Assembly (NCBI GenBank): GCA_944325255.1
Contig: CALUZH010000023.1
Coordinates: 1 to 64,000, forward strand
Length of the DNA: 64,000 nt
Source of the DNA: an uncultured Erysipelotrichaceae bacterium
GTDB lineage: Bacteria > Bacillota_I > Bacilli_A > Erysipelotrichales > Erysipelotrichaceae
Direction: 5' to 3'
Notes under the pieces: model-generated
Told to the model about the DNA's origin: nothing
What the model saw: only the letters and a program-made list of their open reading frames with translations
Database searches by the model: none
Part shown: positions 1 through 64,000 of the stretch, in pieces
How positions within the stretch are numbered: position 1 is the first letter of the stretch
Layout: each line of letters begins with the position of its first letter
Made by a program: the position numbers and the translations under genes

Positions 1-9
1 GCTTTCTTT

Positions 10-112
10 TATTCCTGCTTGACCGGGTGACATATTATGGCATGACTGTGATCATGCGCCCCGTAGTACAACAGGCTAACCCCGGTGTCCCACCGGTTTG
101 TATTACGGCTGG
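10..112 (-). ncRNA. Putative omega-RNA / right-end region of tnpB
   Basis: In IS605 elements the tnpB 3' end and right end encode the guide RNA scaffold. This stretch directly follows the tnpB stop and holds a strong hairpin (82-87 with 91-96, loop TCC). The boundaries are inferred from family knowledge and not visible as a defined transcript. The same stretch also stays open for about 33 codons in another frame (see findings). Confidence 0.35.
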
Positions 113-1306
113 TTACGCCGTTTCAGGACGCCCCTCCAGATAGAGGCGCATCCCTTCGTTAAGGATATTGACCGCCGCCTGATGGTCGCGCGCCATCACA
201 TGCCCGCATTTGGGGCAAACATATCGCCGGTCAGACAGCTTCAGTTCTTTATGCACATGCCCACAGGCACAGCACATTTTACTGGACGGAAACCAGCGGT
301 TCGTGCGGATAATGGTACAGCCGTACCAGTCAGCCTTGTAATCCAGCATACGTGTAAACATCCCCCAGCCGTTGTCACTGGCGGGCTTGCCAAAAGAAAG
401 CGCTTTTTTGATCACCGCCATATCAAGATCCTCGATGCATACCAGGTCATACTGTTTTGCGAGGGCGTAGGACAGCTTATGCAGGAAGTCGGCCCGCTGA
501 TGCTTGGCTTTCGCATGCAGCTTCGCGATCCGGATCATCTGTTTTTTATAATTATTGGAACCCCGCTCCATCCGTGAAAGGCGTCGCTGTTCCTGGGCGA
601 TCTTTTCCTCCATTTTCCGGTACGGTTTTGGGTATGAAGGCGTATCCCCATCGGAGTCAACATATAGCTCCGACAAGGACATGTCGAGCCCGACCGCCTG
701 GATCTCGCTGGCGTCTTTCTCATCTGCAGTTTTGGGGATTTCCACTTTAGGATATTCAAAAACCAGGGAGAAGTACCATTTCCCGTTGGGCTCATGGATC
801 ACGGTGCAGTTTTTCAGGATCCCGCCGGCCCGGATCTGCCGATGCAGGCGAAGCTTGACCGGCCCCTGTATTTTTGGCAATTTCAGCAGGCATCCATCCA
901 AGAGAAGATTCGGACTTTCCCGGTTTGCCAGGTTCGTTGTATAGGCGTCTTTGCAGGCGTGTTTTTTCTTGAATTGCGGATAGTCCTTTTTCCCTGTAAG
1001 AAATTCTTTTGTTGCGCGGATGAACCGGAGCTGCACGTTTGCAAGGCATAAGGAGTCCATGTCCTTGAGCCATTCGAGCCCTGGTTCTTTTTTGTAGGCA
1101 GCCGGCGTCTTTACAGGATCGGACTTGCCGTTTGCTTCATAACTGGCTTTCCAGTCCGAAAGCATCCGATTCCACAGGAAGCGAGCCGCACCGATGAACT
1201 GCCGCAGCTTTTGTTCCTGATTCGCATCGGGACGACCTTCAAACCGATATGCACGCTGTTCAGTTGTGTTGGTGTTTTCCCTTTGTCTGGGTAGTTTCCC
1301 TGGCAT
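113..1306 (-). CDS. tnpB: TnpB, RNA-guided nuclease of IS605-type element
   Basis: A 397-residue protein with the N-terminal OrfB helix-turn-helix region, a RuvC-like nuclease and a zinc ribbon. The RuvC triad looks intact: Asp208 in GLDMS, Glu292 in IEDL and Asp374 in ARDHQAAVNI. The zinc ribbon cysteines are at about 345-348 and 364/367 (CCAC...CPKC). I start at the ATG at 1306 because AAAGGAGG lies 7-8 bases before it; the frame stays open further upstream to 1384 but that part overlaps tnpA. Known role of the family: omega-RNA-guided DNA cleavage that helps retain the element. It appears full length and functional. Confidence 0.93.
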   Translation of the reverse strand: MPGKLPRQRENTNTTEQRAYRFEGRPDANQEQKLRQFIGAARFLWNRMLSDWKASYEANGKSDPVKTPAAYKKEPGLEWLKDMDSLCLANVQLRFIRATKEFLTGKKDYPQFKKKHACKDAYTTNLANRESPNLLLDGCLLKLPKIQGPVKLRLHRQIRAGGILKNCTVIHEPNGKWYFSLVFEYPKVEIPKTADEKDASEIQAVGLDMSLSELYVDSDGDTPSYPKPYRKMEEKIAQEQRRLSRMERGSNNYKKQMIRIAKLHAKAKHQRADFLHKLSYALAKQYDLVCIEDLDMAVIKKALSFGKPASDNGWGMFTRMLDYKADWYGCTIIRTNRWFPSSKMCCACGHVHKELKLSDRRYVCPKCGHVMARDHQAAVNILNEGMRLYLEGRPETA

Positions 1307-1319
1307 ATGGATGCCTCCT

Positions 1320-1733
1320 TTATAGCTGGCAGTTTTTCTGCCGTTCGATATACCGTAAAATGTTTTCTTCCGATGTTGAGCCAATCGTCTCGCAGAAATA
1401 TGAACCGCTCCAAAGCTGTCCCTTCCATAAAGATTTCCGGATCTCCGGGAATTCCTTGAGGAGCGAATTGCCGCTGATCCCCTTCAGGTACTTTACGATC
1501 TGGGTGACTGAGAGTTTTGGTGGCGCTGACACAAAGCAATGTACATGGTCATGATCGCCAACCCTGCATTTGGCAACAGAAAACCCCTTTTCAGCAGCAA
1601 TCGTGTTGACCAGCTCATACAGCCTGTCGCTGATTTCGGACGTCAGTACTTTTCGGCGGTATTTTACACACCAGACAATATGGTAATTGATGTTGTATAC
1701 GCAGGTCCTTGCGTATGTATATTTATTATCCAT
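1320..1733 (-). CDS. tnpA: TnpA, Y1 HUH transposase (IS200/IS605 family)
   Basis: A 137-residue single-strand transposase. The HUH motif is His63-Val-His65 within GDHDHVHCFVS, and the catalytic tyrosine is Tyr128 in LRYIERQ. The N-terminus (YHIVWCVKYRRKVL) matches the IS200-like consensus. It ends 13 bases before the tnpB start, and its 3' end contains the tnpB ribosome binding site, so the two are probably co-translated. The protein appears intact, so the element may still move. Confidence 0.95.
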   Translation of the reverse strand: MDNKYTYARTCVYNINYHIVWCVKYRRKVLTSEISDRLYELVNTIAAEKGFSVAKCRVGDHDHVHCFVSAPPKLSVTQIVKYLKGISGNSLLKEFPEIRKSLWKGQLWSGSYFCETIGSTSEENILRYIERQKNCQL

Positions 1734-1833
1734 ACAGATAGTATATCATAATTTGTTTGTTTTAGCATCATTTATGCATGAATTGTATGCTACATATGGT
1801 GAAGCAAAGAATTAAATATTTAACGGGCTTTCA

Positions 1834-1855
1834 TCTCGGATACAAGTAACCGAGA
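1834..1855. repeat. Subterminal hairpin of the IS605-type left end
   Basis: Six-base arms TCTCGG (1834-1839) and CCGAGA (1850-1855) with a 10-base loop, about 100 bases upstream of tnpA. This is where a TnpA recognition hairpin is expected. Confidence 0.5.
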
Positions 1856-1903
1856 ATTCCTTCCCATATTACTTAAAAAAGCTAAACTTCATTTATCATA
1901 AGC

Positions 1904-2427
1904 TTAATCAAGTTTTGCCATCATTTCTTCATAGGCTTCAACAATTTCATCTTCAAAACCACTGAATCCGCCAATATTGGAATCAATGACCTTGCCGTCT
2001 TTAATTATCATTAGTTGCGGTGTATAGACTGTTTTTGCCCCGCTTTCATTAGTCATTAAATAAGCTTCAAAGGTTGAAACATATTCATCATAAATATCAC
2101 CCTTAAAAGGATATTCCGTACTTGTACAATCTAAATAATAAATAACTTTATCAAGCTTTTCACCGGCTTCTTCGACATACTGGGTCATGCTTTGGCAAAC
2201 ACCGCAACCCTTAAAACCTAAATAAAAGATACCGCTTCCTTCTTCCTTGTAGCATCTTAATAATTCCTGGGGACTGACGCCTAAGAAATGATGATCAACA
2301 CTTTTCATGCCCTCATAAATACTCATATCGATGGGATAAGTATCCAAGACCGGTTCTTTGCCTTTCCCCCATCCATACATCCCCAAAGACTTATAAACAA
2401 TAAACTGATGACTAAAAGCTTTTTCAT
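1904..2427 (-). CDS. Thioredoxin-fold lipoprotein, apparent frameshift near its N-terminus
   Basis: The open frame 1904-2386 encodes a thioredoxin-like domain with a CxxC pair (CGVC, about residues 61-64 of that frame) and a C-terminal part reading TPQLMIIKDGK, typical of thioredoxin-like proteins. That frame has no ATG and no signal. A neighbouring frame gives an ATG at 2427 with an AGGTGAT binding site, then MKKLLVISLLFISLWGC, a clear lipoprotein signal ending in Cys. The two frames join at a run of five G (minus strand, 2366-2370). One more G would make a single continuous protein. Either a real frameshift or a sequencing error; I infer the intended product is a membrane-anchored thiol-disulfide protein. 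Confidence 0.7.
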
Positions 2428-2514
2428 TTTAAACATCACCTGTTTATATTTATCCTCAAAAAAAATTAAAAGAATCAGATTCAACGATATCGAAGTAAAC
2501 TATCTTTTAATATA

Positions 2515-2742
2515 TTATTTCAAGATATAGTCATGGGCATTGGCACTTACATAATCGGTGATATCTGAAAGCAAAGACAAACTTTCTATATCATCAAAAG
2601 AAATGCTCAGAAAATAGCCCTTCGCCGTTTCGGCAAGTTCAATAATCATCTCAATATCAGAATCCGGAAGATTTGCCGGCGAAATCTCAGCAATCAAATA
2701 ATAATGATGCAATATGATTTCATCATCTTCATGATCCCGCAA
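2515..2742 (-). CDS. Small acidic protein of unknown function
   Basis: About 75 residues from a TTG at 2742, acidic and leucine/isoleucine rich, with no motif I recognise. The frame stays open upstream to 2817, overlapping the end of the cation efflux gene, but contains no ATG, so the true start is uncertain. Its position directly behind the efflux gene suggests co-transcription. It could be a fragment. Confidence 0.45.
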   Translation of the reverse strand: MRDHEDDEIILHHYYLIAEISPANLPDSDIEMIIELAETAKGYFLSISFDDIESLSLLSDITDYVSANAHDYILK

Positions 2743-2794
2743 ATAATCGACATTGACCGGGAAAGCATAAAGATACTCAAATCCTAAGCAGTAA

Positions 2795-3964
2795 CTAATA
2801 ATATTGATGTTCGACTTCTACGACACAATAATAAGTTCCATCCATCCATTGGCTGACTGCTTCACTGATGGCTTTTTTAACGTCGCTATGCGGTGTCGTA
2901 TCGTTTGGCGGTAAAACGACATCAAAGATAAGATTGGTATGGGTATTGCCGCCAACTACGCGAAAATCATGGATATTATAACTGGGATTGATATGATGAA
3001 CAGTCTCTATCATCCTTTTTTTCAGCATGTTGGTATACTCATCTTCAGTATCTAAAGGATCCATATGAATAGTAGTAAGAATTTGAAATTTCTGTAAAAC
3101 TGCTCTTTCAATTTCATCAATTTGATCATGAATATCGGCAATATTACGATTTTGATTGACTTCGGCATGTAAAGTCATATATTTGCGTCCCGGACCATAG
3201 TCATGAATCATCAAATCATGGATGCCTAAAACTTCCGGATAGCTCATGACAAAATCTTGGATTTCTTTGACTAATTCTGGATCGGGAGCTCTGCCTAAAA
3301 GCGATGTCATCATATCTTTGAATATTTCAATGCCCGACTTTAATACTAATAAGGAAACAAGGGTACCGATAATACCATCTAAGGGCCAATCAACAAATAA
3401 TGAAGCGACTAAGGAAATAAGGGTCGCGGTTGTCGATATGACATCATTTATGCTGTCTTGGGAAGCGGCCATAAGGGCTGAAGAATCAATTGCCTTCCCG
3501 GCCTTGGAATTAAAGTAGGCCATCCAAAGTTTAAAACCGATAGAAACAATCAAAGCGATAAGGGCATAATAAGAAAAACGGATTTCTTCGGGCGCCAATA
3601 TTTTAATAACTGCCTCTTTTAAAGAACTTAAGCCCACCAATAGAATTAAAAAGGCAATGACCATGCCGACAATATATTCAATACGGCCATGACCATATGG
3701 ATGCTCACTGTCAGGATGTTTGCCGGCCAATTTAAAACCGAATAAGGTAGCGACATTGCTGCCGATATCGGAAAGATTATTATAGCCGTCAGCGACAATG
3801 GCTACACTGCCGGTCAAATAACCAAAGGTCAACTTAAATATGACCATGATAATATTTAAAGCGATTGAAAAGATACTGGCTATTATGCCGTATCTTTCTC
3901 TTACTTCCTTATTTTCGGTATCTTTATAATTATGGACCGTCTTTGATATCAGCCATTCAAACAT
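2795..3964 (-). CDS. Cation diffusion facilitator family transporter
   Basis: A 389-residue inner-membrane CDF protein. Hydrophobic segments fill roughly residues 25-215, followed by a long cytoplasmic domain. Metal-site motifs are visible: ADGYNNLSD in the second helix and SQDSINDV in the fifth. The loop HPDSEHPYGHGRIEY is also a CDF hallmark. The family exports Zn, Mn, Fe or Co in exchange for protons; the DxxxD-type first motif is often seen in Mn/Fe-type members, but the substrate cannot be fixed here. The C-terminal part is longer than in minimal CDFs, as in the YeaB/MntE-like group. Confidence 0.92.
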   Translation of the reverse strand: MFEWLISKTVHNYKDTENKEVRERYGIIASIFSIALNIIMVIFKLTFGYLTGSVAIVADGYNNLSDIGSNVATLFGFKLAGKHPDSEHPYGHGRIEYIVGMVIAFLILLVGLSSLKEAVIKILAPEEIRFSYYALIALIVSIGFKLWMAYFNSKAGKAIDSSALMAASQDSINDVISTTATLISLVASLFVDWPLDGIIGTLVSLLVLKSGIEIFKDMMTSLLGRAPDPELVKEIQDFVMSYPEVLGIHDLMIHDYGPGRKYMTLHAEVNQNRNIADIHDQIDEIERAVLQKFQILTTIHMDPLDTEDEYTNMLKKRMIETVHHINPSYNIHDFRVVGGNTHTNLIFDVVLPPNDTTPHSDVKKAISEAVSQWMDGTYYCVVEVEHQYY

Positions 3965-4024
3965 TCCTATTTACTCCTTAATATACCCCTATATCATACT
4001 CTTAAATTACGCATAATCATAAAA

Positions 4025-4036
4025 AAGATGCATCTT
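4025..4036. promoter_or_regulatory. 12-bp palindrome upstream of the cation efflux gene
   Basis: A perfect AAGATGCATCTT palindrome lies about 60 bases before the efflux start. It could be an operator for a metal regulator, but no second copy was seen. Confidence 0.25.
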
Positions 4037-4055
4037 ATATCCTTTTCATAATTAA

Positions 4056-4095
4056 AAGATCCATAAGCCCTGATATAAAGGGGATTAAGGATCTT
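4056..4095 (-). terminator. Probable terminator of the flavoprotein gene
   Basis: Arms AAGATCC (4056-4062) and GGATCTT (4089-4095), with an inner CCC/GGG pairing, directly downstream of the gene ending at 4133. The minus strand continues with TTTTAATTA. Confidence 0.5.
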
Positions 4096-4132
4096 ATTTA
4101 ATTTTTATATTAGTGTTATTAGCTTTATTAAA

Positions 4133-4672
4133 TTAATAAATTTCTTTAGCCATCATATAGACATCGCTTAAGATTTCATTTCCCTTAATGGCTGAAGGTT
4201 CCTCTAAGCCTCCGGTATTGACGGCTTTGACAAGTTTTGCCTTATCAAAACATTCGAGCCATCCTTCAAGCATATTGATAGCCTTGGCGTTGGTATTTTC
4301 TTCATCTTCGGCCGAACTTGTCAGTAAATATACATCGCGGAAATGATAATCTTTGCCATAGAGCGGATTGCTGCGGTCAAGAAGAGTCTTTAATTGACCG
4401 GCCAAACCATAAAAATAAATCGGCGATGCCAAGACCAAAACTTCAGCCTCTTGCATTTTCTCGATAATCGCTGAAGCATCATCGTCAATAATACAGGAAT
4501 CTTTCTTGCTGCAAGCCATGCAGCCCCGACAATAATCGATTTTTTTGTCTTTAAGGGAAATATATTCCACCTCATTTTCATTGTCTTCGGCGCCCTTTTT
4601 AAAGACTTCGGCCAGGATCTCCGAATTGCTGCCGTAACGCAAACTTGCCGATATAATCAAAACCTTTTTCAT
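4133..4672 (-). CDS. Flavodoxin-like NAD(P)H-dependent FMN reductase / iron-sulfur flavoprotein
   Basis: A 179-residue cytoplasmic protein. The N-terminus MKKVLIISASLRYGSNSEILAEVF is the phosphate-binding region of the NADPH-dependent FMN reductase family. CRGCMACSKKDSC (about residues 48-60) is a compact cysteine cluster as in iron-sulfur flavoproteins. The segment LASPIYFYGLAGQLKTLLDRS is the second FMN-contact region. It probably reduces flavins, quinones or small aromatics. It is a single gene with its own terminator; no partner is evident. Confidence 0.88.
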   Translation of the reverse strand: MKKVLIISASLRYGSNSEILAEVFKKGAEDNENEVEYISLKDKKIDYCRGCMACSKKDSCIIDDDASAIIEKMQEAEVLVLASPIYFYGLAGQLKTLLDRSNPLYGKDYHFRDVYLLTSSAEDEENTNAKAINMLEGWLECFDKAKLVKAVNTGGLEEPSAIKGNEILSDVYMMAKEIY

Positions 4673-4707
4673 ATTCTAATCCTCCCCGCAAATCCATTAT
4701 ACGCCTT

Positions 4708-5571
4708 TTAGGCTTTTTTGGTCTTAGAAGGATGATAAGCCATGGTCAAAAAGGCGGCAAAGATTAAAGTCATACCGACAAGGCTTGGCAAAGTTAAAGC
4801 CGAATGGAAAAAGATCATATCCCAAACATTGGAAAGCGCTGGCTCCAAAACACTTAAAAAGGCAGCGGTGGTAGCGCCGATTTTACGAATGCCCAAGGTC
4901 ATAAATACCGTACCGCAAAGATCGGTTATAGCTCCACCCATAAACATAAACAAATAAACTTCCGGAATATCAACAATGACAAATTGACCGCTTATAAGGG
5001 CAATAAGAGTTGCTGCCAAGGTCCCAAATAAAGAATTAAAGAAAAAGAGTTTAAAAGGTTCAACCTGGGCCATAGCACTATGTTCCTGGCCGAAGACATA
5101 AAAGGCAAAGGTAACAGCCGAAAAAAGAGCGATAAGCGTACCTTCTAAGTTCATACTGCCGCCGTTGTTGGAAATCAAAAGACCGCTGATCATCAAAACC
5201 GCCGCAATGATCTTATTGGCTCGAAACTTTTCATGACAAATAAGCGTACCGGCCAAGGCCACCAAGATGGGATAGGCATAATGGCATAAGGAAGTTGCAC
5301 CGGCCGACATTTTTTCCACGGCCATGGAAATTAGATAAACGGTAAAAGTCATGCCTAAACTGCCATATATGATAGAGGCTTTTACTTGCTGGCGAGTCAT
5401 GGCAAAATCTGCCCTTTTGATAAGCAAGATTATGCCCATTAAAACGCAGGCGCTGAAAAGCCTTAAGATTGTAAGCATCAAATCATTGACGCCATAGGGA
5501 GCCACAAAGGCGGTCCAGGTACCGGTAAAGGAAAAACAAATACCTGATAAAACCATTAAAATAATACCCAT
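4708..5571 (-). CDS. EamA/DMT-family transporter (second of a tandem pair)
   Basis: A 287-residue protein of about ten membrane helices in two EamA repeats. I start at the ATG at 5571: its A is also the last base of the upstream gene's TAA stop (TAATG), and GGAGG sits seven bases before it, so translation is coupled to the upstream paralogue. The frame is open further up to 5625 but that lies inside the other gene. The two proteins share motifs such as GICxSFTGTWTAFV, FGQEHSAM and VEPxKLFFxNSLFG, so the pair arose by duplication and may work as a heterodimeric exporter. Substrate unknown. Confidence 0.9.
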   Translation of the reverse strand: MGIILMVLSGICFSFTGTWTAFVAPYGVNDLMLTILRLFSACVLMGIILLIKRADFAMTRQQVKASIIYGSLGMTFTVYLISMAVEKMSAGATSLCHYAYPILVALAGTLICHEKFRANKIIAAVLMISGLLISNNGGSMNLEGTLIALFSAVTFAFYVFGQEHSAMAQVEPFKLFFFNSLFGTLAATLIALISGQFVIVDIPEVYLFMFMGGAITDLCGTVFMTLGIRKIGATTAAFLSVLEPALSNVWDMIFFHSALTLPSLVGMTLIFAAFLTMAYHPSKTKKA

Positions 5572-6443
5572 TAAACCTCCTTCAGATTCTTTTTCGAAGG
5601 TTCTAAAACCATCGTCACAAAGCATAAAAAGATTAAAGTCAAGCCGATAAGGGAAACATAATCCGGTCGCGAGTTAAAAAAGATCATATCCCAAACAACC
5701 GAAAGTCCCGGTTCCAATACACTCAAGAAGGCAGCCTTGCCGGCCCCGACCTGTCTTACCCCCATAAACATAAAAACCGTGCCAAACATATCCGATAAGA
5801 CGCCACCCATAAACATAAAGATATAGACCCTTAGATCGTCCACAATCATAAATTGACCGCTGACTATGGCAATAAGCAAGGCGGCAATAAGACCGAAAAG
5901 AGAGTTATAGAAGAAAAGCTTTAAAGGCTCAACTTCTTTCATGGCACTATGTTCCTGGCCAAAGACATAAAGACCAAAGGTCACAGCCGACCCCAAACCT
6001 AAAAAAGTTCCATATAAGGTCATTGTCCCGCCTCGATTGCAAAGCCATAGACCGCTTAACATAAAAAGCGAAGCCAAGATTTTATATTTGCCGAAAGGCT
6101 CGTGATAAATCAAAAGCCCCGCCAAAGATACCAGTATCGGATAAGCATAATTGCAGAGGGTTGTCGGCCCTGAAGACATTTCCTGTACCGCCATCGACAT
6201 CAGCCAAATCGTTAAGGCCGTACCGCTAATACCAAAGACAAAGGAAGCCTTGGTTTGGCTTTTATCCATTTTCATATCACTTTTTCGACCCATTAAGATA
6301 ATACCCGAAACCATCACCGCGAAAAACAAACGAATCGAGGTCATCATAATATCACTGACATCGGTCTCACCGACAAAGGCCGTCCAGGTACCGGTAAAGG
6401 AGTAACAAATACCGGAAATTACCATAAACAATATACCCATCAT
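5571..6443 (-). CDS. EamA/DMT-family transporter (first of a tandem pair)
   Basis: A 290-residue polytopic membrane protein, about ten helices, clearly paralogous to the downstream gene. The start ATG at 6443 has AGGAGGTG at good spacing. It is transcribed away from the TetR gene at 6491 across only 47 bases, so that TetR probably controls it. DMT transporters move metabolites or toxic small molecules; which one is not readable from the sequence. Confidence 0.9.
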   Translation of the reverse strand: MMGILFMVISGICYSFTGTWTAFVGETDVSDIMMTSIRLFFAVMVSGIILMGRKSDMKMDKSQTKASFVFGISGTALTIWLMSMAVQEMSSGPTTLCNYAYPILVSLAGLLIYHEPFGKYKILASLFMLSGLWLCNRGGTMTLYGTFLGLGSAVTFGLYVFGQEHSAMKEVEPLKLFFYNSLFGLIAALLIAIVSGQFMIVDDLRVYIFMFMGGVLSDMFGTVFMFMGVRQVGAGKAAFLSVLEPGLSVVWDMIFFNSRPDYVSLIGLTLIFLCFVTMVLEPSKKNLKEV

Positions 6444-6490
6444 GATAACACCTCCTGTTTATTGTGCATTGTTAAAAATTGAAGTAAAAT

Positions 6491-7123
6491 ATGAACATGA
6501 AAACGGACACAATTAAATCCAAAACTGCTAATAATTTTAAATTGGCCTTCTTTGATTTACTTGGCAAAGAAAGTGCCGATGATATCGGCATTAACGATAT
6601 TTGCCAAAAAGCCGGATATTCCAAGCAGACTTTTTATCGCTATTTTGAAGATAAAAGTGACTTTATCGACCGCATCATTAATGATGAGATAATTTATTAT
6701 CATGAAGTAATTGAAGAAACGGTTCGTCGGCAAGGCGGTCATCTCAAAACCGATGAAGATATTGAAAAAGTGCGCCTGGCTACTTTTCGTCATGTCTACA
6801 ATCGCCGGATCTATTTCCAAAATCTCTTTTATTATCCCTGTTTCAGGGAATTCAAGTTTCGTTTTATCGAATTTTTGAAATGGAATGATAAATTACCGAT
6901 TTTCATGTTTGCCAATAATAGTGGCGAAAATATTGATTATCTCAATTACATCTGTACCTATTTTCACTATGCCACCATCGATTATTGGATTAATGAAGGT
7001 TTTGCTCATTCCCCTGAAGAAATTGCCGAGCTCAATTGCAAGACCATGAAGGGCATTAATTTTATTACCCTCAATTCCATGGGCCTTGACTATAATAATA
7101 TTCATCAAGGAAACAGACATTAG
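6491..7123 (+). CDS. TetR-family transcriptional regulator
   Basis: A 210-residue protein. Residues about 10-60 form the TetR helix-turn-helix: FFDLLGKESADDIGINDICQKAGYSKQTFYRYFEDKSDFIDRII shows the typical turn and YRYF anchor. The C-terminal two thirds is an unclassified ligand domain. It is divergent from the DMT pair with a 47-base shared control region, which points to local repression of that pair. The ribosome binding site is weak. Confidence 0.9.
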   Translation: MNMKTDTIKSKTANNFKLAFFDLLGKESADDIGINDICQKAGYSKQTFYRYFEDKSDFIDRIINDEIIYYHEVIEETVRRQGGHLKTDEDIEKVRLATFRHVYNRRIYFQNLFYYPCFREFKFRFIEFLKWNDKLPIFMFANNSGENIDYLNYICTYFHYATIDYWINEGFAHSPEEIAELNCKTMKGINFITLNSMGLDYNNIHQGNRH

Positions 7124-7151
7124 CCCTTCCTTTTAAAAACTAATGTCTGTT
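7112..7151. repeat. Inverted repeat at the end of the TetR gene
   Basis: Twelve-base arms, AACAGACATTAG (7112-7123) and CTAATGTCTGTT (7140-7151), with a 16-base loop. The stop codon lies in the left arm. There is no strong T-run, so it may be a weak bidirectional terminator or an RNA-stability hairpin between two convergent genes. Confidence 0.5.
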
Positions 7152-7159
7152 AATAAATA

Positions 7160-8587
7160 TTAAGAATTGGCACTTACCGCATCCTTGGCGGTAGCTGCCT
7201 TTTTATTTTGCCAATACTTAAAGCCATAAAAGATGATGCCTAAGACTACCCAAGCCATAGAAGCCCAAAATCCGACATCCCCCATATAACCCGGAAGCAT
7301 AGGGACGATACAATTCAGGACCATAAAGGCACAAAAGAAGGTAGCAATAACGGCAATAAACATCCCGCCCTTAAGCTTATAAGGCCGCTCCATTTGAGGC
7401 TCCTTAATCCTCAATTTAATGAAGCATAGACAGGCAATCATCCAGCCTACCGCAAAACCGAAAGAACCGATGGTCGATAAGACATCAACTACTCCCATGC
7501 CTAAGAAAGGCCCGATAAGCATAATTACCGCACAGAAGATATTGGCAATATATGGGGTATCTTTTTTATCGACCTTGGCAAAAATTTCCGGAATAAGTTT
7601 ATTGCGTCCTAAGCTCATCATCAAACGGGAACTGGCAACATAGAAGGAATTCCAAGTCGTAAATAAGCCGGCAGCCGCTCCGATAATGGTCACCCAATAC
7701 ATGAAAGTTCCCAAAAAACCGGGGTACAGCTCCAACATCAAATTCGATAATACCGGAATATCCAAGTTGATAAGGGCCGTCCAAGGATAGGCCGCCGAAG
7801 AGCTCAAGATAACCAAAAGATAAAAGATACCGGCCGCTACAACTGTTGAAGCGACAATTTTACCCATCTTGCGCCTATCGACCCCTTTAGCGTCTTCAAT
7901 CGATTGGGGTATCGTATCAAAACCCGAAAAATACATCGGTGTTAAAGCACAGACACAAATAATACCAGTAAATAAGCTATTATGCGGTTTATCAGGCATA
8001 CTTTGATAAAGCGGTAAAAGGTTTTCGGCTTTAAAATTAATTAGGGTTGCACCGATGCAAATAAAGGCCGCAATAATTAAAACAATCGTTAAGATGTTTT
8101 GGAAATGAGCTATAGCCTTAGTACCGCTGCGATTTATTAAAACGATGCCGATACCGATAATAATACTGACAATGACCGGATATAGACGGATATCATAACC
8201 GACAAAATGATAAAGAATCGGTCCGCTGTTTAAGCCGGGAATAATATGACTTAAAATCTCCGTTATCGAAACGGTCTCGAAGGGTAAGATGCCCGCATAG
8301 GCTAAAAGTAAGAACCAGCCAACTATAAAAGACATAGTATTGCCAAAGGCCCTTTTGCCATAAGTGACTGCTCCGCCGGCTACCGGCATGGCGGAAGCTA
8401 ATTCAGCAAAGATCAAACCGACAAAGATAAAGATAATCATTGAAATAATAAAACCCAACGATGAAGGTATCGGTCCCCCGCCGGCAATAATCAAACGATG
8501 TAAGGTGATGGACCAGCCGACACCGATAATTGCACCAAAGCCCAAAGTGAAAAGATCAAAGATCCCAAAGCCCTTCTTTTTTTTCAT
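7160..8587 (-). CDS. APC-superfamily amino acid permease
   Basis: A 475-residue membrane protein of about twelve helices. The N-terminal GFGAIIGVGW is the APC substrate-backbone motif, and the helix-3 region AELASAMPVAGGAVTYGKRAFG is the family signature. A good AGGAGGTG precedes the ATG. It is the last gene of a cluster containing a gamma-glutamyltransferase and a gamma-glutamyl hydrolase, so it may import glutamate, GABA or the released amino acids. A strong hairpin separates it from the symporter gene upstream. Confidence 0.92.
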   Translation of the reverse strand: MKKKKGFGIFDLFTLGFGAIIGVGWSITLHRLIIAGGGPIPSSLGFIISMIIFIFVGLIFAELASAMPVAGGAVTYGKRAFGNTMSFIVGWFLLLAYAGILPFETVSITEILSHIIPGLNSGPILYHFVGYDIRLYPVIVSIIIGIGIVLINRSGTKAIAHFQNILTIVLIIAAFICIGATLINFKAENLLPLYQSMPDKPHNSLFTGIICVCALTPMYFSGFDTIPQSIEDAKGVDRRKMGKIVASTVVAAGIFYLLVILSSSAAYPWTALINLDIPVLSNLMLELYPGFLGTFMYWVTIIGAAAGLFTTWNSFYVASSRLMMSLGRNKLIPEIFAKVDKKDTPYIANIFCAVIMLIGPFLGMGVVDVLSTIGSFGFAVGWMIACLCFIKLRIKEPQMERPYKLKGGMFIAVIATFFCAFMVLNCIVPMLPGYMGDVGFWASMAWVVLGIIFYGFKYWQNKKAATAKDAVSANS

Positions 8588-8618
8588 GTTTTCACCTCCT
8601 GTTTATGCTAAAAAGGGC

Positions 8619-8659
8619 CGAACAAAAACACAGGATGAAAAACCATGTGTTTTTGTTCG
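8619..8659 (-). terminator. Hairpin terminator downstream of the SLC13 gene
   Basis: A perfect 14-bp stem, CGAACAAAAACACA (8619-8632) with its complement at 8646-8659. On the minus strand it is followed by GCCCTTTTTA. Confidence 0.65.
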
Positions 8660-8693
8660 TAATTAATGATATTTCAAAGAGAAACTTACTTAG

Positions 8694-10106
8694 CTAGCAC
8701 ATGCCAAGCATTGACCAGATCGGTACCGAAGCCAAGAAGGCCACCAGGTTAATTACCATATAGGCCACATCGGCTTTGAGGAAGTATTTCTCGTCGATAT
8801 TCTCTTCACCACCACAGGCACCATAACAAATAAGGATATTGGAGTGCGTATATAACGGATAGAAAATAACCGAAGAACCGTAAATAACGACACAGGCAAT
8901 CCATGGATCCATACCTAAACTTACGGCCAGCGGATAAATGATGGCAACCATCAAGGTATTGGCAGCCGTTTGTGCCACAAACAAGCGGACAACATAAGTA
9001 AGGATACAGATAACAGCCACAAAGAGATACGGATTAGTTAAAGTTGCTGCTATCGGCTCTAAAACCGAACCTAACCATACATCGATACCGACAGCCGAGA
9101 ATACGGCCGAGAAACCGAGTGTGGAACCGATAAAGACTACAAGCGGCCACAAGCTGTTGGAAACAAATTCTTCCTTGCCGATAACCTTAGTGAAAGTCAA
9201 AGCCGCCATACCCAAGATACAGACAACGACCGCACTGATACCGGTAGTACTTTCAAGAATAAACATGATAAGGGCAAAAGCCATAACGATTGCCGTAATA
9301 ATCTCATCACGACTCAATTTACCGATAGCCTTAAATTGATCATCAATATATTCTTTCGAAAGTTCTTTGACATTCGGTTCCTTATAAGAGAATTTAGTGA
9401 AAAGGAACATACCGGCAATAACGATGATTGCCCATGGCAAACTTCTAATAAGCCAAGTTAACCAAGTATAGGTAGCCTGCGTTTCTTCCGGCAATAAGCC
9501 TAAGACCATATAGCCTTGGAATGAGGCATTGACATAAACATTACCGGTAATATTAAAACCAATCCACAATGCCATGAGCAAGCCAAAGCGTCCCGGTCCC
9601 CTTTTGGTAAGACCCAATTCATCGGAAATACCTAAAACCAAGGCCCCCATAATGGCACACTTAGCTGAAGTCGACGGAATAAGCGGCGCAATGATAATAC
9701 CCATTATTACAATCGACAAAAGCTGTCCGGCATATGTCGGTTTAAAGAATTTTAAGGAATATAAGGATAAGCGTTTAAGCAATCCGCTTTTCTTAACGGC
9801 CGCCCCCAAACCCATAGTGGCAACAATAAGCCAGAAGGTTGAACCGGCAAAACCGGAAAAGGCGGTATCAAAGCTGACGGCTCCGGAGACAAACCATAAG
9901 GCACCCATAGCCATGGTAACCATATATTCGCCAACCAAGCCCAGCATCAGGTTGATAATGCCCCAGACAAAGATTCCAAGTACTATCAGACCTTCCTTGG
10001 TCAATAAACCGCTAGGTTCAATAAACAAAGCGATATATAAACCTAAAATAATGGAAATGACCTCAATGACATATTTAACGGTCATATTCTTTTTCTTCGC
10101 TGTCAT
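8694..10106 (-). CDS. SLC13/DASS-family dicarboxylate:cation symporter
   Basis: A 470-residue, about twelve-helix protein. The sequence IIAPLIPSTSAKCAIMGALVLG in the first half and VAQTAANTLMVAIIYPLAVSLGM in the second are the two repeat hairpins of DASS transporters; the SNT-like motif is present as STS/AAN. Such carriers import C4-dicarboxylates, citrate or related anions with Na+. It sits between the permease and the gamma-glutamyltransferase, so its substrate may be a dicarboxylic amino acid product, but this is inference. Confidence 0.88.
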   Translation of the reverse strand: MTAKKKNMTVKYVIEVISIILGLYIALFIEPSGLLTKEGLIVLGIFVWGIINLMLGLVGEYMVTMAMGALWFVSGAVSFDTAFSGFAGSTFWLIVATMGLGAAVKKSGLLKRLSLYSLKFFKPTYAGQLLSIVIMGIIIAPLIPSTSAKCAIMGALVLGISDELGLTKRGPGRFGLLMALWIGFNITGNVYVNASFQGYMVLGLLPEETQATYTWLTWLIRSLPWAIIVIAGMFLFTKFSYKEPNVKELSKEYIDDQFKAIGKLSRDEIITAIVMAFALIMFILESTTGISAVVVCILGMAALTFTKVIGKEEFVSNSLWPLVVFIGSTLGFSAVFSAVGIDVWLGSVLEPIAATLTNPYLFVAVICILTYVVRLFVAQTAANTLMVAIIYPLAVSLGMDPWIACVVIYGSSVIFYPLYTHSNILICYGACGGEENIDEKYFLKADVAYMVINLVAFLASVPIWSMLGMC

Positions 10107-10127
10107 AAATTATACCTTCCTAATTGC

Positions 10128-10152
10128 AAGCAAGGCCTCATCGGCCTTGCTT
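10128..10152 (-). terminator. Hairpin after the gamma-glutamyltransferase gene
   Basis: Ten-base arms AAGCAAGGCC (10128-10137) and GGCCTTGCTT (10143-10152). The minus-strand tail is not very T-rich, so it may act as an attenuator between the two genes. Confidence 0.5.
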
Positions 10153-10166
10153 ATAAAGTTTCTAAA

Positions 10167-11813
10167 CTATAGACCGATGATGCAGCCGTCACCCCGCGGA
10201 TCGGTTCCACCGACCAAGGTATTTTCGTCAGTCAAAAGGATGATCTGTCCCCGACCAAACGGACGGTCACAATAAGCTCCGGTATAGGCATCCTGCAAGG
10301 TCAACTGATGACCCATGAAAGCCAAAGCTTCAACTAGAGCCGGATTGAAGTGTGATTCCATATCAAATTTCTTGCCGGCACTCCAGCAGAAACGCGGAGC
10401 ATCAAGCGCATCCTGCGGATTCATATGGAAGTCAATCATATTCATGGCAACCTGTAAGTGTCCTTGCGGTTGCATGAAACCACCCATAACGCCAAACGGA
10501 CCGACCGGTTTGCCATCCTTCATAAGGAAGGCCGGAATGATGGTTTGATAAGGACGTTTGTGCGGTCCGGCATTATTGATATGGCCTTCTTCAATCGTAA
10601 AGGTTGAACCTCTTGATTGCATAACGAGACCATAGCCCGGAATTGTACACATTGAACCAAACGGACCGAAGCATGATTGAATCATGGAAATCATGTTGCC
10701 CTTGGTATCAGCAGCACAGAAGTAGCAAGTATCACATTCATCCGGATCGCCGGCCTTGAAGTCCTGAGCTACTTTTTCATCAATGAGCGAACGGCGATGG
10801 TCGGCATATTTTTCCGACAAAAGTTTTTCACAAATGCCCTTTGGCATATAGCCCGGGTCACCGACATACTTCTTGGCATCGGCAAAAGCTAACTTGATAG
10901 CTTCCATTTGCAGATGCTTAGTTCTTGGATCTTCAAATGATGTCGGATCAAAATGATATTTATCCAGGATACCCAAGGCAATAAGTGCGGTGATACCTTG
11001 ACCGTTAGGCGGAAGTTCACAAATTTCATAACCATGATATTTTACTCTTAACGGATCATGCATTACCGGTTCAAAGCCTTCAAAGTCTTCCATCTCCCAA
11101 AGACCGCCGTTTTTATGTGATTCGGCAACGATGGCTTGGGCCAATTTACCGCCCTTATATAAGGTATCGCCGTTAGTTTCAACGATTTCTCTTAAAAGAC
11201 GGGCCATATTCGGATGCTTAACCAGTTGTCCCGGTTCCGGGGTCTTGCCGCCTGGGAAGAATTCATCATCAAAGGTCTTGAGTTGATCTTCGGTCAAGCG
11301 GTCCTTCATGGAATCTCTGCGCCACTTGAATGAGCCTTGGACATAAGGAGTGATCGGATGACCTTCTTCGGCAGCCTGAATAGCCGGTTCAGCTACTTCG
11401 GCCAAAGACATCGTACCGAATTCCTTCAATAATTTAATCCATCCGGCAAAGCATCCCGGTACGGTTGTCGAGTCCCAGCCGCCTGATGGAATCTTGCCTT
11501 CATAGCCCTTAGACTTGATATATTCTTCCGTCAATTTATAAGGTGACCAACCGGAAGAAGACATACCATGTAATTTGTTTTTGGCCCAGACAATGGCGAA
11601 ATTATCACTGCCAAATGTCGTAGCTGCCGGTTCAACCACCGGCAAGATCATTGCCATGGCTACACAGGCGTCAATGGCATTGCCACCCTTTTCGAGCATC
11701 CTTAAACCGGCTTCGGAAGCTAGAGGATGGGAAGAAGCTACCATACCGTGTTTGGCATAGACACTTCTTCTTCGAGAATTAAAGTGATAAGAATACGGAT
11801 CAAACTTCAGCAT
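10167..11813 (-). CDS. Gamma-glutamyltransferase family protein (YwrD-like)
   Basis: A 548-residue Ntn hydrolase. The large-subunit region contains HGMVASSHPLASEAGLRMLEKGGNAIDACVA and GSDNFAI, family hallmarks. The autoprocessing and catalytic threonine is most likely the T of DTCYFCAAD, which matches TTHYSVVD of classical enzymes in spacing. No signal peptide is visible, so it is probably cytoplasmic, as in YwrD-type homologues. It would cleave gamma-glutamyl bonds (glutathione, gamma-glutamyl peptides or polyglutamate). AAAGGAGGG precedes the ATG, and its promoter carries a perfect cre site. Confidence 0.93.
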   Translation of the reverse strand: MLKFDPYSYHFNSRRRSVYAKHGMVASSHPLASEAGLRMLEKGGNAIDACVAMAMILPVVEPAATTFGSDNFAIVWAKNKLHGMSSSGWSPYKLTEEYIKSKGYEGKIPSGGWDSTTVPGCFAGWIKLLKEFGTMSLAEVAEPAIQAAEEGHPITPYVQGSFKWRRDSMKDRLTEDQLKTFDDEFFPGGKTPEPGQLVKHPNMARLLREIVETNGDTLYKGGKLAQAIVAESHKNGGLWEMEDFEGFEPVMHDPLRVKYHGYEICELPPNGQGITALIALGILDKYHFDPTSFEDPRTKHLQMEAIKLAFADAKKYVGDPGYMPKGICEKLLSEKYADHRRSLIDEKVAQDFKAGDPDECDTCYFCAADTKGNMISMIQSCFGPFGSMCTIPGYGLVMQSRGSTFTIEEGHINNAGPHKRPYQTIIPAFLMKDGKPVGPFGVMGGFMQPQGHLQVAMNMIDFHMNPQDALDAPRFCWSAGKKFDMESHFNPALVEALAFMGHQLTLQDAYTGAYCDRPFGRGQIILLTDENTLVGGTDPRGDGCIIGL

Positions 11814-11843
11814 AAATTACCCTCCTTTGCTAATTAATCACGT

Positions 11844-11873
11844 ATTTTATTAAACGGTTGTTACCGCTTTCAA
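11844..11873 (-). promoter_or_regulatory. Promoter with CcpA cre site for the gamma-glutamyltransferase gene
   Basis: On the minus strand TGAAAGCGGTAACA (11859-11872) fits the cre consensus WGWAANCGNTNWCA at every position. It covers a -35 box TTGAAA (11868-11873), with an 18-base spacer to TAAAAT (11844-11849). Overlap of the cre with -35 implies repression by CcpA-HPr when preferred sugars are present. Confidence 0.7.
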
Positions 11874-11943
11874 AATTACACTCTTATCTTAAAACATCCC
11901 CTATTAAAAATAATTGACTTTTTTTAAAAAATCGTTCCATTTT

Positions 11944-11973
11944 TTAAAAAAGTTGTCTCTTTAAAGACAACTT
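11944..11973 (-). terminator. Rho-independent terminator of the alcohol dehydrogenase operon
   Basis: Arms AAGTTGTCT (11950-11958) and AGACAACTT (11965-11973), followed on the minus strand by a T-run. It overlaps the stop codon of the upstream gene. Confidence 0.8.
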
Positions 11974-13138
11974 ATAAACTCGCTTTTAATATTTCGACAA
12001 TTTCTTCATGATTCAAGGTCTTATAGCCGCCACTAGTAATAAGGACCTTGTCGGCCACTTCTTCAAGCATTTCTAAAGTCATGCCCAGGTCTTTGGCATG
12101 CATGACAAGACCTAAATCATGCATCCACTTTTCCAGTTCATCTAAGCCTTCCTTGGCAATCTCTTCATCACTTTTATCTTTTATATCAACATTAAAGACA
12201 TTGACGGCAAAACGCTTAAATTTAGCCAAACCGTAAGGCATGATATAACGATAATACGGAAGGCTACATACCGCCAAGGTCATACCATGGGTGGCATCGG
12301 TATAAGCCCCGATGGCCTTACCCAGCATATGGACCATCCAGTCAGTACTTTTGCCCTTGGCCGTCAAGGTATTAAGGGCCAGGGTTGCCGTCCACATAAT
12401 ATTGCTTCGAGCCTCATAATCATAAGGATCTTTTAAGGCAATATATGAAGCATGAATCAAAGAACGCATCAATCCTTCAGCCACATAATCGGAAGTATTA
12501 TCATCTTCACCCGAGAAATATTGCTCCGTCAAATGATTGAAAATATCATAGATGCCGGCAACCATTTGATACTTTGGCAGGGTATAGCTATATTCGGGAT
12601 TTAATATCGCAAACTTAGGAAAAACATTATCCCCGAAAGTATGCGATTTTTTCATCTTCTTTTGGACATTGGTGATGACACTGCCTCCATTGGCCTCGGA
12701 ACCGGTACCGACCATTGTCAATATGCAACCAACAGGAATTATCGGATTATCAACATCTTCCATTCTTTCAAAATATTTTTCCCAAACATCATCTTCACAA
12801 TAAGCTCCCACCGATACCGCCTTGGCATAGTCGATAACCGAGCCTCCGCCGACTGCCAAAATAAGATCAACCTTATTATCTTTGGCCAGCTTAAGACCTT
12901 CATAAAGCTTATCCAGGGTCGGATTAGGCATAACCCCACCATCTTCAATAACTTCTTTATTAGCCTTATTCAAGATCGTCATCACTTCATCATAAATACC
13001 ATTTTTCTTTATTGAACCCTTACCATAGACTAATAAAACCTTCGGCCCATATTTCATAATTTCCTTTTCTAAATTAGCCAAAGCTTTTTTACCGAAATAA
13101 ATTCTTGTCGGATTACAATATATAAATTCACCAAGCAT
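11972..13138 (-). CDS. Iron-containing alcohol dehydrogenase
   Basis: A 388-residue group III alcohol dehydrogenase, close in pattern to the butanol dehydrogenases (YugJ/BdhA). The nucleotide site is the stretch ILAVGGGSVIDYAKAV (about residue 95). Metal ligands fall in the C-terminal half, including HLTEQYF and ATHGMTLAV. It starts two bases after the stop of the upstream hydrolase, with AAGGAGG before the ATG, so the two are co-translated. It probably reduces aldehydes to alcohols with NAD(P)H; a role in disposing of a GABA-derived aldehyde is a guess from the context. Confidence 0.92.
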   Translation of the reverse strand: MLGEFIYCNPTRIYFGKKALANLEKEIMKYGPKVLLVYGKGSIKKNGIYDEVMTILNKANKEVIEDGGVMPNPTLDKLYEGLKLAKDNKVDLILAVGGGSVIDYAKAVSVGAYCEDDVWEKYFERMEDVDNPIIPVGCILTMVGTGSEANGGSVITNVQKKMKKSHTFGDNVFPKFAILNPEYSYTLPKYQMVAGIYDIFNHLTEQYFSGEDDNTSDYVAEGLMRSLIHASYIALKDPYDYEARSNIMWTATLALNTLTAKGKSTDWMVHMLGKAIGAYTDATHGMTLAVCSLPYYRYIMPYGLAKFKRFAVNVFNVDIKDKSDEEIAKEGLDELEKWMHDLGLVMHAKDLGMTLEMLEEVADKVLITSGGYKTLNHEEIVEILKASL

Positions 13139-13140
13139 CT

Positions 13141-13851
13141 CTAATTCCTCCTTGCCGCTTCCACAAATGCCTTAAATAAGCCAAGCATCTTATCATCCTT
13201 AAGCATCATCTTTTCAGGATGCCATTGCACCCCGACACCGAAAGGATAATCTTCCATAATTACCGCTTCAACAATTCCATCCTTGCATGAACCAGCGGCC
13301 TTTAAGCCTTCAGCCAATTCATGGATGGCCTGATGATGATAAGAATTGACCGCCAGTTCATTACCATATAAATCATAAAGAATATTGCCTTCCTTAAAAT
13401 GAACCATATGGCATACATCCCCATCATCGCTTTTTTGATTATGTCCCAAGACATATGGCGAATGCAGGGAAATATCTTGATATAAATTGCCACCCATGGC
13501 CACATTCATCAATTGCATACCCCGGCAAACCGCCAATATCGCTTTTTCTTTGGCTCTTACGGCCTTAAATAAGGCCAATTGATAATGATCCAAGATCATC
13601 GATGTCTTCCCGCATAAGGGCCCAAGATCTTCATGATAAAATAACGGATTGATATCTTTACCACCCGTAAACAAAAAGCCGTCACAAAGCTTTAAATAGT
13701 CATTAATAATATGACTGTCTTCAACAACCGGCAAGATTAAAGGACTTCCCCCGGCTCTAATAATCGCATCAACATAAGCCACATTGCCATAGTGGGCAAT
13801 CGGTTCATCCTGATTGATATTGCCGACAATCCCGATCACAACATTCTCCAT
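13141..13851 (-). CDS. Class I glutamine amidotransferase-like gamma-glutamyl hydrolase (peptidase C26)
   Basis: A 236-residue protein with the complete Cys-His-Glu set of the family: the nucleophile is Cys in AVCRGMQLMNVAMGG and the His-Glu pair is in GVQWHPEK. The N-terminal GIVGNINQDEPIAHYGNVAYVDAIIRAGG matches gamma-glutamyl-GABA hydrolases (PuuD-like). It would release glutamate from gamma-glutamyl amines or peptides. It is the first gene of a two-gene operon with the alcohol dehydrogenase, and its function parallels the gamma-glutamyltransferase nearby. Confidence 0.9.
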   Translation of the reverse strand: MENVVIGIVGNINQDEPIAHYGNVAYVDAIIRAGGSPLILPVVEDSHIINDYLKLCDGFLFTGGKDINPLFYHEDLGPLCGKTSMILDHYQLALFKAVRAKEKAILAVCRGMQLMNVAMGGNLYQDISLHSPYVLGHNQKSDDGDVCHMVHFKEGNILYDLYGNELAVNSYHHQAIHELAEGLKAAGSCKDGIVEAVIMEDYPFGVGVQWHPEKMMLKDDKMLGLFKAFVEAARRN

Positions 13852-13911
13852 AAATATCCTCTCTTAAATTTGCATCATTCATCATCCATATAATAATTAC
13901 ATATATATGCA

Positions 13912-15309
13912 TTATATAGCTTTGTCAAAGTCTTTTTCACTTAGCACCTTCCAAGTACCAAAACGTTTGCCGCCTTCACGCCTTATCTTTCCTTGTTTAA
14001 CAAGTTTGCGCATATGTCTTTGCACAGTCGGAACAGCTTTACCCGTTTTAACAGCTATCTCCCTTTGACTTATTTTATTATTATCAAGCAGTATTCGGAT
14101 TATTTCTTTTTCCAAAACATCATCCAAAATATCAATTTGATGTTTTGGAATATCATAATCATTACTTAGATTCCATGTTTCTCTAAGATTTCTATAGAAG
14201 ATAACCACAAAATCATCTTTCTCAGCTTTGAACTCTACTTTACATCCTGCATCATCACATAGATCCTTTATGCGTTTTAGACCTGTAGCAAAGGTCTCCA
14301 TATCCTTCGAATAATAGAGAACGCCGGTTATTAGTTTGTTTCTTCTGATTGCTTTCTTAGTACCATCTAAGAATTCTTCAGGTCTATGACCTCTAGGAAA
14401 ACCGCCGGTCGTATGGATCTCGATCCGGTCTTTGAATACATCGATCTCATTGCATTGGCCATTACCATATAATCGATGCCCGTAGGAATTGATGACTGCT
14501 TCTCTTATGGCTTCAACAGGAACTTCAGGAGTTTCTACTCTATTTAGACCAACTATATCGGCTTTCCAATCTATTGCATCGATGATGTATTGCTCACAAA
14601 CTTTGCTAAGTTTTATTATCGAACCTTTATCTTCGCGACGGATATCGGTAAATGTCGTTTTCGTATTAGTCGCAAACTTAGCCATTTGGACATCATTGGT
14701 CCGGCAATTACAAAAAAGTGCTGCACCGGCATTCAATAGGTGAACACCATCTTTGGCAAATAAATCTAACTTATCAATGACTACTTTAGGATCATCAGAA
14801 TAAAAATCAATCCTGCCTACTGATTTAGCTCTTGATAGATAGGTATTGAATGAATCGATATCGATATCATTGATTGTGTAATCTGATGTCTGGCTTTCCC
14901 ATCTATTCTTCTCACTACTTCTTTCAAGCAGCATCTCAGCATACATTTCTTGCGACATCACAAGATCCTCGTCAGCTTGCCTGATCCGGGCTACGTTATA
15001 TGCAAGATATGGCTTTTGATCACCAAAGAACTTGACGATTATTACTTTCTTTTCATCTTCAAACTCTTCTACATTTATGTCTGGATAAATAGTTGGTGTA
15101 ATGTGGTTCTTGATTGCTTGGCTTACTTTTCTAAGTGTCTCATCATTTACATCAAGACCCAGGATATCGCCATTGTTTCGCACACCAAAATATAGTTCTC
15201 CTGAACCATGTTTATTCAATATAGCAACGATTGAATTGATGGCTTCTTTTATCTCGCCTGTTGTTTTCTTATATTCTCTATTTTCTGTTTCGATTCCGAT
15301 ATTTTGCAT
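13912..15309 (-). CDS. AlbA_2 (Schlafen-type) domain transcriptional regulator / ATP-binding protein
   Basis: A 465-residue protein. Residues about 5-120 form the Schlafen AlbA_2 domain (ETENREYKKTTGEIKEAINSIVAILNKHGSGELYFGV). A GHKL-like C-terminal region follows (VPVEAIREAVINSYGHRLYG, then IEIHTTGGFPRGHRPEEF). A winged helix ends the protein (ISQREIAVKTGKAVPTVQRHMRKLVKQGKI). I use the ATG at 15309 because GGAG lies seven bases before it. Such proteins are usually regulators of unknown signal and are often variable between strains. It stands alone. Confidence 0.88.
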   Translation of the reverse strand: MQNIGIETENREYKKTTGEIKEAINSIVAILNKHGSGELYFGVRNNGDILGLDVNDETLRKVSQAIKNHITPTIYPDINVEEFEDEKKVIIVKFFGDQKPYLAYNVARIRQADEDLVMSQEMYAEMLLERSSEKNRWESQTSDYTINDIDIDSFNTYLSRAKSVGRIDFYSDDPKVVIDKLDLFAKDGVHLLNAGAALFCNCRTNDVQMAKFATNTKTTFTDIRREDKGSIIKLSKVCEQYIIDAIDWKADIVGLNRVETPEVPVEAIREAVINSYGHRLYGNGQCNEIDVFKDRIEIHTTGGFPRGHRPEEFLDGTKKAIRRNKLITGVLYYSKDMETFATGLKRIKDLCDDAGCKVEFKAEKDDFVVIFYRNLRETWNLSNDYDIPKHQIDILDDVLEKEIIRILLDNNKISQREIAVKTGKAVPTVQRHMRKLVKQGKIRREGGKRFGTWKVLSEKDFDKAI

Positions 15310-15434
15310 CAAGGCTCTCCATATATATTATATTACCTTATTGATAGTTACCCTATAGCATCCCATATTATTTAAAGAAATCTTCTTTCATTATTTTATG
15401 ATGAGCCAAAGAAAAACACTTCCCAAAGGAAGTG

Positions 15435-16286
15435 TCAATCATGAATCTTAAAATTGGCCAAAAGGCTTTCGCCCATCCCCTTGGTTTCGGGATCATGACT
15501 GCCTTTACCGGTATCAAGGGAAGCGATTTTATGCATATCTTCGGCATCAAGTTTAAAGTCAAAGATGGCAATATTATCCTTCATATGTTTAAGCTCATTG
15601 GCCTTAGGCAAGACAATAACACCCATTTGCAGTTCAAAGCGTAAGATTATTTGGGCTATTGTCTTTTTATATTTGGCGGCCATTTCGGCCAATAAAGGAT
15701 GATTTAAAAGTTCTTTATTGCCATGTCCCAAAGGATACCAAGCCTCAAGATATACGCCTAAAGGATCTAAAATATTCCTTAAAGGTTTTTGTAAGAAGGT
15801 GGGATTATATTCAACTTGATTAACTGCCGGGAGGGTTTTAAATTGGGGCACAAATTCTTCCCAAATATTAGGGGTCATGTTGCTGACGCCAATGGATCTT
15901 ATATAGCCTTCCGCCTTTAAATCTTCAAGGGCCCGCCAGGCATTGACGACATCGCCATAGGGCTGATGCAAGAGATAAAGATCGACATAATCAAGACCCA
16001 AATTATGCAAGGAACGCATTAAACCCATACGGGCTTCGGCATAACCATAATCCTGCAGCCATAACTTATCTGTTACAAAGATCTCATCTCTTTTTATACC
16101 GCTGTCTTTAATAGCTCTACCGACTTCTTCTTCATTGAAGTAGGCAGCTGCCGTATCAATATGCCGATATCCGGCCTTTAAGGCATGCAAGACGGCCTTA
16201 TAAGTTGAACCGTCATTAGGTATCATATAAACCCCAAAACCGATTACCGGAATAGTATTTCCATCATTTAATTTAATTGTTTCCAT
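15435..16286 (-). CDS. Aldo/keto reductase
   Basis: A 283-residue TIM-barrel NADPH oxidoreductase. The AKR tetrad is visible: Asp in HIDTAAAYFNEEEVG, Tyr in AAAYF, Lys in VTDKLW and His in LLHQPYG. The C-terminal AQIILRFELQMGVIVLPKAN is the cofactor-binding signature. The start has AAGGAG. It lies nine bases after a paralogous reductase and probably shares its TetR-controlled transcript. Likely role: reduction of reactive aldehydes or ketones. Confidence 0.93.
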   Translation of the reverse strand: METIKLNDGNTIPVIGFGVYMIPNDGSTYKAVLHALKAGYRHIDTAAAYFNEEEVGRAIKDSGIKRDEIFVTDKLWLQDYGYAEARMGLMRSLHNLGLDYVDLYLLHQPYGDVVNAWRALEDLKAEGYIRSIGVSNMTPNIWEEFVPQFKTLPAVNQVEYNPTFLQKPLRNILDPLGVYLEAWYPLGHGNKELLNHPLLAEMAAKYKKTIAQIILRFELQMGVIVLPKANELKHMKDNIAIFDFKLDAEDMHKIASLDTGKGSHDPETKGMGESLLANFKIHD

Positions 16287-16294
16287 AATGCTCC

Positions 16295-17140
16295 TTAATG
16301 AATATGATGATTATTTAAAAAACGGACAACTTCAAGATCATAATGATCAATGATCTCAGTTTTGCCGGTATCCAATAAACTGATTCTATCCATATCTTCC
16401 TTGCTTAATTCAAAGTCTTCGATATCAATATTTTCCTTCATTCTATCGCTATGCGTCGATTTAGGAATAACGATAACTCCTCTTTGATAATTAAAACGGA
16501 GAGCTACTTGAGCAGCCGTCTTATGATACTTCATACCGATTTCTTTAAGCAAGGGATGATCAAAGATATTATGACCGCCTTCGGCCAAAGGACCCCAAGC
16601 CATAGCTTGAATATTTAATTCCTTCATCAGGGCCAAATCCTCATTTCTTTGATAGAAGGGATGACATTCAATTTGATTGACCATGGGTTTTATTTCACTG
16701 TTAAGATAAAGGTCTAAAAGCCGGTCGGGATAAAAATTAGAAACCCCGATAGCCTTTAATTTACCGGCCTTATAATAAGCTTCTAAAGCCCGATAAGCCC
16801 CATAGTAATCATTGAATTGCTGGTGGAGGATAACTAGATCGATATAGGGCGTATCAAGCTTTTGCAAGGCCAAATCCAGGGCCTTAGAAGTCAATTCATA
16901 GCCAAAGTCTTCCACCCATATTTTCGTAACAAGATATATTTCTTCTCTTTTTAAACCGCTGTCTTTAATGGCTTTACCGACTTCTTCTTCATTGCCATAG
17001 GCCGCTGCCGTATCTAATAAGCGATAACCTAAAGATAATGCCTCCCTGACACATTCATAAGTTTCTTCCTTAGGTATTTGATAAACACCATAACCAATCA
17101 TCGGCAAACGATAAGCATTAGCTAAGATACATTCTTGCAT
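16295..17140 (-). CDS. Aldo/keto reductase
   Basis: A 281-residue AKR with the same layout: Asp and Tyr in LLDTAAAYGNEEEVG, Lys in VTKIW, His in ILHQQFN, and AQVALRFNYQRGVIVIPKST. It overlaps the end of the TetR gene by 19 bases, and GGGAGG precedes its ATG, so it is translated from the regulator transcript. It is a paralogue of the next gene. Confidence 0.93.
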   Translation of the reverse strand: MQECILANAYRLPMIGYGVYQIPKEETYECVREALSLGYRLLDTAAAYGNEEEVGKAIKDSGLKREEIYLVTKIWVEDFGYELTSKALDLALQKLDTPYIDLVILHQQFNDYYGAYRALEAYYKAGKLKAIGVSNFYPDRLLDLYLNSEIKPMVNQIECHPFYQRNEDLALMKELNIQAMAWGPLAEGGHNIFDHPLLKEIGMKYHKTAAQVALRFNYQRGVIVIPKSTHSDRMKENIDIEDFELSKEDMDRISLLDTGKTEIIDHYDLEVVRFLNNHHIH

Positions 17141-17694
17141 TTTAATACCTCCCTCAATTCTTGAATATTACTTTTAATATCAGCACTTAAAGAATCATCA
17201 CCTTGCCGCATGGCCCATACCAGCATCATCCCATATAACCAAGCATTAAAGCTTTTAGCCATATCTAAAATATTGCCATCCTTTAAAAGCTCCCCTTTTA
17301 AGTCGGCATCTTCCAAAAGCATAATTGCCGTTTTTTCATCATAATTTAACTTAATATCATTATTGATATTGGCACAAACCCAACTGCGGCAAGTTTCTTT
17401 TCCCGATTTCTCAATAGCCTTACCAAACTCAATGGCATATTCTTCAAGTCTTTGACTAAAGTCTTTCTTTGAAGTCAAAGCCTTGTTGCGAAGAATTTCA
17501 AAGTCTTTAAACATAAAGGCATCCAAAACATCTTCTTTCTTTTTAAAGTAAGTATAAAAGCTCCCCTTAGCTACCTTAGCCAACGTGGTAATATCATCTA
17601 CCGTAATATCTTTTAAAAGCTTCTGCTTACTTAAGATTTCAGCAGCATCAATCAATTTCTGTCGGGTATTTTCAGCCTGTATCTTGCGTTTCAT
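17122..17694 (-). CDS. TetR-family regulator of the aldo/keto reductase operon
   Basis: A 190-residue protein. The DNA-binding head is NTRQKLIDAAEILSKQKLLKDITVDDITTLAKVAKGSFYTYFKKKEDVLDAF (residues about 8-58), a standard TetR fold. It leads the operon with the two reductases and overlaps the first. Its promoter has two adjacent 13-bp palindromes, which makes autorepression and an aldehyde or electrophile inducer plausible. Confidence 0.92.
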   Translation of the reverse strand: MKRKIQAENTRQKLIDAAEILSKQKLLKDITVDDITTLAKVAKGSFYTYFKKKEDVLDAFMFKDFEILRNKALTSKKDFSQRLEEYAIEFGKAIEKSGKETCRSWVCANINNDIKLNYDEKTAIMLLEDADLKGELLKDGNILDMAKSFNAWLYGMMLVWAMRQGDDSLSADIKSNIQELREVLKCKNVS

Positions 17695-17711
17695 CTTTAA
17701 GCTCCATCTTC

Positions 17712-17752
17712 ATTATATACATAATTGACTATTAGTCAATGACTACCAGTCA
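17712..17752 (-). promoter_or_regulatory. Promoter with twin TetR operators
   Basis: On the minus strand TTGACT (17734-17739) and TATAAT (17712-17717) are 16 bases apart. Two 13-bp dyads, TGACTATTAGTCA (17726-17738) and TGACTACCAGTCA (17740-17752), start 14 bases apart. The first covers the -35 box. This is the arrangement expected for a repressor that binds as two dimers. Confidence 0.8.
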
Positions 17753-17786
17753 TAATTTAATAAAACAAATAGCCTGCATACACAGG

Positions 17787-17990
17787 CTAGATAACATAGG
17801 CCATAATAAAGATGACAATGATAAAGACAATAATGCATAAAATAACATTTTTAAGTTTGCTCATAAGCATCTTTATCTTCGTTTTAAAATCTACTTCTTC
17901 ATAATCATCATTATATTGATCATCTTTTTGATCACGGGCATTTTGATCAACATGTACTCTTCGATGATTATCCAAATCATATCTTTCCAT
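17787..17990 (-). CDS. Small single-pass membrane protein of unknown function
   Basis: A 67-residue protein. The first 40 residues are strongly charged (DQNARDQKDDQYNDDYEEVDFKTK), and the C-terminus is one hydrophobic segment, VILCIIVFIIVIFIMAYVI. This is a tail-anchored layout with the charged part in the cytoplasm. It lies just downstream of the helicase gene, 20 bases from its stop in the neighbouring unit. I do not recognise the family. Confidence 0.55.
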   Translation of the reverse strand: MERYDLDNHRRVHVDQNARDQKDDQYNDDYEEVDFKTKIKMLMSKLKNVILCIIVFIIVIFIMAYVI

Positions 17991-18009
17991 AATTGATGCC
18001 TTGATTAAA

Positions 18010-20478
18010 TTATATATTACGGTAATAATTAATTAAATCCTCATTGAGCTGCTTAACAATATCTTGCCAATCCTTATCATTCATTTTGGCGGCCAAGGCA
18101 TGATTAAGCGAGATGATGCCAAGATCTTTTGAAAAGTAGAGAAAACGTTTGCGTTCAAATTTTTCAAATGGATTGCTTAACATGCTGCTTTTAATAAAGT
18201 TACGATCTTTTAAAGTTTCAGTATTATAAGGGCAACTCGGCCGATCAGTCGGCAAAGAAGAATCAATACGTTTTTGGTAAAAGGCAATATAATCATCTAA
18301 GATATCTTCGATCAAAGCATCACCAATACTGTTTTTATGTTTGATGAAAGCTAAAAGAAAGGGCATTTTATAAGACAGGGAATAATCTCTTTCCCTGATA
18401 AAAGCCATAAAATCTTCTTTGACGGTAGTGTCATCATGTATCGCAATATTTAACTCCTTGCGATATTTTTCCACATCTTCCGGACTAAAAAGAGGAATAT
18501 TTTTATTACCGAATGGATAAGTTACCGATGCCTTAATTTTTCCCTTTTTGAGCCAATTATTAATCGTTCCAGTATTGACAAAATAGGTTCTGGCCAATTG
18601 TTCACGACTTAGATAAGTGCCGTAAAGCTCCGAAAAATTATCAATATCTACCGGTACAATCTTTTCGATTCTTTCCTTAAAGCCGTCAATAACAATCATC
18701 TCCCCCAGATGATATTCCTGTTTCAGAATATTGCCGAATGGGACGTATTGGGGATTTTGAAATATGCCATGCATAGAACAAGGTTTTACAACGGCTCCAT
18801 ATTCATCGACAACATCGATAATAAAAACATTTTTCTTGGTGGTCGTCTTTCTTAAACCGCGACCGATCTGTTGCAGATAAAGAACTTTTGACATGGTTGG
18901 CCGAGCCATAACCAAGATGCCAAGTTCAGGATAATCCCAACCTTCAGATATCATGTTGCAAGAGCATAAGAAACGGAGCTTATGCTTTTTGAAATCTTCC
19001 ATAATCTTTTGGTTTTTACTGTTGCCGCCGGTATAAGCCGCTGAGCTAAAACCTCTTGCATTCAAAATTCTGCTCATTTCTTCGGCATGTTTAACACTGA
19101 CGCAAAAGACCACACCCTGCCTTGAAGAAACTTCGCCATCTTTAAAATATTTCTCTAAAACATCGGCAATAAGTTCGTTTCGGGATGTAACTCTTATCGA
19201 TTTTTCCAAATCGGCATTGACATAATCATGGCCGTTAAAACGTACCTTACTTAAATCAAGATTGGTTTCAATACGATAAACATTGGCTGTAGCAATAATG
19301 CCCTTATTCATAGCGTCTTTTAAAGACAGATTTACACGATAATTGCCAAAGATACTTTCAAGCCTTTGCTTATCGAGCCTTTCATCAGTCGCGGTTAAAC
19401 CAATCATAAAATCGGCATCAAAATATTGGATTAACCTTTTTAACATCGGTGCTACTGCATGATGGGCCTCATCGATGACAATATAATTAAAATAATCACT
19501 TGCATATTCACGGTAATGTTGATAAGCATAGGCATAAGTCGATACCGTAATATTATTTAAAAGATGAGGCAAAGATTGTGCCAAACGTTTATACCAATCA
19601 CTTACGATATTGATATTCGGCGCCAATATCAAGGCTTTAAAATCCTTAAAACCGCGAGCAAAGATGGCCATGTCTTCTTCAACGATCTTTGATTTGCCGC
19701 TGCCGGTAGGATAGACAACCAAAAAAGTTTTAATACCGGATTTACGGCTTTCTTCTATATCTTCCAAAGTCGCCACTTGATGGTCATAAAGCTTGAACTT
19801 TCGCTCTACGGTAATACCATCATTATAAAAATTATTGGGGTCTTTACCGAAATATGTCACTATATCATCTTCAATCCGCTCGGTAAAAAGACAGTCCTCG
19901 CTGGAAAAACGATATAGTTTTATACCCCATTTAACACAGGTATTTTGCTTATTAAGCTGCTTACGATATTGTTCTTTACCGATAATTTGCGGATGATGAT
20001 AACTTATCCCGTTTTCTTCTACGGCTATATCACCATCCTTGGTATGCACATAATAATCAAGAAAGAAATTATTACCTTTATCATCACTGATGCCATATTC
20101 CTTATGTAGATATTTAAGGGCATCTAAGCCATATACATTTCCAAAGTCTTTTTCAAACAAAAATTCCAATGGTGACACGGCACCGGAATCTTCACGATTC
20201 ACTTCACGTTTAATTGCCGCAAATTCCGGATTATCGTTTTTCAAAAAGTCGCTAATATCTTTTTCATCTTCCTTAAGAAAACGATAAACCTTGGCATATT
20301 TATGCATATAGGCATTTTGTTTATCGGTAATTAATGTATAAGAAAAAATAGCTCCGTCTTCCGCACGATGGCAAATATCTTCATCAATAATAACGGCAGT
20401 ATCATCTAAGATATAAAAAAGCGACTTACCGCCGTTTGGATAAATCACTTTTTCTTTGAGAGTAAAACATTCATCCAT
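18010..20478 (-). CDS. SF2 DEAD/DEAH helicase fused to an N-terminal PD-(D/E)XK-like nuclease domain
   Basis: An 822-residue protein. Residues about 100-210 look like a DUF559/Vsr-type nuclease: Asp141 (FFLDYYV), Glu154/155 followed by NG, a His pair at 161-162, then YRKQLNKQ and GIKLYRF. The helicase follows: YPTGSGKS (256-263), DEAH (336-339), GLTATDER, and QQIGRGLR near 530. The C-terminus holds an excisionase-like helix-turn-helix (LSREQLARTYFVNTGTINNWLKKGKI) and an unknown tail. It overlaps the methyltransferase gene by 34 bases. A nuclease-helicase with a methyltransferase suggests a restriction-like defence pair; substrate and partner are inferred. Confidence 0.85.
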   Translation of the reverse strand: MDECFTLKEKVIYPNGGKSLFYILDDTAVIIDEDICHRAEDGAIFSYTLITDKQNAYMHKYAKVYRFLKEDEKDISDFLKNDNPEFAAIKREVNREDSGAVSPLEFLFEKDFGNVYGLDALKYLHKEYGISDDKGNNFFLDYYVHTKDGDIAVEENGISYHHPQIIGKEQYRKQLNKQNTCVKWGIKLYRFSSEDCLFTERIEDDIVTYFGKDPNNFYNDGITVERKFKLYDHQVATLEDIEESRKSGIKTFLVVYPTGSGKSKIVEEDMAIFARGFKDFKALILAPNINIVSDWYKRLAQSLPHLLNNITVSTYAYAYQHYREYASDYFNYIVIDEAHHAVAPMLKRLIQYFDADFMIGLTATDERLDKQRLESIFGNYRVNLSLKDAMNKGIIATANVYRIETNLDLSKVRFNGHDYVNADLEKSIRVTSRNELIADVLEKYFKDGEVSSRQGVVFCVSVKHAEEMSRILNARGFSSAAYTGGNSKNQKIMEDFKKHKLRFLCSCNMISEGWDYPELGILVMARPTMSKVLYLQQIGRGLRKTTTKKNVFIIDVVDEYGAVVKPCSMHGIFQNPQYVPFGNILKQEYHLGEMIVIDGFKERIEKIVPVDIDNFSELYGTYLSREQLARTYFVNTGTINNWLKKGKIKASVTYPFGNKNIPLFSPEDVEKYRKELNIAIHDDTTVKEDFMAFIRERDYSLSYKMPFLLAFIKHKNSIGDALIEDILDDYIAFYQKRIDSSLPTDRPSCPYNTETLKDRNFIKSSMLSNPFEKFERKRFLYFSKDLGIISLNHALAAKMNDKDWQDIVKQLNEDLINYYRNI

Positions 20479-21050
20479 TTTTCTTCTTCCCGACCCGGCC
20501 TTACATCAAAAGTCTGCCAAACTTTTACAGTCTTAAACCGCCGACTTTTTCTCACCATTTTAGCTACCTTATCTTCGTTAAAATCATTGAAAAAACGACC
20601 GTTACGCGTTCCATAAGAATCGCCATACTTAAAGGACATATAAAAAATACCACCGTCTTTCAAGCAAGATGCCACCTTATTTATAACTTCATCCAAGTCT
20701 TCAACCCAAATATGCAGCAAAGACGCACAAGCCCAGACACCATCATACATATTATGCGGTTGCCAAAATTCAAAAAGCTCGCATTCAACATTAAGATCCG
20801 TCAACATTCTGGCTCTGGCGCACATCCTAGGGGATCCGTCGATAGCATCAACCGTATAACCTTTTTTTAAAAAATATAGGCTGTCTCTTCCTGAACCGCA
20901 ACCCATATCCAAAATATGACCGCCTTTTGGAACATATGTCAAAAATTCATCCTGTATCTCATGAAAATCAACATTTTCGGTATCATCAATAAATGAATCA
21001 GCATGTTTATTGTAATATGCTAAAGTAAAACTATTCTCAAACATTCCCAT
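20445..21050 (-). CDS. Class I SAM-dependent methyltransferase
   Basis: A 202-residue Rossmann-fold methyltransferase. Motif I is LDMGCGSGRD (about residues 48-57), followed by a typical acidic loop (VDAIDGSP) and WACASLLHIWVEDLDEVI. It has no DNA target-recognition domain and lacks the NPPY motif, so it is more like TehB/UbiE small-molecule or protein methylases than a DNA adenine methylase. I start at the ATG at 21050 with AAAGGA eight bases before. It overlaps the helicase gene by 34 bases, which implies a tight functional link. Confidence 0.87.
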   Translation of the reverse strand: MGMFENSFTLAYYNKHADSFIDDTENVDFHEIQDEFLTYVPKGGHILDMGCGSGRDSLYFLKKGYTVDAIDGSPRMCARARMLTDLNVECELFEFWQPHNMYDGVWACASLLHIWVEDLDEVINKVASCLKDGGIFYMSFKYGDSYGTRNGRFFNDFNEDKVAKMVRKSRRFKTVKVWQTFDVRPGREEEKWMNVLLSKKK

Positions 21051-21134
21051 CACCCATTTCCTTTATCAAAATAATAATTGATAAATACATAAGCTACAAG
21101 AGCACAGATATCTTTTATTTTTGAGTTTCTTAAT

Positions 21135-21152
21135 AAAATTCTCAGGAATTTT
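21135..21152. promoter_or_regulatory. 18-bp near-palindrome, copy 1, upstream of the methyltransferase-helicase pair
   Basis: AAAATTCTCAGGAATTTT differs at two central bases from the perfect palindrome 60 bases away. It lies about 85 bases before the methyltransferase start and is a candidate operator. Confidence 0.5.
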
Positions 21153-21194
21153 TAACGCATTTTACCGATTCAATATAAAACCTTTATCACTATA

Positions 21195-21212
21195 AAAATT
21201 CCTAGGAATTTT
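21195..21212. promoter_or_regulatory. 18-bp perfect palindrome, copy 2
   Basis: AAAATTCCTAGGAATTTT is an exact palindrome, and its start is exactly 60 bases from that of copy 1. Apart from these two sites and the terminator at 21417, the gap 21051-21416 shows no gene I can support. Confidence 0.55.
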
Positions 21213-21416
21213 AAAGTTTTTGACAAATTCATAAGTAACAGGGCAAACATTTACAGTATTGCCGAAAGATAAATTCATTATTTTATTAACAATACATCAA
21301 GCTAATTGGCGCAATCAGATAATCTGCTTAAAATGATCGAAAAGATACTGACACTTTCAACATTCATACATAATTATCGATGTATTTATCTAAGATTAAA
21401 CAACTAAACTTAAATT

Positions 21417-21476
21417 AAAAAAATGACAGTATGCTAGAGATTTTTGGTTAACTATCTCTAATTATGCTGTCATTTT
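21417..21476 (-). terminator. Long-stem terminator downstream of tRNA-Val
   Basis: Outer arms AAAATGACAG (21420-21429) and CTGTCATTTT (21467-21476) enclose an inner AGAGAT/ATCTCT pairing. On the minus strand the stem is followed by TTTTTTTAATTT. Confidence 0.8.
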
Positions 21477-21481
21477 AATTA

Positions 21482-21571
21482 CCATCTTAGCGATGATCTT
21501 CTATCCTTAGACTAACTCTTACTGCAAACCATCCCGGGAAGAAATAAGTGTTCGTCAGATAATCATATGGT
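21482..21571. repeat. Trailer repeat, copy 1 (after tRNA-Val)
   Basis: About 80 bases that reappear at 23391-23471 directly after the tmRNA gene. Blocks CCATCTTAGCGATGATC, TTAGACTAAC and AAGTGTTCGTCAGATAATC are shared. This copy has about 12 extra central bases. Confidence 0.85.
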
Positions 21572-21643
21572 GGAGGCTAAGGGACTCGAACCCATGACCC
21601 CTTCCACGTCAAGGAAGTGCTCTCCCAACTGAGCTAAGTCTCC
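21568..21643 (-). tRNA. tRNA-Val (anticodon GAC)
   Basis: A 76-base cloverleaf with encoded CCA. The D stem (GCTC/GAGC) and anticodon stem (CTTCC/GGAAG) pair fully, and the loop TTGACGT gives anticodon GAC, valine. The acceptor stem GGAGACT/AGCCTCC has an A-C mismatch, and the T stem ATGGG/CCCTT has a T-T mismatch. Both mismatched bases could lie on the 3' strand, as if the 3' end had been replaced (see findings). Confidence 0.88.
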
Positions 21644-21696
21644 ACGTTGCTTAAAAATATTAACATATCTAATAGAATAATTCAATATAAGCTTGT

Positions 21697-21719
21697 AAAA
21701 GGGCATCACTAGGATGCCC
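21697..21719 (-). terminator. Terminator of the SPFH/ribbon-helix-helix operon
   Basis: Arms GGGCATC (21701-21707) and GATGCCC (21713-21719) directly after the stop codon, followed by TTTT on the minus strand. Confidence 0.7.
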
Positions 21720-21917
21720 TCAAATATCAATATCTAACGGCTTATCGATTTCTTCGCCGACATATTTGCCATTTTTCTTTCTTTGTTTAACGCATTCCGA
21801 CAACAAGTACTCTATTTGACCATTGATGCTACGAAAATCATCTTCTGCCCAAGATGCAATTTCCTCATATAGCTTAGACGATAATCTTAACGGTATTTGT
21901 CTCTTGTTGTCTTTCAT
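21720..21917 (-). CDS. Arc-type ribbon-helix-helix DNA-binding protein
   Basis: A 65-residue protein. KRQIPLRLSSKLYEEIASWAEDDFRSINGQIEYLLSECV is a typical ribbon-helix-helix: a basic strand then two helices. Its ATG shares one base with the stop of the SPFH gene (TAATG), so the two are translationally coupled. Such proteins are antitoxins or local repressors; here the only partner is the SPFH protein, so autoregulation of this operon is likely. Confidence 0.85.
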   Translation of the reverse strand: MKDNKRQIPLRLSSKLYEEIASWAEDDFRSINGQIEYLLSECVKQRKKNGKYVGEEIDKPLDIDI

Positions 21918-22921
21918 TAATATAAACTTCCGGAATTAACAATCGGTTGAGCATCCTTGTTGCCACATAATACCACAAGGAGATTTGATACCATTGCTGC
22001 TTTGCGTTCATCATCAAGATCAACAATGCTTTCTTCTTTAAGCTTATTCAAAGCCATTTCTACCATACCGACAGCACCGTCAACTATCATCTTCCGGGCA
22101 TCAATAATAGCTGATGCCTGTTGTCTTTGCAACATTGCTGCGGCAATTTCCGGCGCATATGCCAGATAAGTAATGCGGGCATCGATGATTTCAATTCCGG
22201 CATCGTTGACGCTTTCCTGTATCTTATCCTTAATTCTTTTAGCTACAACGGTGCTGGAACCCCGAAGACTGCCGTCATCGGCCTTGCCGTCACCGGTAGT
22301 ATCAATATTTTCGGCAACATCGTAAGGATAGATACGAACAATATCTCTTAATGCCGTATCGCACATAAGGGATAAAAATTCTTTGTAATTATCCACATTA
22401 AATACCGCTTTGGCCGTATCAATAACACGCCAAGTTACCGCTATACCTATTTCTACGGGATTGCCCAATACATCATTTATTTTTTGTCTGGCATTATTCA
22501 AAGTCATGACTTTTAATGACAATTTATTCGAATTGTCGGCTTTAATACTTTGGCCGCTGATTTGTAATCCTTCACCGTTTTTAACATCTCCGCTTTGGGA
22601 CAATTGGGTATAACGTGCCGGATTTATAGCACTGGAAAAGGGATTCACATAGAAAAATCCTGGACCTTTTAATGTTCCGATATATTTACCGAAAAGGGTT
22701 AAAACCAAAGCTTCTTGCGGTCTTAATACTTTAAGTCCGGCAAGAGCTATAATATCAGCAACAAAAATAGACATCGCCAAACAAGTCAAAAGGATACCCA
22801 AAAGATCGCTGCAAAATGAAATAGCATAAATAAAGCCACCAAGGCTTAACACCATAACAGCCAGAATAATCAACAAGGCCAACATGCCATGTTTTTTACC
22901 GTTTAGTATTTTTTCTTCCAT
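21917..22921 (-). CDS. SPFH/Band 7 (stomatin-like) membrane protein
   Basis: A 334-residue protein. Two hydrophobic segments at about 13-35 and 38-63 anchor it. The SPFH domain starts at [30 protein letters not shown] and runs to about residue 260. The alanine-rich stretch [34 protein letters not shown] is the usual oligomerisation helix. Such proteins build membrane microdomain scaffolds. It is paired with a ribbon-helix-helix gene and carries TGATATCA repeats before its start. Confidence 0.9.
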
Positions 22922-22938
22922 AATCTAATAAACTCCTT

Positions 22939-22957
22939 TGATATCAAAATGATATCA
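22939..22957. promoter_or_regulatory. Paired TGATATCA boxes upstream of the SPFH operon
   Basis: Two palindromic 8-mers TGATATCA at 22939-22946 and 22950-22957, three bases apart, just before the SPFH ribosome binding site. Closely spaced short boxes suit a dimer-of-dimers ribbon-helix-helix repressor, such as the operon's own product. Confidence 0.5.
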
Positions 22958-23242
22958 GATAGATATTAGATAATCAATACTTTTTCCCGTAAAAAATTGA
23001 AATCAGCTTTATATTACAATGCACTACCAATACTGTTGAGATAAAGGCAAGCGAGAATAATTCTGCACCTTCCTTTAAGCACTATATGACCGATCACCAT
23101 CCGAAATATGCAATCAGTTTTATCTTGCGAATAAAATAATAGATTGTTTGTAACGAAGAAATCATATAACAAGCGTCTCATATATCTGTAAAGACATTTA
23201 TAGACACGTTACGATATATCAATGACAAAAGAATAATAAAAA
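22958..23242. other. Intergenic stretch without a recognisable gene
   Basis: AT-rich sequence between the SPFH promoter area and the CGTTCA hairpin array. I see no conserved ORF or RNA gene here. Confidence 0.5.
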
Positions 23243-23310
23243 TGAACGTAAATTTGTTTGCGTTCACGTTTCGTTCAGAAAATGAACGCATTTTTTAATA
23301 TTTACGTTCA
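23243..23310. repeat. Nested inverted repeats with five CGTTCA/TGAACG boxes
   Basis: Outer arms TGAACGTAAAT (23243-23253) and ATTTACGTTCA (23300-23310). Inner arms TGCGTTCA (23259-23266) and TGAACGCA (23283-23290). A fifth box, CGTTCA, lies at 23271. The whole can fold as a long two-part hairpin or be read as a protein-binding cluster. Confidence 0.65.
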
Positions 23311-23387
23311 AAAAGCTCAATTTAAAATCATTTTGATATTATTGAAGTAAATGTAGGTGATGGCATGAATGACAGTGCACCAAAAAG

Positions 23388-23471
23388 AAAAGACCATCTT
23401 AGCGATGATCCTCTATGTTTAGACTAACACTTATCACAAAGAAACAAGTGTTCGTCAGATAATCATATGGT
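23388..23471. repeat. Trailer repeat, copy 2 (after tmRNA)
   Basis: Matches 21482-21571. In this copy the stretch between the shared blocks is shorter and forms a hairpin, AACACTT with AAGTGTT. Confidence 0.85.
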
Positions 23472-23814
23472 GGAGCCGACGGGAGTCGAACCCGTGTCCA
23501 AGAATAGCCCCACATTCAGACTTCTACAGTTTAGCTTATCTTTGATTAAGACAATACTTATGGCATAAGCAACCGGTATTGAATTGGCCTTTTCGGTTTT
23601 CGGCTAAAGAGCTAAAGGCTAACTCTTTTTGCCTATTCCATATTTACGATCAATAACGTATGGACACCGCTATTGAAAGCTTGCTAGTAACCTAAAGTCG
23701 GTTTAATTAAGCAAATGCTAATTCGTTATTTCCGTTTATTTTTAATTGATGATTAGGTCATCGCTCCACTGCTATCTGAATCCAGCATAAACCTGTCGAA
23801 ACCATGACGGCCCC
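23468..23814 (-). ncRNA. ssrA: tmRNA (transfer-messenger RNA)
   Basis: The 5' end GGGGCCGTCATGGTTTCGAC and the 3' end GGTTCGACTCCCGTCGGCTCCACCA-like region pair as the tRNA-like domain (GGGGCCG with CGGCTCC, one G-T). An internal reading frame ends NNELAFA followed by TAA, which is the C-terminus of the proteolysis tag. About 347 bases, normal for one-piece tmRNA. It lies just downstream of smpB, its protein partner, on the same strand. It rescues stalled ribosomes and tags the product for degradation. Confidence 0.97.
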
Positions 23815-23863
23815 ATGTATAAGAATTAAATAACACTTATCAGTTAATGTCAAGATAAAGGCC

Positions 23864-24310
23864 TTAGCGTTTAACCGCCTTTAAGGCCTCCATCTTCATG
23901 GCTTTAACCTTGGCGTCCTCTCTTTTATCATATAAGGTCTTACCCTTGGCTAAGGCAATCTCTAATTTGGCAATACCGCTTTTAGTCAAATAAATTCTTA
24001 AAGGAATAACGGTATAGCCTTGGGTCTTGACCTTCGACTGCCATTTGATAATTTCTCTTTTATTTAAAAGGAGCTTACGGTCACGATCTTCTTCATGATT
24101 ATTGCGATTGCCATGGTCATAAGCTGATATATGCATGCCTTTAATAAAAGCCTCATTATTGATAAACGAAATATAGGAATCCTTGATTTGGGCCTTACCC
24201 TTGCGTAAAGACTTAATCTCCGTGCCTAAAAGGACCATTCCGGCTTCTAATTTCTCATCAATAAAATAATCATGGTAGGCTTTTTTATTTACCGTTACTT
24301 CTTTTTCCAT
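23864..24310 (-). CDS. smpB: SsrA-binding protein SmpB
   Basis: A 148-residue protein, normal length. NKKAYHDYFIDEKLEAGMVLLGTEIKSLRKGKAQIKDSY and GHHISAYDHGN-like (GMHISAYDHGN) segments are diagnostic, and the basic tail YDKREDAKVKAMKMEALKAVKR enters the decoding centre. A TAGGAG site precedes the ATG. It sits between rnr and ssrA, ten bases after rnr, so it works with both in trans-translation. Confidence 0.98.
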   Translation of the reverse strand: MEKEVTVNKKAYHDYFIDEKLEAGMVLLGTEIKSLRKGKAQIKDSYISFINNEAFIKGMHISAYDHGNRNNHEEDRDRKLLLNKREIIKWQSKVKTQGYTVIPLRIYLTKSGIAKLEIALAKGKTLYDKREDAKVKAMKMEALKAVKR

Positions 24311-24320
24311 CTTTCAGCTC

Positions 24321-26384
24321 CTAAATCCAAGTCTGTCTTTTTCGATGATACAGACTGAAATCAATTTCTCCCCGATGAATATTGACACCGGTGCATCTTA
24401 CTTTGACAATATCACCAATCTGATAGCTTTGAAAACCATCACTTAAGGCCCCTTCATCATTAAGGGCAAAATAACCGTCAAGTTTGGATATATGCACCAA
24501 ACCTTCAACAGTATTATATAGCTTAACATAAAAGCCATAGGTATTTACCCCGGAAATAACCCCCTCAAAGACTTCATTTATATGCTTAAGCATATAATAA
24601 CACTTATATAAGTCATCAATGTCTCTTTCAATCTCGACACTTATTCTTTCCCGCTTATTGGCATTTTGGGCAATTCTTAAATTGTCTTTGACATCCTCGT
24701 CCATCTTGGCAAGATCAAGAGGATGCAAGACATATTTCTTAAGCATCCGATGAACCACAAGGTCGGGATAGCGGCGAATCGGGGAAGTAAAATGACAATA
24801 ATACTTAAGTCCCAAACCATAATGACCGCTTAAGACATTGTCGTATTCGGCTTTAGCCATAGCTTTAAGACAATAGTTATTGACAATCGGGAAAATGGGA
24901 TCATCTTTGAAAGATAAAAGGCAATCAGCCAATTGACGGGCACTGATAGCTTGTTTATTACCCTTGAAGTGATAGCCTTGGTTTTCGACAAGCTGCATAA
25001 AGGCCATAAGCTTTTCTTCTTTTGGAAAGCCGTGATTTCGATAAACCATGGGATAATCAAGATAGGCCATATGTCCGGCTACACAGACATTGGCAGTAAT
25101 CATGAAATCTTCAATTAATTCTTCGCTCAAACCTCTTTGTCTTGGCCTGATATCTAAAACTTTATAGCCATCTAAAATAAATTCCGCCTCATCACTTGCG
25201 AAATCAATACCACCCAAATTCTTTCTTTTGGCTTTTAAGATCTTAGCTAATTCCAAGGCTTCATTAAGCATCTTGGCAAGCTTTGCATATTCTTCATTTA
25301 CTTCTTTATCGCCCTCATAAAACTTATTGACCTTTTGATAAGTTAAACGTCTTTGGGAACAAATTAATGACTCATAAATATCATAGTCCTTAACTTCCCC
25401 CTTATTATCGATATACATATCAACCGTCATTGCCAAGCGTACTTCATTGGGTCTTAAGGAACAAAGACCGTTACTTAAGATATCCGGCAGCATCGGTATT
25501 ACATGCCCCGGGTAATAAATAGAGGTTCCTCTTTCATAAGCTTCTTTATCTAAGAAACTGTCTTTTTTTACATAATGGCTCACATCGGCAATATGAACCA
25601 TTAAATGATAGCGGTCAGCTACTTTTTCGACTGTAAAAGCATCATCAAAGTCCTTGGCATCATCACCATCAATCGTTACGGTCATAAGGGTAGTTAAATC
25701 ATGACGATCGGGATATTCATCTTTATCGACATAGGGTTTAAAACTTGCGGCCTCTTTTAGAACTTCCGGCTTAAATTCCATGGCAATATCATGGGCATAA
25801 AGAATGGACAGTTCTTGGCTTTGGGGATCCTTGGCACTTCCGATATACTTGTCGATAGCCAAGATTCTTTTATCATAATCAACAATATGACAACGAACCT
25901 TATCATTATTATGCAAATGATATTTATGCCAATTATTAATCCGAAAATCATTAGGAAAACTTGTATCATCTGCCCTAAATAAAAAATTGCCACCTCTTTT
26001 AATGATGATGCCGACCACATATTTTATTTCATGTCCAAGTATGGCTAAAACCCTTGCTCCGTTTCTTACATGTTCATAAACTACCCGGTCATGATTTAAA
26101 AGCCGCAGGTCATTTAAGTTTAAAACCTCAAAGATATCATCCTTTTCATAAATATATCCCTTATGATTGCGACGGATAATAAGTTCGCCGACTCCTCTTT
26201 TATCCTTATGACATAAATCATAAAAATCACCCTTTTGAAAAAGGGTCTCATCATCAATGAGGGCATTTAATTCTTTGATTACCGTCTTATATTCTTCACC
26301 GTTTTGGGCCCCGCAATAAGCAAGTACTTCTTCGACCGTAAAGGGTCTTTCGACGTTATTAATAAAATCGCTAAGTTTTTTCAT
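24321..26384 (-). CDS. rnr: Ribonuclease R
   Basis: A 687-residue RNB-family exonuclease. An N-terminal winged helix is followed by cold-shock domains; the catalytic core contains TIDGDDAKDFDDAF with the conserved aspartates (about residues 240-250) and HYCHFTSPIRRYPDLVVHRML (as YYCHFTSPIRRYPDLV). A C-terminal S1 domain begins at VFEGVISGVNTYGFYVKL. It degrades structured and non-stop mRNA and acts with tmRNA/SmpB. The leader has a hairpin terminator after secG and no clear Shine-Dalgarno sequence before the ATG. Confidence 0.97.
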   Translation of the reverse strand: MKKLSDFINNVERPFTVEEVLAYCGAQNGEEYKTVIKELNALIDDETLFQKGDFYDLCHKDKRGVGELIIRRNHKGYIYEKDDIFEVLNLNDLRLLNHDRVVYEHVRNGARVLAILGHEIKYVVGIIIKRGGNFLFRADDTSFPNDFRINNWHKYHLHNNDKVRCHIVDYDKRILAIDKYIGSAKDPQSQELSILYAHDIAMEFKPEVLKEAASFKPYVDKDEYPDRHDLTTLMTVTIDGDDAKDFDDAFTVEKVADRYHLMVHIADVSHYVKKDSFLDKEAYERGTSIYYPGHVIPMLPDILSNGLCSLRPNEVRLAMTVDMYIDNKGEVKDYDIYESLICSQRRLTYQKVNKFYEGDKEVNEEYAKLAKMLNEALELAKILKAKRKNLGGIDFASDEAEFILDGYKVLDIRPRQRGLSEELIEDFMITANVCVAGHMAYLDYPMVYRNHGFPKEEKLMAFMQLVENQGYHFKGNKQAISARQLADCLLSFKDDPIFPIVNNYCLKAMAKAEYDNVLSGHYGLGLKYYCHFTSPIRRYPDLVVHRMLKKYVLHPLDLAKMDEDVKDNLRIAQNANKRERISVEIERDIDDLYKCYYMLKHINEVFEGVISGVNTYGFYVKLYNTVEGLVHISKLDGYFALNDEGALSDGFQSYQIGDIVKVRCTGVNIHRGEIDFSLYHRKRQTWI

Positions 26385-26390
26385 AAATAA

Positions 26391-26415
26391 ATAAAAAGGA
26401 GCAACACTGCTCCTT
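26391..26415 (-). terminator. Terminator between secG and rnr
   Basis: Arms AAGGAGCA (26396-26403) and TGCTCCTT (26408-26415), followed on the minus strand by TTTTTATT. It overlaps the secG stop, so read-through into rnr may be limited. Confidence 0.75.
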
Positions 26416-26632
26416 AATCAATAATGCGGATAATAATCACCATAACAAAGAAGGCGATACCGACAACCATAGTCAAATTAGATATGAGTTTTTCGGGACC
26501 TCTTTCTTTGATATTTTGAAACAGACCCAAGTCCCCGGAACCGGTGAAAGCACTGAGACCGTCTGATTTACCGCTTTGTAACAGTGATAATAAAATTAAT
26601 AAAACTGCCAATACCAATAATACAATTTCCAT
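26414..26632 (-). CDS. secG: Preprotein translocase subunit SecG
   Basis: A 72-residue protein of two membrane helices, from EIVLLVLAVLLILLSLLQSGKSDGLSAFTGSG (the LLQSGK...G loop is typical) to the final LISNLTMVVGIAFFVMVIII. The ATG at 26632 is preferred because GAGGTGG lies just before it. SecG assists SecYE in export; the secG-rnr-smpB-ssrA order is standard in Bacillota. Confidence 0.93.
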   Translation of the reverse strand: MEIVLLVLAVLLILLSLLQSGKSDGLSAFTGSGDLGLFQNIKERGPEKLISNLTMVVGIAFFVMVIIIRIID

Positions 26633-26686
26633 AAATTCCACCTCTGATGATGTGCTTAATAATTCTATAATTTTCTTGGCTTCAAG

Positions 26687-27160
26687 TCAAATTTTTCGCC
26701 GAATGTAGGTGACAAAACGATAGCTATAAGGCTCACTAAAGCTTTCTGTTTCCCTCATTTCATAATCTTCCTTATTAAATTCAGGGAAATAAGTATCACC
26801 CTTAAATGCCGCATCAATCTCGGTTAAATAAAGCTTATCGGCCAAAGGCAGAGCTTGCTTATAGACTTCAGCGCCACCGGCAATAAAGGTATCTTTTCTA
26901 TTAGCGGCCTTAATAGCCTTTTCAAGACTGGAAAAAACCTGAATATCCTTAGCCCTAAAATGGGGATCGTGGCTTAAAACGAAAACTTCCCTATCCTTTA
27001 AGCTTTTATTAAGGGAAAGATAGGTCTTTCTGCCCATGATCAGCGTTTGGTTTAAAGTCAGATGCTTAAAATGTTTTAAATCATTTTCGATATGCCAGGG
27101 AAGCTTGCCCTTATAGCCGATGACCCGGTTTTGATCTAAGGCAGCAATAATATAAATCAT
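26687..27160 (-). CDS. folA: Dihydrofolate reductase
   Basis: A 157-residue enzyme reducing dihydrofolate with NADPH. Visible signatures are IIAALDQNRVIGYKGKLPWHIENDLKHFKHLT, MGRKTYLSL and FIAGGAEVYKQAL. The acidic active-site residue is the Glu of HIENDLKHF. Its ATG overlaps the stop of the glycosidase gene (ATGA), an unusual neighbour for a folate gene. Confidence 0.97.
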   Translation of the reverse strand: MIYIIAALDQNRVIGYKGKLPWHIENDLKHFKHLTLNQTLIMGRKTYLSLNKSLKDREVFVLSHDPHFRAKDIQVFSSLEKAIKAANRKDTFIAGGAEVYKQALPLADKLYLTEIDAAFKGDTYFPEFNKEDYEMRETESFSEPYSYRFVTYIRRKI

Positions 27161-29223
27161 GATAGGTCCTTAAAAAAGCTTAAAGCCAAAAATAGGGATG
27201 AATTGTAATAAGTGGCTACTTCATTGGTAGAATAGCTTTCATGATCATCAACATAGCGTTTAGCCCGTGGGGTATCTTCACTTATAAAACTGCTTAAATT
27301 ACCATCCGACATAATCTCATCAACCCCGCCGACCATTAAACCTTTTTCCGCTAAACCGTTAGCCATGGTAATGCGATGATGGATATCTTGGGGATAATTA
27401 TAGCCATAACAGGTCACAAAGCACATATCCAAGGGATTAAGACCCAGGATATAATTCATTTCACTGATGGCCGATTCTTGATAACGGCTTAAACCGCTTA
27501 TCCGATAAGCTATCATCATCAGGCTGATATCATCGGCGACATAGGCATTGGAGCCCCAGGCATAACCGGTAAAAGGATAATGATAATTTGTAGATAGTGA
27601 TGTATGATAGCTGGCATCGGCATTGGCCAAAAGATCTTCTTTAATATCCTTGGCAAATTCATCATCTTCTTCAATTAAAAGATACATCCCATAGTTTTTC
27701 ATATTGGCAATTTGAAAACCTTGGGAGAATTCCCCTTTTTGGTAAATCTCCTGGGCCCGATGATAATAATCTGCATCATCACTTAAAAGATAAAGAGCGA
27801 CATAGGCAAAAAAGCGCTCATCATTTTCATTATTATCCCGATACTCCCCGGTATTAAATTCTGCCGGATTTTCTTTAATAATCGGATCATTATAGGCTTT
27901 TAAGACTTCTCCGGCATCCATAGCCGCCTTTTTTAATTCTTGGGCATACTCTAAGTCATGATCTTCAAAAACCATCGCTCCTAAGGCCATAACCCCGGCA
28001 TAGGAGGCAGTAGTTAGGGTCCAAGGCTGCAGAATATAAAGTTCATTTTCATCTTCATCCGGAGCGACAATATCGGCAAAATTTTGGGTTGTTACCTTAT
28101 TGTATATTAAACCATCATTACTTTTTAATTTTAAAAGCCAATCTAAACCATAGCGTATCTCTTCCAACAAGGCATCATTTAAATCAACCAAGGTATCACG
28201 ATTAAAATAATAAGCCGTTAAAAGATCGGCTAAGACCTTAGTACTGGTTTGCACATAACGGCCATAATCCCCGGCATCATGCCAACCTCCTGAGACATCC
28301 CGATATTCCCCATGTCCATATATCAAAGCCTCATCGTCATGACAGACATCATGGGCAAAGGCTTGGGAAATACTTTCATCAATGGCCATGCCGCAGCGCT
28401 GCAAATAAATAAAGCGCAAGGCATCATTTAAAAGATCATCATAAAGATCTTCCCCGATCATAAAATCATGGGAACGGCTGCCTGTCTCGGAGATAATATA
28501 ATATGTTCCGGCTTCATCAATATCCGAAAAATCGCCGATAAAATTATATTCCCCGCTATCATCATCATTTTGGCCATTGCCGATGACATAAGAGCCCGCC
28601 AATGTACCATCATCCTTATAAACATTAAAATAATTACCTTGGTTATAAGAAAAAGTAACCGTCTTATTATGACCGATAAAATAACCTATATGATTCGTTT
28701 TAATGCCCCCGATCTCGGCATTATCAGGCATCAGTAAAAAATCATCCAGCCATACGGTGGCAAGATTATCCGCATTATTAAAAGAAAAACGGATATAAGC
28801 TTCCCAGGTATCACTTCCATCCATCATGAAGCTAAAGCTTAGATCCTTGACGCTGCCGTCACTTATAATATTTTCCGCTAAAAGAATATGTTCTCCATCG
28901 CCAACTTCAAGATCTATGTCAAGGGGAATATCACTGCGTAACTTAAAATTCAAAGTATAATTATTGCCATTGACCAGGCGGATATTATCCTTGGATAAAC
29001 GGGCATCATTGGTAATCTCCAGGGTCTTGTGACTGATATCATTAATAAGTTCGCCCCCTTCAATATTCCAGGTATTGGTCGCTTCGATATTTAAATCATA
29101 GACCTCATCGACAAAGGGAGGATCTTTACTTAAGCTATTTTCTAAAAGGAGGGCCTTGGTGCCAAGCGAACTTTCACAAGCCGCCATAAGCCCACAAAGC
29201 AAAAGAATAATCAACTTCTTCAT
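27157..29223 (-). CDS. Glycoside hydrolase family 9 lipoprotein (cellulase-like)
   Basis: A 688-residue protein. MKKLIILLLCGLMAAC is a lipoprotein signal, so the enzyme is on the outer face of the membrane. Residues about 30-170 resemble a carbohydrate-binding beta-sandwich, 175-260 an N-terminal Ig-like domain of GH9 enzymes, and 260 onward the catalytic (alpha/alpha)6 barrel. GGWHDAGDYGRYVQ holds the catalytic Asp pair, PQDIHHRI a substrate-binding His pair, and TNEVATYYNSSLF the acid Glu. I start at the ATG at 29223, not 29256, for the signal peptide. Likely cleaves beta-glucan or a related polysaccharide. Confidence 0.9.
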   Translation of the reverse strand: MKKLIILLLCGLMAACESSLGTKALLLENSLSKDPPFVDEVYDLNIEATNTWNIEGGELINDISHKTLEITNDARLSKDNIRLVNGNNYTLNFKLRSDIPLDIDLEVGDGEHILLAENIISDGSVKDLSFSFMMDGSDTWEAYIRFSFNNADNLATVWLDDFLLMPDNAEIGGIKTNHIGYFIGHNKTVTFSYNQGNYFNVYKDDGTLAGSYVIGNGQNDDDSGEYNFIGDFSDIDEAGTYYIISETGSRSHDFMIGEDLYDDLLNDALRFIYLQRCGMAIDESISQAFAHDVCHDDEALIYGHGEYRDVSGGWHDAGDYGRYVQTSTKVLADLLTAYYFNRDTLVDLNDALLEEIRYGLDWLLKLKSNDGLIYNKVTTQNFADIVAPDEDENELYILQPWTLTTASYAGVMALGAMVFEDHDLEYAQELKKAAMDAGEVLKAYNDPIIKENPAEFNTGEYRDNNENDERFFAYVALYLLSDDADYYHRAQEIYQKGEFSQGFQIANMKNYGMYLLIEEDDEFAKDIKEDLLANADASYHTSLSTNYHYPFTGYAWGSNAYVADDISLMMIAYRISGLSRYQESAISEMNYILGLNPLDMCFVTCYGYNYPQDIHHRITMANGLAEKGLMVGGVDEIMSDGNLSSFISEDTPRAKRYVDDHESYSTNEVATYYNSSLFLALSFFKDLS

Positions 29224-29230
29224 AATATAA

Positions 29231-29265
29231 AAATAAAGGAATTTGTGAATAATCACAAATCCCTT
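29231..29265 (-). terminator. Hairpin between the ABC ATPase gene and the glycosidase
   Basis: Arms around TTTGTGA (29242-29248) and TCACAAA (29253-29259), extended by GGA/TCC-type pairs, then TTTATTTTT on the minus strand. It should end the envelope operon, leaving the glycosidase on low read-through or its own promoter. Confidence 0.65.
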
Positions 29266-29927
29266 AAAACACCATCATTCAATAAAATCCGCTGGTCGGA
29301 CATTTGCGATACCGCATCGGAGTGGGTAACCACAATAACCGTCTTATTGTAGTCATGAGCCAATTCCTTGAAGACCCCGATAATTTCTTTTTCGGTTGCC
29401 GTATCCAGGTTACCGGTCGGTTCATCGGCAAAAATCAAATTGACATTGCTGGCAAGAGAGCGGGCAATAGCCACCCGTTGTTGTTCACCACCGGAGAGCT
29501 GACCGACTAAACGATCGGCCTTGGTTTTAACGATACCGAATTTTTCCAAAAGATTGTAGGCTACCGCCTTTTGATCTTTCGGTAAAGGATTATCGGTTTC
29601 AGCCATCGCCAATTCAACATTCTCCAAGGCAGTCAAATAACCGATAAGATTATATTGCTGGAAGACGATGGCAATCTTATTACGGCGGTATTGGTGAAGA
29701 CCGATCTTATTGACATTTTCACCTTCGAAATATAATTCACCGCTTTTTGGCGTATCCAAACCAGCAATAATCGAAAGTAAGGTAGTTTTACCGGAACCCG
29801 AAGGACCCAGGATGGTATAAAACTTTCCGCTTTCGAAAGTATAGCTCAAATTCTTCAGAATTTCTCTTTCATAACCACCGTCAATATAGGAATAATTAAT
29901 ATTTTCCAAACGTAAAATTTCCGACAT
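29253..29927 (-). CDS. ABC transporter ATP-binding protein (MacB/LolD type)
   Basis: A 224-residue ATPase. Walker [10 protein letters not shown] (about 42-50), Q-loop FQQYNL, signature [15 protein letters not shown] and Walker [13 protein letters not shown], followed by a switch His in VVTHSD. It ends just before the glycosidase and follows the permease with 12 bases between. It should power the permease; such mechanotransmission ABC systems act on envelope antibiotics or lipoproteins and need not be importers. Confidence 0.95.
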
Positions 29928-29939
29928 AAGCCAAACCTC

Positions 29940-31562
29940 CTAGTTTTGATTCATCAAGATTCGTTTCGGATTGAAACGCATGATCATGAGCGACGGAATC
30001 AGGATTGATACAAGAACAATGCCTAAACCCACAATATAAATCTCGGCAATAATGAGCGGCGAAATAGTGACATTATAGCCTTCCACAAAATCATCAAGAC
30101 TTATATCGGTGGTATAATCCGTATCCCAAACACTTGGTGTACTTACCCAATAATCATCTTCATTTTCTTCATTTACGCCACTGCTTTCAATTTGATAACT
30201 CAAGACACTTTGGCCAACTTTATTAGCAATCATGCTGCCGGTAACAATAGAAAGCGTAAAACCTAAAATGGCAACAATGGCCAACTCAACAAAGAATTGA
30301 GCGACAATCTTAAGCTTTGAGGCACCGACAGAAAGCAAGACACCGATTTCATATTCCCGCGTCTTTAAGGTCAAAGCCGTAACTAAAGTAATAATAACGA
30401 CGGCATTAATAACTACCAGCCAGACAATAAAATTGGCATAAAGACTCAAAGTATCAAGTGGCCTTGATAAGCGTTCAAATTCTTCATTATTGGCATCAAG
30501 CATCAAAAACTGCGGAACATTAGAATTGTATTCTTCAACAAAGGCATCAACTTCTAACGGATCATTCAATAAAATCGTCACTTGTCCTAAATTCTGATTC
30601 TGGAGATTTTCCAAAGTCGGACGATTGGCCGGATCACTATAATATTCATCCTCCGGATAAAGCTCAGCATAGTAGTCAAATTGTTTTTGAGACAACGGCA
30701 ATTGAGCTTTAAAATAATAAGTAATCGGCATTAAGAAGACATTATCATAATTTTCATAAGGATAGGTATAATCAAAGTTTTCCGAATCCGGTGTAATAGC
30801 TTTGTTATGACGATAAATTCCGCAAACTTCCACTTCCATCGTAATATCATCTTCCGTAACACCGAATTGTGATAAGTAACCGTTTAATTCCGACGGACTG
30901 GATGTCGAAATAGTGAAAGTATCACCGACTCTTAAACCGTTTAATTCGGCAAAAGCTTCCGAGACAAGCACAACATTGTTGGCTTCGTCAATATCTTCCT
31001 GGGTATAAAAACTACCATCGACAATTTGGAATTCCCCGTCGGCAAATTCGATCATATCCGGAAAATAATTGGCCTTAGCGCCAAATACCGGATTAACATA
31101 TTCGGTGCAGATCTCTTCCCCATCCGGCGATATATAACAAGACTGGCCGCCCCCCATACTATCATTTTCAACGGAATTATTTAAATGAACAAAGTCAACA
31201 GTACTGTTTGGGGCTTCATAAAAAGTCAGGAAAGTCGCTGCATTGGCCGTCTTAACCCGTGGATCTTGTAAGATTTTCTGCACATCCTCAATTTTGACAG
31301 AAGGATAATTTTTATAGAAATCATTAATCTCGTCTTCATCAGTCAATTCATTGACGTATTTATTAATGGCATCATAGTCAACAGTATAATCCACTACAGC
31401 CCGCATTTTTTGCCGGGTCAGCGTCTTGGCATCAGTGGCTGCTTGGGAAATACCCAAGCCAATGATGACAAAGTTACCGATCAAAAGGAAAGTTATCAGT
31501 AAGAGTACGGATTTGGACCATCTCCTGGTCACATTTTTAATTGCTCGATTTAAGAAATTCAT
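29940..31562 (-). CDS. FtsX-like/MacB-type ABC transporter permease
   Basis: A 540-residue protein. The first helix at about 16-40 is followed by a roughly 330-residue extracellular MacB_PCD-type domain, then three helices near 375-400, 425-450 and 490-520. This is the four-helix MacB topology. Ends NPKRILMNQN, typical of FtsX permeases. AGGAGG precedes the ATG. It pairs with the ATPase downstream and follows a PASTA protein. Confidence 0.9.
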   Translation of the reverse strand: MNFLNRAIKNVTRRWSKSVLLLITFLLIGNFVIIGLGISQAATDAKTLTRQKMRAVVDYTVDYDAINKYVNELTDEDEINDFYKNYPSVKIEDVQKILQDPRVKTANAATFLTFYEAPNSTVDFVHLNNSVENDSMGGGQSCYISPDGEEICTEYVNPVFGAKANYFPDMIEFADGEFQIVDGSFYTQEDIDEANNVVLVSEAFAELNGLRVGDTFTISTSSPSELNGYLSQFGVTEDDITMEVEVCGIYRHNKAITPDSENFDYTYPYENYDNVFLMPITYYFKAQLPLSQKQFDYYAELYPEDEYYSDPANRPTLENLQNQNLGQVTILLNDPLEVDAFVEEYNSNVPQFLMLDANNEEFERLSRPLDTLSLYANFIVWLVVINAVVIITLVTALTLKTREYEIGVLLSVGASKLKIVAQFFVELAIVAILGFTLSIVTGSMIANKVGQSVLSYQIESSGVNEENEDDYWVSTPSVWDTDYTTDISLDDFVEGYNVTISPLIIAEIYIVGLGIVLVSILIPSLMIMRFNPKRILMNQN

Positions 31563-31580
31563 TTATTCAATAACCTCCTG

Positions 31581-33146
31581 TTAGTTCTCTGTCTCTGTGG
31601 TTGGTGAAGGAATCGGCGTAGGATCAGGTAGATTTATACTTGATGGTTCCAGGCTTACCTTATCTTCTTCTTTAACGATACGCACGATGGGATTATCGGC
31701 TTTTACTTCTTGGCCGTTAATCTTGATAATGCAAGATAAGCCGCCGGCATTATTGTCAAAAGCGATATTATTAGCAGCTAAAACTTCTACCACCTTTGAA
31801 GTTTCAAAGGCTTCTTGGCCATTACTTTCAAATACCGCATTTGTGAAATCAACATCGACCACCTCACCCTTGGAAAGGACGACGCTGAAGCGGACATCAA
31901 GCGGCAAACGATCATTGCAGTCATAGACTTTACCGTCGGAATAACCGCTGCATTCAACGGCAACAATCGTATCCTTCGGATATTTTGAATAAACCGAACT
32001 GTTTGTGCCCCATTGGCCGGCATAGGCATCGATACCTAAATAACGATTTTCATTACACCAATCAATCAATTTGGAATACTTTTCACCGACAAGCGATTTA
32101 ACATCCAAACCTAAATCAGCCGCATAGAAGGTATTGCCCTCATTTAAGGTAATCTCCAATTTATCCTCGGTACCGATCATTGCCCCGGCCTTCACATTTT
32201 GTTTAATGATATAGCCATCCACATCGGCATAACGTCTTTCAACATTTACATATTGGGCATTGGCTTCAAGCCAATTATCGACTTCTTTACGGGCCATGGA
32301 ACTTAAATCCGGAACGGTAACCCCTTGACCCTGGGATACGGTAACCGTTAAGGTTTCACCCTGTTTTAAGGTCTTATTAGCCTCCGGAGAAGTTGATATT
32401 ACCATACCGGAAGCAACTTCATCATCAAAGGCATGACGGATGTCCAAAACAATCTTATTGGTTTCGGCCCAACTTTCGACATTAGACAAAGGATTGTTCT
32501 TAAAGTCACTTATTACGACCGTACCCGCCGGTGCCGGACCCTTGGATACTGAAATATTCAAGGTACAGCCACGGGTAAACTCTTCAGCTTCACAACCCCG
32601 GAAATTAAAACTGATGACTTGGCCATCGGCTACCGTATCGCTGTAAGCTGTCGTAATCCGCGTATTATTTAATTTATTTTCTTCCTTCCAGGCATTTAAT
32701 TCACTTTGACTCATGCCCATGATATCCGGTACTTCAATCGGCTCATCAGGATCGGCTCCCAAGGACATGACAAAATTAATCTTGACATCCTTTTTAACCA
32801 TAGTGCCGGCATCAACACTTTGTGACATAATCACATCTTCATCATATTCCATCGAATATTCTTCATCAAAGACAATGCCGTTTCTTTCAATGCCTTGTTG
32901 GGTTACCCATTGGGCAATATCGCTTTGGGTCTTGCCGACAAAGTTCGGCATCTCGATGGTCGCTCTTAAGAAGAAAAACCATACCAAAAAGGCAATTAGA
33001 ATAAGGGCAACTATCGGAATAATGATCATTAAAGGATTAAGGGGTTTTTTCGGCTTAGAAACCGGTATCCGCACCTCTTCCTTAAAACTCTCGGGTTTTT
33101 TATTTTCGTTAGAAAATTGGTTTAAAAAATCCTTTTTTTCACTCAT
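31581..33146 (-). CDS. Membrane-anchored multi-PASTA domain protein
   Basis: A 521-residue protein. A cytoplasmic N-terminus of about 40 basic residues leads to one membrane helix (LMIIIPIVALILIAFLVWFFF). At least four clear PASTA repeats follow (starting near MPNFVGKTQSDIAQW, VPDIMGMSQSELNAW, ISDFKNNPLSNVESW and VPDLSSMARKEVDNW), then one or two diverged ones, and a Pro/Ser/Thr tail. PASTA domains bind muropeptides or beta-lactams. There is no kinase domain, unlike PknB-type proteins. Its operon mates are a two-component system and an ABC transporter. Confidence 0.88.
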   Translation of the reverse strand: MSEKKDFLNQFSNENKKPESFKEEVRIPVSKPKKPLNPLMIIIPIVALILIAFLVWFFFLRATIEMPNFVGKTQSDIAQWVTQQGIERNGIVFDEEYSMEYDEDVIMSQSVDAGTMVKKDVKINFVMSLGADPDEPIEVPDIMGMSQSELNAWKEENKLNNTRITTAYSDTVADGQVISFNFRGCEAEEFTRGCTLNISVSKGPAPAGTVVISDFKNNPLSNVESWAETNKIVLDIRHAFDDEVASGMVISTSPEANKTLKQGETLTVTVSQGQGVTVPDLSSMARKEVDNWLEANAQYVNVERRYADVDGYIIKQNVKAGAMIGTEDKLEITLNEGNTFYAADLGLDVKSLVGEKYSKLIDWCNENRYLGIDAYAGQWGTNSSVYSKYPKDTIVAVECSGYSDGKVYDCNDRLPLDVRFSVVLSKGEVVDVDFTNAVFESNGQEAFETSKVVEVLAANNIAFDNNAGGLSCIIKINGQEVKADNPIVRIVKEEDKVSLEPSSINLPDPTPIPSPTTETEN

Positions 33147-33174
33147 ATATACTTCCTCTTTAATCTACTATCTT

Positions 33175-34335
33175 CTATTCTACCTGATTTTTCAAGAATT
33201 TGATGATGAATTCACTGCCATAACCAAGCTTGGAATGGACTTCAATACCATAATTTAAGGTATCGGCAATATCTTTGACAATCGATAGGCCCAAACCTGT
33301 GCCGCCCAAGTCCTTACTGCGGGATTTATCGACACAAAACAGGGGTTCAAAAATATCATCAAGATTTTCTTCCGGGATGCCGATACCGGTATCCCTGATT
33401 GTCAAAGCCTTTTTGTCAAGGTCAATAAAAATCTCCCCCTGATCCTTATTATACTTAATCGCATTGGCCACTAAATTGGCAATAAGCCGATGCAAGAGCC
33501 CTTCATCACTGATTATTTCAAGCTTTTGCATATCATAATTTATCTTAATTCCCTTATCATTAATCAATGATTCATATTCCTTGATAATACTTCTTATTAA
33601 TTCATCAACCCTTACTTTTTTCATTGTCAGATTATTATCTTTCAAGACCAATAAATCATTGATGATGTCGGTTAAACGGTCGATATTTTTCTCCTGCAAG
33701 GCAAAGCTTTCCCGATATTCTTCAATATCGGAATCTTCATCAATTACTTGAATGGCCGCTTTCATGATCGCCAAGGGGGTCTTTAATTCATGAGCGACAT
33801 TGGAAGCAAATAATTTCTGTTTATAGGAATATTCCTTACCTTTGGCAATAAAATCATTGAAGGTCTTGGTCAAAATGCCGATTTCATCATGTTTATTATA
33901 GATGGCCAAGGGTCGGGCTTTTTCAATACTGCCGATATTTTCGACATCTTCGGCCAAACGCTTAATCGGTTTTAAAATAATCCCGCTGAAGACATATGAT
34001 ACAAGCATCCCGACAATGGTCATAAATAAGGCCCATAGGAATTGCGAAGCCATAAATTGCCGATCACTGGCAGCAATCCCAGCATATAAGCGACTGTTAT
34101 AACCGGTCAAAGCATCATCTAAGCTATGCCTAATAAGCTCTTCATTGCCGCTTCCATCATAAAAGCCATAGGCCGAAACTTCCGGCAGATACCCACCCTC
34201 ATCGACAATAATTTCGACATTGGCAATCGATTTTTCATAATTATGTAAACCGATATAGGTTGTAACCAAGGAGGCCACAATAATGGCAATACCCGTAAGC
34301 AGGGTAATGCGCATACGTAAACTAATCTTTTTCAT
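33175..34335 (-). CDS. Sensor histidine kinase
   Basis: A 386-residue membrane kinase. One helix near 10-30, an extracellular loop to about 95, a second helix, then HAMP, HisKA (phospho-acceptor His in SNVAHELKTPLAIMKAAIQ) and HATPase with ANLVANAIKYNK, DTGIGIPEEN and GGTGLGLSIV. The ATG at 34335 lies inside the end of the response regulator gene (overlap of about 14 bases). It phosphorylates that regulator; the signal is probably envelope stress. Confidence 0.94.
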   Translation of the reverse strand: MKKISLRMRITLLTGIAIIVASLVTTYIGLHNYEKSIANVEIIVDEGGYLPEVSAYGFYDGSGNEELIRHSLDDALTGYNSRLYAGIAASDRQFMASQFLWALFMTIVGMLVSYVFSGIILKPIKRLAEDVENIGSIEKARPLAIYNKHDEIGILTKTFNDFIAKGKEYSYKQKLFASNVAHELKTPLAIMKAAIQVIDEDSDIEEYRESFALQEKNIDRLTDIINDLLVLKDNNLTMKKVRVDELIRSIIKEYESLINDKGIKINYDMQKLEIISDEGLLHRLIANLVANAIKYNKDQGEIFIDLDKKALTIRDTGIGIPEENLDDIFEPLFCVDKSRSKDLGGTGLGLSIVKDIADTLNYGIEVHSKLGYGSEFIIKFLKNQVE

Positions 34336-35002
34336 CAATAATTACCCGATAGCCCAAGCCCCTTTTATTTTCAATATATTCATAATCACTATATTCGGAA
34401 AGTTTCTTTTTTAAACTGTGCATATGAAACTTCAAAGCCTTAGAAAATTCATCGGCCTCATTATTCCAAACATGTTCAAAAAGTTCTTCCCCGGAAACAA
34501 TATTGCCCTTATTAAGTAAAAGATATGCCAAAATCCCATATTCCTTAGGCGTCAAATGAACTTCCCTTCCCTTAATATGGACACTTGAAGCAGCCAAATC
34601 AAGACTTAGATCATGCAGGGTCAAAACCCGCGGCTTAAGTTTATAATCCATGCGCAACAAGGTTCGGATACGGGCATCAAGCTCCCGAAAATCAAAGGGT
34701 TTAATTAAATAATCATTGGCTCCCATATCTAAACCGCGAACCCGGTCATCAATGGCCGTTTGGGCCGATAATATCAAAATCTTGGTATGCATATCCTTTT
34801 CTCTTATCTGCCTTAAGACTTCAAGACCGGAAATAATCGGCAAATTAAGATCCAAAAGAATCAAATCATAAGTATTGATATGATAAAGCTCCAAAGCTTT
34901 TTTGCCATCATAAGCACTGTCCGGAGCATAGCCTCTTTTCTTTAGACCGCGAACCAAAATGCCATGCAAATCTTTTTCATCTTCCACAATAAGTATCCGC
35001 AT
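34322..35002 (-). CDS. OmpR/PhoB-family response regulator
   Basis: A 226-residue regulator. The receiver has the acidic pair VEDEKD, phospho-acceptor Asp in LILLDLNLPIISG, and Lys in LIKPFDFREL. The C-terminal winged helix (KEYGILAYLLLNKGNIVSGEELFEHVWN...YIENKRGLGYRV) is of the OmpR type. It leads an operon with the kinase, the PASTA protein and the ABC transporter, which are probably its targets. Confidence 0.95.
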   Translation of the reverse strand: MRILIVEDEKDLHGILVRGLKKRGYAPDSAYDGKKALELYHINTYDLILLDLNLPIISGLEVLRQIREKDMHTKILILSAQTAIDDRVRGLDMGANDYLIKPFDFRELDARIRTLLRMDYKLKPRVLTLHDLSLDLAASSVHIKGREVHLTPKEYGILAYLLLNKGNIVSGEELFEHVWNNEADEFSKALKFHMHSLKKKLSEYSDYEYIENKRGLGYRVIIDEKD

Positions 35003-35317
35003 ATTCTTATTTTATGCCAATAAGAGTTAGATTTACGTTAGAATGCCTTAAAGCTTCAAAAAAAGCGATATTATTAAACCCGATTATGATAAATAGACTA
35101 TAAATCGGGGATATTACTCTATATTATTTACCCGAAATTATCCCCAAAGAAGAAAATAGTGACCATATAATAATAAGGTTTGTCTTGGAACATACTGATA
35201 AGCCAACCGCAATGACTATTTTCATGTTTGGTCATAGCGCAAGACTTGCAAATGAAAGAACAATGTCATAAAACATTCATCTATCATATATAAGACAAGT
35301 AGAAGATATATATCAAT
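35003..35317. other. Intergenic stretch without a recognisable gene
   Basis: AT-rich sequence between the response regulator start and the prs terminator. A weak CCCGATT/AATCGGG pairing lies at 35079-35109. I see no ORF worth calling. Confidence 0.5.
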
Positions 35318-35360
35318 TTAAAAAGCTGTTTCCATAAGCCCTTTGCTTATGGAAACAGCT
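35318..35360 (-). terminator. Strong terminator downstream of prs
   Basis: A perfect 16-bp stem (35324-35339 with 35345-35360) and a five-base loop, followed on the minus strand by TTTTTAAATT. Confidence 0.92.
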
Positions 35361-35388
35361 GTGTTTGTTAAAGGGATGCGCTTAAATA

Positions 35389-36369
35389 TTAGCGTTCATC
35401 GCTTTTACGGTCCTCAAAGGCCGAATATACGGCACTGACCGAATCATGATTAGAAATAGCTTCGATAATCTTGGAAAGCATCCAGGCAATCGATAAGGAA
35501 GTGACCTTATTGGTCTTAGCCTTAAATTCTTCAGAAAGTGGAATGGTATTGGTAACCACCATTTCCTTGATTGGGGAATTTTCAATCTTTTCGCCAGCAT
35601 TGCCCGAGAAAACCCCATGGGTAATAGCGACATAGATATCTTTGGCGCCCTTTTGTTTAAGAAGTTCGCATGCGGCAATTAAAGAACCACCGGTATCGCA
35701 AATATCATCAACGACAATGCAGTCTTTGCCGACAACATCGCCGATAACGTTAGTCGCTTCGCAAACATTAGGTCTTGGCCGTCTTTTATCAATGATGGCT
35801 AAAGGAGCAGTTAAAAGTTCAGCCATCCGCCGGGCTCTGGTTGTTCCGCCATGATCCGGTGATACCACCACCAGGTTTGAACAAGGCAAGTCTTTATTGC
35901 GGAAATATTGGGCCAACATCGGAATGGCCGTAAGGTCATCAGTCGGGGTATTGAAGAAGCCTTGAATTTGCGTAGCATGCAAATCCACGGTAATGACCCG
36001 ATTGGCCCCGGCAACTTCCAAAAGATTAGCTACCAGTTTTGCCGTAATCGGCTGGCGCGGGCAGGCTTTGCGATCTTGACGGGCATAGCCGTAATAAGGA
36101 ATGATACAGTTGATTTCATCGGCAGAGGCTCTTTTGAGGGCATCAATGCAAATTAAAAGTTCCATCAAACGCTCCGTAACCGGATTGCAGGTACTTTGAA
36201 CAACATAAACCTTGCGTCCTCGTACCGATTCACCGATCTCCACCAAAATCTCGCCGTCGGCAAAGTGCTTGACCGCAATCTTCCCCGGTTCAATGTTCAA
36301 ATAATCACAGATTTCATTGACTAAACCGACATTGGCAGTCAAGGCAAAAACGACAGTGTCTTTCATCAT
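35389..36369 (-). CDS. prs: Ribose-phosphate pyrophosphokinase
   Basis: A 326-residue enzyme making PRPP from ribose-5-phosphate and ATP. Diagnostic motifs are QSTCNPVTERLMELLICIDALKRASA, YYGYARQDRK, VTVDLHATQIQGFF, VVSPDHGG and the PRPP-binding CIVVDDICDTGGSL. I start at the ATG at 36369 because AAGGAG lies ten bases before it; the longer frame would run into glmU. It follows glmU by four bases, an operon order common in Bacillota. Confidence 0.97.
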   Translation of the reverse strand: MMKDTVVFALTANVGLVNEICDYLNIEPGKIAVKHFADGEILVEIGESVRGRKVYVVQSTCNPVTERLMELLICIDALKRASADEINCIIPYYGYARQDRKACPRQPITAKLVANLLEVAGANRVITVDLHATQIQGFFNTPTDDLTAIPMLAQYFRNKDLPCSNLVVVSPDHGGTTRARRMAELLTAPLAIIDKRRPRPNVCEATNVIGDVVGKDCIVVDDICDTGGSLIAACELLKQKGAKDIYVAITHGVFSGNAGEKIENSPIKEMVVTNTIPLSEEFKAKTNKVTSLSIAWMLSKIIEAISNHDSVSAVYSAFEDRKSDER

Positions 36370-36373
36370 GGTT

Positions 36374-37486
36374 CTATTTCTCCTTTGTGATGTATCGATA
36401 GCCAAATCCCGGCTTATCTTCTTGTCTTACCCGGCCGATGGCCATTGCTCCGTCGGCAACATCCCGTGTCACGGTCGAACCGGCAGCTACCAAGGCTTGG
36501 TAGCCGACAGTTACCGGCGCAATAATATTGGAATTGCTGCCGATAAAGGCCTTATCTTTAATAACCGTCTTAAACTTATGAGCTCCGTCATAATTAACCG
36601 TAATAACCCCGCATCCGATATTGACATCTTCACCGACATCCGCATCACCCAAATAAGTCAAATGAGCGGCCCGGGATATCTTGCCAAAGCGGGTATTTTT
36701 AAATTCCACGTAATTGCCGATACGACAACCGTCGGCGATTTCACAATGCATTCTGAGATGCGAATTAGGCCCTAATTTTACCTTATTATGCAAAACCGAA
36801 TTATCAATGCGGCTGGCCATAATATTGCAATCTTCGCCGACTGTGGCATCGATTAAATGACTGCCGGCAGTGATGGTGGTATTTTTGCCAATCTTGGTCT
36901 CACCTTCAAGATAGACATCCGGATATAGACATGCTCCTTTGGCAATTTCCACATCTTCACCAATATAAGTTTTATCAATATCGACAAAACTAACACCATT
37001 AAGAAGATGACGATGATTGATTTCCTTATGCAGGTTTTTCGCAAAAGCTACGACATCTTCAGCACTTTTAACTTCCGTAATTTCTTCTTTTAAATTATAA
37101 GCTTCATATTTAAGCTTATCATAATGAATAAAATCTCGGCTTTCCATTGTAAAGATATCAAGAGTCTTGCCCCCATTCATCACTACGCCGGCGCCGCTGA
37201 TATTAAATAAATCATGATAGACATCACTTTCAATAGCCGGATAATGAATACCGGTAATAATCACTCTTCCGGCTTCATCTTCAATATTTTCGATAATCTT
37301 TCTTACATCATCCAGAAAAATAACATCATCTAATGGCCATTTTTCTTTACTTACGACCAGGGTCTTTTGACTGCCGCCCTTTTTAAGCCGATTGACGGTA
37401 TGGCCAAGCAATGTCTTATCAATAATACGCTGCATCGCTAGGTCTTGTCCGTCTTTTTTATCAACAAATACTATCGCTGTGTTCAT
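36374..37486 (-). CDS. glmU: GlmU-like protein: intact acetyltransferase, shortened N-terminal domain
   Basis: A 370-residue protein against the usual 450 or so. The C-terminal left-handed beta-helix is normal, with hexapeptide repeats from about 180 on, and active-site residues in AHLTYLGDADVGEDVNIGCGVITVNYDGAHKFKT. The N-terminal uridylyltransferase half is only about 150 residues, lacks the LAAGxGTRM nucleotide motif and is divergent. So the protein should acetylate glucosamine-1-phosphate but may not make UDP-GlcNAc. Operon with prs and probably ispE. Confidence 0.88.
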   Translation of the reverse strand: MNTAIVFVDKKDGQDLAMQRIIDKTLLGHTVNRLKKGGSQKTLVVSKEKWPLDDVIFLDDVRKIIENIEDEAGRVIITGIHYPAIESDVYHDLFNISGAGVVMNGGKTLDIFTMESRDFIHYDKLKYEAYNLKEEITEVKSAEDVVAFAKNLHKEINHRHLLNGVSFVDIDKTYIGEDVEIAKGACLYPDVYLEGETKIGKNTTITAGSHLIDATVGEDCNIMASRIDNSVLHNKVKLGPNSHLRMHCEIADGCRIGNYVEFKNTRFGKISRAAHLTYLGDADVGEDVNIGCGVITVNYDGAHKFKTVIKDKAFIGSNSNIIAPVTVGYQALVAAGSTVTRDVADGAMAIGRVRQEDKPGFGYRYITKEK

Positions 37487-37526
37487 ATGCCTCCCCTTTT
37501 ACCCCATTTTAACACGTTTTTTACAC

Positions 37527-38369
37527 TTACCGCCTGAGTAATTTAACTTCCCGGGCAAAGAAATGCCGATGCCGATATTTTTTTAAGCCGCGCATGATCA
37601 AATTATGATTGCGGCTGACGGCAATAAGGGTTGAACCGCTTCCCGACATAATGACCTTATCAAAGCCCATTTGTTCAAGATCATCGCGAATTATCGCAAT
37701 ATCGGGACAAAGCGCCGCCGATGTCGGCTCTAAAGAATTAGCCATATGCGCTAAGATATTGGGATAATCATTGGCAATTAAGGCTTGACGCAAAGCCAAG
37801 ACATCAGGATGCGGACAAGTCTTAACATCCATTAAATCAAAGGCTTCCTTGGTTGAGACCCCATCCTTGGGTTTCACCAATAAGACATAAAAGGGCCAAG
37901 GAAAGCTGAAGGGCTCAAGTTCTTCACCGATTCCTTTAACCAAGGCCGGTTTATTCATTAGACAAAAAAAGACATCGGCACCGACATAAAGGGCTGCTTT
38001 CTGTTTAGCCTCATAATCCATATTTAATTGATAGCGTTCATTTAAAAGTCGGATTATCGCCGCTCCGTCAGCTGATCCCCCAGCCATCCCGGAACGGGTA
38101 GGTATAAATTTATTTAAATGAATCTTGAAATGATCATTGATATCATAGGTCTTGCGCATATATTCTAAGGCTTTAACCATCGTATTTTTACCATTGAAGG
38201 CAATATATGGCCGATTGCAGCTAAAGGTCGTAAAACGGGAGGGTTGCAATTCTATTTCATCATAAAATGATGTCGGAACCATGATCATCTCTAATTCATG
38301 ATAACCGTCATCCCGTACACCCTTAACATTTAAAGCTAAATTAATCTTGGCATAGGCCCGCTCTTTCAT
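37527..38369 (-). CDS. ispE: 4-diphosphocytidyl-2-C-methyl-D-erythritol kinase
   Basis: A 280-residue GHMP kinase of the non-mevalonate isoprenoid pathway. AYAKINLALNVKGVRDDGYHELEMIM at the N-terminus and PTRSGMAGGSADGAAIIRLLN (the ATP loop) are diagnostic, with MSGSGSTLIAV near the end. Its ATG overlaps the rsmA stop by four bases (ATGA), so the two are coupled. Confidence 0.96.
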   Translation of the reverse strand: MKERAYAKINLALNVKGVRDDGYHELEMIMVPTSFYDEIELQPSRFTTFSCNRPYIAFNGKNTMVKALEYMRKTYDINDHFKIHLNKFIPTRSGMAGGSADGAAIIRLLNERYQLNMDYEAKQKAALYVGADVFFCLMNKPALVKGIGEELEPFSFPWPFYVLLVKPKDGVSTKEAFDLMDVKTCPHPDVLALRQALIANDYPNILAHMANSLEPTSAALCPDIAIIRDDLEQMGFDKVIMSGSGSTLIAVSRNHNLIMRGLKKYRHRHFFAREVKLLRR

Positions 38370-39196
38370 TTCAATACCTCATATATTTTTTTAAAAGCGA
38401 CATCATCCAATTCTTCCGCCCTTACCGTCTCAGGTAAAGCCAGACTTTCATAAAGATAAGCTAACTTATCCTTAGAATAATAGTCCTTAAGATTATTGTA
38501 TAAAGTCTTGCGCCTTTTGGCAAAAGCTCTTTTAACCAAAGCAAAAAAAGCTTTTTCATAATTAAAATCACGTTGCCTTTTCGGTATAAAAGAAATAACG
38601 GTACTGTCAACCTTGGGACGCGGATAGAAAACCGAAGATGGCACCTGCATCACCGTTTTAACATCATAAAGATAATTGACAATGAGACTTAAGGCATTAT
38701 AGTCACTGTCTTTTACCTTGGCCTTAAAGCGGTCAGCTACTTCCTTTTGAACCATCACCGTGATTTTTAAAATATCGAGATTACTTTCAAAAAGTTTAAA
38801 TAAGATCGGCGTAGTCACATAATAGGGAAGATTGGCACAAACATTAATTTGCTTATTGGCATAAAAAGCTTTTTTAAAATCAACATCCATAAAATCTTCA
38901 TGAATAATATGAATATTGGAAACATCCTTAAAATTATCTTTTAAAAGGGGAATTAGCTTAGGATCAATCTCATAAGCTACAACCTCCTTGGCATAACGGG
39001 CCAGCATTTGCGTTAAAGAGCCGATACCTGGGCCGATTTCCAGGGTAAGATGTTCCTTATCGGAACTTTGGGAAGCGATTTTAGTCACGATATTGGCATC
39101 AATCAAAAAATTCTGCCCATATTTCTTTTGGGCCTTAAGGCCGTATCGGTCAAGGATTTCCCGAGTCACTTTCGGTGTGGCAATAATATCAGACAT
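38366..39196 (-). CDS. rsmA: 16S rRNA adenine N6,N6-dimethyltransferase RsmA (KsgA)
   Basis: A 276-residue enzyme that dimethylates two adenines near the 3' end of 16S rRNA. Motifs: KKYGQNFLIDANIVTKIASQ, LEIGPGIGSLTQMLA (SAM) and NLPYYVTTPILFKL (catalytic NLPY). AAAGGAGG precedes the ATG at 39196, which lies inside the end of rnmV. The rnmV-rsmA-ispE order is typical of Bacillota. Confidence 0.97.
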   Translation of the reverse strand: MSDIIATPKVTREILDRYGLKAQKKYGQNFLIDANIVTKIASQSSDKEHLTLEIGPGIGSLTQMLARYAKEVVAYEIDPKLIPLLKDNFKDVSNIHIIHEDFMDVDFKKAFYANKQINVCANLPYYVTTPILFKLFESNLDILKITVMVQKEVADRFKAKVKDSDYNALSLIVNYLYDVKTVMQVPSSVFYPRPKVDSTVISFIPKRQRDFNYEKAFFALVKRAFAKRRKTLYNNLKDYYSKDKLAYLYESLALPETVRAEELDDVAFKKIYEVLK

Positions 39197-39731
39197 CAAA
39201 AGCCTCCTTTAAAGTGGCATAAAGGCTTTGATAATCCAAGCCTAAATAATTCAGCCGTTTAAAAAGGGTCTTGGCATTACATTCACCTAAGGAAAAAGCC
39301 TTAGCCAAATAAAGCCGCCGATTCCGGGCATCTTCGCTTCCGTTTAGACCGAGTTTGATAAATTCATGATAAGTGAGACTTTCATCACGTTTTTCATAGG
39401 TCACAAGCTGCATCAAGGCCTTTTCGATGGTCGCTTTATCGGCATGTTCGACGCCGACTTTGGTAGAAGTACGGGCATCTTTTTTTAGTAAAAAAGCATT
39501 TTTTAAGCCCGGTAAAGCCTCATTGATGCGTCTTCTTAAATTTTCACCGGGACTGTCGGGATCCAAAAGTAAGATGACCCCGCTTTTTTCTTGGGCCTGG
39601 GCAATCAGGGCCAAAGTTTCTTTTTTTAAATGACTGCCGCCGGTTTCAATCGTATCGACTTTAAAAAAAGATTTTAATCTTTTAGTATCATTTTTTCCTT
39701 CGACCACAAGGACTTCCTTAATTTCCCGCAT
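39189..39731 (-). CDS. rnmV: Ribonuclease M5
   Basis: A 180-residue Toprim enzyme that matures 5S rRNA. The Toprim Glu is in VLVVEGKNDTKRL and the Asp pair in LLLDPDSPGENLRRRI. GVEHADKATIEKAL is another family segment. It overlaps rsmA by eight bases. The neighbouring chromate genes are divergent with a 44-base gap. Confidence 0.95.
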   Translation of the reverse strand: MREIKEVLVVEGKNDTKRLKSFFKVDTIETGGSHLKKETLALIAQAQEKSGVILLLDPDSPGENLRRRINEALPGLKNAFLLKKDARTSTKVGVEHADKATIEKALMQLVTYEKRDESLTYHEFIKLGLNGSEDARNRRLYLAKAFSLGECNAKTLFKRLNYLGLDYQSLYATLKEAFDV

Positions 39732-39775
39732 GCATCTATTATAACCAAGAGGCCCTTAAGATGTACAATTAAAAT

Positions 39776-40339
39776 ATGCAGGAAAAGATGAAAAAACTTG
39801 GGACCTTATTTTTAGCCAACCTTTATATCTCCGCCTTCACCTTTGGCGGAGGCTTTGTCATTACCACCTTCATGCGTAAGAAATTTGTCAATGAACTGAA
39901 GTGGATCAGCGACGATGAGATGCTGGACCTAGTGGCCATTGCCCAAACCTGCCCGGGTTCCATCGCCGTCAATTGTGCCATTTTAAGCGGTTATCATATG
40001 GCCGGAGTAGCCGGGGTTTTAGTATCGACCTTAGCTACCATCCTTCCACCCTTTCTTATCATGATTGTCATCTATGCCTTTTATGCGGCCTTCAGTACCA
40101 ATATTTATGTGGCCACCATTCTGGAAGGCATCTTTGTAGCGGTGACTGCCATCATCTTTGATACCGTTTTTGACTTGGGCTATAAGGTCTTTAAAAGCGG
40201 CAATATCTTTTTCTATATGTTAATGTTTATCGCCATTATCTTGGCTGTCGTCTTTAATATCAATGCCGTAAGCATCATCCTTTTAGCCTTAGTTTGCGGT
40301 ATAGCCTATAGCGGCTTTAAGGCCTTAGCTCGGAGGTAA
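39776..40339 (+). CDS. chrA: Chromate transporter, half-size subunit A
   Basis: A 187-residue protein of about five or six helices. FTFGGGFVITTFMRKKFVNELKWISDDEMLDLVAIAQTCPGSIAVNCAI is the chromate transporter signature (FGGG...PGP/PGS). Full-length ChrA has two such halves; here they are two adjacent genes, two bases apart, which probably form a heterodimer. Actual substrate may be a different anion. Confidence 0.9.
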   Translation: MQEKMKKLGTLFLANLYISAFTFGGGFVITTFMRKKFVNELKWISDDEMLDLVAIAQTCPGSIAVNCAILSGYHMAGVAGVLVSTLATILPPFLIMIVIYAFYAAFSTNIYVATILEGIFVAVTAIIFDTVFDLGYKVFKSGNIFFYMLMFIAIILAVVFNINAVSIILLALVCGIAYSGFKALARR

Positions 40340-40341
40340 GC

Positions 40342-40896
40342 ATGGAAAATATCATTGCCCTTTTTATTTCTTTTATTAAGATCGGTCTTTTTTCGATCGG
40401 CGGGGGCTATGCCGCCATGCCGCTTATTCAAAGTGAGACCCTACAAACCCATAATTGGCTGACGCTCAATGAATTTCATGATCTGGTAACTATCGCCGAG
40501 ATGACGCCAGGCTCCATCGCCATCAACGGTGCTACCTTCGTCGGCTATAAGATTGCCGGACTTGCCGGTGCTATAACGGCGACCTTTGCCGTCATTTTGC
40601 CTTCAATCATCTTGCTCAGCATCTTATCTTTTCTCTATTATCGCTATCGGCAAATGCCCTTTGTCCAAAATATCCTTTTAAGTTTAAGACCGGTCGTTGT
40701 CGCCCTTATTTTCTCAGTAGCCATCAATATGTTTAAAAGTTCCATCATTGATGCCGGCGGCATCCTGACTATCATAAGCCTTCTTTTATTGATTCTTTCC
40801 TTTTTCGCCTTACGCAAACTAAAGTGGTCGCCGATTTTGGTTATGGTCTTATGCGGCATCATCTATACCATAATTAAATTGGGCTTGCTAATTTAA
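40342..40896 (+). CDS. chrA: Chromate transporter, half-size subunit B
   Basis: A 184-residue partner of the gene before it. FSIGGGYAAMPLIQSETLQTHNWLTLNEFHDLVTIAEMTPGSIAINGATFVGYKIAG repeats the same signature. CGGAGG precedes the ATG. The 3' end overlaps the convergent HAD gene by 23 bases. Confidence 0.9.
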   Translation: MENIIALFISFIKIGLFSIGGGYAAMPLIQSETLQTHNWLTLNEFHDLVTIAEMTPGSIAINGATFVGYKIAGLAGAITATFAVILPSIILLSILSFLYYRYRQMPFVQNILLSLRPVVVALIFSVAINMFKSSIIDAGGILTIISLLLLILSFFALRKLKWSPILVMVLCGIIYTIIKLGLLI

Positions 40897-41683
40897 AAAG
40901 ACTTTTCAAGGTCTTTAAGACCCCATTATCATCATTGCTTGGGCAGATATAATTAGCTGTCCTTTTAACCTCTTCTAAGGCATTGGCCATTGCATAACTG
41001 TAAGTAGCCTCTTTTAGCATCGCTATATCATTGCCATAATCGCCAAAGACCACACAATCATCCTTGGAAAGTTTAAAATAAGCTTTTAAAGCTCTTAAGG
41101 CATGGCCCTTGGATACCCCTTGGGCATTGACATCAATCCAATTTTGTCCGGCAATAGTCACATTGAAATGGGCCTTTAAATCTTTAAATAAGGAATAAGC
41201 TTCCTGAGTCTTGCCTCCTTTTACAAAGTGGGCCACTTTAACTATCCGGTCATTTTTAAAAAGTTCATCCAAATTTTCATAATAAGCAATCTTTTTATAA
41301 TAAGTAGCTATATGTTGATATATAAAGGGATCAATATCCTTTTCAATATAGGCATTATGAAGGCCGGCAATCACTGTCGAACCAATGAAGTGGGAGCCGA
41401 CTTTTTCTTTAATCATTTTAAGCTCTTCAAGATTTAAATCCTTACAAGTCAAAAGTTTATCACCGACATAAACAATAGCCCCGTTTTCCGCTATGATGAC
41501 CATATCGGGATAAGCGGCAAATTGTTTTTTAAGATCGGGATATTGCCGACCGCTGGCAATACCGAAGGCAATACCCTTACTTGCCAATTCATTGATGACG
41601 CCATCAAGCTTTAAGGGCAGTCTCTTATAAGAATCCAATAATGTCCCATCCATATCACAGAGGACTAATTTACTTAAGTGCAT
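40874..41683 (-). CDS. Cof-type HAD-IIB phosphatase
   Basis: A 269-residue hydrolase. Motif I is CDMGT-like (LCDMDGTLLDS), motif II lies in GIASGRQYPD, and motif IV is VFGDYGNDIAML. The insertion (cap) is type IIB. Such enzymes dephosphorylate sugar phosphates, FMN or similar; the substrate cannot be assigned. Single gene. Confidence 0.92.
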   Translation of the reverse strand: MHLSKLVLCDMDGTLLDSYKRLPLKLDGVINELASKGIAFGIASGRQYPDLKKQFAAYPDMVIIAENGAIVYVGDKLLTCKDLNLEELKMIKEKVGSHFIGSTVIAGLHNAYIEKDIDPFIYQHIATYYKKIAYYENLDELFKNDRIVKVAHFVKGGKTQEAYSLFKDLKAHFNVTIAGQNWIDVNAQGVSKGHALRALKAYFKLSKDDCVVFGDYGNDIAMLKEATYSYAMANALEEVKRTANYICPSNDDNGVLKTLKSLFKLASPI

Positions 41684-41749
41684 TTAAATTATTTCCTTTT
41701 TTCCCATGATATAATTTAAATGTGGAAAAATAAAGGAGATTTTTTATTT

Positions 41750-42550
41750 ATGGCTAAATTATACGGAAAAACCGCTTTGATTACCGGAGCCGCTGCCGGA
41801 CTTGGCAAGGGTATTGCCGAAGTATATGCCAAGTACGGTGCCCAATTATGCCTCTTTGACCTTGATGAAAGCGTCAATGATCTTAAAGAAGAATTGCTTA
41901 AACAATATCCCGATGCCGCAATTATCACCTATGTCGGCAATGTCGCTAAATTTGATGATTTAAAGAAAGCCGTAAGCCAAAGTGTTGAAGCTTTTGGCGG
42001 TCTTGATATCATCTGTGCCAATGCCGGTGTATGCCGTTTGGCCCCTTTTGAAGAAATGAGTGATGAAGTCCGTGACTTACATATCGATGTCAATATCAAG
42101 GGTGTATGGAATACATGCAAGGCCGCAATACCGGAACTTTTAAAAAGAGGCAAGGGCGCTATTGTCATCGCTTCAAGTGTAACCGGTGACTTGGTTGCCG
42201 ATGCCGGCGAAACAGCTTATGCCCTTTCTAAGGCCGCCTTGGTCGGTTTAACCAAGGCCTTAGCGGTAGAATATGCCGATCGCCATATTCGGGTAAATTG
42301 TTCCCAATTGGGTTATGCCCGGACGCCGATGGTAGAAAAAATGGCCATTGAAACTAATCCCGATAATCCGGAAGCCGTAATTGATGATATTGCCAAGGCC
42401 GTACCTTTAAAACGTTTGGCCAAACCGCAGGAAGTCGGCGAACTTTTTGCCTTTTTAGGCAGTGATGAGGCTTCTTATATAACCGGTGGCCAATTTGTGA
42501 TTGACGGAGGCTCGACCTTACCGGAAACCGTCAGTATGGGAACCAAATAA
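41750..42550 (+). CDS. ucpA: SDR-family oxidoreductase, UcpA-like
   Basis: A 266-residue short-chain dehydrogenase. The cofactor site is TGAAAGLGKGIA, and the catalytic set is Ser in ASSVTGD, Tyr in TAYALSK and Lys four after it. Long stretches such as NAGVCRLAPFEEMSDEVRDLHIDVNIKGVWN and DGGSTLPETVSMG resemble E. coli UcpA. AAAGGAG precedes the ATG at 41750; the frame extends upstream to 41720 without one. It runs directly into the next gene. Confidence 0.9.
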   Translation: MAKLYGKTALITGAAAGLGKGIAEVYAKYGAQLCLFDLDESVNDLKEELLKQYPDAAIITYVGNVAKFDDLKKAVSQSVEAFGGLDIICANAGVCRLAPFEEMSDEVRDLHIDVNIKGVWNTCKAAIPELLKRGKGAIVIASSVTGDLVADAGETAYALSKAALVGLTKALAVEYADRHIRVNCSQLGYARTPMVEKMAIETNPDNPEAVIDDIAKAVPLKRLAKPQEVGELFAFLGSDEASYITGGQFVIDGGSTLPETVSMGTK

Positions 42551-43594
42551 ATGAAAAAAGCAAATAAAGATCAAGAACGCAAGTATCATATGAATGAAAA
42601 GCTTCGCTTGCGCTATTCCAAGGTAAAGGCCGACTTATTAGACCTGGAAGAAGACACCACCAATACGGTCACTTCCCAACTTCGGGAGCTGGCCAAAGAA
42701 ACGGGTCGGGGCATTTCTTCGGTCGAACGCTTAAAGGATGCCCTTTTGGATGAGGCCGATCTTTTGGAAGATGCTTCCGAAATCTTTTCCCGGATGCACA
42801 CAAGCACCAGGCAAAGTGCCGATGAGATTAAAACCCGGATCAAAGAAGCCGAACAATATGAAAAAGAAAGTGATGCCAAGCATCGGCTTTTCAAGCCTAA
42901 TCCGACTAATGCGATGATTGATTATGCCGAAGATTCAAGCAATCATTTTGCCCGAGGCAATACTTTCTATAAATTATTCTGGATCTTTTTCATCGGCTGC
43001 TTCGCCGGAGTCATTATTGAAATGATTTGGTGCTTTATCCGTACCGGTCATATCGAAAATCGTGTCGGTTTAATATGGGGACCCTTCAATCTGGTATATG
43101 GTCTTGGAGCCTTAGCCCTGAGCTATTGTCTTTATAAGTATCGTAACCGTTCACCTTTTTATTCATTTGCCGGCGGTTTTGTGGTCGGCAGCATCATCGA
43201 ATATTTCTGTTCCCTTTTTCAAGAAATGGTCTTTGGTTCAACCTCTTGGGATTATTCGCATATGCCCTTTAATATCGACGGCCGGATTTGCTTACTTTAT
43301 TCAATCTTTTGGGGCATCTTGGGAGTTTTGTGGATCAAAGAAATTTATCCGCGTTTAGGCCGCTCAATATTAAAAATACCTAACAAAGTCGGAAAGGGTT
43401 TAACCTGGGTCCTTTTAGTCTTTATGCTTATTGACTCTTTGGCTTCCGGACTGGTCGTATATCGCTGGTCCAAACGGGTCGAAGGAATTGCCCCGCAAAA
43501 CAGTCTTGAGCGAATTATCGACCAAAGCTATCCTGATAAGACCATGGAGTGGCTTTTCCCTAATCTTGAATTTAAAGCTTCCGATAATACTTAA
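42551..43594 (+). CDS. Membrane protein of the CmpB / putative ABC-transporter permease family
   Basis: A 347-residue protein. The first 140 residues are charged and helical, probably coiled coil. From about 140 the family pattern appears: FYKLFWIFFIGCFAGVIIEMIWCFIRTGHIENRVGLIWGPFNLVYGLGA, then GSIIEYFCSLFQEMVFGSTSWDYSHMPFNIDGRICLLYSIFWGILG. About five or six helices. The start codon follows the ucpA stop with no gap. Function unknown in the family despite the name. Confidence 0.8.
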   Translation: MKKANKDQERKYHMNEKLRLRYSKVKADLLDLEEDTTNTVTSQLRELAKETGRGISSVERLKDALLDEADLLEDASEIFSRMHTSTRQSADEIKTRIKEAEQYEKESDAKHRLFKPNPTNAMIDYAEDSSNHFARGNTFYKLFWIFFIGCFAGVIIEMIWCFIRTGHIENRVGLIWGPFNLVYGLGALALSYCLYKYRNRSPFYSFAGGFVVGSIIEYFCSLFQEMVFGSTSWDYSHMPFNIDGRICLLYSIFWGILGVLWIKEIYPRLGRSILKIPNKVGKGLTWVLLVFMLIDSLASGLVVYRWSKRVEGIAPQNSLERIIDQSYPDKTMEWLFPNLEFKASDNT

Positions 43595-43617
43595 AAAGAG
43601 GCCAAATGCCTCTTTTT
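43593..43617. terminator. Bidirectional terminator between convergent genes
   Basis: AAAAAGAGGC (43593-43602) and GCCTCTTTTT (43608-43617), with a CAAAT loop, immediately after the stop of the gene on the plus strand and before the HAD gene on the minus strand. Confidence 0.88.
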
Positions 43618-43621
43618 TTAA

Positions 43622-44332
43622 TTAAAGATAATGATCAATATGATCGAACAATTCCGCAAAACTTAATACCGGCACCTTAGCTTCATCAATATTGCCGATA
43701 GCCGTATCTTTGATAAGCAATGAGTCGATCCCTAACATTGAAGTAGGCTCAATATCCTCTTTAATATCATTGCCGATCATCAACACTTCATTCGCCTTAA
43801 GTCCGGTCATCTTTAAGATATCTTGATAATATTCCGGATTAGGCTTACAGTGTCCCATATTTTCATAGGTGGTTATTAATTCGAAGTCTTCACATTTTAA
43901 ATTGATCCACTCTAAGCGCGTCTTAACAGCTACATAGGGGAAGATAGGATTAGTCGCCAAGATTAAACGGATATCCTTTTTTTGGAGTTCATCAATTAAT
44001 TTACGAGCTAAAGGATTGGCATAAGTAGCAGCCTTAGCCCCATTAAATTCCCTTTCATAAAAGCCGTTATAAGTCTTTTTAATTTCCCTGATATCTTCAT
44101 TTAGCAAATCTTTTAAATCATCCTCAAAGACTTGCCAAAAGACAGTTTCGTTAGTATTCTTGCCGTCATTTTTAACCATGGCCTTAGTCCCCTTCCAAAC
44201 CGCGGCAATAACCCTTTGGGGATCATAGTCCTTCATTTTTACCAGTAGTCCGAAATATAATTTCACAAATTCTTCCTGGCTGGGCATCGGCAACAAAGTA
44301 CCATCTAAATCAAATAACAGTGCTTTTTTCAT
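43622..44332 (-). CDS. HAD-superfamily hydrolase
   Basis: A 236-residue phosphatase. Motif I LFDLDGTLLPM, motif II in ILATNPIFPYVAVKTRLEW (Thr), and motif IV MIGNDIKEDI. Its ATG overlaps the stop of the upstream deacylase gene by four bases. Substrate unknown. Confidence 0.88.
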   Translation of the reverse strand: MKKALLFDLDGTLLPMPSQEEFVKLYFGLLVKMKDYDPQRVIAAVWKGTKAMVKNDGKNTNETVFWQVFEDDLKDLLNEDIREIKKTYNGFYEREFNGAKAATYANPLARKLIDELQKKDIRLILATNPIFPYVAVKTRLEWINLKCEDFELITTYENMGHCKPNPEYYQDILKMTGLKANEVLMIGNDIKEDIEPTSMLGIDSLLIKDTAIGNIDEAKVPVLSFAELFDHIDHYL

Positions 44333-44811
44333 TCTTCCACCTCACACAAATCTTTTACTTCCGCACCTAAATAAGCAATCAGCTTCTTACTTTCAAGTAA
44401 TAATGAAATGCCCATCTTACCACCTGATATTTCAATCTTTTCATAATTTAATACCCTGATATCAAAGGCCACTCGATGTTTTTTAAGGATGCCGATGGGT
44501 GTTGTTGCCCCTCGGGTATAACCGACTTCCTTAAGCAAGTCCTTAACTTTAATCATCGAAAGATGTTTAACCCCCAGGGCTTTGGCACTCTTTTTAAGAT
44601 CGATTTTGGCCTTTACCGGAATACATAAAATAAATAAATCCTTATCGCACTTTAAAGACAGCGTCTTAAAACAGCTTTCCGGATCAACACCGATAAGCTC
44701 ACTGACCTTAAGACCGTCAAAATCTTCGGGATCAATATCATAAGTAAAGACTTCATAAGGAATATGGGCTTCATCCAAAAGCCGCATCGCATTGGTTTTA
44801 ATCTTCTTCAT
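44329..44811 (-). CDS. ybaK: Cys-tRNA(Pro) deacylase, YbaK/EbsC family
   Basis: A 160-residue editing enzyme that hydrolyses mischarged Cys-tRNA(Pro). The pattern KTNAMRLLDEAHIPYEVFTYD, SCFKTLSLKCDKDLFILCIPVKAKIDLKKSAKALG and GYTRGATTPIG is typical. ATG at 44811 is used; the frame has a TTG upstream. It overlaps the pseudouridine synthase gene before it. Confidence 0.93.
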   Translation of the reverse strand: MKKIKTNAMRLLDEAHIPYEVFTYDIDPEDFDGLKVSELIGVDPESCFKTLSLKCDKDLFILCIPVKAKIDLKKSAKALGVKHLSMIKVKDLLKEVGYTRGATTPIGILKKHRVAFDIRVLNYEKIEISGGKMGISLLLESKKLIAYLGAEVKDLCEVEE

Positions 44812-45712
44812 AAGCAATCTCTTCCATCAAGTGTCGAAATTCGCCCCAAAGCGGAGCCTTAATGACCATCTCTTCTTCTTTAAAAGGATGATAGAAAGTC
44901 AATTCATAAGCCAATAAGCCCATATTTTTCATAATATCGCTTTTTTTGCCATAAAGCTTATCATTCAAAATAGGATAGCCTTCACTGCTTAAATGAACCC
45001 TTATTTGATGAGTACGACCGGTCATAATGCGACAATCCAAAATACTGTAACCACGCTTGGAAAAACCCAAAGAAACCGCCTTAGTCAAAGCTTTTTGACC
45101 ATTTTTATAAACCAGCATCTTAGCGGCATTATGACGATCACGGCCAAGGGGCTTATCAATAATAAATCTTGTGCCCTTATTTATCTTGCCGGATACTATC
45201 GCCAAATAACGGCGTCTGATCATTTTCTGGGCCAGCATTGAATCCAAAAGCGGCTGCATCACCGGACTTTTAGCGAAGGCCACAAGCCCCTGGGTATCGA
45301 CATCCAAGCGATGCAGGGGTTTGGCAAGACAATAATCTTCTTTCTTATCATATAAATATCCTTCAACTGCCTTTTGCAGGCAATCCTTGCCTTGGCCGTC
45401 ATCATGGACCAGCAAGCCACAGGGCTTATAGACAATTAAAAAGATTTCATCTTCATATACGACCACCGGTTTTTCCTTTTTATAATGTTCATAAGTATAT
45501 AACTCGGGATAAAGACATAATTCCAGTTGTTTACCCCTAAAAACACTGTCTCTTTTTAAGGGCTGGCCGTCAATTTTGATACCCTGATTTTGAATAAGCA
45601 GATGTTGCCATTTGCGGGAAGGAATAAAGATATCAAAAAAAGCTTGAGTATTCTCAAGCCCGATATCTTTTAAGGCAATCTCCATATTCTTTCCCAGCAA
45701 ACGATATTCCAT
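44798..45712 (-). CDS. RluA-family 23S rRNA pseudouridine synthase
   Basis: A 304-residue enzyme. The catalytic Asp is in LHRLDVDTQGLVAFAK, followed by ARRYLAIV-like RRRYLAIVSG and GRTHQIRVHLSSEGYPILNDKLYG. An S4-like N-terminal region (SRKWQHLLIQNQGIKIDGQPLKRD) precedes it. It converts uridines in 23S rRNA or tRNA; the site cannot be assigned. Confidence 0.93.
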   Translation of the reverse strand: MEYRLLGKNMEIALKDIGLENTQAFFDIFIPSRKWQHLLIQNQGIKIDGQPLKRDSVFRGKQLELCLYPELYTYEHYKKEKPVVVYEDEIFLIVYKPCGLLVHDDGQGKDCLQKAVEGYLYDKKEDYCLAKPLHRLDVDTQGLVAFAKSPVMQPLLDSMLAQKMIRRRYLAIVSGKINKGTRFIIDKPLGRDRHNAAKMLVYKNGQKALTKAVSLGFSKRGYSILDCRIMTGRTHQIRVHLSSEGYPILNDKLYGKKSDIMKNMGLLAYELTFYHPFKEEEMVIKAPLWGEFRHLMEEIAYEED

Positions 45713-45742
45713 GCCTATATTCTAATTTATTTTAAAGGAAGT

Positions 45743-46195
45743 TCATAGTAGTATTTTATTCCACTTCTTGCCTTTTCGATAATATAAAAGTTCCGAAATG
45801 GTCGGATCATCAATAACTTGCATAATTAAATCAAAATCTAAAGAAAGCGGATATTTAGCTATATCCTTGCGAGGCAACCAAAAAACTTCTCCCTCATCGG
45901 AAGCTTTAAGTTCACCCTTAAATTTGTCGCTTTTATAAAAGAAAATAAAATAACGATCATACTTTTTAGTCTTAAACTCTTCCATACCGCATAATATAGG
46001 TTTAATGACTTCCAAACCGGTCTCTTCATATACTTCCCTTTTTACAGCGCTTATGAGATCTTCACCCTTTTTGACATGCCCGCCCGGCAAAGTCAAACCC
46101 GGCCAATCATCCTTATGCCGCATTTGACATAATATTTTATCTTCATGATATAAAAGACACATGTTGGTCAATAACACTTTTTCGCTTTTTCCCAT
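45743..46195 (-). CDS. NUDIX hydrolase
   Basis: A 150-residue protein with the Nudix box GGHVKKGEDLISAVKREVYEETGLEV complete, including REVYEE. It resembles MutT/8-oxo-dGTP-type enzymes. It overlaps the end of the cca gene by 28 bases, so the two are co-expressed. Confidence 0.92.
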   Translation of the reverse strand: MGKSEKVLLTNMCLLYHEDKILCQMRHKDDWPGLTLPGGHVKKGEDLISAVKREVYEETGLEVIKPILCGMEEFKTKKYDRYFIFFYKSDKFKGELKASDEGEVFWLPRKDIAKYPLSLDFDLIMQVIDDPTISELLYYRKGKKWNKILL

Positions 46196-47361
46196 AATAT
46201 CTTTAACTCCTTCAATACCTCAGCACGATTTTTATCAATCATTAAATAGCGCCCCTTTTTCAACAATTCACCATAGATTCTTTTATCATTAATTCCCATT
46301 TTTTCCAAATCTTCGCCCTTAATAAACGGCTTTTGCAGAAAGTCTTGATAAGCCGGATAATAATATGAAAGGATTGACCCTCTTGAGGGATTGATAATAG
46401 TAGATAAAATTATCAAATCATGAGGATTCTTGCTTTGATCAAAGGCTGCAAAGATACTTGCCTTATCATCATTTGGCTTATCAGCATAAAAATCATATGC
46501 CCAAACAAGATTAAGCACCTCGGTGATTTGTTTTTTGGAAATCAATAAATTATCTAAGAAAACCTTAGGATCAGCACTGCATTTAGCCAATAAGGCTATA
46601 AGTAAATTAAGATAGTTAAAAGCTTTGTCTTTTTTAGAAAGGGCGGCATCCAAATAAGCCTTTAAGCGGTCATCAACCGCTAAACCCTTATAAAATTCCA
46701 AATGTCCCATTTCTTTTAAATTATCAAAGTAGGCATAGGGATTTAAAGAATCAAGGGCCCGTCTGCTTTCTTCATATATCCGTTCTTTGGAAAGCATAGA
46801 AATATCCATATCTTGGCACAATTTAAAAGTTGAAGGAGCAATTTTAAAAGCCAATTGGGCACAAAAACGGGCCGCTCTTAAAACCCTTAGAGGATCTTCA
46901 ACAAATTTCTCATCATCGACATGACGCAATATACCTGATCTTAAATCTGCAAGGCCGCCATAAAAATCTAAAATTTCCCCGCTCAGCACATCTTCCAGCA
47001 AGGCATTAACCGTAAAATCCCGCCTTTGGCAAGCCTTTTTATAAGTCATATAAGGATCGGATATAATAGTAAAATCCCGATGACCCAAACCTTTTTTAAT
47101 TTCTTTGCGCGGCAAGGCTACATCAATATCCTTATCATTAAGACGATAGACCCCAAATGTTTTACCCACCTTAACAAAATCACCAAAACCCTGCAGGATT
47201 TCAGCTAAATTTTCTTCTTCAAGATTAAAGACTTCTATATCAATATCATGGCTTTCTCTTGCCAAAAGGCGATCTCGGACTATGCCGCCAACCAAGAAAG
47301 CCCGACCTCCGGCTTTTTTTATTTCCCGGGCCAAGTCTTTAAGCATCTTCTCCTCTTTCAT
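46168..47361 (-). CDS. cca: CCA tRNA nucleotidyltransferase
   Basis: A 397-residue class II enzyme. The nucleotidyltransferase head is AFLVGGIVRDRLLARESHDIDIEV (Asp pair), with RRDFTVNALLED after it. The DPLRVLRAARFCAQL region is the second conserved segment. The C-terminal part is helical without an obvious HD motif. It adds or repairs the CCA end of tRNAs. Overlaps the NUDIX gene. Confidence 0.93.
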   Translation of the reverse strand: MKEEKMLKDLAREIKKAGGRAFLVGGIVRDRLLARESHDIDIEVFNLEEENLAEILQGFGDFVKVGKTFGVYRLNDKDIDVALPRKEIKKGLGHRDFTIISDPYMTYKKACQRRDFTVNALLEDVLSGEILDFYGGLADLRSGILRHVDDEKFVEDPLRVLRAARFCAQLAFKIAPSTFKLCQDMDISMLSKERIYEESRRALDSLNPYAYFDNLKEMGHLEFYKGLAVDDRLKAYLDAALSKKDKAFNYLNLLIALLAKCSADPKVFLDNLLISKKQITEVLNLVWAYDFYADKPNDDKASIFAAFDQSKNPHDLIILSTIINPSRGSILSYYYPAYQDFLQKPFIKGEDLEKMGINDKRIYGELLKKGRYLMIDKNRAEVLKELKILWEKAKKCY

Positions 47362-47432
47362 GTCTCCATTATCACAAAAGCCAAATAAAAAATCCAGCTT
47401 CCAAACATCCCAAATATTTTCTTTTAAGGCAC

Positions 47433-47460
47433 AAAAAAAGCCAAGGCTTTTAACCTTGGC
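47433..47460 (-). terminator. Terminator of hsp20
   Basis: GCCAAGG (47440-47446) and CCTTGGC (47454-47460) with seven T on the minus strand, directly after the stop. Confidence 0.85.
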
Positions 47461-47868
47461 TTATTCAATGGTAATATACTTACGCTCTTCGATTTGTTTT
47501 CTTTCCTGGCTTGGCAAAGTCAGATGCAAGATACCGTTATCAAACTTAGCTTTGATATCTTCGACCTTCATATCATCACCGACATAAAAGCTTCTTGATA
47601 AGCTGCCGCTATAACGTTCTTGACGGATAATCTTTCCTTCATTATCTTTTTCTTCATTTTCGTTACTGCGGTTAGCGGAAATGGTAAGATAACCATCCTT
47701 AAGATCAACCTTGACATCTTCCTTCTTATAACCCGGAAGTTCAACATCCAATTCGTAATTACCGTCTTTTTCCTTAATATCGGTTTTCATTAAACTGTTG
47801 TAACGATCACCGGCAAAGGTATCAAACATATCATCAAATAAATCGTAGTACTTAGGAATATAACGCAT
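47461..47868 (-). CDS. hsp20: Hsp20 / alpha-crystallin family small heat shock protein
   Basis: A 135-residue chaperone. The alpha-crystallin domain runs from about 30 to 130: YELDVELPGYKKEDVKVDLKDGYLTISANR and FDNGILHLTLPSQERK (I-x-I/L-like NGILHLTLP motif). The tail KYITIE is a C-terminal I-x-I anchor. It holds unfolding proteins. Its promoter has a CIRCE-like operator, so HrcA probably represses it. Confidence 0.94.
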   Translation of the reverse strand: MRYIPKYYDLFDDMFDTFAGDRYNSLMKTDIKEKDGNYELDVELPGYKKEDVKVDLKDGYLTISANRSNENEEKDNEGKIIRQERYSGSLSRSFYVGDDMKVEDIKAKFDNGILHLTLPSQERKQIEERKYITIE

Positions 47869-47964
47869 ATATTAATCGCCTCCTTAGTTAAGATATATCA
47901 CTTACTATATATGGTATATATCCTTGTGGCCTCTTCCAACCACATCTATATAATAACACTTTAT

Positions 47965-47991
47965 TTAGCACTGTCAAGAGTAGAGTGCTAA
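47965..47991. promoter_or_regulatory. CIRCE operator and promoter of hsp20
   Basis: TTAGCACTG-N9-GAGTGCTAA (47965-47991) fits the HrcA consensus TTAGCACTC-N9-GAGTGCTAA with one mismatch. On the minus strand a TTGACA -35 box (47972-47977) lies inside it, followed after 17-18 bases by an AT-rich -10 region near TATAT. A T17 tract (48002-48018) lies just upstream of the promoter, an A-tract on the coding strand. Confidence 0.85.
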
Positions 47992-48257
47992 ATATTTTTT
48001 ATTTTTTTTTTTTTTTTTGCAAGCCCGGTAAAATCAACGGTTTGCAAGCATTTCCTCCTCTTGAAATTATCATTTCTTTAGGTTTGTCACCTTTTTTTCT
48101 GGTATCAGAAGTTAACTGCCATACTATGTGGTCTTGTTATATCGTTTTCAAGCCTTGCTCTATCGTTCAAATGTTCCCTCTTGTACATATCATTTTCTTT
48201 ATTTCATATAGTGTCACATTATTTCTTATATTCCGATAATGTTAATTTGCTGATATT
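47992..48257. other. Intergenic stretch with a T17 tract
   Basis: Between hsp20 control DNA and the ABC terminator I see only a 17-T run (48002-48018) and AT-rich sequence; no gene. Confidence 0.5.
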
Positions 48258-48287
48258 AAAAAAGTTCTCATGATTGAGAACTTTTTT
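48258..48287. terminator. Bidirectional hairpin terminator after the ABC pair
   Basis: AAAAAAGTTCTCA (48258-48270) with TGAGAACTTTTTT (48275-48287). T-runs flank both sides, so it can act in either direction. Confidence 0.88.
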
Positions 48288-48300
48288 ATGATGCATGTCC

Positions 48301-50016
48301 TTAGCTCAAGGATTGTTTTTTTAATGTCAAAGCCATGCGACTGCGCTTTAGATCTTTTAGACTGACTAGAAGATTGATGAAATAGTAAAGATATAAGGCA
48401 ATCAGTAAGAATAAAGCTATCAATAATTCGCTTGTTGAATAATGAACGCCCGTAAAAAGCATTCTGCCGCCGCAATAGGCCAATAATGCGCCAATAAAGA
48501 CCGATAAGCAAATAATACTATACTTATAAGTCAAATATAGGGCTTTAAGTTTGGTCAATGATACCCCTAAAGAATTTAAAATAAAGGCTTGATAAATAAA
48601 ACTCTTGGCATCAAAACGATCAAAAAGAGCGATAAAGACAACAATCAAAATAGCCAATATAATAATGATGCCGTTGAAGATAATTTCATATACGGCACTG
48701 TCATCAACGGCGATATTGCGAAGATCATATAAGGGAGAGCGAACCTTATTGTCATGATCAAAGGAGCCAATGGTATCATAACCAACTTCAGCCTCAAACT
48801 GATTAGGGTTTTCTTCAATTATCTCTTTAAGGCTCACTCTGTCTTCATAAACTTCATCTAGATCATCCATTACAGCATTTAAGTCATAATATATGGTCGA
48901 ACTTAAGGCATCGCTTTCATTGACGATACCGACAACTGTCGCAGGATATTCAAAGGTTCCCGATACCGTAACAATTTCTAATATTACTTCATCGCCAAGA
49001 GAAAGATCATTATCAATTTGGTTAATAATAATCTCATGGCTTCTGGCTTCCTTGCCTTCTACCGGTATAGCTTCTTTGGCATGATAAGGGAAAACATCGG
49101 CTCTTTTTCTTTCCCCATCTTTAATAATATTATTAATTTTAAGAATGATATCAGCCTTCCAGCTATAGGTTTTGCGAACAACTTCCAAAGGTGTTGTAAC
49201 ATCAATATACATATAATCGGCATTAAGCGTATTGGTTGATGAAGGAATATCAAAGATTTGTTTTTTAAAACTATATAATCCCCACATTCCCCCAATCATC
49301 AAAATAACTGCCAATGATAAGATAAAGCTTTTAAATGCCGTCATTTTAAAAGTTAAATAAGCTATCTTTCCCGCTCTTTTTCCTTCGGCAACTTCCGCAC
49401 TTTTCTTTTCTTTTAAACGGTCTTTAGTTTTAATGAAGGTCTTTCCTTCATAACTGTAAATGACATCATAATAGCGCTCAATCAAGTCCAAATCATGCGA
49501 TACAATTATAACGATATGCTCATGGCTGTACTTTTTAAGCATATCCATGACCACTACTTTATTAATAATATCAAGTGATTCGGTCGGCTCATCACATAAG
49601 ACAATATCCGGCTTGCCGGCTAGAGCTCGGGCAATGCCGACCCTTTGTCTTTGTCCAAAAGAAAGTTCTTTAACCTGATGGTCTTTAAAGGCATCAATCC
49701 CCAAATCTTTTAAAAGCTTAATTTCTTCATCGCTTTGTCGCTTATCGGCATGAAGAAAAATATTTTCACCGATGGTCAATTCATTGATAAGTTCATAATT
49801 TTGGAAGATCATTGCCGTCTTCCCTTTTTTAATTACATTTCCTTCATCAATCTTTTCAAAACCGGCAATGATATTAAGGAGGGTTGATTTGCCACATCCC
49901 GAAGGTCCCATCAGAACATAAAGGCCGGGATGCTCGATAGTCATATTCAGTTTTTCAAAAACTAAATTTTCACCAAAGTGTTTGCTCCCGTCTTTAATGG
50001 CAACTTTCGCATTCAT
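48301..50016 (-). CDS. ABC ATPase fused to an FtsX-like permease
   Basis: A 571-residue protein. The N-terminal ABC domain (about 1-205) has GPSGCGKSTLL, Q-loop QNYE, signature LSFGQRQRVGIARAL and Walker B IVLCDEPTESLD. Then come a membrane helix near 230-250, a large extracellular domain to about 430 and three helices. I start at the ATG at 50016 rather than 50025 because AAGGAG sits nine bases before it, and directly touches the other. It overlaps the next gene by four bases. Likely partner of the larger ABC protein. Confidence 0.87.
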   Translation of the reverse strand: MNAKVAIKDGSKHFGENLVFEKLNMTIEHPGLYVLMGPSGCGKSTLLNIIAGFEKIDEGNVIKKGKTAMIFQNYELINELTIGENIFLHADKRQSDEEIKLLKDLGIDAFKDHQVKELSFGQRQRVGIARALAGKPDIVLCDEPTESLDIINKVVVMDMLKKYSHEHIVIIVSHDLDLIERYYDVIYSYEGKTFIKTKDRLKEKKSAEVAEGKRAGKIAYLTFKMTAFKSFILSLAVILMIGGMWGLYSFKKQIFDIPSSTNTLNADYMYIDVTTPLEVVRKTYSWKADIILKINNIIKDGERKRADVFPYHAKEAIPVEGKEARSHEIIINQIDNDLSLGDEVILEIVTVSGTFEYPATVVGIVNESDALSSTIYYDLNAVMDDLDEVYEDRVSLKEIIEENPNQFEAEVGYDTIGSFDHDNKVRSPLYDLRNIAVDDSAVYEIIFNGIIIILAILIVVFIALFDRFDAKSFIYQAFILNSLGVSLTKLKALYLTYKYSIICLSVFIGALLAYCGGRMLFTGVHYSTSELLIALFLLIALYLYYFINLLVSLKDLKRSRMALTLKKQSLS

Positions 50017-52412
50017 CTCACCCATCTCCTTATCAAAGCATTAATAGCTACACTAATAAAAGTGATAAGTATTATAAGTAAAGGATTATAGTTTATAAAG
50101 GATACATAATTATAATTTAAGGCATAATGATTTATCGGAAGTACCAATAAGTAAATAAGGGCCAAAGCCAAAATTAAAGTTAAGATAAAGAAGAAGCCAT
50201 AACGCAAGATATAAATAATATTCACATTATAGTGATATATCTTAAGTAAATCCTTTTCCTTATTTTCAACCTTACGCATCATAATAGCCATTAATAAAGG
50301 AATAAAGACAATTAAAATACATAAGACAATAATAAATGGATAGAAGGTATTTAAGTTCTTATAGAAGAGGTTGGCATCATCGCCGACAACATTGCCATGG
50401 ATATTGAAAGTATTATATTGCGGATTAAAGAAATTGATGCAATCTTCAAGGAAGGATTCATAATCACTTCCCGGCACAAGAGTAAAAGATATATTATCAA
50501 AGAAGACCTTGCCTAACTCTTCTTCAGGGAGGCAATGGTAGTCATTAAAGTCATTGTGATACTCATATCCATACTTAAGGCTTACAGCACCATACTCGCT
50601 AATATCACCATATTCATCAGTTAAATGGTATGAATTATAGCCCTCATAATCATGAAAGCTTTGATACTCATCGCTTCTTATTTGTTCGGTAAGCATATCA
50701 ATAAACGGATTATCAATATAATCACTGGCAAAGTATACGTTCTTTTCACCATCGACCATTAATGATGAAATACCGGAGATCTTAAAGGAAATGGATGGCA
50801 AAAAATAATATTCTTTCGCAAATGGAAGTTGTTCTACCATAAAGAGATTAATATCGTTTGTCGCTGAGTCTTCATAGTTCCATTCATCACGAAATATCGA
50901 AAAGGAAACTTCCTTATCCAATAAATCTGTATATTCATCAGCACCCCATTCAGTAAGCAAGAAGTCGGCAAGTGTTAAATCAATAATCATTTCATTATCA
51001 TTTTCCGGCATGTTTCCATATACAATCGGAACATCATAACCATGGACTAGATAATTAAATGAAACACTGTTTTGAGCATATATATTTCTATCAAAATCAT
51101 CGGTCAAAGTATATTCTGCAAATTCTATTTGGCTGATAGATTCTTCATCTATATTTTCTGCCGCTCTAAATTCCAATATCTCATTTTCTGGAGTAATGAA
51201 AGGCCCGGAATCCGGAATCATATTTACAGCTTCATTAAAGATCAAGACATCATCAATAACAGGACCGGCTGCCTGAAGTCCCCAAAACGTTTCATCAAGC
51301 ATAGCATCAGTATACTCGCTCAAATAATAATAATTGGCAAAGGATCCCAAGTATTCAGGATAATATGATATGAAATTATAACCATCTTCATATATCCTGG
51401 CCCTATTTTGTGACCAGGAATAAGAAACAGACATAACTTCCGGATGAGAGCTTAAGAATTCATCTACATCTTTAGGGTCATAGACATCATATCTTGTCGT
51501 TTCGTAACATTCATCGTTATAGCGGTCATCATAGTAACAATTATTAATTTGGGATGTACCAATATGAGCTTCATTGGAACTTTCAATAATATTGCGGCCA
51601 TATTTAAAGGCGTTCAAATAGGAATTATTGCCCTTTGTGGTATTATATAGATTAATAGCTGTATATATTGATACCGTGCATAGTAATAAAGCCATTATTA
51701 AAAGACTATAGTATCCAAGCCGGCTTTTAAAATCTTTAAAAGTTAGATTAATATGGGCTTTAAAATCTTTTTTAAGCTTATACTTTTTTAAAGGCCGGTA
51801 ATTTAATTCTTTAATCTTTTCATCTTTGGCAATCTTGCCTTTGGCGATACGCAAAATCCTTGTGGCATAATTTAGGGCCAAGTCTTCATCATGCGACACC
51901 ATAATGATACACATAGAAGCAGAGAGACTTTTTAAGATGGTCATTACCTTAATGGTTGAATCATGATCTAAGGCACTGCATAATTCATCAAGCAATAAAA
52001 TATCCGGATTTAATAATAAAGCCTTAATAAGCTCAACTCTTTTCTTTTGGCCATTGGATAATTTATATACTTTCTTATCAGCAACTTCTTCAAGATCCAA
52101 GAGCTTAATAAACTGTCTTATGGCTTTTGGATCATTTTTGATAATGGCTAAATTGTCATATAAAGACATGGCTTCCATTAAACGGAAGTCTTGTCCGATA
52201 TAAACCAAATTACCATCAATTATTCTTTCCCCTTTAAAATCTTTGTCTTTATCGGCTATGATATTAAGTAATGTACTTTTGCCACTACCGCTAGGTCCCA
52301 AGATAAAGATAAGGCCGGTATTGTCTTTAATGCTTAGATTTAAATCATCCAAAGCTAAATAATCATTACGTTTATTATGATATGTCTTGTAGATATGTCT
52401 TAATTCCAACAT
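50013..52412 (-). CDS. ABC ATPase fused to an FtsX-like permease with a large extracellular domain
   Basis: A 799-residue protein. The ABC domain (about 1-200) has GPSGSGKSTLL, LSNGQKKRVELIKALLLNP and LLLDELCSALD, where DEL replaces the usual DEP. A helix near 235-260 is followed by a roughly 430-residue extracellular, Tyr/Asp/Glu-rich domain, then three helices. This one-plus-three topology is the FtsX/MacB type. Its promoter TTGACG/TAGAAT is strong. Such proteins export or sense peptides or antibiotics. Confidence 0.87.
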   Translation of the reverse strand: MLELRHIYKTYHNKRNDYLALDDLNLSIKDNTGLIFILGPSGSGKSTLLNIIADKDKDFKGERIIDGNLVYIGQDFRLMEAMSLYDNLAIIKNDPKAIRQFIKLLDLEEVADKKVYKLSNGQKKRVELIKALLLNPDILLLDELCSALDHDSTIKVMTILKSLSASMCIIMVSHDEDLALNYATRILRIAKGKIAKDEKIKELNYRPLKKYKLKKDFKAHINLTFKDFKSRLGYYSLLIMALLLCTVSIYTAINLYNTTKGNNSYLNAFKYGRNIIESSNEAHIGTSQINNCYYDDRYNDECYETTRYDVYDPKDVDEFLSSHPEVMSVSYSWSQNRARIYEDGYNFISYYPEYLGSFANYYYLSEYTDAMLDETFWGLQAAGPVIDDVLIFNEAVNMIPDSGPFITPENEILEFRAAENIDEESISQIEFAEYTLTDDFDRNIYAQNSVSFNYLVHGYDVPIVYGNMPENDNEMIIDLTLADFLLTEWGADEYTDLLDKEVSFSIFRDEWNYEDSATNDINLFMVEQLPFAKEYYFLPSISFKISGISSLMVDGEKNVYFASDYIDNPFIDMLTEQIRSDEYQSFHDYEGYNSYHLTDEYGDISEYGAVSLKYGYEYHNDFNDYHCLPEEELGKVFFDNISFTLVPGSDYESFLEDCINFFNPQYNTFNIHGNVVGDDANLFYKNLNTFYPFIIVLCILIVFIPLLMAIMMRKVENKEKDLLKIYHYNVNIIYILRYGFFFILTLILALALIYLLVLPINHYALNYNYVSFINYNPLLIILITFISVAINALIRRWVR

Positions 52413-52461
52413 ACTGTGTCCCCCAAATATAATAAATTATATTTTCTTTATATCTGTTTTA

Positions 52462-52490
52462 ATTCTAGGAAATAAAAATAGCTACGTCAA
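52462..52490 (-). promoter_or_regulatory. Promoter of the ABC pair
   Basis: On the minus strand TTGACG (52485-52490), a 17-base spacer and TAGAAT (52462-52467). The gene start follows with GGGGGAC as ribosome binding site. Confidence 0.75.
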
Positions 52491-52542
52491 GATAAATGGC
52501 ATTTTCTTTATTGCCAATACAATCTTTTTTTGTTCAATAAGC

Positions 52543-52573
52543 AAACATCGGCCTTAAGATAAGGCCGATGTTT
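52543..52573. terminator. Stem-loop downstream of the secreted cysteine-rich protein gene
   Basis: A 14-bp stem, AAACATCGGCCTTA (52543-52556) with its complement (52560-52573) and loop AGA. T-runs are weak on both sides, so partial read-through to the ABC genes is possible. Confidence 0.6.
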
Positions 52574-52596
52574 AGCTTTTCTAGTTTTGCCAATAG

Positions 52597-52977
52597 TTAT
52601 CTTGCGTAGTAACCGTGACACTCTGTTTTTTGAGTACTTATGCTATGACTGCCTTGTCGAGTTCCGCAAGATGTACATTTATAGTACTCAAGGCCATTTC
52701 TTTGCAAAATTAAATCTGTTCCATAAGGTTTATGCGTGCATTCAACCTCAGCTTGGACAAACCAATCCGTAGTCCATTCTCTAGTAAGGATAGTTGAACC
52801 GCCGCACAATTGGCAAACAGGCGCTCTTCTAGGAGTGATTCCCTCATCTGTTTCTTCAGCCAATACCGAAGATGTTGATACGACATTTCCAAGTCTTTCA
52901 CTTTCCTGAGCAAAGACGGAACCTGATGCAAATACAAGCATCAAGACAGAGATTAAAATAATACATGTTTTTTTCAT
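52597..52977 (-). CDS. Secreted cysteine-pair protein of unknown function
   Basis: A 126-residue protein. MKKTCIILISVLMLVFASGSVFAQ is a Sec signal peptide with an AxA-like cleavage site. The mature part has two Cys pairs, CQLCGG (about 76-81) and CTSCG (about 107-111), plus single Cys near 88 and 120. This could bind zinc or form disulfides. GGAAGGAG precedes the ATG. It is followed by the ABC pair and preceded by another small cysteine-rich exported protein, so it may be a peptide handled by that exporter; unproven. Confidence 0.8.
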   Translation of the reverse strand: MKKTCIILISVLMLVFASGSVFAQESERLGNVVSTSSVLAEETDEGITPRRAPVCQLCGGSTILTREWTTDWFVQAEVECTHKPYGTDLILQRNGLEYYKCTSCGTRQGSHSISTQKTECHGYYAR

Positions 52978-53099
52978 GACCTATGGTCTCCTTCCTTCGA
53001 GGTATTCCTCTGATTTCATAATAGATGTTTTTTCTCGTTTTGTCTGTTGACTTTTTCGGAAGGATTTATCATATAATTTGTCTACATTATATTTCTTAA

Positions 53100-53285
53100 T
53101 TAAGGTCTTGGCCACTGTTCAATTCCCAATGGAGAAATCTCATAAAAGGTGCAGTCGCATTTTTCATTTATGCAAACACCATTTAAATGATAATGCTCGC
53201 ATTCTTCACACTTTACATAAGCCCCCATAATCATCAATATGGAAAGGCTAGCAGTGGCTAAAATTTTGAATACTTTTGTTTTCAT
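53100..53285 (-). CDS. Small secreted cysteine-rich protein
   Basis: A 61-residue protein from the ATG at 53285, where AAGGAG is seven bases away; the earlier ATG at 53291 is too close to the site. MKTKVFKILATASLSILMIMGAYV is a signal or anchor segment. The mature part of about 40 residues holds six Cys (KCEECEHYHLNGVCINEKCDC). It resembles a bacteriocin or signal precursor in layout only; no known family is recognised. It is divergent from the TPR regulator. Confidence 0.7.
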   Translation of the reverse strand: MKTKVFKILATASLSILMIMGAYVKCEECEHYHLNGVCINEKCDCTFYEISPLGIEQWPRP

Positions 53286-53408
53286 TTCCATTCTCCTTTT
53301 TCTTTATTGTAATAAGAAATATACTTTTTGCGTGTTGACATTTTCAGCACTTTATTTCCGCCTTATTGTCCACACCTTACCATAAGCTCATATGATAAAA
53401 TTATAAGG

Positions 53409-54656
53409 ATGGATAAGAACGAAAATAACTCATATTTAAAAGAAATACTAGTTTGTTTTATCAAAAAGGAAATGAAGAAACAAAACCTTTCTATTCGGGC
53501 CGCAGCTTCTTTATGTTCTTTTGATGCAAAGGTTATACATCGTATTACTAAATATAATTCAGGCAATGAGAATACGATGATTGACATTCTTGGTAAAATT
53601 AACCCTTCTATCATTTGCAAAGGCGATTTAATTAATAATCTGGATAATCTTATATCGACTTATTTTTATTCATTGATTATCGACGAACTGGATAAGTCCG
53701 TTTCCTTAAGAAAAGAAATTCTTGGCAAACGTTCTATATATGAGAAGTCTGTCCTTCTATATCGATTTAAACTTTTTTTATTGATTAGCGGGGTTTATTC
53801 CTATCCTACACAGTCAATTTCTGTTGATAAAGCAATTGGATTTAAACGGCATCTTAATAAATTAAATAATGTCGATCAAAAGCTTTATTATGATGCTTTA
53901 AGCGTTTTGCACACCCAAAGCGGTTTATATCATAAAGCCATACACTTTTCTAAATCAGCACTCGCTATTGACAGTGACGATTTATATTCAGCTTATGTTT
54001 ACTATCACCTCACTCGACCACTATTTATGACCTCTGCATATGCATATGCTTTTTATTACGGTAAACGTGCATATGATTTATTTTGCAAAATAAAGGCTGA
54101 AAACAGACTAAATCGCTGCATGCAAATCCTTGCTTTGATTAGTAACAAAATCAATGATTATGAACTTTCTTTAAAAATTAATAAAATGCTTATCGATATC
54201 GCCAAGAACAACGGTGATAAAGAACTTTTGATTCATTCCTTTAACAATTATCTGTGGACTTCTATAAAAACCAAAAATAGCTCCTTGCAAAAAGAAATAC
54301 TCTCTGATGCCACTATTTATGAACCCGGTTTCTTTGATGACACTTTCTATTTACAAGCACTTTATATAAGCTACTTTTTAAATGATTATGATTTATATCT
54401 ATTATGGATTTCTAAATTCATACGAAACAGCAACAATATTTATACTTATGAAATTGATGCTATCACAGCTTATTTTGCACATGATTTAGCGAAAGCCATA
54501 GAAATTCTTGAATCTGTTCTTAAACATTTTGCTGATAATTTTCATGACGAAAAAATACTGGCAACATATTTACTAGCTGATTTATATATAAAAGAGGACG
54601 ACAAGGATAGAGTAATAAAATATCAAAATATTATCATTAACGACTCATTTCTTTAG
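53409..54656 (+). CDS. Helix-turn-helix plus TPR regulator (RRNPP-like)
   Basis: A 415-residue protein. Residues about 15-65 (IKKEMKKQNLSIRAAASLCSFDAKVIHRITKY) resemble a divergent XRE helix-turn-helix. The rest is helical with TPR-like repeats (LYHKAIHFSKSALAIDSDDLYSAYVYYHL and others). This is the layout of RRNPP regulators such as Rgg, PlcR and ComR that bind secreted peptides. The first ATG, at 53409, is taken; the frame runs upstream to a TTG at 53328. It is divergent from two secreted small proteins and the ABC pair. Confidence 0.75.
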   Translation: MDKNENNSYLKEILVCFIKKEMKKQNLSIRAAASLCSFDAKVIHRITKYNSGNENTMIDILGKINPSIICKGDLINNLDNLISTYFYSLIIDELDKSVSLRKEILGKRSIYEKSVLLYRFKLFLLISGVYSYPTQSISVDKAIGFKRHLNKLNNVDQKLYYDALSVLHTQSGLYHKAIHFSKSALAIDSDDLYSAYVYYHLTRPLFMTSAYAYAFYYGKRAYDLFCKIKAENRLNRCMQILALISNKINDYELSLKINKMLIDIAKNNGDKELLIHSFNNYLWTSIKTKNSSLQKEILSDATIYEPGFFDDTFYLQALYISYFLNDYDLYLLWISKFIRNSNNIYTYEIDAITAYFAHDLAKAIEILESVLKHFADNFHDEKILATYLLADLYIKEDDKDRVIKYQNIIINDSFL

Positions 54657-54700
54657 AATTCATAAAAATCAAAACATAACGCTGTTTAAATTTTAAAGAA

Positions 54701-54778
54701 AGAAAACTATCGAGGAAATGCAATTATAAAAACTTATTTTTTCATCAGTATTCACAATAATATCTTCTATAGTTTTCT
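54701..54778. repeat. Inverted repeat at the GC boundary before the recombinase
   Basis: AGAAAACTAT (54701-54710) and ATAGTTTTCT (54769-54778) with 58 bases between. It lies where AT-rich chromosome gives way to GC-rich recombinase DNA, so it may mark an element end. Rest of 54657-54822 shows nothing. Confidence 0.4.
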
Positions 54779-54822
54779 CCATCTCTTATACATAGCGACA
54801 CGCCTATTGTAAACGATGCCCT

Positions 54823-56400
54823 TCAAGAAATCGCCTCCAGCTCGTGGAAGCGGAATTTGATGATGATCTCTTTTCCCTCGGTCAGTTCCACCCGTTCGAT
54901 GAGGCTGACCAGAAGCTCCCGACTGCTCAGTGCTGAGTCCAGAAACTGTTTCACCAGCGCCTTGGCTTTTTCTTCGGCGCTTACCGGCTGCTTTGCCTGT
55001 TCCTGAAGGTTCTTCAGCCGCTCTTCCAAAACTGTGCGGTCCATTTTGACCTTCTGATAAATGCGCTGGAAGTCCTCTTCGGAGAGCAGGCCGTTCAGCC
55101 GGTCCATGTACATCTGATCCAGGTTGGTGGTCAGAGCGGTGATTTTGGATTGCAGCGCCTGTATCTCCGCTTCACAGCTGGCTGCTTTGCTGGCGTTCTC
55201 CACTGCTTCTGCCGCAATTGGACACAGTGCATCCGGGTTCAGATAGGTCTGGCAGACATCTCTTACCTTGGTGAGCACGGCTTTGTTCACCGTTTCTTCC
55301 TTGATGGAGTGACAGGTACAAATGCCAGCTTTGGTAAACCGCTGATAGGTCCGGCAGACAAAGTACAGGCGATCCTCACCAGCGGCATTCTTGCGGTTGA
55401 GCACTGCCATGGGGTAGCCGCACTCATGGCAAAAGATCAGTCCTTTCAGCAAGAAGTCGTAGGTTCGGCTTCTGGTGTACTTACGGCTGTTCACCAGCAT
55501 CTGTACCTTTTGAAAGGTTCCCGGGTCAATGATCGGCTCATGCGTTCCTTCTCCCACCACCCAGTTTTCCGGGGATTGGCGCAAGCATTTTTTAGATTTG
55601 TAGCTGATCTTCACCGTGCGTCCCTGCACCATATTGCCGATGTAGGTTTCATTTTTCAGCATATCGGCAATTCGTTCGCTGCTCCACAGACCGCTGTAGG
55701 GGCCGGGTCTTGCCACCGAGAGATTCGCATAAGTAGCCGGAGTGGGGACGCCTTCTTCATTAAGCGTGGTAGCAATTTTGCGGCAGCTCATGCCCGAAAG
55801 AGCCAGAGAAAAGATCCGCTGTACTACCGGAGCTGCTTTCTCATCAATGACGATCTTGTTTTTCTCGGTGGGGTGCATCTTGTATCCGTATATGGGCTTG
55901 CCGCCAATGAATTGTCCCTTCCGCTGCTTATCCCGCTTGACGCTCTTGATCTTCTTGGAGATGTCCTTGGCGTACATGTCGTTCATAATGGCGCGGAATG
56001 GGGTGATGTCGTTGGCGGTGGAGTCCACGCCGGTGTCAATGCCATCCAGCAGAGAAATATACCGTACCCGGTGTTCTGGGAAGTACCGCTCCATATAGTG
56101 ACCGGTCATGATATAATCACGGCCCAGGCGGGACAGGTCTTTGGTGATAACCATATTGACCTTTTGGGCTTCGATGTCGCTAATCATCCGTTGAAAATTG
56201 GGACGGTCGAAACTGGTACCGCTCCATCCGTCGTCCACATAAGTGTCAAAGACGGACAAGCGATGCTGTTCGACAAACTCCCGCAGAAGGGACTCCTGAT
56301 TCTGGACACTTTGGGATGGTCCTTGGTTTTCATCCTCCTTTGATAGCCTGATGTATAAAGCCACATGGTAATCCATGGGGTTGCTTATCTCTAAATACAT
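54823..56400 (-). CDS. Large serine site-specific recombinase
   Basis: A 525-residue recombinase. The resolvase domain has the nucleophile Ser in YIRLSKED and Arg motifs KDLSRLGRDYIMTGHYMERYFP. The recombinase domain follows (GYKMHPTEKNKIVIDEKAAPVVQRIFSLALSGMS), then a zinc ribbon (CHECGYP...CRTYQRFTKAGICTCHSI) and a coiled C-terminus. I start at 56400 because AGGAGG lies six bases before it. It moves integrative elements in gut Clostridia. GC is higher than in neighbours, indicating transfer. Confidence 0.95.
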   Translation of the reverse strand: MYLEISNPMDYHVALYIRLSKEDENQGPSQSVQNQESLLREFVEQHRLSVFDTYVDDGWSGTSFDRPNFQRMISDIEAQKVNMVITKDLSRLGRDYIMTGHYMERYFPEHRVRYISLLDGIDTGVDSTANDITPFRAIMNDMYAKDISKKIKSVKRDKQRKGQFIGGKPIYGYKMHPTEKNKIVIDEKAAPVVQRIFSLALSGMSCRKIATTLNEEGVPTPATYANLSVARPGPYSGLWSSERIADMLKNETYIGNMVQGRTVKISYKSKKCLRQSPENWVVGEGTHEPIIDPGTFQKVQMLVNSRKYTRSRTYDFLLKGLIFCHECGYPMAVLNRKNAAGEDRLYFVCRTYQRFTKAGICTCHSIKEETVNKAVLTKVRDVCQTYLNPDALCPIAAEAVENASKAASCEAEIQALQSKITALTTNLDQMYMDRLNGLLSEEDFQRIYQKVKMDRTVLEERLKNLQEQAKQPVSAEEKAKALVKQFLDSALSSRELLVSLIERVELTEGKEIIIKFRFHELEAIS

Positions 56401-56427
56401 ACCATACCTCCTGAGATAAGCGGCCAT

Positions 56428-56571
56428 TCACTTATATTGTACAATGGAATACTCCATTATGGCAAGGATACGGCTAAGATAAAGTCGAAAAGATTCTTCT
56501 AAAATTTCAGATACACTCTTTTCGGTATTGCAGTAAGTACAGTGCACAACAGGCAAGTTTTCTTTTTTCAT
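56428..56571 (-). CDS. Small recombinase-associated protein
   Basis: A 47-residue protein from the ATG at 56571, where AAAAGGAGG is eight bases before it. KENLPVVHCTYCNTEKSVSEILEESFRLYLSRILAIM looks like small proteins encoded upstream of serine recombinases in mobile elements. CxxC is present (CTYC). Stops 27 bases before the recombinase start, so they form a transcript. Confidence 0.65.
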   Translation of the reverse strand: MKKENLPVVHCTYCNTEKSVSEILEESFRLYLSRILAIMEYSIVQYK

Positions 56572-56663
56572 ACGTTTTTCCTCCTTTTGTTCATCGTATG
56601 TAGGAAACCGCTTCTTCTTGCCTGTTTTTTTGAAAAAGAAAAGTGACCTGCTTTTTAGGCAAG

Positions 56664-56906
56664 TCACTCAGCGGTTTTCAATTTAAATGTGGAATAGCTT
56701 CGGAATATGTTTTTATCCGTTTTTGGAACCATGGTGAATGGATTGGCCGAGGTGACTTCTGCTTCCATCAACAAACTCATTGCAAAACAGTGGGCAAAGA
56801 ATTCTTTATAGCCAACACCATCCAAGTTTAGATGAAGCAGAGCAGAAACAACCTGAAAGTCATCTGGTTGTACTTCTATCGTGCCAGTCAGCGCCAGATT
56901 GATCAT
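56664..56906 (-). CDS. Mobile-element protein of unknown function
   Basis: About 80 residues from the ATG at 56906. NLALTGTIEVQPDDFQVVSALLHLNLDGVGYKEFFAHCFAMSLLMEAEVTSANPF is well formed and coding-like. I do not know the family with certainty. It follows a decayed excisionase-like frame, and sits in the same direction as the recombinase. Confidence 0.5.
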   Translation of the reverse strand: MINLALTGTIEVQPDDFQVVSALLHLNLDGVGYKEFFAHCFAMSLLMEAEVTSANPFTMVPKTDKNIFRSYSTFKLKTAE

Positions 56907-57030
56907 ATGCCCGATTCCATGGAGCAAGATGCTTTAAGGCTGATTTGAAGAATTTCCTCAATCTCTTGAACTGAATAAGTTCGCTTTTCCGAATCGACTT
57001 GATTGGTTGTGTTTTTTCTTCAACTGCCAT
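56903..57030 (-). pseudogene. Decayed excisionase-like gene
   Basis: An ATG at 57030 with AAAGGAG upstream begins MAVEEKTQP. One base later in frame, the sequence reads NQVDSEKRTYSVQEIEEILQIS, a typical excisionase helix-turn-helix, then meets a TGA at 56903. A single-base deletion near codon 9 and loss of the 3' half explain it. Confidence 0.55.
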
Positions 57031-57272
57031 ACAATCTATTCTCCTTTCTTTGCAAGCAACATAGACCTTGTGAAAAGCTCTCTATATAACTTAACACTAA
57101 AGTGAACGCCCTCTTTTCAACTGCGATAAGCAAATTTTTTATCGGAATATAAAACATTTCAGGCCATTTCCTGCGCCGGGTTTTCCGCCGCGTATTATCA
57201 GGTTCTGCTATGCAGTATTTCAATTGAGGGCGAGCTCGGTATGATCATCGCACACTATCCACAATAGGCTGG

Positions 57273-57533
57273 TTGCAGCTCGAAAAGAAAATCGGCAAGC
57301 CTGTTGACAATGAACTATTGAACTGGTTCGAGAAAAACGGGATCAGCGCAAGTGACATTCTGTTTATCATTGACCGTATGAGCCCTGTGCAGGTTCGCAA
57401 TTACCTAAAAAAACAGAATATGCATTTTAATAACAGCTACAAGGAGACTCTGACCACCTGGCAGGATTATCTCGCTATGGCAGAGATGTTTATAGATATC
57501 TTGTGTGTGCAAATGGATGGAATCCCTATGTAA
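57273..57533 (+). pseudogene. Fragment of a mobile-element protein
   Basis: 86 residues from a TTG; the frame is open further upstream. GKPVDNELLNWFEKNGISASDILFIIDRMSPVQVRNYLKKQ...ETLTTWQDYLAMAEMF resembles part of PcfJ-like proteins of integrative elements, from memory only. It ends early, and no full gene surrounds it, so I treat it as a remnant. Confidence 0.45.
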
Positions 57534-57613
57534 CTTATTTCTCTTTTGATGATATACCTTCTCACATGATGTGGACAGCCGGCGCACTTACGCTATATAA
57601 GTAATGATTTCTG

Positions 57614-58171
57614 GTGATTCTTATGAAAACCGTCTCCAAAACCCGAAGAAACCTTTTACGGACTGTATGCTCTTTGCTTTTGATCGCCTTGATTGTTGGA
57701 TTGCTGATTTATTTTCCCTTCTTTCTTCCCAAAGTAAAATTCAGTGAAATTGTGCCGGATTTTTCCGGAAAAGAGTGGGAATACGTTGCGGTCAGTATCA
57801 GAGGAGGAGGAAACAGTGGGGTTGGTACGGCAGATACAGAGGTCGTCCAACAATGGTGTGACTTCCTGAATGACGCATATTGCAAGCCTTTCCGCAGGAA
57901 AGCTGCATGGGACGTCAAGCCCAGCCGGGTTGTTCTGGTGGCAAAGGACGGAACTGTGCTCCGATTTTCGTTCTGGCCCGATTTCCTCCAGGGCAGCTAT
58001 CTTTATCGTTTTGATGATTCCTCAAAAGCAGAAGAACTGTTTCAGCTTGTGTATGGAAACGAAGAAATTGAAACCTTTTCTGTAGATGTTGTGACGGGCG
58101 AAATAGAGGAGCCATATTCTCCCTCCCCAGCTCCGGAACATAAGCATATGATTCCCTCGCTGATTGGCTGA
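57614..58171 (+). CDS. Membrane-anchored protein of unknown function
   Basis: A 185-residue protein. A basic start (KTVSKTRRNLLR) leads to one helix (TVCSLLLIALIVGLLIYFPFFL); the rest is extracellular. No motif I recognise. It may start at the GTG at 57614 or the ATG at 57623; no strong binding site decides. GC and codon use match the mobile DNA around it, and a strong terminator lies 150 bases further on. Confidence 0.6.
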   Translation: MILMKTVSKTRRNLLRTVCSLLLIALIVGLLIYFPFFLPKVKFSEIVPDFSGKEWEYVAVSIRGGGNSGVGTADTEVVQQWCDFLNDAYCKPFRRKAAWDVKPSRVVLVAKDGTVLRFSFWPDFLQGSYLYRFDDSSKAEELFQLVYGNEEIETFSVDVVTGEIEEPYSPSPAPEHKHMIPSLIG

Positions 58172-58200
58172 TTTGACTGTGCCCACAGCACTTCGCGCAG

Positions 58201-58218
58201 CGGCGGGTAAACCCGCCG
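58201..58218. repeat. Short GC-rich hairpin
   Basis: CGGCGGGT (58201-58208) with ACCCGCCG (58211-58218) and a two-base loop, in the gap 58172-58410 that otherwise holds only the terminator and the IS flank. Confidence 0.4.
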
Positions 58219-58320
58219 TGTGTCTCGGGAAAGGAAATCGCCCCCCTTGTGCCTGTACTGAACTGTCCCAGATTGAGCGGACAGCACAAAAAGGCCCCAA
58301 GTGTAGGAATATTCAGTTTT

Positions 58321-58365
58321 AGCAGGAGTGGCGCAGTGTCAGCGGCGCCACTCCTGCTTTGCTTT
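58321..58365 (+). terminator. GC-rich terminator
   Basis: A 14-bp stem AGCAGGAGTGGCGC (58321-58334) with its complement (58345-58358), then TTGCTTT. It likely ends transcription of the gene at 57614. Confidence 0.75.
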
Positions 58366-58410
58366 GGATACACTTGTAGTTGTAAAAATGTAAGCGTAAA
58401 AACAGATTTG

Positions 58411-59767
58411 GATAAGGTAGAATAAGTTTCGCAAATTGAAAAGTAAATAAAAAGAGACATGGTTTGCAGATCTCTGGTAGAATGAAGTTGCGACACAAAC
58501 ATTCAAAAGGAGACAGCAAACCATGTCCGAGAAAATTGTACAACTAAACGAGGCCGCAATCAAGAGCGAACTCAAGGAACTTGTGTGAGGCAGCGTAGAG
58601 GAAACCCTCAACGAATTGCTAGAAGCTGAAGCAGAGAAACTCACACAGGCTGCCCGGTATGAGCGCAATGAGCAGCGTCAGGGTTACCGTGGCGGCCACT
58701 ACAACCGTAATCTCACCACCACTTCCGGAGATGTCACTCTCAAGGTGCCTAAACTCAAAGGGATCTCCTTTGAGACCGCCATCATTGAGCGGTATCGCCG
58801 CCGTGAAAGCAGCGTGGAAGAAGCTCTCATTGAGATGTATCTGGCAGGCGTATCCGTCCGGCGTGTGGAGGATATTACCGAGGCCCTGTGGGGCAGCAAG
58901 GTGTCGCCATCCACCATTAGTGAGCTGAACAAGAAAGCGTATGTCCACATTGAGGATTGGCGGAACCGCCCTCTGCAAGGCGGACGGTATCCGTATGTCT
59001 ATGTGGATGGAATCTACCTGCGCCGCAACTGGGGTGAAGAGTTTGAAAATGTAGCCATTCTGGTAGCCATTGCGGTCAACGAGGATGGCTACCGCGAGGT
59101 TCTTGGTGCAGCCGAGGGTATGAAAGAAGACAAGGCCAGTTGGGTCAATTTCTTTCAGTGGCTCCGCGGCCGTGGTCTGGATGGGGTTAAATTGGTGGTT
59201 GGTGACAAGTGCCTTGGTATGCTGGAAGCAGTGGGTGAAGTGTTTCCCGAGGCTAAATACCAACGGTGTACGGTCCACTTTTACCGGAATGTGTTTGCTG
59301 TTACGCCGCGTTCCAAGGTGAAGTTGGTGGCTAAGATGCTCAAGGCGATCCACGCCCAAGAAAGCAAGAAAGCTGCCCGTGAGAAGGCCAAAGCCGTGGT
59401 AGAGGAACTGCGCTCCATGAAGCTGAAAGAAGCAGCCAAGAAGGTGGAGGACGGTATTGAAGAAACGCTGACCTACTGCGCTTTTCCCGCCGAGCATTGG
59501 ACCCGTATCCGCACCAACAATGTCATTGAACGGCTGAACCGAGAGATTCGGCGCCGCATCCGTGTGGTTGGCAGTTTCCCGGACGGCAATTCCGCTCTCA
59601 TGCTGGTCTGCGCCCGGTTACGCCATGTGGCAGGCACCCAGTGGGGCAACAAAAAGTACATGAATATGAAGCACCTGGAAGCGGCTCTTGAGGACACCTC
59701 CATTGCTGGCTAACTTCATTTATTCCAGAGACTGCAAACCAATTTGCGAAAAATCCTTGACACTACC
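58411..59767 (+). mobile_element. IS256-family insertion sequence
   Basis: A 1357-base element. The two ends are imperfect inverted repeats of about 27 bases sharing the block TTTCGCAAATT (58427-58437, and reversed at 59741-59751). An 8-bp duplication CAGATTTG flanks it (58403-58410 and 59768-59775), as expected for IS256. A second internal repeat around GGTTTGCAG...TCTCTGG occurs near each end. Confidence 0.88.
58523..59713 (+). pseudogene. IS256-family (Mutator-type) transposase with a nonsense codon
   Basis: AAAGGAG precedes the ATG at 58523. The frame is interrupted by TGA at 58586-58588 after codon 21; the 365-residue remainder is intact. DDE residues are visible: Asp in YVDGIYLRRN, Asp in VGDKCLGML and Glu in NNVIERLNREIRRR, with the RCTVHFYRN signature. 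One base change (such as CGA to TGA) explains the stop. The copy is probably inactive, unless translated from a later start. Confidence 0.88.
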
Positions 59768-59768
59768 C

Positions 59769-59783
59769 AGATTTGACGGTTAC
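59769..59783. repeat. 15-bp direct repeat, copy 1
   Basis: AGATTTGACGGTTAC immediately right of the IS256 end; the same 15 bases return at 63879-63893. Followed by a structured region ending GGTAAC. Confidence 0.8.
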
Positions 59784-59842
59784 TTTTAACCTATTCTGAT
59801 AGGGTGATAAGATAAAAGGTAACTTCTAGCTTTAACACTTAC

Positions 59843-59876
59843 AAAAGCCCGCACTGGTATACCAGTACGGGCTTTT
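59843..59876. terminator. Palindromic terminator
   Basis: AAAAGCCCG (59843-59851) and CGGGCTTTT (59868-59876) enclose ACTGGTATACCAGT. It insulates the PLP enzyme gene from the IS DNA. Confidence 0.8.
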
Positions 59877-59887
59877 GATATATAAAC

Positions 59888-59909
59888 AGATAATTCTTAA
59901 TTATCTGCC
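59888..59909 (+). promoter_or_regulatory. 22-bp dyad element upstream of the SHMT-like gene
   Basis: Dyad arms AGATAATT and AATTATCT around CTT, followed by GCC. An identical 22-mer, in the same orientation relative to its gene, lies upstream of the STAND-like gene (63098-63119). It ends 65 bases before the ATG and follows a TATAAA-type -10 box. Confidence 0.75.
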
Positions 59910-59974
59910 GCTTCAAGATATTACTGCTCTGCAGTGGTGTTATTGGGATAATAGGAAAAAGCGAGGGAATCCAT

Positions 59975-61213
59975 ATGAACTATAATAGTTATTATGATAG
60001 ACTGGTTTCATTATACGACGAATACGGGGGGTTCGATCGTTCAAAAATTCCCCTTTGTGCAGCGGAAAACTATGTTTCTCCCTTTGTAAAGCAAGGCCTC
60101 ATTTCCAAATATGAAGGAAAATATATATCCGGATACATTAATCGAGACCGAGAGAAAGATTTTATTGGGAGTGACTATTTGGAAAAAATTTTATTGCTTG
60201 CCAACGACATGGCGGCCGACTTGTTTGGTGCAAAGTATAATGACTTCCGCAGTTTAACCGGTATGAACACTGTAGCTCTTATCCTAATGACATTGATTGA
60301 TAAGGAGACGAAGATACTCATCACAGATCCTCAATCAGGAGGACACGGGTCGCTACCTAAGTTGTGCACAAATCTTGGGGTTCGGTACGAGTCTATTCCT
60401 TATAACTATTCTCTCATGCAAATAGATTATGACAAACTCAATTATATACTGGCACATGATGATACAATATCTTTTCTGTTCTTTTGTCAGTCCGATGTCA
60501 TACAGCCACCTGAGTTGAAATTAATCAAACTACCTCCCCACGTTGGAATCATATATGATGCAACACAAACTTTAGGGTTGATTGCAGGGAAGGTTCTTCC
60601 TAATCCTTTGAGTGTCTATGACAATACCATTATAATTGGAGGAACACACAAGACGTTTCCAAGCGTAACTTGCGGATATGTCGCCACAAACAATGACGGC
60701 TATATTCAAAAAGTAAACCAGAACATATCACCTAATTTCTTAAGAAATGTCCAAATCAATAATATTACAAGCGTATGTCTAACTATGCTAGAGATGCTTA
60801 AATTTGGGAATGACTACGCCAGCAAGACAGTTTGTATCGCTAATGCTTTAGGCGCGGCATTAAATGAATATGATATCCCTGTAAAACATACTACTGATAG
60901 CTCATTTTCACATACACATCAACTATTTATTGAGCATCCCTTGGACAAGGTGGATTTCACCTATGCTCAATTCCGAAACTATGGTATTACGTTGAACAAG
61001 CGCAAAACAAATTACTTAACTGGATTTCGAGTAGGTGTTCAGGAGATAGCTCGTTATGGGTTTGATAAGCATATTCCTGAACTTGCCCGTTTGCTTTATC
61101 TCATACTTCGTTCTCCGGCAAAGAAATCAGAAATCATGTCCATAAAAGCGCAGTTGGCACAGCTGAAAACAGACCAATATGTTATTGATACTCTATTCAT
61201 GGAATTGGAGTAA
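59975..61213 (+). CDS. SHMT-like PLP-dependent enzyme
   Basis: A 412-residue fold-type I enzyme related to serine hydroxymethyltransferase. The match is by motif: AENYVSP with Glu31, GGHG (His124), YDATQTLGLIAG with Asp195 (binds the pyridine nitrogen) and GTHKTFPS with the PLP-lysine Lys226. It differs from housekeeping GlyA across the rest and lacks its usual folate-site sequence, so a transaldolase or other aldol-type reaction is possible. GAGGG precedes the ATG. It overlaps tail-to-tail with the STAND-like gene by 17 bases and shares its upstream dyad. Confidence 0.85.
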   Translation: MNYNSYYDRLVSLYDEYGGFDRSKIPLCAAENYVSPFVKQGLISKYEGKYISGYINRDREKDFIGSDYLEKILLLANDMAADLFGAKYNDFRSLTGMNTVALILMTLIDKETKILITDPQSGGHGSLPKLCTNLGVRYESIPYNYSLMQIDYDKLNYILAHDDTISFLFFCQSDVIQPPELKLIKLPPHVGIIYDATQTLGLIAGKVLPNPLSVYDNTIIIGGTHKTFPSVTCGYVATNNDGYIQKVNQNISPNFLRNVQINNITSVCLTMLEMLKFGNDYASKTVCIANALGAALNEYDIPVKHTTDSSFSHTHQLFIEHPLDKVDFTYAQFRNYGITLNKRKTNYLTGFRVGVQEIARYGFDKHIPELARLLYLILRSPAKKSEIMSIKAQLAQLKTDQYVIDTLFMELE

Positions 61214-63056
61214 TCGTAGACCGATAGTGGGCTAACCAATTGCTACGATATTCTGCATTTTCTATTGCGAGTTCCATAGTGGAAATTAGTCTATGATGGA
61301 ATCCATAGCCTTCCCGTTGTTTACATTCTGATATGGTATTATCCCAATCAAATGGAATTTTAGGTTGGACATTTTCAAATCGTTGGAGACATTTGCAAGT
61401 AATCGCAATTAGATAAAGGATGTCCTTATCTCCATTGTTTGTACATATGTCATAACATAATGTGTAATACTTTTCGGCCTCTTTCCACTGCTCGCTAATT
61501 CTTAGAAACTCTGCTTTAATAAAATAACAATTTGTCAAATATCTCCGCTCTTCAACTTCATAATATGCAATAGCACTTTCTTCCTGTTTAATAAGACTTG
61601 GAATCAAGGAATGGTCAAAACGTTTTGAATAAAAGTCAACAATTGGATAATAGGTTTCATAATAATAGTAACTTGAATTAACTAATTTACGTGCATTTCG
61701 GAATTGCTCCATCATTGATTCGAGGTTACTTAACAGCGTCCCCCATTCGGCGGATGGTTGAACAATCTCATTTAATCGCAATATTGTAACAGAAAAGTGA
61801 GCTCTTAGCCAAACCGTGTTTCGATCTTGAGTTCCAACTTGCTGCAACACTTTAATCGAATCTTCAAAGCGACCAAGATGTTTTAGAATATGCGACTGTA
61901 GCAAAATGATATCAAAGTACATGGCTTTGCCAATGTTACTATTTATAAATGTGTCTCTATTGCAGATTTCGGCCAGTAAGCAAATCAGCGATTCGTATGC
62001 ATCGTTGTACTTTCCGAGGAAATGATCCAAATTTGCTTTTTCATATCTCGTTTTGTACACTAAAGCCCTATTTTGAGGAGACGGTAGTGGCAAATCATTA
62101 TAAAGTTTTGTGGCTTTTGCATACTGCCCTTGTCTTAACGCCAGATAAAACTCTACAAACGAAGCGTCCATTTCCATCAGAAGGGAAAAATCGTTGGATA
62201 TAAGTAAGTCAACGATTGTCCCAATATTATTATGTGAGAGTCGCCCCAATTTTTCTGCCATAAAATCAATTTGGCTTTGCGATTTGTCTTGCAATAATTG
62301 TGCAAAAGAAGGAACACTCTGCAGTTCATGCAACAATTCCACTATTTTGTCATCGGGAAAAAGGAGGGAATCAGCTGAAATATTATTAAAGTTCAAAAGA
62401 ACGAAGAAGATGTCTGGGTCTTTTAAATTGTCGCTCCAGGGGAATTCCTGATTCTGAACATTAGTAACTACAACAAGATTAATTTTGCCTCTAATATATT
62501 CATAGTCTGATTTGATGTGAATTTCGAAAGAATCTTTGTAGGTTGTATAATCAACCAAAATTATATTTCCAAATTTTGAAGCTATCTTAGGATCAAATTG
62601 AAAAGAACCTCTCTGTCGTTTGTTTTTTATTTCTTGAAGCTCCGCACATACCCTTTCCGCAAAAGCGGTTTTCCCATTTCGTACACCGTACCGAATGCTC
62701 TTGGAGTAGTAATTTTGATGAGCAGTGATTTTTTGAGAGATACCAGCCAACACTTCCTCAATAAGTTCTTCTCTATCTACAAACGGTATGTCTTTTTTGT
62801 TTTTGAAGACAAACCTATCGGGAGGTGTTTGCGAGGTTTGGCGAATGTCCTGTACGACACAATATAAAATACTAATACAGCTAATTACAAAACTTGCGAT
62901 GGATGCAGTTAATGTGCTAATTGATGAATAGCTAGCAGAACTGATGAGTGTACAAACGAAACTTGCTATATTGGCGGCAAGAGTTATTCCTCCAATTATG
63001 CTGTAGACAACGAGCTTTCGTTGTTTGGAAGTCCTTTTATTGTACTTAATTGTCAT
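61197..63056 (-). CDS. Membrane-anchored STAND-like NTPase with TPR repeats
   Basis: A 619-residue protein. Two helices (about 15-39 and 48-69) anchor it; the rest faces the cytoplasm. FVDREELIEEVL (92-103) is a STAND-type entry motif, followed by a degenerate P-loop YGVRNGKTAFAERVCAEL (Lys129-Thr130 kept, first Gly shifted). A second part resembles a Walker B and sensor region (INLVVVTN). From about 300 to 560 it is TPR-like. No effector domain is evident; the PLP enzyme next door may fill that role. Distinct from known Avs proteins as far as I can see. Confidence 0.72.
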   Translation of the reverse strand: MTIKYNKRTSKQRKLVVYSIIGGITLAANIASFVCTLISSASYSSISTLTASIASFVISCISILYCVVQDIRQTSQTPPDRFVFKNKKDIPFVDREELIEEVLAGISQKITAHQNYYSKSIRYGVRNGKTAFAERVCAELQEIKNKRQRGSFQFDPKIASKFGNIILVDYTTYKDSFEIHIKSDYEYIRGKINLVVVTNVQNQEFPWSDNLKDPDIFFVLLNFNNISADSLLFPDDKIVELLHELQSVPSFAQLLQDKSQSQIDFMAEKLGRLSHNNIGTIVDLLISNDFSLLMEMDASFVEFYLALRQGQYAKATKLYNDLPLPSPQNRALVYKTRYEKANLDHFLGKYNDAYESLICLLAEICNRDTFINSNIGKAMYFDIILLQSHILKHLGRFEDSIKVLQQVGTQDRNTVWLRAHFSVTILRLNEIVQPSAEWGTLLSNLESMMEQFRNARKLVNSSYYYYETYYPIVDFYSKRFDHSLIPSLIKQEESAIAYYEVEERRYLTNCYFIKAEFLRISEQWKEAEKYYTLCYDICTNNGDKDILYLIAITCKCLQRFENVQPKIPFDWDNTISECKQREGYGFHHRLISTMELAIENAEYRSNWLAHYRSTITPIP

Positions 63057-63097
63057 TTTGCATCTCTCATCCTAGCATAAAAGTATTTTGGCAGATT

Positions 63098-63119
63098 GGC
63101 AGATAATTAAGAATTATCT
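63098..63119 (-). promoter_or_regulatory. 22-bp dyad element upstream of the STAND-like gene
   Basis: Identical to 59888-59909 on the other strand; ends 41 bases before the ATG at 63056. A TATAAT-like box and another AATTATCTG half-site lie just upstream (near 63130-63147). Confidence 0.75.
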
Positions 63120-63197
63120 ACTATAATTATATCATAACAGATAATTAGATTCTAGGCGTATTTCTAAATTATCGTCTGTTTTCAAGTAATATCCATC

Positions 63198-63626
63198 TCA
63201 TCCAGTACAAGAAAAAGGCCTATCCTTTTCGATCTGCCGGATCTCCCAGTTCAGTAGGTCATAGGCAATACGGGTCTTGATCCTTTGGTTGTCCATGATT
63301 TTTGTCAGATTGCCTGCCGCATCGTAGCCGAATTCCGTCTGGTTGTCGATGCCATCGTAGGCATAGCTGGTTCGGTTCAGGAACGCGTCTCCGGAATGGA
63401 CGGTCAACCCTGTCAGGTTCTTGTCCATGGCATAGGCGCACTCCTGCCGGATGGGGCCATGGATCTCACAGTCGTAGATCAGTGCCAGCAGTGTGCGACC
63501 GCTGACACTCTTGCAGGTCATGCGCTCTATGACGTCATACTCGTAAGCGTACCGCATTCCCTTAGAAATGGCGCACTTGAATAAGCCCTTTGTGATGGGC
63601 TGGAAGAACTGGCTCTTTTCCAACAC
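63198..63626 (-). pseudogene. RHS/YD-repeat protein fragment
   Basis: About 142 residues with YD-repeat patterns: YAYEYDVIERMTCKSVSGRTL, SYAYDGIDNQTEFGYDAAGNLTKIMDNQ and TRIAYDLLNWEIRQIEKD. Full RHS proteins are ten times longer. Both ends are cut without start or export signals, so this is a remnant. GC is higher than in the STAND-like gene. Confidence 0.75.
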
Positions 63627-63652
63627 TTCTACTGGCGCAGTTCAACACTGAA

Positions 63653-63745
63653 AGCTACAGCCCGATTGCAACTGCAAAGGAGAATGACCTGGATTCCTAC
63701 CGATACCTAGTTTGGTTGCTAAACAACGCGCCTGATCTGAGCTAA
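63653..63745 (+). pseudogene. IS66-family transposase C-terminal remnant
   Basis: Translation in one frame gives SYSPIATAKENDLDSYRYLVWLLNNAPDLS then a stop, a pattern typical of the TnpC C-terminus of IS66 elements. A further bit of coding-like sequence (NAPLECRIPK) follows in another frame. Nothing else of the transposase is in the window. Confidence 0.6.
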
Positions 63746-63828
63746 ACAGAGGAGATCTGTGTAGAGACATTCCTCTCGGTGAACGCACCCCTTGAATGCA
63801 GAATTCCTAAACCAAATAAAAATGCCAA

Positions 63829-63868
63829 CCGCCATCTCATTGCCTATGCGCTGAGATGGCGGCCTTTT
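63829..63868 (+). terminator. GC-rich terminator after the IS66 remnant
   Basis: CCGCCATCTCA (63829-63839) with TGAGATGGCGG (63852-63862), then CCTTTT. Typical of the end of an IS66 tnpC. Confidence 0.7.
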
Positions 63869-63878
63869 ATACACCGGG

Positions 63879-63893
63879 AGATTTGACGGTTAC
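63879..63893. repeat. 15-bp direct repeat, copy 2
   Basis: AGATTTGACGGTTAC, identical to 59769-59783. It is followed by a hairpin (CCAAGAAC with GTTCTTGG, then AACCTTTTTT), a terminator-like structure up to about 63935. The rest to 64000 shows no gene. Confidence 0.8.
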
Positions 63894-64000
63894 CCAAGAA
63901 CTGCTAGAGTTACGGTTCTTGGCAACCTTTTTTAATGTGCCCATTTCCTGTTTTAGGTAAAACTGTATTTTGCAATAGGGCTTTTAGGATTCAATTACTC

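Follow-up and report, generated by a model that had tools for sequence, protein, structure and literature searches.

The locus raises the question of why the gene of a methyltransferase (MT) overlaps that of a nuclease-helicase, and whether the two act together in defence. It lies in a 64,000-nucleotide stretch of DNA (the window), from contig G000:C23 of the 1.40 Mb genome of an uncultured Erysipelotrichaceae bacterium. The initial annotation had proposed a restriction-like or modification-dependent defence pair preceded by twin palindromes. The nuclease-helicase/MT pair is real, mobile and uncatalogued, and literature searches found no existing description of it in the papers covered. Our main reading, to which we give a rough probability of 0.5, is that the two genes form a restriction-like defence module that moves horizontally, and that the MT in it has a substrate common to several nucleases. 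This reading draws on direct observations of the domains, the catalytic residues, the linkage in both gene orders, the co-occurrence in cis and in trans, the swapping of partners, the patchy distribution and the context of the pair elsewhere. The locus is laid out as follows:

18010..20478, minus strand: helicase ORF (nuclease-SF2 helicase fusion), 822 aa; Pfam ResIII (2.7e-24) and Helicase_C (3e-12)
20445..21053, minus strand: MT ORF, class I SAM-dependent methyltransferase; Pfam Methyltransf_25/11
20445..20478, minus strand: overlap of the MT 3' end and the helicase 5' end, exactly 34 bases
21568..21643, minus strand: tRNA-Val(gac), next to the pair, possible context only

The overlap of 34 bases reported initially is exact, and the ribosome site of the helicase falls within the MT gene (overlap 20445..20478). 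Overlaps of 31, 34, 37 and 40 nt were seen again in homologous and related pairs. Read from a GTG, the MT is 202 aa long; read from the ATG at 21050 it is 201 aa, and this ATG, preceded by an AGGA at a distance of 8 nt, is the most likely start. The Vsr-SF2/MT pair measures ~3 kb and the HNH versions described below <2 kb; such pairs are small and can be tested directly.

The large protein is built from five parts:

20209..20478, minus strand: N-terminal small alpha/beta domain, residues 1-90; AlphaFold pLDDT ~83-96 to residue 80
19840..20181, minus strand: Vsr/REase-fold nuclease domain, residues ~100-213; E105, D141, E154-x-N-G, H161 H162
18769..19824, minus strand: SF2 motor, residues ~219-570; Pfam and profile matches
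18451..18618, minus strand: MerR/HTH_17-type winged helix, residues ~621-676; family Pfam matches and Foldseek
18013..18423, minus strand: conserved C-terminal domain with the NPFEKFERKRF motif, residues ~686-822; invariant columns

The nuclease motif set first read from this protein (Asp141, Glu154/155-Asn-Gly and a His pair) is borne out by the family, with E105, D141, E154, N156, G157 and H161-H162-P163 invariant in 42 homologues. In the window protein alone Pfam sees only ResIII and Helicase_C, with no match in the first 230 aa, whereas 14 of the 42 family members match REase_MTES_1575 (PF18741), the best at 1.1e-5, and one matches DUF559. The N-terminus was therefore matched to a nuclease family instead of a non-nuclease one. 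No PDB entry was recovered when the nuclease domain was used in a profile search. The AlphaFold model of the nuclease (pLDDT 86) places the small alpha/beta domain (residues 1-80) before a core of helix 103-116, strands 125-131, 137-146 and 149-156, helix 163-183 and strand 186-192; the predicted order of elements (alpha-beta-beta-beta-alpha-beta) is that of the REase core. The top Foldseek matches of the model, all weak (best E of 0.027), include Bax1, Can2 and R2, which are REase-fold nucleases. The related MTES_1575_REase has been described as a Vsr REase fold (PMC3710099).

The proposed fusion to an SF2 helicase was also recovered, with a ResIII/Helicase_C motor following the N-terminal REase-type domain. 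The closest solved motor is that of SauUSI (PDB 7clg, profile E of 2e-43), and RadD and XPB are distant relatives. The window protein has no PLD match in Pfam and carries the REase-type domain in that role. Beyond the motor, HTH_17 was matched in 26 and MerR_1 in 18 of 44 family members, and neither DUF3427 nor SRA was among the matches of their C-terminal region. Foldseek aligned the winged helix locally to Xis (4j2n, prob 0.96, 52 columns) and returned MerR and MukE/KITE-like matches, all weak, for the C-terminal part; no Pfam family matched the C-terminal domain (residues ~686-822). The protein had no full-length match to a listed system protein in PADLOC-DB 2.0.0, where only the motor region of the helicase matches mREase_IV, PbeA and others.

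The partner (METHYLTRANSFERASE) is a generic class I MT with RPA2492 as its best PDB profile match (3e23, E of 3e-34), followed by various small-molecule MTs, TehB among these. TehB, named in the initial label, is a weak secondary match. The doubt expressed at the same time about a DNA-methylase role was justified: none of 36 family MTs carries the [DNS]PP[YFW] or PC[QN] motif of DNA methylases, and the motif IV position reads A-C-A/S-S-I/L-L-H in most family members. We rejected a PADLOC identity as mad2/MADS because a random protein also matches mad2, making the match generic.

The two genes are normally adjacent, although they do not always travel as neighbours. A single-sequence scan of genome contigs found no homologues; an alignment-based scan of GTDB genomes gave 54 genuine helicase loci (L041-L094), ~46 of them with an MT-family ORF, including five in which a divergent MT subfamily is placed after the helicase (L067, L070, L071, L076 and L078). 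Among the homologues from cultured strains are those of Sharpea porci (L073) and Fusicatenibacter saccharivorans (L049). The MT is upstream with an overlap of 31-37 nt in most Bacillota loci, abuts the helicase in others and is downstream in L064-L067, L070, L071, L073, L076, L078, L090 and L091. Scored as MT-first, helicase-first or not adjacent, gene order changes state at least 11 times on the helicase tree. The distances among MTs correlate with those among helicases (r of 0.60 for all 36 and 0.79 in the close clade, neither reached in any of 2000 permutations), and shared descent accounts for part of this correlation. Furthermore, among 146 relatives an MT is present in 9 of 9 helicase-positive versus 15 of 137 helicase-negative genomes (p of 2e-8), and in a phylum sample 6 of 7 helicase genomes have one (p of 8e-7).

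In some loci the MT is distant from the helicase. Seven (L051, L057, L060, L062, L068, L084 and L088) were counted as having no MT within 600 bp; it is 1.5 kb away in L062 and 5 kb away in L060, and 2.2 kb away in L050, which is not among the seven. In six of the seven genomes an MT is encoded away from the helicase's immediate vicinity; only the archaeon Methanomicrobium has none elsewhere. This in-trans result (p of ~0.005) is suggestive and not decisive, because the Lachnospiraceae baseline of MT carriage is already 64/200 (32%).

Collecting MT loci without using the helicase revealed other partners. In L011, L014 and L016 the MT comes first and overlaps a PLD-ResIII helicase (814-830 aa), and in L030 a gap separates the two; DUF3427 is absent from these four full-length PLD-SF2 partners. 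More PLD-ResIII partners, partly beyond the fetched stretch, are found in L224-L226, L228, L229, L232, L237 and L247. The MT also overlaps or abuts HNH_4 nucleases (L151, L156, L157, L182, L231, L233, L234, L236, L240 and L242-L245), with variants of this partner in L209, L210, L215, L216 and L222; three nucleases scanned (L151, L157 and L158) had no PADLOC match. MT overlaps of ~31-40 nt recur across these partner classes. About a third to a half of the MT genes have no nuclease neighbour. In one example, a PvuRts1I-like nuclease gene with SRA (L203:542-2091) overlaps a same-family MT by ~22 nt, a pair that by its sequence would be a modification-dependent nuclease with an MT. In another locus, a reverse-transcriptase gene (L197:2-2085) ends 17 nt before a same-family MT.

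On the MT tree, many branches of which have modest support, the partner class changes at least 17 times, compared to a mean of 26.8 and a minimum of 22 after shuffling. Partners are therefore partly inherited and often exchanged. The role of the MT as the common partner of several nuclease families is the main new point of this analysis. A substrate common to the partners explains such swapping better than an antitoxin specific for one protein, and most simply it would be nucleic acid or nucleotides.

The helicase occurs patchily, with 9 carriers among 146 relatives and 7 among the 392 genomes sampled from the phylum. In a sister species (G001), both flanking blocks (4.7-11.9 kb and 23.9-34.8 kb of the window) are conserved, and what lies between them (11.95-23.86 kb, with the pair, the tRNA-Val and the tmRNA) is missing at that place; the best helicase match in this genome is 31% and covers the motor only. 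On the helicase tree, sequences from Bacillota, Actinomycetota, Spirochaetota, Pseudomonadota and an archaeon are intermingled. A core-genome distribution with vertical inheritance, named at the outset as evidence against a defence pair, is thus not what we find, because the sister species is without the pair and the tree mixes phyla. A phage-borne origin was rejected, with no full-length relative in IMG/VR, and a Gammaproteobacterial homologue had no full-length relative among plasmids. In MT836124.1 (L120, 5468-10508), which is filed as phage, genes for GmrSD_N, the MT and the helicase follow one another beside transporter-like and other bacterial-type genes; the record is probably a bacterial contig.

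Defence-rich surroundings, for which the initial annotation had suggested a survey, occur in other genomes and not in the window. The neighbours of the pairs matched 187 PADLOC families among 126 proteins, against 11 families among 103 proteins taken from eight arbitrarily chosen stretches of relatives' genomes, only a rough contrast because multiple models can match one protein, the comparison counting models rather than proteins and its random sample coming from other genomes. Matched neighbour systems include SauUSI-type, Lamassu, Gabija and PDC candidates. A SauUSI-type gene is directly downstream in L046, and a Cap4 nuclease (L068), an Mrr-type protein (L060) and a Schlafen helicase (L050) are near the pair in other loci. 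In the window, the pair is flanked by genes for a TetR-type regulator, aldo-keto reductases, tRNA-Val, an SPFH protein, tmRNA and smpB (proteins named by sequence inspection); as these are housekeeping genes, this copy is not in a defence island. Elsewhere, on G000:C28 (L257:1388-4225), the same genome encodes a full SauUSI-type enzyme (PLD-ResIII-DUF3427).

The pair probably works like an ATP-dependent restriction enzyme. The large protein would bind DNA via its C-terminal winged helix and other C-terminal parts, its SF2 motor would move it along the DNA and its N-terminal Vsr/REase-fold nuclease would make the cut. The co-translated MT would modify a substrate that several types of nuclease partner have in common, most probably yielding a nucleic-acid mark or a nucleotide-level modification, and this modification, rather than a nuclease-specific antitoxin effect, would decide what is cut (self or non-self). 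The DNA target, translocation, cleavage and defence activity are what we infer, as is all that is said of the MT substrate. The restriction-like pair first proposed is supported by the nuclease fold, the translocase, the near-obligate co-occurrence with an MT, the patchiness and the defence-rich neighbours elsewhere; the palindromes as a part of it and a defence island at this location are not supported. A modification-dependent action, the other option first named, would suit the SauUSI-like motor, but the protein yielded no modified-base reader domain (DUF3427 or SRA).

Known systems share parts of this architecture. SauUSI, a Type IV restriction enzyme (PDB 7CLG) and translocating restriction nuclease (PMC7913695), has the nearest motor and is likewise a single chain with an N-terminal nuclease, an SF2 motor and a C-terminal DNA-recognition part, yet it combines a PLD nuclease with an SRA-like TRD where the window protein has a Vsr/REase nuclease, a MerR-type winged helix and a partner MT. 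Because PLD and DUF3427 are both absent, we do not class the window protein as a SauUSI member. REase_MTES_1575/DUF559 (PF18741, PF04480; PMC3710099) is the same nuclease domain family with the same conserved residues, but in MTES_1575 itself it is fused to an SF1 helicase, HEPN and transglutaminase, whereas here the domain is N-terminal to an SF2 motor (PMC3710099). A methyltransferase, an ATPase and a nuclease also act together in the ATP-dependent R-M systems CglI/NgoAVII, though there the DNA MTase is canonical and the nuclease and the helicase are distinct subunits (PMC4267653), in place of a non-canonical MT and a fused nuclease-helicase. TehB/RPA2492-type class I MTases (PDB 2xva, 3e23) have the MT fold and motif I in common with the window MT, but in the descriptions consulted they have no link to a nuclease; RPA2492 is uncharacterised, and a literature search found no paper on it. 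As in classical R-M, nuclease and MT are tightly linked or the MT is in trans, but classical MTs have the DNA N6/N4 or C5 methylase motifs that all 36 MTs of this family lack.

This lack of a DNA-MTase motif, together with the resemblance to small-molecule MTases, speaks against the main reading, as do the frequent MT genes with no nuclease beside them, the housekeeping surroundings in the window, the weakness of the Foldseek matches and the PvuRts1I-SRA partner, whose modification-dependent family would need no protective methylation. The same small MT, of a protein-or-metabolite type, would suit an addiction pair similar to toxin-antitoxin systems, in which the MT would keep a toxic nuclease-helicase in check, either by methylating it (type VII-like) or by binding it. 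The tight, overlapping co-translation and the near-obligate presence of the MT in cis or in trans agree with such a pair, but an antitoxin exchanged at least 17 times among Vsr-SF2, PLD-SF2 and HNH_4 would have to recognise unrelated nucleases, and MT genes also occur alone; we consider it unlikely. Another alternative is a Type IV-like enzyme directed against phage DNA that carries modifications; the MT would then not protect the host but serve as an accessory for the further processing of modified bases or nucleotides (tag-and-cut). This would be in line with a motor closest to SauUSI and PADLOC mREase_IV, with the pairing of the MT with SauUSI-like PLD helicases and with its overlap with a PvuRts1I-SRA gene. 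The window protein, however, has no SRA or DUF3427 reader and the PvuRts1I example is just one, so that we regard this explanation as quite improbable.

A role outside defence, in DNA repair or recombination, with the MT as a housekeeping neighbour, appears very unlikely: the housekeeping neighbourhood in the window and the distant kinship of the motor with RadD and XPB are what it would predict, but not the patchiness, the absence from the sister species, the horizontal spread and the defence-rich neighbours elsewhere. We tentatively put forward a broader version of the restriction-like module, on which the odds are rather against than for, in which the TehB/RPA2492-like MT and at least 3-4 unrelated nuclease scaffolds (Vsr-SF2, PLD-SF2, HNH_4 and PvuRts1I-SRA) would form a modular restriction-like class that uses an undescribed DNA or nucleotide methylation to protect self or tag foreign DNA. 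If true, a layer of restriction-like systems without a known DNA-methylase motif would have been overlooked, because searches look for canonical DNA methylases.

The palindromes noted initially lie upstream of the pair:

21195..21212, no strand: perfect 18-bp palindrome AAAATTCCTAGGAATTTT
21135..21152, no strand: imperfect second copy AAAATTCTCAGGAATTTT, 16/18 bases identical to the first

Their positions were confirmed, with starts 60 bases apart and one copy perfect, the other imperfect. With 0.33 perfect palindromes of at least 18 bp expected in a window that has three of them, a single one is weak evidence; twins at this spacing are less readily explained by chance. The proposed test of whether they recur before homologous pairs found none upstream at 51 other loci (up to 3 mismatches); we rejected them as a conserved control site, and their being part of the system is not supported. 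They therefore look like local regulatory sites, possibly operators, or chance. An exact copy of the second palindrome's 18 bases is found far from the pair, at G000:C7:2626-2643 (L034, L250), between two apparently convergent genes; most of the remaining near matches in this genome fall within genes.
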